Positions 1 to 16,798 of a DNA stretch of 16,798 bases are shown here, piece after piece. The DNA is taken from contig SKJD01000496.1 in the NCBI GenBank assembly GCA_007116095.1, positions 1 through 16,798 of the forward strand. The letters run 5' to 3'. Below the pieces are notes generated by a model that saw only the letters and a list, made by a program, of their open reading frames with translations, searched no databases and had not been told where the DNA came from. The DNA comes from Candidatus Hydrogenedentota bacterium (GTDB taxonomy: Bacteria; Hydrogenedentota; Hydrogenedentia; Hydrogenedentales; SCBR16-9). Both the position numbers and the translations under genes were made by a program. The first letter of the stretch is position 1. Each line of letters opens with the position of its first letter.

Positions 1-1368
1 GAGGATCAGGCGGGTGAAGGTCGGTATGGCCTGGAGGAGCTGGTACATCAACTGGATGTCCAGCATCGAGACTTCGTCCACGACGATCAAATCCGTGTGC
101 AGCGGATTGCCCGCATGGCGCTCGAAACGACCGCGGTGGGGATTGAAGTCCAACATGCGGTGTATGGTGGCGGCTTCGCGTCCGGTCGCGGCCTCCATGC
201 GCTTGGCGGCGCGGCCTGTGGGCGCTGCGAGCAGGAAAGAATAACCTTTGCGCTCCAGGATCGCCAGCAGGCTGTTAATGACCGTTGTTTTCCCCGTACC
301 CGGACCGCCGGTGATGATGTTGACCTTCTGCCGGATACCCTGTTCGATGGCCTGCTTTTGCTCGACGGAAAGGCCAATATCGAATTTCTTCTCCGCCCAT
401 TTCAAGGCATTCGGAAAGCTCGTGATTGGAATGCTTTCGATGGGGGTGTCCCGGAGGCGCTGCAAGAGCTTCACGCACTCCGTCTCGGCCTTGTAGAGGT
501 ATTCCAGGTAAATCCGGTCTTCGTCCCGCGCCACCCGACAGGCGGGCAGCACCAGCTCGAAACGTTCCCGGACATAGGTTTCGGGCAATTCCAGGATCGC
601 CGCAGCCCCCTCCAGGACTTCGCCCAGCTTCAGAAAGACATGCCCCTCCTGGGCGGCCTGCCGCAGTTGGTAACTAATTCCGGCGGCAATGCGCACCTCC
701 GAATCCCGCGCAATCCCCAACTTCGCGGCGATGGCGTCCGCCCCCCGGAAAGCGATGCCCGCAATGTCTTCGGCGAGGCAGTAGGGATTCGCCCGCAGCA
801 CGGCCAGGGCGTTGTCTCCATAGCGGCGGTAAATTTTGGTAGCCTGGGCGGGGGTGATGCCGTGGCCCTGCAGAAAAACCATGATCGACTGAATCGACTT
901 TTGCGACTCCCAGGCTTCCTGAATCTGCGCCAGGCGCTTTTTGCCGATGCCCTCGACGCGACGCAATTTGTGGGGCTCTTCACTGATGACCCGCAGGGTG
1001 TCCCGCCCGAATTTTTCGACCAACCGCTTGGCATAGGTCGGTCCGATGCCGGCGATGAGCCCGGAACCAAGGTATTTCTCGATGCCCTGCACGGTCTCGG
1101 GTTGCAGCGTCTCGAAGGACACCACCTGCAACTGCTTACCGAAGCGTTTGTCATCGACCCAGCGGCCGCGCAATCGAAGCGTTTCTCCGGGCGACACGGC
1201 CAGCATGCTTCCGACGAAAGTGATCGGTTCGAGCTGTTCTTCCACGCGGAGTCGGCCAACCAGGAAACCGTTCTCCGGATTCTCAAAGACGATCCGCTCC
1301 AGCTCGCCTTCGACGTTGACCACCGGCTCGATATCGGTCTGTTTGGGTAGCTTGTCGTCGGCGGGCAT
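1..1368 (-). CDS. recD2: RecD2-type DNA helicase (RecD-like, YrrC family), 3' end missing
   Basis: This is a 5'-to-3' superfamily 1B DNA helicase that works outside a RecBCD complex in replication-linked repair. The frame is open for 456 codons and runs off the left edge, so the C-terminal half (second RecA domain, SH3-like insert) is not seen. Family RecD2 proteins are roughly 720-800 residues. Visible in order: an N-terminal OB-like region (about 20-90); helix-hairpin-helix repeats (about 100-160, including GSGLIAGIGP and RRVEGIGKKRL), which mark RecD2 rather than RecBCD RecD; Walker A GGPGTGKT (354-361); motif Ia LAAPTGRAAKRM (380-391); Walker B VVDEVSM (429-435). The chosen ATG at 1368 follows AGAGGA by 7 bases. 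The frame also extends upstream to ATGs at 1401, 1407 and 1410. The 1410 ATG overlaps the stop of the dehydrogenase gene as ATGA, so a start 14 codons longer by translational coupling is possible. It is the third gene of a likely operon with the dehydrogenase and the YihY-like gene. Confidence 0.95.
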   Translation of the reverse strand, partial: MPADDKLPKQTDIEPVVNVEGELERIVFENPENGFLVGRLRVEEQLEPITFVGSMLAVSPGETLRLRGRWVDDKRFGKQLQVVSFETLQPETVQGIEKYLGSGLIAGIGPTYAKRLVEKFGRDTLRVISEEPHKLRRVEGIGKKRLAQIQEAWESQKSIQSIMVFLQGHGITPAQATKIYRRYGDNALAVLRANPYCLAEDIAGIAFRGADAIAAKLGIARDSEVRIAAGISYQLRQAAQEGHVFLKLGEVLEGAAAILELPETYVRERFELVLPACRVARDEDRIYLEYLYKAETECVKLLQRLRDTPIESIPITSFPNALKWAEKKFDIGLSVEQKQAIEQGIRQKVNIITGGPGTGKTTVINSLLAILERKGYSFLLAAPTGRAAKRMEAATGREAATIHRMLDFNPHRGRFERHAGNPLHTDLIVVDEVSMLDIQLMYQLLQAIPTFTRLIL

Positions 1369-1406
1369 GGGGAATTCCTCTTTCGGGGCATGGGGCGGCA
1401 TAGACA

Positions 1407-2135
1407 TCATCCCAAGGGCGTGCTTGCGAAACGGCGGAGGGGCAGGATGTCCGTGGTCATCTGTGGCGACATGGTGGCCAGAAACAACGCCGCATGCGCA
1501 ATATCCTCGGGCTGCATGAAGTCCGCCTTGTCACGATCGGGCATGGCTTCCTCCGTCATCCGGGTCGCCACGCCGCCGGGACACAAGGCGTGCACCGCTA
1601 TCTGGTAGTCGCGCAACTCAAGCGCCAGGGACTTGGTCAGCCCGTTGACCGCATGCTTCGCCGCGCAGTAGGCGCTCTGGTTTTCAATCGGCTTGAGCCC
1701 CGTCACACTGGAGACATTGATGATCCGCCCGCTACGCCGTTCCATCATGTCCGGCAGCACCGCCTGGATACAGTGGAACATGCTATTGAGGTTCACGTCC
1801 AGGGTCTTTTGCCAGGCGGCGAAATCCATCTCCCAGAAAGGCTTGAATGCCGCGTAGCCCGCATTGTTCACGAGGATGTCAATCTTTCCGAATTCCGCCT
1901 GGGCCTGTGCAACCACACGCCGGACCTGGTCGGCGTCGGCGACATCACAGGGAATCGCGATCACACGGGTTGACGTACGTAACGCCAAAATAGCTTCCCG
2001 GGTCGCCTCCAGCTCTGTTTTCGTTCTGGAGCAGATGCACAAATCGCAGCCCGCCTCCGCAAAGGCCATAGCGATGGCGCGACCGATTCCCCGACCGGCG
2101 CCGGTGACTAAAGCGGATTTCCCACGTAAAAACAT
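1407..2135 (-). CDS. Classical short-chain dehydrogenase/reductase (SDR), FabG-like
   Basis: This is a soluble NAD(P)(H)-dependent oxidoreductase of the classical SDR family, 242 residues, the normal length. Seen in sequence: the Rossmann nucleotide-binding motif TGAGRGIG (11-18); CDV (63-65), which contacts the adenine ring in the family; NNAG (90-93); and the catalytic tetrad N115, S143, Y156, K160 (NVSS then YCAAK). The substrate-binding turn CPGGVATRM (185-193) is also present. The residues after the second beta strand, SRTKTEL (36-42), place an Arg after the Ser, which leans toward NADP(H); this is an inference. The substrate cannot be told from sequence. 3-oxoacyl-ACP reductase (FabG) is the nearest broad label, but many SDRs of other pathways look the same. 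The ATG lies 12 bases after AGGAG, which sits directly against the stop codon of the upstream YihY-like gene (18-base gap), supporting co-transcription. Its TGA overlaps an in-frame upstream ATG of recD2. Confidence 0.93.
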   Translation of the reverse strand: MFLRGKSALVTGAGRGIGRAIAMAFAEAGCDLCICSRTKTELEATREAILALRTSTRVIAIPCDVADADQVRRVVAQAQAEFGKIDILVNNAGYAAFKPFWEMDFAAWQKTLDVNLNSMFHCIQAVLPDMMERRSGRIINVSSVTGLKPIENQSAYCAAKHAVNGLTKSLALELRDYQIAVHALCPGGVATRMTEEAMPDRDKADFMQPEDIAHAALFLATMSPQMTTDILPLRRFASTPLG

Positions 2136-2153
2136 GGCGATAAATGTCTCCTG

Positions 2154-3740
2154 TTACGCATCAAAGTTGTTGTTTTCCGGATCCGACTCCGGCAGTTCTT
2201 CGGTCAGTTGCGCGATGTTCTTCGACAGGGTGTCCGGGTTGAAGCGCGCCACCGCCGCAAAAAAGGGCTTGTAATGCGGCTCATCACGCAGGAGCGAAGG
2301 ATCCTGTCCCTCCTGGCGCAGGACGTTCATGACATCGGCGACGCGAATATTCTCGGGCGCCTGGGAGGGCTGGTAGGTGACCGGTTCCGTGACACAGGCC
2401 GTGACCATGCCCGCCTTGCCCAGGTATTCGAGCGCGTCATTCACCATTCGTGTGGGCACGTTCCAGGCCTCAGCCATCTGGGTGGGCGTCAGCCCCCGCT
2501 TGCCCTGCTTGAAACGACGGGACAGCTCAATGAGCGTCCGCAGCCCCAGGGCTTCTTTATAGGCGATGCTCGCGGCCTCGGAGAGCCGCTCCATGGCGAA
2601 GGTCTTTTCGTTCTGGTAGGCGAAGGTCAGCAGCGCTCCGAAGAGCAGGATCATCCAGCTCACATATATCCACATCATGAAGAGCGGAAAGAGCGCGAAG
2701 CCCGAGAAGAAAGGCGTGTAGTTGGCCATGCCGAACTGGAAGCGCACGTAGGCCCACGCCGTGAGGCCCCAGAGAATGCCCGCCACCAGACCGCCAAAGA
2801 AGGCGTATTTGTACTGCACCTTGGTGTTCGGCACAAAATAGTAGAGCAGACTGAAAGTCAGGCACACGATCAGAATCTGAAACCAGCGGATGATAATGGC
2901 CAGTGGCCCCAGGCTCAGTGCGATGCCCTCACTCGCCAGGGCCGCCGACATTCCGGTGAAGCCCGCGACCGCAAAGGGCATCAGGATCGTGATCAGAAAA
3001 TAGGTCTTTAGCGACTTAAAATAATTCCGGCTCTGCTTGACGCCCCAGATGCCATTGAAAGCCGATTCCGCGTTGCGCATGAAGCCGAAGACGGTGCTGA
3101 GGATGAACAGGATACCGGTAAACCCGAGGGTCTGCGGGTTGGTAGCGCTGTTCTGGGCCAGATCAATCAGCACTTTGATGGGATCCTCGAAGTCTCCGTC
3201 TTCCCCGATACCGGATTCCTCGGTAAAGATGGGGAACATGGTTTCCATCAATTGGTCGATGAGCCGTTCGTCATAGGCTTCAGCCAGCGCCTCGGGATCG
3301 ACCTCCGGCGCGGAAGCCTCCGGCGCACCCACTGCGTCTTCAGGAATTTTTTCCGATACTCCCGGCGAGGAAATAAACGGGATGTTACGGTCCTCGATCA
3401 GGCTTTCTATGCGGGTGTTCAGGTTATCGGAGATCGTGCTGTACATCCGATCGCCGAGCTGAAATGTCGTGATGAAATAAAAGAGAAAGACCAGAAACGG
3501 CACCAGAAACAGCATGGTGGCGAAGGTCAGCGCCGCCGCCCGCAGCAACAGGGTTTCGTCGGTAATTCCCCGTGATACCAGGATGATCGCCCGGACATGT
3601 TTCGTGATGAACCCATTGGGAATGGGCTCCCCAGGGGCGCCGATATGCCAGACATCGTGTGAGACAAACTGCTTGCCCCGTTCCAGGGACGCATAGAGTT
3701 TTTCTTTGTGTTCACCCAATCTGGTGATAAAATTGCGCAT
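2154..3740 (-). CDS. YihY/BrkB-family integral membrane protein with acidic insert and C-terminal winged helix
   Basis: The gene encodes a 528-residue polytopic inner-membrane protein of the YihY/virulence factor BrkB family. The old 'ribonuclease BN' name for this family is a misassignment, and its transport or other role is unsettled. Hydrophobic segments lie at about 68-92, 205-222, 245-268, 278-302, 310-334 and 344-375. The family sequence AALTFATMLFLVPFLVF (69-85) marks the first, and a YFVPNTKVQYK loop (301-311) follows the fourth. Between the first two segments is an unusually long, acidic, Pro/Ala-rich insert (about 125-190, e.g. PEASAPEVDPEALAEAYDER), presumably outside the membrane. 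The C-terminal part (about 395-475, including LTPTQMAEAWNVPTRMVNDALEYL) looks like a winged-helix domain, as in the long forms of the family. E. coli YihY is about 290 residues, so this protein is much longer. The ATG at 3740 has only a weak Shine-Dalgarno (GGGACGG). It is probably the first gene of an operon with the SDR and recD2. I see no convincing promoter or terminator in the 193 bases before it. Confidence 0.9.
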   Translation of the reverse strand: MRNFITRLGEHKEKLYASLERGKQFVSHDVWHIGAPGEPIPNGFITKHVRAIILVSRGITDETLLLRAAALTFATMLFLVPFLVFLFYFITTFQLGDRMYSTISDNLNTRIESLIEDRNIPFISSPGVSEKIPEDAVGAPEASAPEVDPEALAEAYDERLIDQLMETMFPIFTEESGIGEDGDFEDPIKVLIDLAQNSATNPQTLGFTGILFILSTVFGFMRNAESAFNGIWGVKQSRNYFKSLKTYFLITILMPFAVAGFTGMSAALASEGIALSLGPLAIIIRWFQILIVCLTFSLLYYFVPNTKVQYKYAFFGGLVAGILWGLTAWAYVRFQFGMANYTPFFSGFALFPLFMMWIYVSWMILLFGALLTFAYQNEKTFAMERLSEAASIAYKEALGLRTLIELSRRFKQGKRGLTPTQMAEAWNVPTRMVNDALEYLGKAGMVTACVTEPVTYQPSQAPENIRVADVMNVLRQEGQDPSLLRDEPHYKPFFAAVARFNPDTLSKNIAQLTEELPESDPENNNFDA

Positions 3741-3933
3741 GGCCGCCGTCCCATGGGGTTTACTGCTATTAACGGTCTTGTGACACGACTCCTGATATTC
3801 TGCCGTGGCGCAAGCCCCTTCCGTAAGCCGTCATTTTCTCACATTACCGCCGGTCTTTGCCATGCCCAACGTGCATCGCGTCAACTACGGTATGGTCCGC
3901 ACTACAGGCCATGCCGCTACGGCTACCGGGCGT

Positions 3934-5775
3934 TCAGTCTATGAGATACCCGTCTTTCTCCAGGAGCTTGGCGAGTTTTGCCTTGCTGATCCCCTTATAA
4001 TTCAGCATACTGTTCGGGTCGATATGCTGGATGTATTGGTTATACCGGCGCTGGTGCGCAATCTCGGCGATAACCAGTGGGTCCTCGGACTCCACGATGT
4101 GCAAGGTACGTATCTTCACGCGCTTCATCCCGCCCATCCAGTCTTCCAGGGTCATCACGACATTGGGGGGCAGCTCGTCCATACGGTTGTGCTTGAGCAA
4201 AAAGACGACGAATTCCTTTGGATCATGGCCCGACTGCATCGCCTGCGTAAAGCGCACCTTGGTCAATGTGTATATGCGCGCCTGATCGCTTCCGCTGCGC
4301 TCGGCAAAGCGCTCCAGCGGAAGCATTTTCAGGGGATCAATCTGATCGCTGGGAACAACAACCTCGAAATTGGGCTGTACCACAAATTCACAACCCTTGT
4401 CCGGGAACTGCGCATACAATTCTTTGGGGAAGTCGCCTCGCAAAAAGGCTATACCCATAGTGGTGAAGCGAATATATAATTGATTGCCCCGACGCAAATG
4501 CGCCACCAGACCCAACCAATGCATTTCACACTGCAACGTGCGCGTCAGGCAGTCGCGGACAACTTCCGTGTTGCTGGGGTTGGCATAGCACAAGACGCCA
4601 TTATCCATCTGCTGCAATATGCCGTCTTCATCCCTTGCTGCCGATCGCGCCGCATACTCCACCAGGTCTTCCATGAGATACCAGGTCGTGTTGTCCAGGT
4701 CCGCATTTATCACCTGCAATGTATTTTTTGCAATTGCATAATCGCGGACATGCTGTAACAAGTCATCCAACGCTATATGCCGCTCAAAACGACTCATGCT
4801 TATAAGTGCATCTAAGCACTGACCGGCCACGACCAGATTGTCCTTCGAGACATCCAGCCAATCGTTCACCTCTGCTATCCAGATACAGGCGTCCACATTC
4901 AGATACTCGCCGGGAGGGACCAAGTCCTCAACGCGCTTTTGATCCTCTTTGTACAACCCGCCTGACTTGCGCATTCGGGCAGCCCCCCCCACCAGGGCGA
5001 TCACGATATGTCCTATGCTTTCGGAAAGCTGAATCCCCAGATCACTCCCTTCAGACTCCGGCGCATCCAGCGTCTCCAGCATCGGCACGGGGGCAACCTT
5101 CGACATACTTTCTCTATACTGTCGTATTTCCGCCAACAAAGCCACTACCCGCACCAAGCGTCCCTCGTTGTCAAAGCGGAACATTTCATACAACAAACAA
5201 TGTTGCACGAGCTCCCAGATTGCCTGCTCTACTTCGGCGTCGGAGCCGCCATGCAGCGCCCGAAGTTGGCCGGCTGGCATAATTCCTTTGGGGGACTCCC
5301 ATAGCAAGTCAAAGACTTCATGGGCCGTCTTCGAGACATTAAGGTCCTGCAAGCAATTCCGTATATTGCTTGGCGTGTCGTAATACCTATTGACAAACCA
5401 ATTAGCAAAGTCCGTCCGGTTCATGCTCATGTGATGCGAGAAACGCGCCATAAAAAGCCCGAATTCACTTTGCGACATGCTACGAATTCTGTTTGCAAAT
5501 GCATTAAAATCCCCCTGGCTGCTTAAGCTCTCCGCAATGCGCTTAATAACATGCTGTCCGTCCGGAGCCAGCTTTATCCGGGAGATGTCGGCATAAAACA
5601 GACGATCATAGACATCCACCAGGTACTCGACTTCCTCATCGGGAATTTCCAGCTTCTTCGCGAGAAAACGCACAGTTAGCCCGGAGCGACTTTTATCGGA
5701 CAGCTCTTCGGCGATTTGGTAGGCAAGGCGGCTCATCCCTTCCAGTGAAGCGAGCAAACTGGCGCCATGTCGCAT
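3934..5775 (-). CDS. Helicase-associated (Helicase_C_3-like) domain protein without a helicase motor
   Basis: This 613-residue protein is soluble, with no signal peptide or membrane segment. Residues about 460-575 match the pattern of the 'helicase conserved C-terminal domain' (Helicase_C_3, PF13625) known from XPB/Ssl2-like helicase-associated proteins: CEFVVQPNFEVVVPSDQIDP (462-481), then an Arg-Ile-Tyr-Thr-Leu-Thr helix start (500-505), then LPPNVVMTLEDWM (535-547) followed by a basic beta strand and an IVESEDPLVIAEI strand (559-571). The N-terminus (about 15-85, including LTVRFLAKKLEIPDEEVEYLV) resembles a winged helix. The middle is helical and unassigned. There is no Walker A, DEAD/DEAH box or other ATPase motif anywhere, so it should not be named a helicase. 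The ATG sits 6 bases after AAAGGAGAA, a strong ribosome site. A TATAAT promoter lies about 100 bases upstream. The gene is transcribed alone, and the next gene downstream begins after 193 bases. A nucleic-acid-binding or helicase-partner role is inferred from the domain only. Confidence 0.8.
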   Translation of the reverse strand: MRHGASLLASLEGMSRLAYQIAEELSDKSRSGLTVRFLAKKLEIPDEEVEYLVDVYDRLFYADISRIKLAPDGQHVIKRIAESLSSQGDFNAFANRIRSMSQSEFGLFMARFSHHMSMNRTDFANWFVNRYYDTPSNIRNCLQDLNVSKTAHEVFDLLWESPKGIMPAGQLRALHGGSDAEVEQAIWELVQHCLLYEMFRFDNEGRLVRVVALLAEIRQYRESMSKVAPVPMLETLDAPESEGSDLGIQLSESIGHIVIALVGGAARMRKSGGLYKEDQKRVEDLVPPGEYLNVDACIWIAEVNDWLDVSKDNLVVAGQCLDALISMSRFERHIALDDLLQHVRDYAIAKNTLQVINADLDNTTWYLMEDLVEYAARSAARDEDGILQQMDNGVLCYANPSNTEVVRDCLTRTLQCEMHWLGLVAHLRRGNQLYIRFTTMGIAFLRGDFPKELYAQFPDKGCEFVVQPNFEVVVPSDQIDPLKMLPLERFAERSGSDQARIYTLTKVRFTQAMQSGHDPKEFVVFLLKHNRMDELPPNVVMTLEDWMGGMKRVKIRTLHIVESEDPLVIAEIAHQRRYNQYIQHIDPNSMLNYKGISKAKLAKLLEKDGYLID

Positions 5776-5873
5776 GCGGCGTTCTCCTTTCGAGGCATTC
5801 CAGGACCGGCTTGGTGCGGGATTCCATACAGCGCGTTTGGATTCCCGGTATCGGGCATAAAAATGGACCTTCC

Positions 5874-5903
5874 ATTATAGCGGATAAATACGAATTTGAA
5901 CAA
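5874..5903 (-). promoter_or_regulatory. Probable sigma70-type promoter of the helicase-associated protein gene
   Basis: On the minus strand a perfect TATAAT occupies 5879-5874. Upstream are TGTTCA (17-base spacer) or TTGTTC (18-base spacer), each matching TTGACA at 3 of 6 positions. The predicted start is near 5867, leaving a leader of about 90 bases that ends in AAAGGAGAA before the ATG. The -10 is strong and the -35 weak, so an activator or other sigma contacts may contribute. It is inferred by eye only. Confidence 0.5.
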
Positions 5904-5985
5904 ACGCCGGAATGCGCCGAAATTGCCCACAATTTGTGTTTGTACGGCCTGTGTTGTAAGGTTGGATGGTCCCTGAGTGAGAGGC

Positions 5986-5994
5986 TGGTATAAT
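5986..5994 (+). promoter_or_regulatory. Probable extended -10 promoter of the small anchored protein gene
   Basis: TGGTATAAT is a perfect extended -10 element (TG, one base, TATAAT). The nearest -35-like hexamer, TTGGAT at 5962-5967, is 21 bases away, which is too far for a standard promoter. Extended -10 promoters need little -35 contact, so this is consistent. The predicted start is near 6001, about 77 bases before the ATG at 6078. Confidence 0.5.
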
Positions 5995-6077
5995 ATGCAC
6001 AACGGCAGCGCACAGGCCTGCCGTCAGCAACGATAACGCCTGGGTAGCACATAACATGCGCCCAGTGAGAGGTTTGT

Positions 6078-6680
6078 ATGTATTCTCTGGCCTACATCAC
6101 CATTCATACTTTGCTAATAAGTTTTGGCGCCAGCGCCTATTGGGGCCCGGTGCCCGAAGATGTGCGTACTTTCGTGATCACGTATCCCGACTCCGAGGAA
6201 CGTGATTATGCTGCACTTCAAGTGAATGGGGAATGGATATTGGACAGCACCCCGGATTTATCGAACAACCAGCAAGTGACGTTGATTTACGACTACCCCT
6301 GGCAGGAGCCCGCAACACACAACACGCTCTTCCGGAATATCCGGATCGACTCCGAACCCCGGGCTTTACGCGCCAATCGCATTGAACAGGGCTACAAGGA
6401 CGCTGATTATGTGCTGATGCGGCTGGACACCGGGGTGTTGCCTGTACAGGAACAAGACATCGCCCTGGCTGAACGGGCGGCGGCCATGGCGGCGGAAGTC
6501 AATGGGAGCGACAGTACGCCCGGCGAAGTAGGGACGTATGGCGCGACAGAAGCCCCGGGCAACGAACCCGGGTCAAGCGCAGCAGGATTTTCCGGCTATC
6601 GCTGGGGCGCGCATGCACTGGTGTTACTCGGCCTTGGCCTGGCCCTATTTGGAATCTACCGCCGCTTCCTGGCCGACTGA
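6078..6680 (+). CDS. Unassigned small protein with N-terminal signal-like segment and C-terminal membrane anchor
   Basis: I do not recognise this 200-residue protein. A hydrophobic stretch at residues 1-20 ending FGASA-YW looks like a signal peptide, although it lacks the usual basic n-region. Residues about 25-120 look like a beta-rich soluble domain, with an acidic/tyrosine-rich VTLIYDYPWQEP stretch (67-78). Residues 125-140 are Ala-rich and helical (LAERAAAMAAE). Residues 141-172 form a Gly/Ser/Thr/Pro/Glu-rich linker. A single hydrophobic segment (about 177-194) is followed by YRRFLAD. This architecture predicts an exported domain tethered to the inner membrane with a very short cytoplasmic tail. 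The tail (TM then arginines) recalls C-terminal sorting tags, but no PEP or similar motif precedes the TM. GAGAGG lies a few bases before the ATG. The stop is only 5 bases from the convergent cyclase stop, with no terminator hairpin between them. Confidence 0.75.
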   Translation: MYSLAYITIHTLLISFGASAYWGPVPEDVRTFVITYPDSEERDYAALQVNGEWILDSTPDLSNNQQVTLIYDYPWQEPATHNTLFRNIRIDSEPRALRANRIEQGYKDADYVLMRLDTGVLPVQEQDIALAERAAAMAAEVNGSDSTPGEVGTYGATEAPGNEPGSSAAGFSGYRWGAHALVLLGLGLALFGIYRRFLAD

Positions 6681-6685
6681 TCGCC

Positions 6686-8389
6686 TTACCCCTTGGCTTT
6701 TGTCGGCTCCGGGTCAATCTCCGCGTCGGCGTCCAGCAGCGCCACGATCTCATAGGCATACACCGGACGATCCTTGCCTTTCAATAGCAACGTCCCCAAC
6801 GGATTGCCCCGCACCCGATCCGCCAGGGACTGCCAGGTATCCATGCCCACCACTATCATCCCGGGTCCGGCCATGTCACACAGACGTTTTGCCGTGTTGA
6901 TGCGGTCGCCGACCACAGTGAAGTCCATGCGCATGGGAGAGCCGATATACCCGGCGATCACCTCGCCGGTCTCGATTCCGATACCGAGTTGAAGGTGGGG
7001 GAGACCCTGTTCGCTACGCTTGTGATTGAGTTCCTGGTTCTTCTGTTGAATCGCCATCGCCGTCAACACGGCCTGATAGGGCGCATCCTCCAGGGCCAGG
7101 GGCGCTCCGAAAAGCACCATGATCTCGTCGCCGATGTACTTGTCCAGGGTGCCCTGGTGCTGAAAGACGATTTCGGTCATGGCGGTGAAATGCTCGTTCA
7201 GGGTGCGGACCAACTCGGCGGGCGAGAGCTGTTCGGCGAGTTTGCTGGAACCGCGAATGTCACAAAACAACGTCGTTACGCAGGTCTTCTGGCCGCCCAA
7301 TACCAGGGAGCTGTCTTCGTTCAGAATTTTATTCACGATAGCCGGGGAAAGGAAACGCCCCAGATTCATCCGATTCTTTTCTTCCAGCACCACCTTCTGA
7401 TGCAAGGTGACGTTGTCAATGGCGAGCGCGCATTGGTACGCCATGGAAGCGAAGAGTTCCAGGTCTTCTTCGTTGAAGAGGATGCCGTCCTGGCGGGTAT
7501 CCAGGTAGATCGCCCCGAGCACACGATCTACGACCTTCAGCGGCACACTCATCGCGCTCTGGATGTTTTCGCGAATGATGCTGTCACGCGATCCGAAAAT
7601 CTCGTCGGTCTGGCGGTTGACCATAAGCACCGGTTCGTCGTGTTCGACGACCTGCCGGGCGATTCCCATGCTGGGGCTGCCTGTACTGATTTCCGTAGCC
7701 ATCTGGCGGGCCACCCGCACCTTCAGCTCGCCGTCGGCCTCACGCAGCACCACGAAGCCCCGGTTGGCGTCCAACACCTCTATCGTGAGGTCCAGCACAT
7801 TGCCCAGGCGGTTGTCCAGATCGAAGTTGGAGGCCATCACCTGACCCGCCTTGTGCAAGGCCGCCAGCCGGCGGTAGGCCCGGCCCATCTTCATAATGTC
7901 CATTTCCGTGGCCGAGGAAATGGGTTCCGCGGCCTGCTCCGGCTTGCGCGCCTGGCCGATCAGGGTCATGCTGTTGCCAACCCGGTCCATTTCGGCCCGA
8001 ATGCGGTCCATGTCTTCGTTGAGCGAGCTATCGGGCTTTAGCCCTTCCGGCTTGTCCATATCCGATTGCAACGGGTTCCGGAAGAGGATACGACATTTGC
8101 TGCCGAACCAGATTTCGTCGCCGTCGGAGAGCACCCGCTCAACGATACGCTGCCGGTTGACATAGGTGCCGTTCATGCTCTTCTGATCCACCAACACCAC
8201 ACGCTGGTTCTGTATATGGATTTTGGCATGGCTCCGGGAAACCTCGTCCGCCGTTAGCGTCACATCGCATTGATCGGAGCGGCCCAACACGATAACAGTT
8301 CTATTTAACGGCACGGTTTGTGTAGCGACGTTGGGCTGATCAATTACAATGTAGGGGGTTTCAGGCGCCTGTTTCGATAACAAATCCAA
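6686..8389 (-). CDS. FHA-GAF class III adenylate cyclase
   Basis: This 567-residue signalling enzyme is predicted to make cAMP from ATP in the cytoplasm. Domains in order: FHA phosphothreonine-binding domain (about 14-104; GRS 36-38, SRSHA 51-55, NGTYVN 73-78, the family's phosphopeptide-contact motifs); a linker (105-170); GAF ligand-sensing domain (about 180-330); a short signalling helix ending NRMNLGRFLSP (339-349); class III cyclase homology domain (about 365-550). The cyclase has both metal aspartates (D377 in FCDIRG, D421 in YIGDE), adenine-selecting K417 and T491 (MDFTVVGD), and transition-state N498 and R502. It therefore looks catalytically complete and adenylate- rather than guanylate-specific. 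No membrane segment is seen. The only start that keeps the FHA domain is TTG (8389, or 8383); the first ATG is codon 72, inside FHA. AGGAGGAGGA lies directly upstream, one of the strongest ribosome sites in the window. It is a single gene, convergent with the small anchored protein. Confidence 0.93.
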   Translation of the reverse strand: MDLLSKQAPETPYIVIDQPNVATQTVPLNRTVIVLGRSDQCDVTLTADEVSRSHAKIHIQNQRVVLVDQKSMNGTYVNRQRIVERVLSDGDEIWFGSKCRILFRNPLQSDMDKPEGLKPDSSLNEDMDRIRAEMDRVGNSMTLIGQARKPEQAAEPISSATEMDIMKMGRAYRRLAALHKAGQVMASNFDLDNRLGNVLDLTIEVLDANRGFVVLREADGELKVRVARQMATEISTGSPSMGIARQVVEHDEPVLMVNRQTDEIFGSRDSIIRENIQSAMSVPLKVVDRVLGAIYLDTRQDGILFNEEDLELFASMAYQCALAIDNVTLHQKVVLEEKNRMNLGRFLSPAIVNKILNEDSSLVLGGQKTCVTTLFCDIRGSSKLAEQLSPAELVRTLNEHFTAMTEIVFQHQGTLDKYIGDEIMVLFGAPLALEDAPYQAVLTAMAIQQKNQELNHKRSEQGLPHLQLGIGIETGEVIAGYIGSPMRMDFTVVGDRINTAKRLCDMAGPGMIVVGMDTWQSLADRVRGNPLGTLLLKGKDRPVYAYEIVALLDADAEIDPEPTKAKG

Positions 8390-8390
8390 A

Positions 8391-8400
8391 TCCTCCTCCT
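8391..8400 (-). promoter_or_regulatory. Strong ribosome binding site fixing the TTG start of the cyclase gene
   Basis: On the minus strand the run AGGAGGAGGA contains two overlapping perfect AGGAGG sites. The upstream copy is 5 bases from TTG at 8389 and about 11 from the in-frame TTG at 8383. It decides the start: no ATG occurs until codon 72. A weak TTG start behind an ideal Shine-Dalgarno may set a modest expression level. Confidence 0.75.
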
Positions 8401-8522
8401 GGCTAAGCAGCGCATAAACCGGACTTTGGGTCCGTTAGGGGTAAAAACTTGAAGTCACGCGAGCGCCAACGTAAGGTATTGCACACGCAAATCCCCGCAG
8501 TCATGTTGCACGCTTTGCACCT

Positions 8523-8551
8523 AGTATACCTGCTGAAACCTATTTTGACGA
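8523..8551 (-). promoter_or_regulatory. Possible promoter of the adenylate cyclase gene
   Basis: On the minus strand TCGTCA (8551-8546, 4 of 6 to TTGACA) is followed after 17 bases by TATACT (8528-8523, 5 of 6 to TATAAT). The predicted start near 8516 would leave a leader of about 125 bases. The site lies in the spacer shared with the divergent glycosyltransferase gene, for which I see no clear promoter of its own. A TTGACG on the plus strand at 8545-8550 has no good -10. Confidence 0.4.
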
Positions 8552-8613
8552 AGTAATTTTATCAAGTAATTGCCCTTCGGGCTGCACAACAAGTGCTTGT
8601 GGAACGGATATCC

Positions 8614-10350
8614 ATGCAGAAAAATGCGTTTTTTATCGTATCGATGGTCGCAATCCTGTTGTTGGGGACCATAGCCTATTTCAACACCCTGGACGGCGAT
8701 TGGGTTTGGGATGACGTCTCTTCCGTCCTGTTGCACCGGCATGTTCAAGACCCCGGCCAGTTTACACAGCTCTTCAAAGAGGACCAGCACGCCTTCGGTC
8801 GGGGCCAGGGCAACTTTTACCGCCCTCTGGTCGCCGCGAGTTTCATGTTGGACTTCTGGTTAAGCCATGATCCCGTCCGGGACAGCAACCCCGACCTGCC
8901 CTATCCGGACGTATCCACGCTTCTGTTTCATATCAGCAACTTGCTGTGGCACCTGGCCGCCGCCGTGCTGCTTTGTCTACTGCTGCACCGCTTCGGCGCG
9001 CCACGCTTCGTCAGTTTCACCGTCCCGCTCATTTTTGTGGTGCATCCGCTACACACCGAAGCGGTCGCCTATATCAGCGGTCGCGCCGACATGATGTCCG
9101 GGGTCTTCATCTTCCTCGGGCTGTATTTTGGGCTCTGGGAAGGCAGCCAACGAAAACGCATTGCGGGAATCATCCTTTCGAGTCTCGCCTTTATTTTGGG
9201 CTTGTTGAGCAAGGAATCCACGCTGATCTTCCCGCTGCTGCTGGGGCTGTGCATCTTTCTGCTACCCATTGCCCGGAACGGAGAATCGGAGGGTCCGGTA
9301 TCCCGCAAGGCGCTTTTGAAGCAACGCGCATTGCCGCTGGCGCCAGCCCTGATCATTGTACTGATCTACGGGTACTTGCGCAGCACCGTGCTGCACTTTG
9401 CCGACACCACCACCGCCATGGAGGCGGCGCCCTTCCTGACGCGGCTCGTAGAAGTCGTCCAGGCCTTCGCCCTGTACATTCGCCTGCTTTTTATCCCCAC
9501 GGGACTCCACATGGAGCGCAGCCTCGATCATGTAGGCCTGATTACCGCCCTGATCGGACTGGTAGTGTTGGCGATGCTGATCGGCCTGCTGGTTTGGGCC
9601 GTCCGGGGCGGACACAACCGCATTGCAATCGGGTTGGGCTGGTTCTTCCTGGCCTGGCTGCCGATATCCGGACTTTTCCCCCTGAACGCCCCCATGGCGG
9701 AGCACTGGATGTACGTGCCGATGGCCGGTTTCTGGTGGGCGATGGCCGAGCTGCTTTACGCGCATCTGCCCCACAGCTATACCTGGCGACGCGGCAAGGC
9801 GGTGCTGGTGGGGGCCCTCTGTCTCCTCTTCATTCTCCTGACCGTGCAACGCAATGAAGACTGGAAGAGCAACGAACGCCTTTTCCGCGCAACCCTGGCG
9901 CAAAACCCGAACACCATCCGCGTACACCACAACCTGGCCGTGACGTATGAAGACCTGGAAGGCAATTTCTCCGGGGCGCGACGGCACTGGGAGCATATTC
10001 TTGCGCTGTATCGGGAGGACAAGGTCGCCAACAACCTGACCCCGGACTATCTCCTGCCCGAAGAGATTGAGGTCTATCATTCCCTGGGTAAAATTCACTT
10101 TCAGCAGCAAAACCATGCCGAGGCCCGGGACACGCTCGCCTTCCTCTTGAACGCCGCGCTACAACCCGAGCGCCGGGAAATGCTGGGCCGGTTCCGCGGT
10201 GAAATCGCTTCGGCAGCCATGCTCTACGGGAAAGCCGCCCTGGCCATGGGCGATGTGGGAGAAGCCGAAATGAGCTTCCGACAGGCCCAGAACCTGGCTC
10301 CCGAGCTGGAGTCCGAGGTGGAGGCCATACTCCTGGGCGCGCCGCTGTAG
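8614..10350 (+). CDS. TMTC-like GT-C membrane glycosyltransferase with C-terminal TPR region
   Basis: The gene encodes a multi-spanning protein of 578 residues. It resembles the bacterial relatives of TMTC/PMT-type (GT-C fold) glycosyltransferases, which in known cases move a sugar from a lipid-phosphate carrier to protein outside the cytoplasm. Seen: an N-terminal TM (about 5-23) followed by the acidic loop WVWDD (30-34), the position of the GT-C catalytic acid; the family signature HPLHTEAVAYISGRAD (144-159); LLSKEST (197-203); PLNAPMAEHWMYVPMAG (356-372); and about ten hydrophobic segments through residue 410. After the last TM, a helical region (about 412-572) has TPR-like repeats, e.g. 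484-515 and 534-565 (YGKAALAMGDVGEAEMSFRQAQ). The ATG at 8614 is chosen because the protein then starts MQKN straight into the TM. GTG at 8593 is in frame and would add 7 residues, but lacks a clear Shine-Dalgarno. It ends 17 bases from the convergent recG stop. Donor and acceptor are unknown. Confidence 0.85.
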   Translation: MQKNAFFIVSMVAILLLGTIAYFNTLDGDWVWDDVSSVLLHRHVQDPGQFTQLFKEDQHAFGRGQGNFYRPLVAASFMLDFWLSHDPVRDSNPDLPYPDVSTLLFHISNLLWHLAAAVLLCLLLHRFGAPRFVSFTVPLIFVVHPLHTEAVAYISGRADMMSGVFIFLGLYFGLWEGSQRKRIAGIILSSLAFILGLLSKESTLIFPLLLGLCIFLLPIARNGESEGPVSRKALLKQRALPLAPALIIVLIYGYLRSTVLHFADTTTAMEAAPFLTRLVEVVQAFALYIRLLFIPTGLHMERSLDHVGLITALIGLVVLAMLIGLLVWAVRGGHNRIAIGLGWFFLAWLPISGLFPLNAPMAEHWMYVPMAGFWWAMAELLYAHLPHSYTWRRGKAVLVGALCLLFILLTVQRNEDWKSNERLFRATLAQNPNTIRVHHNLAVTYEDLEGNFSGARRHWEHILALYREDKVANNLTPDYLLPEEIEVYHSLGKIHFQQQNHAEARDTLAFLLNAALQPERREMLGRFRGEIASAAMLYGKAALAMGDVGEAEMSFRQAQNLAPELESEVEAILLGAPL

Positions 10351-10367
10351 TTGATTATTCAGAACAA

Positions 10368-12455
10368 CTACGTCGCCAGGAGTATGCGTCGGGCGCGTTC
10401 GAGCAATGCGGCGTAGGGACAATCAGGATCGTCGGTTGCCTGTCGAAGGATTTCCGCAGCGTCTATCCGGGCCTGGTCAAGCAGATCGGCGTCCCGGGCC
10501 AGGTCCGCCGTACGCAGATCGCTCAGGCCCGCCTGCCGGATGCCCGTGAATTCGCCCGGGCCACGCAGTTGCAAGTCCGCCTCCGCAATGGCAAAGCCAT
10601 CGGCTTCCCGGCACAGCGTATCCAGGCGTTCGCGGCCCTCGGGGGTGCTCGGTTTGCCCAGGAGAAAACAATACGCCTGGGCGTCGCCCCGGCCCACACG
10701 CCCGCGAAGCTGATGCAACTGGGTCAGGCCGAATTGCGGCGCATTTTCTATGACCAGCGTCGTGGCGTTGGGCACATCCACGCCGACCTCAATGACCGTT
10801 GTCGCCACCAACACGTCGAGCGCGCCCGCCTTGAAAGCCGCCATCACTTCGTCCTTCTCCTGGGAATTCATGCGCCCATGCAGCAGACCGACCCGGAGCG
10901 ACGCCAGCGGCCCGGCGCATAAATCTTCGTAGTGCTCGACCACGGCTTTTAGATTGCGCGTCTCTTCGCCCTCTTCAATCAGCGGACAGACAATGTAACT
11001 CTGTCGACCCGCTTCGGCCTGGGTCACGAGGTAGCGATAGAGGTCCGTAACCTTGCTGTCAGGAATCCTGCGGGTCTTGACCGGTTTGCGCCCAGGAGGC
11101 AACTCGTCCAGGATATGGACATCCATCCCGCCGTAGAGCGTCAGGGCCAGGGTGCGGGGGATGGGCGTCGCCGACATGTGCAGCAAGTCCGGTCGCATCC
11201 CCTTGCCAAGGAGCGCATTCCGTTGCAGCACCCCGAAGCGGTGCTGTTCATCGATGATCACCAGCCCCAGCCGTTTGAAGCTTGTGCTCTCCTGAAACAG
11301 TGCGTGCGTCCCAAACACCACCTGAATATCGCCTCGGGCCAGCTCCTTACGAATGCTTTTTGCCCCGACAATGGCCCCGGTGAGCTGGGCTACCCGCACG
11401 CCCAACGGAGCCAGCAAAGGCGCCAAACTCCGGTAATGCTGCTCCACGAGAATTTCCGTGGGCGCCATGAAGGCCACCTGATGCCCGCCATCCAGCGCCG
11501 CCGCCAGACAATGCAAAGCAACCACGGTCTTCCCGCTCCCCACATCGCCCTGTAGCAGCGCGGCCATGGGCGCGGGGGAAGCCATGTCCCGCAGCAGGCC
11601 CGCGATGACGCGCTCCTGGGCGTCGGTGAGGGTGAAGGGCAAGGCGTCATGCAGCCCCCGAAGTATGGGCCCGTTTATCCGGTGGGCTATCCCATGATCC
11701 ACTTGCCGCGCGGCCCGGTCGGCCAATACCGCCAGTTGCAGCATCAGCAGTTCCTCGTAGGCAAACCGCGCCAACGCCGCCCGGGCCGCTTCCGGAGTTT
11801 CCGGGAAATGGGCGCTCGGTAAAGCCTCGGCAAGGGGCGGCAGCTTCCGGCGAATCAACAACGCTTCCGGCAAGGTCTCGACCAGCGCACCATGCAGGAG
11901 AGCAAGCGCGTCGTATATCCACTTGCGCAGCAAGCGCTGCGAAACACCCTCCCGCAGGGCATAGACCGGCACAATACGCCCGGTATGCACGCGGTCCTCG
12001 GCATCATCGCTCAACAGCTCGTAGCTGGGACTGTTCAGGGTTAAGCCCTTGTATTCCTGGACCACCCCCGAGAAGAGGCAGCGATTCCCGGCCTGAAAGG
12101 CGCTTTGAGCAAGATAGCCCTGCCCAAAAAAGGTCAGCGCCATCTGGCCGGTCTCGTCTTCGACTTTGACCTGGGCGGCATTGAGCCCACGGGACATGCG
12201 CCGGGCATGGGCGGAAATGATCGTGCCCTGAATCGTGGCGTGCTCCCCGGGCTCAAGCGCGGCAATCGGTGTGATGTGCCGTCGGTCCTGGTGGGTGCGT
12301 GGAAAATAAAACAGCAAATCCCCGACCGTGCCCAGGCCCAATTTCGCCAGATTCTCCGCACGCTTCGCGCCTATGCCCGGCAACACGGTAAGCGGCGCAT
12401 CGAAGGGGATTGCGGTGTCGGTTTTGGGCGGCGTTTGGGCAGTATCAGGCATCAT
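10368..12455 (-). CDS. recG: ATP-dependent DNA helicase RecG
   Basis: RecG is a cytoplasmic superfamily 2 DNA translocase that remodels stalled replication forks and branched recombination intermediates. The protein is 695 residues, the normal length. Seen: an N-terminal helix-hairpin-helix-like LTVLPGIGAKRAENLAKLG (22-40); the wedge OB domain (about 65-150); Walker A GDVGSGKT (303-310); motif Ia APTEILVEQH (331-340); DEQHRFG (402-408); motif III SATPIPRT (428-435), the RecG/Mfd signature; motif V ATTVIEVGVDVPNA (551-564); motif VI QLRGRVGRG (582-590); and the C-terminal DLQLRGPGEFTGIRQAG segment typical of RecG. All motifs are intact. Two consecutive ATGs (12455 and 12452) can start it, and in-frame stops lie directly upstream. 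There is no good Shine-Dalgarno; instead a 16-codon leader frame overlaps the start. A possible promoter lies at 12543-12516. The gene is monocistronic here and divergent from the GH2-like gene. Confidence 0.97.
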   Translation of the reverse strand: MMPDTAQTPPKTDTAIPFDAPLTVLPGIGAKRAENLAKLGLGTVGDLLFYFPRTHQDRRHITPIAALEPGEHATIQGTIISAHARRMSRGLNAAQVKVEDETGQMALTFFGQGYLAQSAFQAGNRCLFSGVVQEYKGLTLNSPSYELLSDDAEDRVHTGRIVPVYALREGVSQRLLRKWIYDALALLHGALVETLPEALLIRRKLPPLAEALPSAHFPETPEAARAALARFAYEELLMLQLAVLADRAARQVDHGIAHRINGPILRGLHDALPFTLTDAQERVIAGLLRDMASPAPMAALLQGDVGSGKTVVALHCLAAALDGGHQVAFMAPTEILVEQHYRSLAPLLAPLGVRVAQLTGAIVGAKSIRKELARGDIQVVFGTHALFQESTSFKRLGLVIIDEQHRFGVLQRNALLGKGMRPDLLHMSATPIPRTLALTLYGGMDVHILDELPPGRKPVKTRRIPDSKVTDLYRYLVTQAEAGRQSYIVCPLIEEGEETRNLKAVVEHYEDLCAGPLASLRVGLLHGRMNSQEKDEVMAAFKAGALDVLVATTVIEVGVDVPNATTLVIENAPQFGLTQLHQLRGRVGRGDAQAYCFLLGKPSTPEGRERLDTLCREADGFAIAEADLQLRGPGEFTGIRQAGLSDLRTADLARDADLLDQARIDAAEILRQATDDPDCPYAALLERARRILLAT

Positions 12456-12495
12456 TCAAGCTCAGGTAGTCGACCAGGTGTTTGAGGTTCTTCAT
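12445..12495 (-). CDS. Possible 16-codon leader peptide overlapping the recG start
   Basis: A short frame, MKNLKHLVDYLSLNDA, begins with ATG at 12495 and ends with TGA at 12447-12445, running past the recG ATGs at 12455 and 12452 in another frame. recG itself has only a poor Shine-Dalgarno, so ribosomes ending on this frame could restart on recG (translational coupling). The leader also has no clear ribosome site. Its ATG is about 14 bases from the predicted transcription start. It could be chance: a frame this short is common. There is no tandem amino-acid codon run, so it does not look like an attenuator. Confidence 0.25.
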   Translation of the reverse strand: MKNLKHLVDYLSLNDA

Positions 12496-12515
12496 AGCAA
12501 CACGACGCGACGCCC

Positions 12516-12543
12516 GGTATAATCATGCAACCGACGTCGTCCA
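12516..12543 (-). promoter_or_regulatory. Possible recG promoter
   Basis: On the minus strand TGGACG (12543-12538, 4 of 6 to TTGACA) is followed after 16 bases by TATACC (12521-12516, 4 of 6 to TATAAT). The predicted transcript starts near 12509, just before the 16-codon leader frame. It is weak on both boxes and should be treated as a candidate only. Confidence 0.3.
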
Positions 12544-12575
12544 GGCCCAACAGGATACCTGCTTCGGCCTGAAAT

Positions 12576-12605
12576 TTGCATCCTGAAGGGCAAAACTTCT
12601 ATACT
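12576..12605 (+). promoter_or_regulatory. Probable promoter of the GH2-like protein gene
   Basis: TTGCAT (12576-12581) is followed after 18 bases by TATACT (12600-12605, 5 of 6 to TATAAT). The predicted start is near 12612, giving a leader of about 58 bases to the ATG at 12671. The -10 is good and the -35 keeps only the TTG core. Confidence 0.45.
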
Positions 12606-12670
12606 ACGGTTCCCTTAATAATTGTATTTGAACCCAAGGAGCCAGTGTGCTCCGACAGAGAATTTGAATC

Positions 12671-15600
12671 ATGAGTTTGTTGCGCGACGTTCTTTCTTTG
12701 AATGAAAACTGGTGTCTTTTGGAAGATGCCGGCGATATTGGCATCAATGCCCAGTGGCATCAGCCCGAAAAGGCGCCAGCGGGATCGGCTATACAGCTTC
12801 CCTATCACGCCAAATCGGTCGCGCCCAAGACATCTCATGATCACACCCGCGCAGCCATACCCCATTGGCTATTTCATCGCTTTTCACTTCCCGCCGAGGC
12901 GTTTCAACAGCGGCATTGTGAATTGCACTTTGAAGGCTTCCCCACAAAAGCTTCCATCTGGCTGAACGGCCAGCATCTCAGCACCCAAAGCACGACTTTG
13001 TTGCCTTTCAGCCTGCCTGTGCATGCCCACCTGCGTGACTCGGACAACTTCCTGTCAATACGACTGGACGCCGCGCCCCAGGCCATCGGCAACGTCGCCC
13101 TGCGCTGCATGCCCCGCCAACACATCGAAGCCGTACAGATTCATCCGGACATCCGGCGTAAGCGTATTGTGGTGCAAATCCAGAAAAATGTGGATTTGCC
13201 GGTGCGGCTTCAGGTGCTCAACACAGAAAATCAGTTAATTGAAACCGGGGAGGAGTTGATACTCGACTTTCCCGAGTTCCAGATGTGGCGACCGCAGAAG
13301 CCCACGCTATACACCTTGCAGGTCGAACTGCTGGATCAAGAAGACCCAAGTTCGGCGAAGGTCGTGGACTGTTTACAGACGCCTTTCGGGATGCGTGAGT
13401 TTACGGTAAAAGACCAGCGCTTTTACCTGAACAACCGGCCGTTGTACCTAAAAATCATGCGCAACGCCAACCGCCAGATGCTGGCCTACCGCAGCGATGA
13501 GGCGCATCGTCTGATCGCGTGCGCCCGCCAGGCCGGATTCAATGCCCTTTATACAGCAACCCCTTTTCCGGAGAATCTGCTGGAAGCCGCGGATGCGCAG
13601 GGGATACTGGTGCTGCTACAGTCACCAGGATTGCGCTTTGACGCATCTCCCGAGATGCCGGAAGCGGTTCAGGATTTTATCTGGCGTCATGGCGCCCACC
13701 CCGCCCTGGTCGTTTGGCGCGCAAGCTTTCCCGCACTGCCCAAACCGCGCATCGTACCGCAGGCTGATGATGAAGCCCTGCCCGAATTACAGGGGCAGGC
13801 CGCAACGCTGCGCAGTCTGGACCCTTCCCGGTTGATTTTTATGGACTCGGAATCCCTGCCGGGTCCGGGCTTGCAATATTACAGCCGTCCCTATCGAAGC
13901 CACCTGGAAATCATGGACACGCCGGTCTTCCATCATGCGGCTCCGGCGCCCCAAGAGGCGGAACACTATCTGCGGAAGATGGGCTCCGGCAGTCGCCTGA
14001 GCCTGTTGAGTGCTTTTGGGTATCCCACCCAACTGGAGCAGATTCGCAGGCTGGCCACCGAGAATAACCCGGAGCGTCAGGCACAGGAAAAGATATTTCA
14101 GGAGCGTAACCTGGATCGTGTCTTTGGGCAGTTCAACAACTATCTCAAGGGCCTGATGCAACTGGAGTTTGACGCCATCCGGGATCACCTGGACGCCCTG
14201 CGCAACAACCCCAACCTGGCCGGATATTGCTATCGAAGCTGCTATTGGAAATCGGCGATGGAGCAGGATGCCGCACCTGCGCTCTACCAATCGATGCAGG
14301 AACTGCAAGCCTGCATGCGTCCCCTCATCGACATCGCCACGACCAACCTCAAGCCCCGTGAAGAGGCGCCGTTGACCATTTACCTTGTCAATGAAAAGCG
14401 GCTGGAAGGCCGTGCGGAACTCTCGTTACAACTGGTGGGGCCGACAAACCAGGTACTGTGGAAGAAACGGCGCAGCGTGAAACTACCGAAACCGGGCAAA
14501 GCGCTCTGGAGCGGCTCGGTAGCCGCTTCGGGTTCCACCGGAACCCACCGCTTTGTTGTGCGTGTTTCCCAGGAAAACCAGCTTATCGCCCAGAACCATA
14601 TTGAACTCTATGTGATGAAGCCGAATCCGGCGCTCCCGGAAGGCCAGGAACGCATACGGGTGCATATGCTGGACCCCAACGGCCAGTGGAGTCCGTCCTG
14701 CAATGAGTTGTTCAAACCAGACAACCTGCTGGCCCCGATACATATCATTCCACCCCTGGCCAATAGCATTCTTGCTTATCCGGAAAACGAGCTGATGCAG
14801 ATTTTGGCGCAGGTGGAAGGCGGGGCCATTGCCTTGTTCTTCAGTCCGCCGCCGGACTGGAACAGCCTCGCGCAGCAACTGGAACCGGAAATGAGCCTGA
14901 GCGCCACGAGCCGTCCGCTGTGCAATGACAGCCAGGTATTGGGGCATTACGCCAAGCTCCATCCGATATTTGAAGGCCTGCCAGCACGCGATTTTATGCG
15001 GATGCCTTACCGAAACATCCTGCCTCAGCATAGTTTCGTTGAAACGGGGGAAGAGGATATCAGCGGGCACATGACGCTGGAACGCCCTGGGCGGGCTACA
15101 GGCTCTCGGGAAGTATGGTGGGGTAACAACATCCTGGTGCGACGTTATGGCAGTGGACGGATTGTGTTTCTGCACATGCCGTTACTGGAGCATCACCAGG
15201 ATGATCCGGTCGCGGACCGCATGTTGTTAAATCTTGTGCAGCACTTTGAACGGCGTTCCGTGCCAAGTCAGATACCGCTGCCGATAGCACAGTCGGCGGT
15301 GGAGTGGCTGCGCCTGATGCGTAATCAGAAATTGCGGCGCTGGATGGTTATTGGTAACTTTCCCAACTGGGAGTTGCAGGGCCACGACGCCATCTATCCG
15401 CCGGAAGAGCAAATCGACTTTCAGGCCGCCTATCCGGGATGGGATCGGGTCGTGCCTTGGCGCCCCTGGCATACCCATAGCGAGCAAGAACACCTGCTCG
15501 ATTTCGAGAAAGCTTTGGGCAACTTCACCCAGCAAGCGCCCATGCACGACTACGCCACCGCCTATGCGTACGCCGAATTCAGTTGCGACCGGCGGGTGGA

Positions 15601-15841
15601 AGTCGAGGTCAGTCTGGGCGTCCAGAACGCCATGAAGGTCTGGGTGAATGGCCAGGCGCTCTTCAGTCATGAACAGCATGTGTCGGCGGACAGCCTCGGC
15701 ACGGAAAGATTCAATGCCTACCTGCGACAGGGCCGAAACAGCCTCCTTGTAAAATGCTCCAAAATACCGGGACCCTTCCGTTTCAGCCTGGATTTTGACC
15801 CGATGGACGGCCATCCGCTGGTGCTGAATTGGTGGAAGTAG
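12671..15841 (+). CDS. Large GH2-fold protein, probable pseudoenzyme (both catalytic Glu absent)
   Basis: This 1056-residue protein has the layout of a GH2 beta-glycosidase (beta-galactosidase/glucuronidase/mannosidase clan) but not its catalytic residues. In order: GH2 N-terminal jelly roll (about 10-133; e.g. LHFEGFPTKASIWLNGQHL 85-103); Ig-like domain (about 150-238); TIM-barrel entry PFGMREFTVKDQRFYLNNRP (238-257) and GFNALYTATPFPENLLEAAD (289-308); barrel to about 540; a second Ig-like domain (about 563-650); an alpha/beta region (about 660-860, GSGRIVFLHMPLL 827-839) like the ThuA/GATase-type domain of some large glycosidases; and a C-terminal jelly roll (about 950-1042, with AMKVWVNGQALFSH). 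The usual acid/base segment (HPSVIIWSLGNE-like) reads HPALVVWRASFP (343-354), with Pro where Glu should be. The nucleophile segment (SEFG-like) reads LLSAFGYPT, with A448 for Glu. No signal peptide is seen, so it is probably cytoplasmic. The ATG follows an in-frame TGA and has a weak AGAGA ribosome site. A binding or scaffold role is inference. Confidence 0.85.
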   Translation: MSLLRDVLSLNENWCLLEDAGDIGINAQWHQPEKAPAGSAIQLPYHAKSVAPKTSHDHTRAAIPHWLFHRFSLPAEAFQQRHCELHFEGFPTKASIWLNGQHLSTQSTTLLPFSLPVHAHLRDSDNFLSIRLDAAPQAIGNVALRCMPRQHIEAVQIHPDIRRKRIVVQIQKNVDLPVRLQVLNTENQLIETGEELILDFPEFQMWRPQKPTLYTLQVELLDQEDPSSAKVVDCLQTPFGMREFTVKDQRFYLNNRPLYLKIMRNANRQMLAYRSDEAHRLIACARQAGFNALYTATPFPENLLEAADAQGILVLLQSPGLRFDASPEMPEAVQDFIWRHGAHPALVVWRASFPALPKPRIVPQADDEALPELQGQAATLRSLDPSRLIFMDSESLPGPGLQYYSRPYRSHLEIMDTPVFHHAAPAPQEAEHYLRKMGSGSRLSLLSAFGYPTQLEQIRRLATENNPERQAQEKIFQERNLDRVFGQFNNYLKGLMQLEFDAIRDHLDALRNNPNLAGYCYRSCYWKSAMEQDAAPALYQSMQELQACMRPLIDIATTNLKPREEAPLTIYLVNEKRLEGRAELSLQLVGPTNQVLWKKRRSVKLPKPGKALWSGSVAASGSTGTHRFVVRVSQENQLIAQNHIELYVMKPNPALPEGQERIRVHMLDPNGQWSPSCNELFKPDNLLAPIHIIPPLANSILAYPENELMQILAQVEGGAIALFFSPPPDWNSLAQQLEPEMSLSATSRPLCNDSQVLGHYAKLHPIFEGLPARDFMRMPYRNILPQHSFVETGEEDISGHMTLERPGRATGSREVWWGNNILVRRYGSGRIVFLHMPLLEHHQDDPVADRMLLNLVQHFERRSVPSQIPLPIAQSAVEWLRLMRNQKLRRWMVIGNFPNWELQGHDAIYPPEEQIDFQAAYPGWDRVVPWRPWHTHSEQEHLLDFEKALGNFTQQAPMHDYATAYAYAEFSCDRRVEVEVSLGVQNAMKVWVNGQALFSHEQHVSADSLGTERFNAYLRQGRNSLLVKCSKIPGPFRFSLDFDPMDGHPLVLNWWK

Positions 15842-15880
15842 TGTATTTACTTTAATGATCTTATCAATTCATAACGAAGC

Positions 15881-15905
15881 GTAGGGGCGAACCTTGTGTT
15901 CGCCC
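15881..15905 (+). repeat. Hairpin repeat, left copy (GTAGGGGC...TTCGCCC)
   Basis: GTAGGGGC at 15881-15888 opens the element. GGGCGAA (15885-15891) pairs perfectly with TTCGCCC (15899-15905) around a 7-base loop. The same two blocks recur in inverted orientation at 16101-16125. The block pattern resembles 'taggggcgaa...ttcgccc' repeats that I recall from intergenic regions of many environmental bacteria; copy number in this genome cannot be seen here. Confidence 0.6.
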
Positions 15906-15928
15906 GCGTAGGTAGTGTTTTCCACCCA

Positions 15929-15957
15929 CGTCATCCCTGCGAAGACAGGTATCCAGT
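15929..15957. repeat. Degenerate copy of a CGTCATTCCCGCG-type palindromic repeat
   Basis: The 29 bases keep the outline of the widespread intergenic palindrome that starts CGTCATTCCCGCGAA and ends GGGAATCCAG (related to the dRS3/REP-like class): CGTCATCCCTGCGAA on the left and CAGGTATCCAGT on the right. Several stem positions are changed (TCCCT against CAGGT), so the fold is imperfect. It is recognised by resemblance only, without a search. Confidence 0.45.
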
Positions 15958-15984
15958 ACATTTACGTAACCGCATACCTATAAA

Positions 15985-16096
15985 CCAACACGAATTCCCT
16001 CTGCGCCTTTGCGTTAAAAAATTCCGTGTTTTCCGTGCTTTCCGTGGTAAAAAATTGGTTAATAGGTTCGTGTGATTCGCGTGTATTCGCGGTTAT
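15985..16096 (+). repeat. Short-period repeat block (TTCCGTG / TTCGTG units every 9-10 bases)
   Basis: TTCCGTG occurs at 16022, 16031 and 16040, an exact 9-base period. It is followed by TTCGTG at 16067, TTCGCGTG at 16076 and TTCGCGG at 16086 (9-10-base period). Before them lie CTGCG (16001) and TTGCG (16009), and a reversed unit, AACACGAA, at 15987-15994. TAAAAAATT occurs twice, at 16015-16023 and 16048-16056, joining the modules. It contains no open frame of interest. Similar 'accacggaaaacacgg' strings are familiar from intergenic DNA of several environmental phyla. Confidence 0.65.
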
Positions 16097-16100
16097 AACA

Positions 16101-16125
16101 GGGCGAATACACGCTTAGCCCCTAC
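16101..16125 (-). repeat. Hairpin repeat, right inverted copy
   Basis: GGGCGAA (16101-16107) and GCCCCTAC (16118-16125) are the exact reverse complements of the TTCGCCC and GTAGGGGC blocks of the left copy. The middle differs, so the internal stem is reduced to GGGC/GCCC. Together with the left copy it forms inverted ends around about 245 bases that include the palindrome and the short-period repeat. Confidence 0.55.
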
Positions 16126-16135
16126 AGTCCCAGGT

Positions 16136-16159
16136 TCGACCCACTGCCCCTGTGGTCGA
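16136..16159. promoter_or_regulatory. Bulged palindrome overlapping the -35 of the oxidoreductase promoter
   Basis: TCGACCCAC (16136-16144) and GTGGTCGA (16152-16159) form an inverted repeat of 8 pairs with one bulged C, around a 7-base TGCCCCT loop. Its right arm overlaps the predicted -35 (16156-16161). It could be an operator, or just one more member of the repeat cluster. Confidence 0.35.
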
Positions 16160-16184
16160 CTTTATCGCCGCTTTTCCCTATACT
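16156..16184 (+). promoter_or_regulatory. Probable promoter of the FAD oxidoreductase gene
   Basis: TCGACT (16156-16161, 4 of 6 to TTGACA) is followed after 17 bases by TATACT (16179-16184, 5 of 6 to TATAAT). The predicted start is near 16191, about 39 bases before the ATG. An independent promoter argues against co-transcription with the GH2-like gene. Confidence 0.5.
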
Positions 16185-16229
16185 ATCTTCTGCTGGACGC
16201 ATCCATGAGCCGTAAAAGCAGGAGAAAGC

Positions 16230-16798
16230 ATGAAAATCGGGATAATCGGGGCGGGTATTTCGGGATTGACAGCGGCGCTGCGCCTGGCGCAACAGGGGCA
16301 CGAGGTGCATGTCTTTCACCGGGAAGCCTCGCTGGGTGGTCTACTGGCGACCTTCGACTTTAACGGCGTGCGCGCCGAACATTTCTACCACTTCCTCTGC
16401 CGCGATGACGCCGGCGTCTTTGATCTGTGCCGGGAGCTGGGCCTGGAACGGGAGATACAGTTCAAAAAGGCCTCCACGGGCTTCTATTACGACGGCGCAC
16501 ACTATCCCTTCAACTGCGCCCTCGACCTGCTCCGCTTCCGGCCCCTGACTTTCCTGAACCGCATCCGATTCGGTTGCTTCGCACTGGCGGCAAAGTGGCG
16601 GCAGGAATGGAAGCCCCTCGACCGACTGCCCGCCAAGCCCTGGCTGAAGCGCTGGCTGTCGCCACAGGGCTACGACGTCATCTGGAAGCCCTTGCTGGAG
16701 ATGAAGTTCGGCAATCACCATGCCCAGATTTCCGCGGCCTGGGTCTGGCATCGGATTCATCGGGTAGCGCGCTCGAACGGCCGCCTGGGCTACCTGAA
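16230..16798 (+). CDS. FAD-dependent oxidoreductase (amine oxidase/HemY-like flavoprotein), 3' end missing
   Basis: The first 189 codons are seen and the frame runs off the right edge. The N-terminus is a Rossmann FAD-binding fold: MKIGIIGAGISGLTAALRLA with GxGxxG at residues 7-12, and a GG doublet at 36-37 (REASLGGLLATFDFNG), the flavin pyrophosphate-binding pattern of the amine oxidase/protoporphyrinogen oxidase superfamily (COG1232 type). The following EHFYHFLCRDD (50-60), LCRELGL (66-72) and YDVIWKPLLEMKFG (148-161) resemble flavoproteins often found in exopolysaccharide or cell-envelope sugar clusters, but the substrate is unknown. UDP-galactopyranose mutase and desaturase-like members share the fold and cannot be excluded without the C-terminus. 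A good ribosome site, AGGAGAAAG, lies just before the ATG. Confidence 0.88.
   Translation, partial: MKIGIIGAGISGLTAALRLAQQGHEVHVFHREASLGGLLATFDFNGVRAEHFYHFLCRDDAGVFDLCRELGLEREIQFKKASTGFYYDGAHYPFNCALDLLRFRPLTFLNRIRFGCFALAAKWRQEWKPLDRLPAKPWLKRWLSPQGYDVIWKPLLEMKFGNHHAQISAAWVWHRIHRVARSNGRLGYL

Follow-up and report, generated by a model that had tools for sequence, protein, structure and literature searches.

Repeated loss of catalytic glutamates, and a shift of constraint towards the C-terminal half, in a GH2-like protein of Hydrogenedentota

Results

Gene and domain organization

The window, by which we mean the whole 16,798-nt stretch of DNA analysed from a Candidatus Hydrogenedentota bacterium, carries on its forward strand a reading frame of 1056 codons at 12671-15841, with recG upstream and a gene for an FAD oxidoreductase downstream. 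The frame is open throughout, as the original prediction had stated, and its product (P0001) is conserved over its full length among relatives. The features of the gene are as follows.

12671..15841, + strand: GH2-like pseudoenzyme gene, 1056 aa; no signal peptide seen
12671..13096, + strand: N-terminal GH2 sugar-binding jelly roll, residues 1-142; decayed
13097..13402, + strand: first Ig-like domain (Ig1), residues 143-244; 80% of 20 invariant columns kept
13403..14350, + strand: GH2 TIM barrel, residues 245-560; 38% of 130 invariant columns kept
13715..13732, + strand: WRASFP, residues 349-354, at the site of W-x-x-x-N-E; acid/base Glu replaced
14009..14020, + strand: SAFG, residues 447-450, at the site of S-E-F-G; nucleophile Glu replaced by A448
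14351..14656, + strand: second Ig-like domain (Ig2), residues 561-662; 26/26 invariant columns kept
14438..14473, + strand: near-invariant hairpin GPTNQVLWKKRR, residues 590-601
14657..15310, + strand: ThuA/GATase1-like domain, residues 663-880; 90% of 62 invariant columns kept
15311..15838, + strand: C-terminal jelly roll, residues 881-1056; 88% of 42 invariant columns kept

Relatives bear out the assigned start codon, in that 13 residues precede W14 in 82 of the 117 alignment rows lettered at that position, P0001 alike, and GC3 is 0.67-0.68 in both halves of the gene. The protein is probably cytosolic; the top score for an N-terminal hydrophobic stretch among 119 proteins longer than 1000 aa was 1.17, and two paralogues scored 2.62 and 1.75, on a scale that is crude, for the protein L002, taken as secreted, reaches only 1.51. 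Elsewhere in the window, a 200-aa open reading frame at 6078-6680, flanked by genes for a helicase-C domain protein and an FHA-GAF-cyclase, had no Pfam match at E<=0.01.

The predicted structure of P0001 (pLDDT 88.5, pTM 0.88) displays the jelly roll - Ig - TIM barrel order of the GH2 fold, as had been proposed from the sequence, and the Pfam barrel model scored 14.3 bits on this barrel, below its cut-off of 21. Matches to the full model mostly cover residues 1-648, and the C-terminal part was therefore folded alone. Both extra domains that the original prediction had named were then found, a ThuA/GATase1-like fold at residues 663-880 and a jelly roll that resembles GH2 N-terminal domains and CBMs. 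The closest known systems are GH2 glycosidases (E. coli beta-glucuronidase and LacZ, CapGH2b 9npf, and the beta-D-galactofuranosidase 9j6n), from which P0001 differs in the replacement of both catalytic glutamates, the decay of the pocket and the additional C-terminal domains; a GH2 protein of Phocaeicola plebeius (8u01) has 13% identity to P0001 and an rmsd of 5.2.

Catalytic sites of the barrel

When 5.8 billion proteins were searched, 7991 candidates were scored and 239 of these were relatives; the best 120 of 239 were used. Several relatives are named Candidatus Hydrogenedentes, and several family records are annotated as beta-galactosidase or as GH2 TIM-barrel protein. In P0001, HPALVVW occupies residues 343-349 (13697-13717) and SAFGYP residues 447-452 (14009-14026), the span 13697-14020 covering H343 to G450. 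W349 is invariant across the 121-row alignment of relatives among the matches listed, and the commonest reading of relatives at the 2 sites is W-x-x-x-N-E (mostly WGMLNE) and S-E-F-G, so that both the positions and the alignment register given earlier for the replaced motifs were correct. The acid/base Glu of the Asn-Glu after strand 4 is absent from P0001, which reads WRASFP there, as is the nucleophile Glu at strand 7, where it reads SAFG with A448. In the predicted model, barrel strand 4 is formed by residues 346-353 and strand 7 by residues 443-449; we take clan GH-A catalytic residues to lie at these 2 strands, and P354 and A448 therefore appear to occupy the catalytic positions; these are the 2 residues whose inspection in a structure the original prediction had proposed. 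P0001 thus combines homology to glycosidases with loss of the catalytic residues, the combination by which a pseudoglycosidase is recognized. With both glutamates replaced in a predicted GH2 fold, the barrel is very probably non-hydrolytic, in agreement with the original prediction, and we infer that P0001 has no activity on glycosides as a hydrolase.

We observed no evident replacement for the catalytic pair among the Asp and Glu residues of the P0001 barrel that lie near strand ends. Some of these are non-acidic in P0003, the nearest distinct relative, and the remainder are acidic in most Glu-retaining relatives too, with the exception of position 324 (D in P0001, E in P0003), which is the lone acidic residue after strand 3. 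The candidates for replacement residues were accordingly unconvincing, there being no evident new acidic pair near strand ends common to P0001 and P0003. Other changes in the P0001 pocket include substitution of Thr for the His of R-L-H and a shorter loop after strand 8, and the N-terminal jelly roll, compared with that of P0004, has a loop near residues 133-140 that is shorter by ~25 residues.

A sequencing error is an unlikely source of these motifs because a near-identical protein, P0002 (6 differences from P0001 in 1056, on a contig of 27,481 bases), carries both of them unchanged, the independence of its source not being proven. The genome to which the window belongs encodes a different GH2 protein, L002, with N-E and G-E-F-G, which demonstrates that the glutamates are detected when present. 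The original prediction had turned in part on whether close orthologues keep both glutamates, and here the outcome was divided. P0003 (55% identity over 100% of the length) has Asn at the nucleophile position and no aligned acid/base Glu, a Glu being found instead at W+5 in WQLISE, whereas many relatives at 40-46% identity retain both residues. These 2 observations together argue that the losses are old and repeated and do not reflect a recent error.

Distribution and copy number

By motif, among the matches listed, 90 of the 121 rows keep both glutamates, 9 are without one and 22 are without both; P0003 was counted with one lost solely because of its Glu at W+5. An orthologue at E<=1e-60 was found in 63 of 68 Hydrogenedentota genomes and in 37 of the 38 better ones, and G007 adds a contig-end piece of an orthologue. 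The gene is among those nearly universal in Hydrogenedentota and is mostly single-copy. The exceptions in copy number are G066 (L056 and L124, 57% alike) and G060 (L120 and L121, 93%), with 2 overlapping copies each, which may be duplications or mixed assemblies. Both glutamates are present in 32 of the 61 genome orthologues that could be read and not in the other 29, 8 of which keep one; in the orthologues of G060, G064 and G065 one site or both could not be read, and in genus g6, where the nucleophile column is poorly aligned and a Glu lies within three residues in 2 of 4 orthologues, the assignment of both lost is uncertain.

Orthologues of ~830-910 aa were seen in families f4 and f5 (L097, L105, L107, L109, L110 and L111, from G003, G017, G004, G029, G023 and G011, respectively). 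The f4/f5 orthologues match P0004 from residue 160-172 onward, and thus the N-terminal GH2 jelly roll is missing from them. Three further orthologues (L071 in G052, L092 in G056, L100 in G026) are interrupted, either by a stop or because they run over two frames. These interruptions may be real or assembly errors, and the pieces were kept apart.

Genes for uvrC, an alpha/beta hydrolase, an ARMT1-like protein and a DUF456 protein recur near the orthologue in 14 readable genomes and one unreadable genome, and uvrC or hydrolase genes lie near it in 5 Glu-retaining and 9 loss genomes. This neighbourhood, common to the 2 classes, supports orthology; none of the 4 genes is in the window, and the neighbourhood points to no function. 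GH2 paralogues occur in a few genomes, those of G002 and G033 carrying an N-terminal hydrophobic stretch and intact glutamates; further GH2 paralogue matches were seen in G009 and G059. The secreted paralogues L126 and L127 are similar to P0004 up to about residue 906 and keep both glutamates, but differ from the orthologues by the presence of the hydrophobic stretch and by the absence of GPTNQVLWKK[KR]R, the hairpin motif, from both of the paralogues examined.

Constraint in the 2 halves of the protein

Columns that were 95% or more alike in the 90 Glu-retaining rows were designated invariant. P0001 has kept 38% of these in the N-terminal jelly roll (n=52) and in the barrel (n=130) and 80% in Ig1 (n=20), and 100%, 90% and 88% in Ig2, the ThuA/GATase1-like domain and the C-terminal jelly roll (n=26, 62 and 42, respectively). 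P0003, P0089, P0040, P0103/113 and a clade of 11 loss rows resemble P0001 in this regard (barrel 35-50%, C-terminal domains 80-100%), and other loss rows are intermediate, with 58-82% of barrel columns kept; P0011, P0025 and P0088 retain 92-95% of invariant barrel columns, and the Glu-retaining P0028 keeps only 73%. For P0001 and P0003 conservation was seen domain by domain, with 82.5% identity in Ig2, which may reflect selection to keep the gene, and dN/dS was measured in a related lineage (below). P0002 was excluded from most means.

In the clade of 11, Ig2 is the most alike (86%) and the barrel stands at 59%, while 30 random draws of 11 Glu-retaining rows of similar mean identity gave 62% for Ig2 and 71% for the barrel, so that the Ig2/barrel ratio is 1.45 in the clade vs a range of 0.79-0.94 in the draws. 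The barrel is the best conserved domain of Glu-retaining relatives (71% mean identity), which suggests that hydrolysis is probably their main job. Ratios of barrel to C-terminal distance point the same way: 15 loss pairs had a median of 1.84 and a minimum of 1.36, vs a median of 0.78 for 16 Glu-retaining pairs (p=5e-6), the pairs having been hand-picked from the tree and not all being strict sisters. The exception is a Glu-retaining pair, G006 (L085) with P0026, whose ratio of 1.71 is like that of loss pairs; G006 reads WGVPGE and AEFG, and judging from these motifs its orthologue may already be inactive despite the Glu letters.

Only one loss pair was similar enough for an estimate of dN/dS, namely G059 (both glutamates lost) with G009 (acid/base lost), from one genus. 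Values in this pair were 0.47 [0.33-0.65] for the barrel, 0.52 for the N-terminal jelly roll, 0.10 for Ig2 and 0.14 for the C-terminal jelly roll; barrel values in five Glu-retaining pairs, two of which share G055, were 0.06-0.16, domains with fewer than 40 aligned codons having been dropped. For the ThuA/GATase1-like domain we obtained 0.30 [0.18-0.48], an interval that overlaps the barrel's, vs 0.05-0.14 in Glu-retaining pairs, and for the whole C-terminal half 0.20 vs 0.05-0.13. The ThuA/GATase1-like domain is thus itself somewhat relaxed in G059-G009, and the two halves do not separate cleanly. By BLAST coverage, genome orthologues uncut by contig ends retain the barrel region, and this, together with a barrel dN/dS below 1, indicates that the barrel has kept some role, which may be no more than folding. 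In the aggregate, constraint has moved towards the C-terminal half.

Repeated loss of the glutamates

To keep decayed barrels from grouping with one another, we built a tree of 95 rows from the C-terminal half alone. Its rows are genome orthologues, the Glu-lacking database rows minus P0002 and seven Glu-retaining database rows; contig-end pieces and three near-identical rows were dropped. On this tree 14 changes are required, and starred branches force 12 of these, although these are quick trees with long branches, for which the tree program warns that the stars are less trustworthy. Dollo counts, which assume that the Glu-Glu state is ancestral, as in paralogues, gave 13 losses with branches below 95 collapsed and one count per node, 16 with branches below 80 collapsed and 19 with none collapsed. 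The number of independent losses, as estimated from these trees, would be about a dozen.

P0011 and P0025 have lost both glutamates and retain 92% of the remaining conserved barrel columns, and P0088, in which the nucleophile alone is lost, retains 90%. Among 7083 column pairs of equal conservation, joint loss as frequent as that of the Glu pair was found in 5, one of which is the Glu pair itself. These alignments show that the Glu pair can go first; that selection drove the loss does not follow, because the rows were first recognized by their Glu loss.

We also compared the genomes themselves. Other GH2 barrels per genome had a median of 4.5 in Glu-retaining vs 2.0 in loss genomes (p=6e-6, uncorrected; for Glu-retaining genomes and G067 one match was assumed to be the orthologue and was subtracted), and genome size was 5.7 Mb vs 4.4 Mb (p=6e-4, likewise uncorrected). 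With only 6 independent pairs the sign tests miss 0.05, and we do not claim that Glu loss goes with fewer GH2 proteins or a smaller genome.

The C-terminal module

Q-x-L-W-K-K is found in 121/121 and QVLWKK[KR]R in 113/121 database rows among the matches listed. The C-terminal module has no PDB sequence relative at E<=1, and its Pfam matches are weak (best E 0.0006; 6 of 44 members match the GH2 N-terminal domain); its job is accordingly deduced from conservation. The ThuA-like/GATase1-like proteins 1t0b and 3rht are fold relatives, from which the P0001 domain differs in having no PDB sequence match and no near-invariant Cys among the 121 rows of matches listed. Position 798 is Cys in 96 of these rows and Ser in P0001, and position 677, located in the first helix, is Cys in 93 rows and in P0001. 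We presume that the nucleophile elbow of the class I amidotransferase fold would follow strand 720-724, where P0001 reads SPPPDW. By sequence there is thus no triad, and assignment as a class I glutamine amidotransferase is not supported. Segments of other proteins from Hydrogenedentota, Poribacteria, Planctomycetota and Akkermansiaceae match the C-terminal jelly roll (888-1050, about 15332-15820), as do L003 and L004 from the genome to which the window belongs.

Discussion

The computations establish the fold, the missing residues, the repeated loss and the modular shift of constraint. We propose, with a probability of about 0.58, that this is a two-module protein whose ancestral GH2 half decayed after Glu loss and whose C-terminal half carries the retained function. 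The N-terminal module (jelly roll, Ig and TIM barrel) would ancestrally have been a GH2 glycosidase; one or both glutamates would have been lost in the window lineage and about a dozen others, after which this module would have decayed under relaxed selection, the fold being kept and the pocket not. The C-terminal module (Ig2 with its hairpin, ThuA/GATase1-like domain and jelly roll) would keep the gene in the genome, possibly by binding or docking a partner or ligand through the basic hairpin and the conserved ThuA-like surface, with the dead barrel now serving as a scaffold. The lasting job of the protein is probably not sugar cutting. More tentatively, the protein may be a core cytosolic regulator or scaffold that arose from a fused GH2 enzyme whose glycosidase has repeatedly been switched off and whose second function was kept; on this same tentative reading the Glu pair can go first, as a unit, after which the barrel erodes and the hairpin and ThuA-like domain persist.

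The main rival is a second enzyme activity in the ThuA/GATase1-like domain, such that the protein was once bifunctional and only its glycosidase half was lost. We consider this unlikely, although it stands above the other alternatives, in view of the missing near-invariant Cys and the SPPPDW at the expected elbow, the relaxation of this domain in the one testable loss pair and its lack of a solved relative by sequence. Less probable again is a barrel that still binds sugar as a sensor or scaffold, in the manner of the chitinase-like YKL-39, for which precedents are given in PMC7828330. The confidently predicted fold and the loss of both glutamates from the otherwise intact barrels of P0011 and P0025 would fit such a binding protein. 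The sugar binding suggested in the original prediction is nevertheless less well supported; in P0001 non-catalytic pocket residues are gone as well (the R-L-H and strand-8 changes and the 38% of columns kept in barrel and N-terminal jelly roll), and the f4/f5 lineages are without the N-terminal sugar-binding domain. Chemistry with other barrel residues, also suggested there, is very improbable: a PDB chain named beta-glucuronidase (7xyr chain A) aligned as WAPLTV without the usual N-E, but P0001 and P0003 share no evident new acidic pair near strand ends, and in loss lineages it is the barrel that changes faster. A decaying pseudogene or assembly error is scarcely credible, even with a fragmented assembly (503 contigs, 63.7% complete) and with dN/dS taken from a related lineage and not the window gene, given the full-length open frame, its conservation with P0003, particularly in Ig2, the near-identical P0002 on a longer contig and the even GC3.

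The pseudoglycosidases YKL-39 and Klotho have an active relative in the same genome, and pseudoenzymes are usually seen after gene duplication with the active copy alongside. YKL-39 (GH18), Klotho and the leaf-beetle GH28 pseudoenzymes likewise have a glycosidase fold without catalytic activity; here, in contrast, the inactive form is mostly the genome's only orthologue, and loss recurs in many lineages. YKL-39, Klotho and CyRPA are recognized as pseudoglycosidases in PMC7828330, and active and inactive GH28 members are described side by side in one leaf-beetle species in PMC8213348. Searches of the open-licence literature turned up no paper that describes this protein, a family of GH2 pseudoenzymes or a GH2 orthologue whose catalytic residues were lost repeatedly, and the word galactosidase is absent from the main text, as available, of a paper on Hydrogenedentota metabolism (PMC10866078).

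Within one mostly single-copy orthologue we thus observe the intact form (32 genomes), the pair lost from an otherwise intact barrel (P0011 and P0025), one Glu lost, the barrel eroded and the N-terminal domain missing. Such a graded set lends itself to the study of how catalysis gives way to another role. Records named beta-galactosidase or GH2 call for caution in annotation, since in 29 of the 61 readable genomes the protein probably cuts nothing. The C-terminal module, conserved across the phylum, is the part worth attention for function, and if the tentative regulator or scaffold reading is true, the protein would be a bacterial counterpart of a Klotho-like conversion, caught at many stages within one orthologue.
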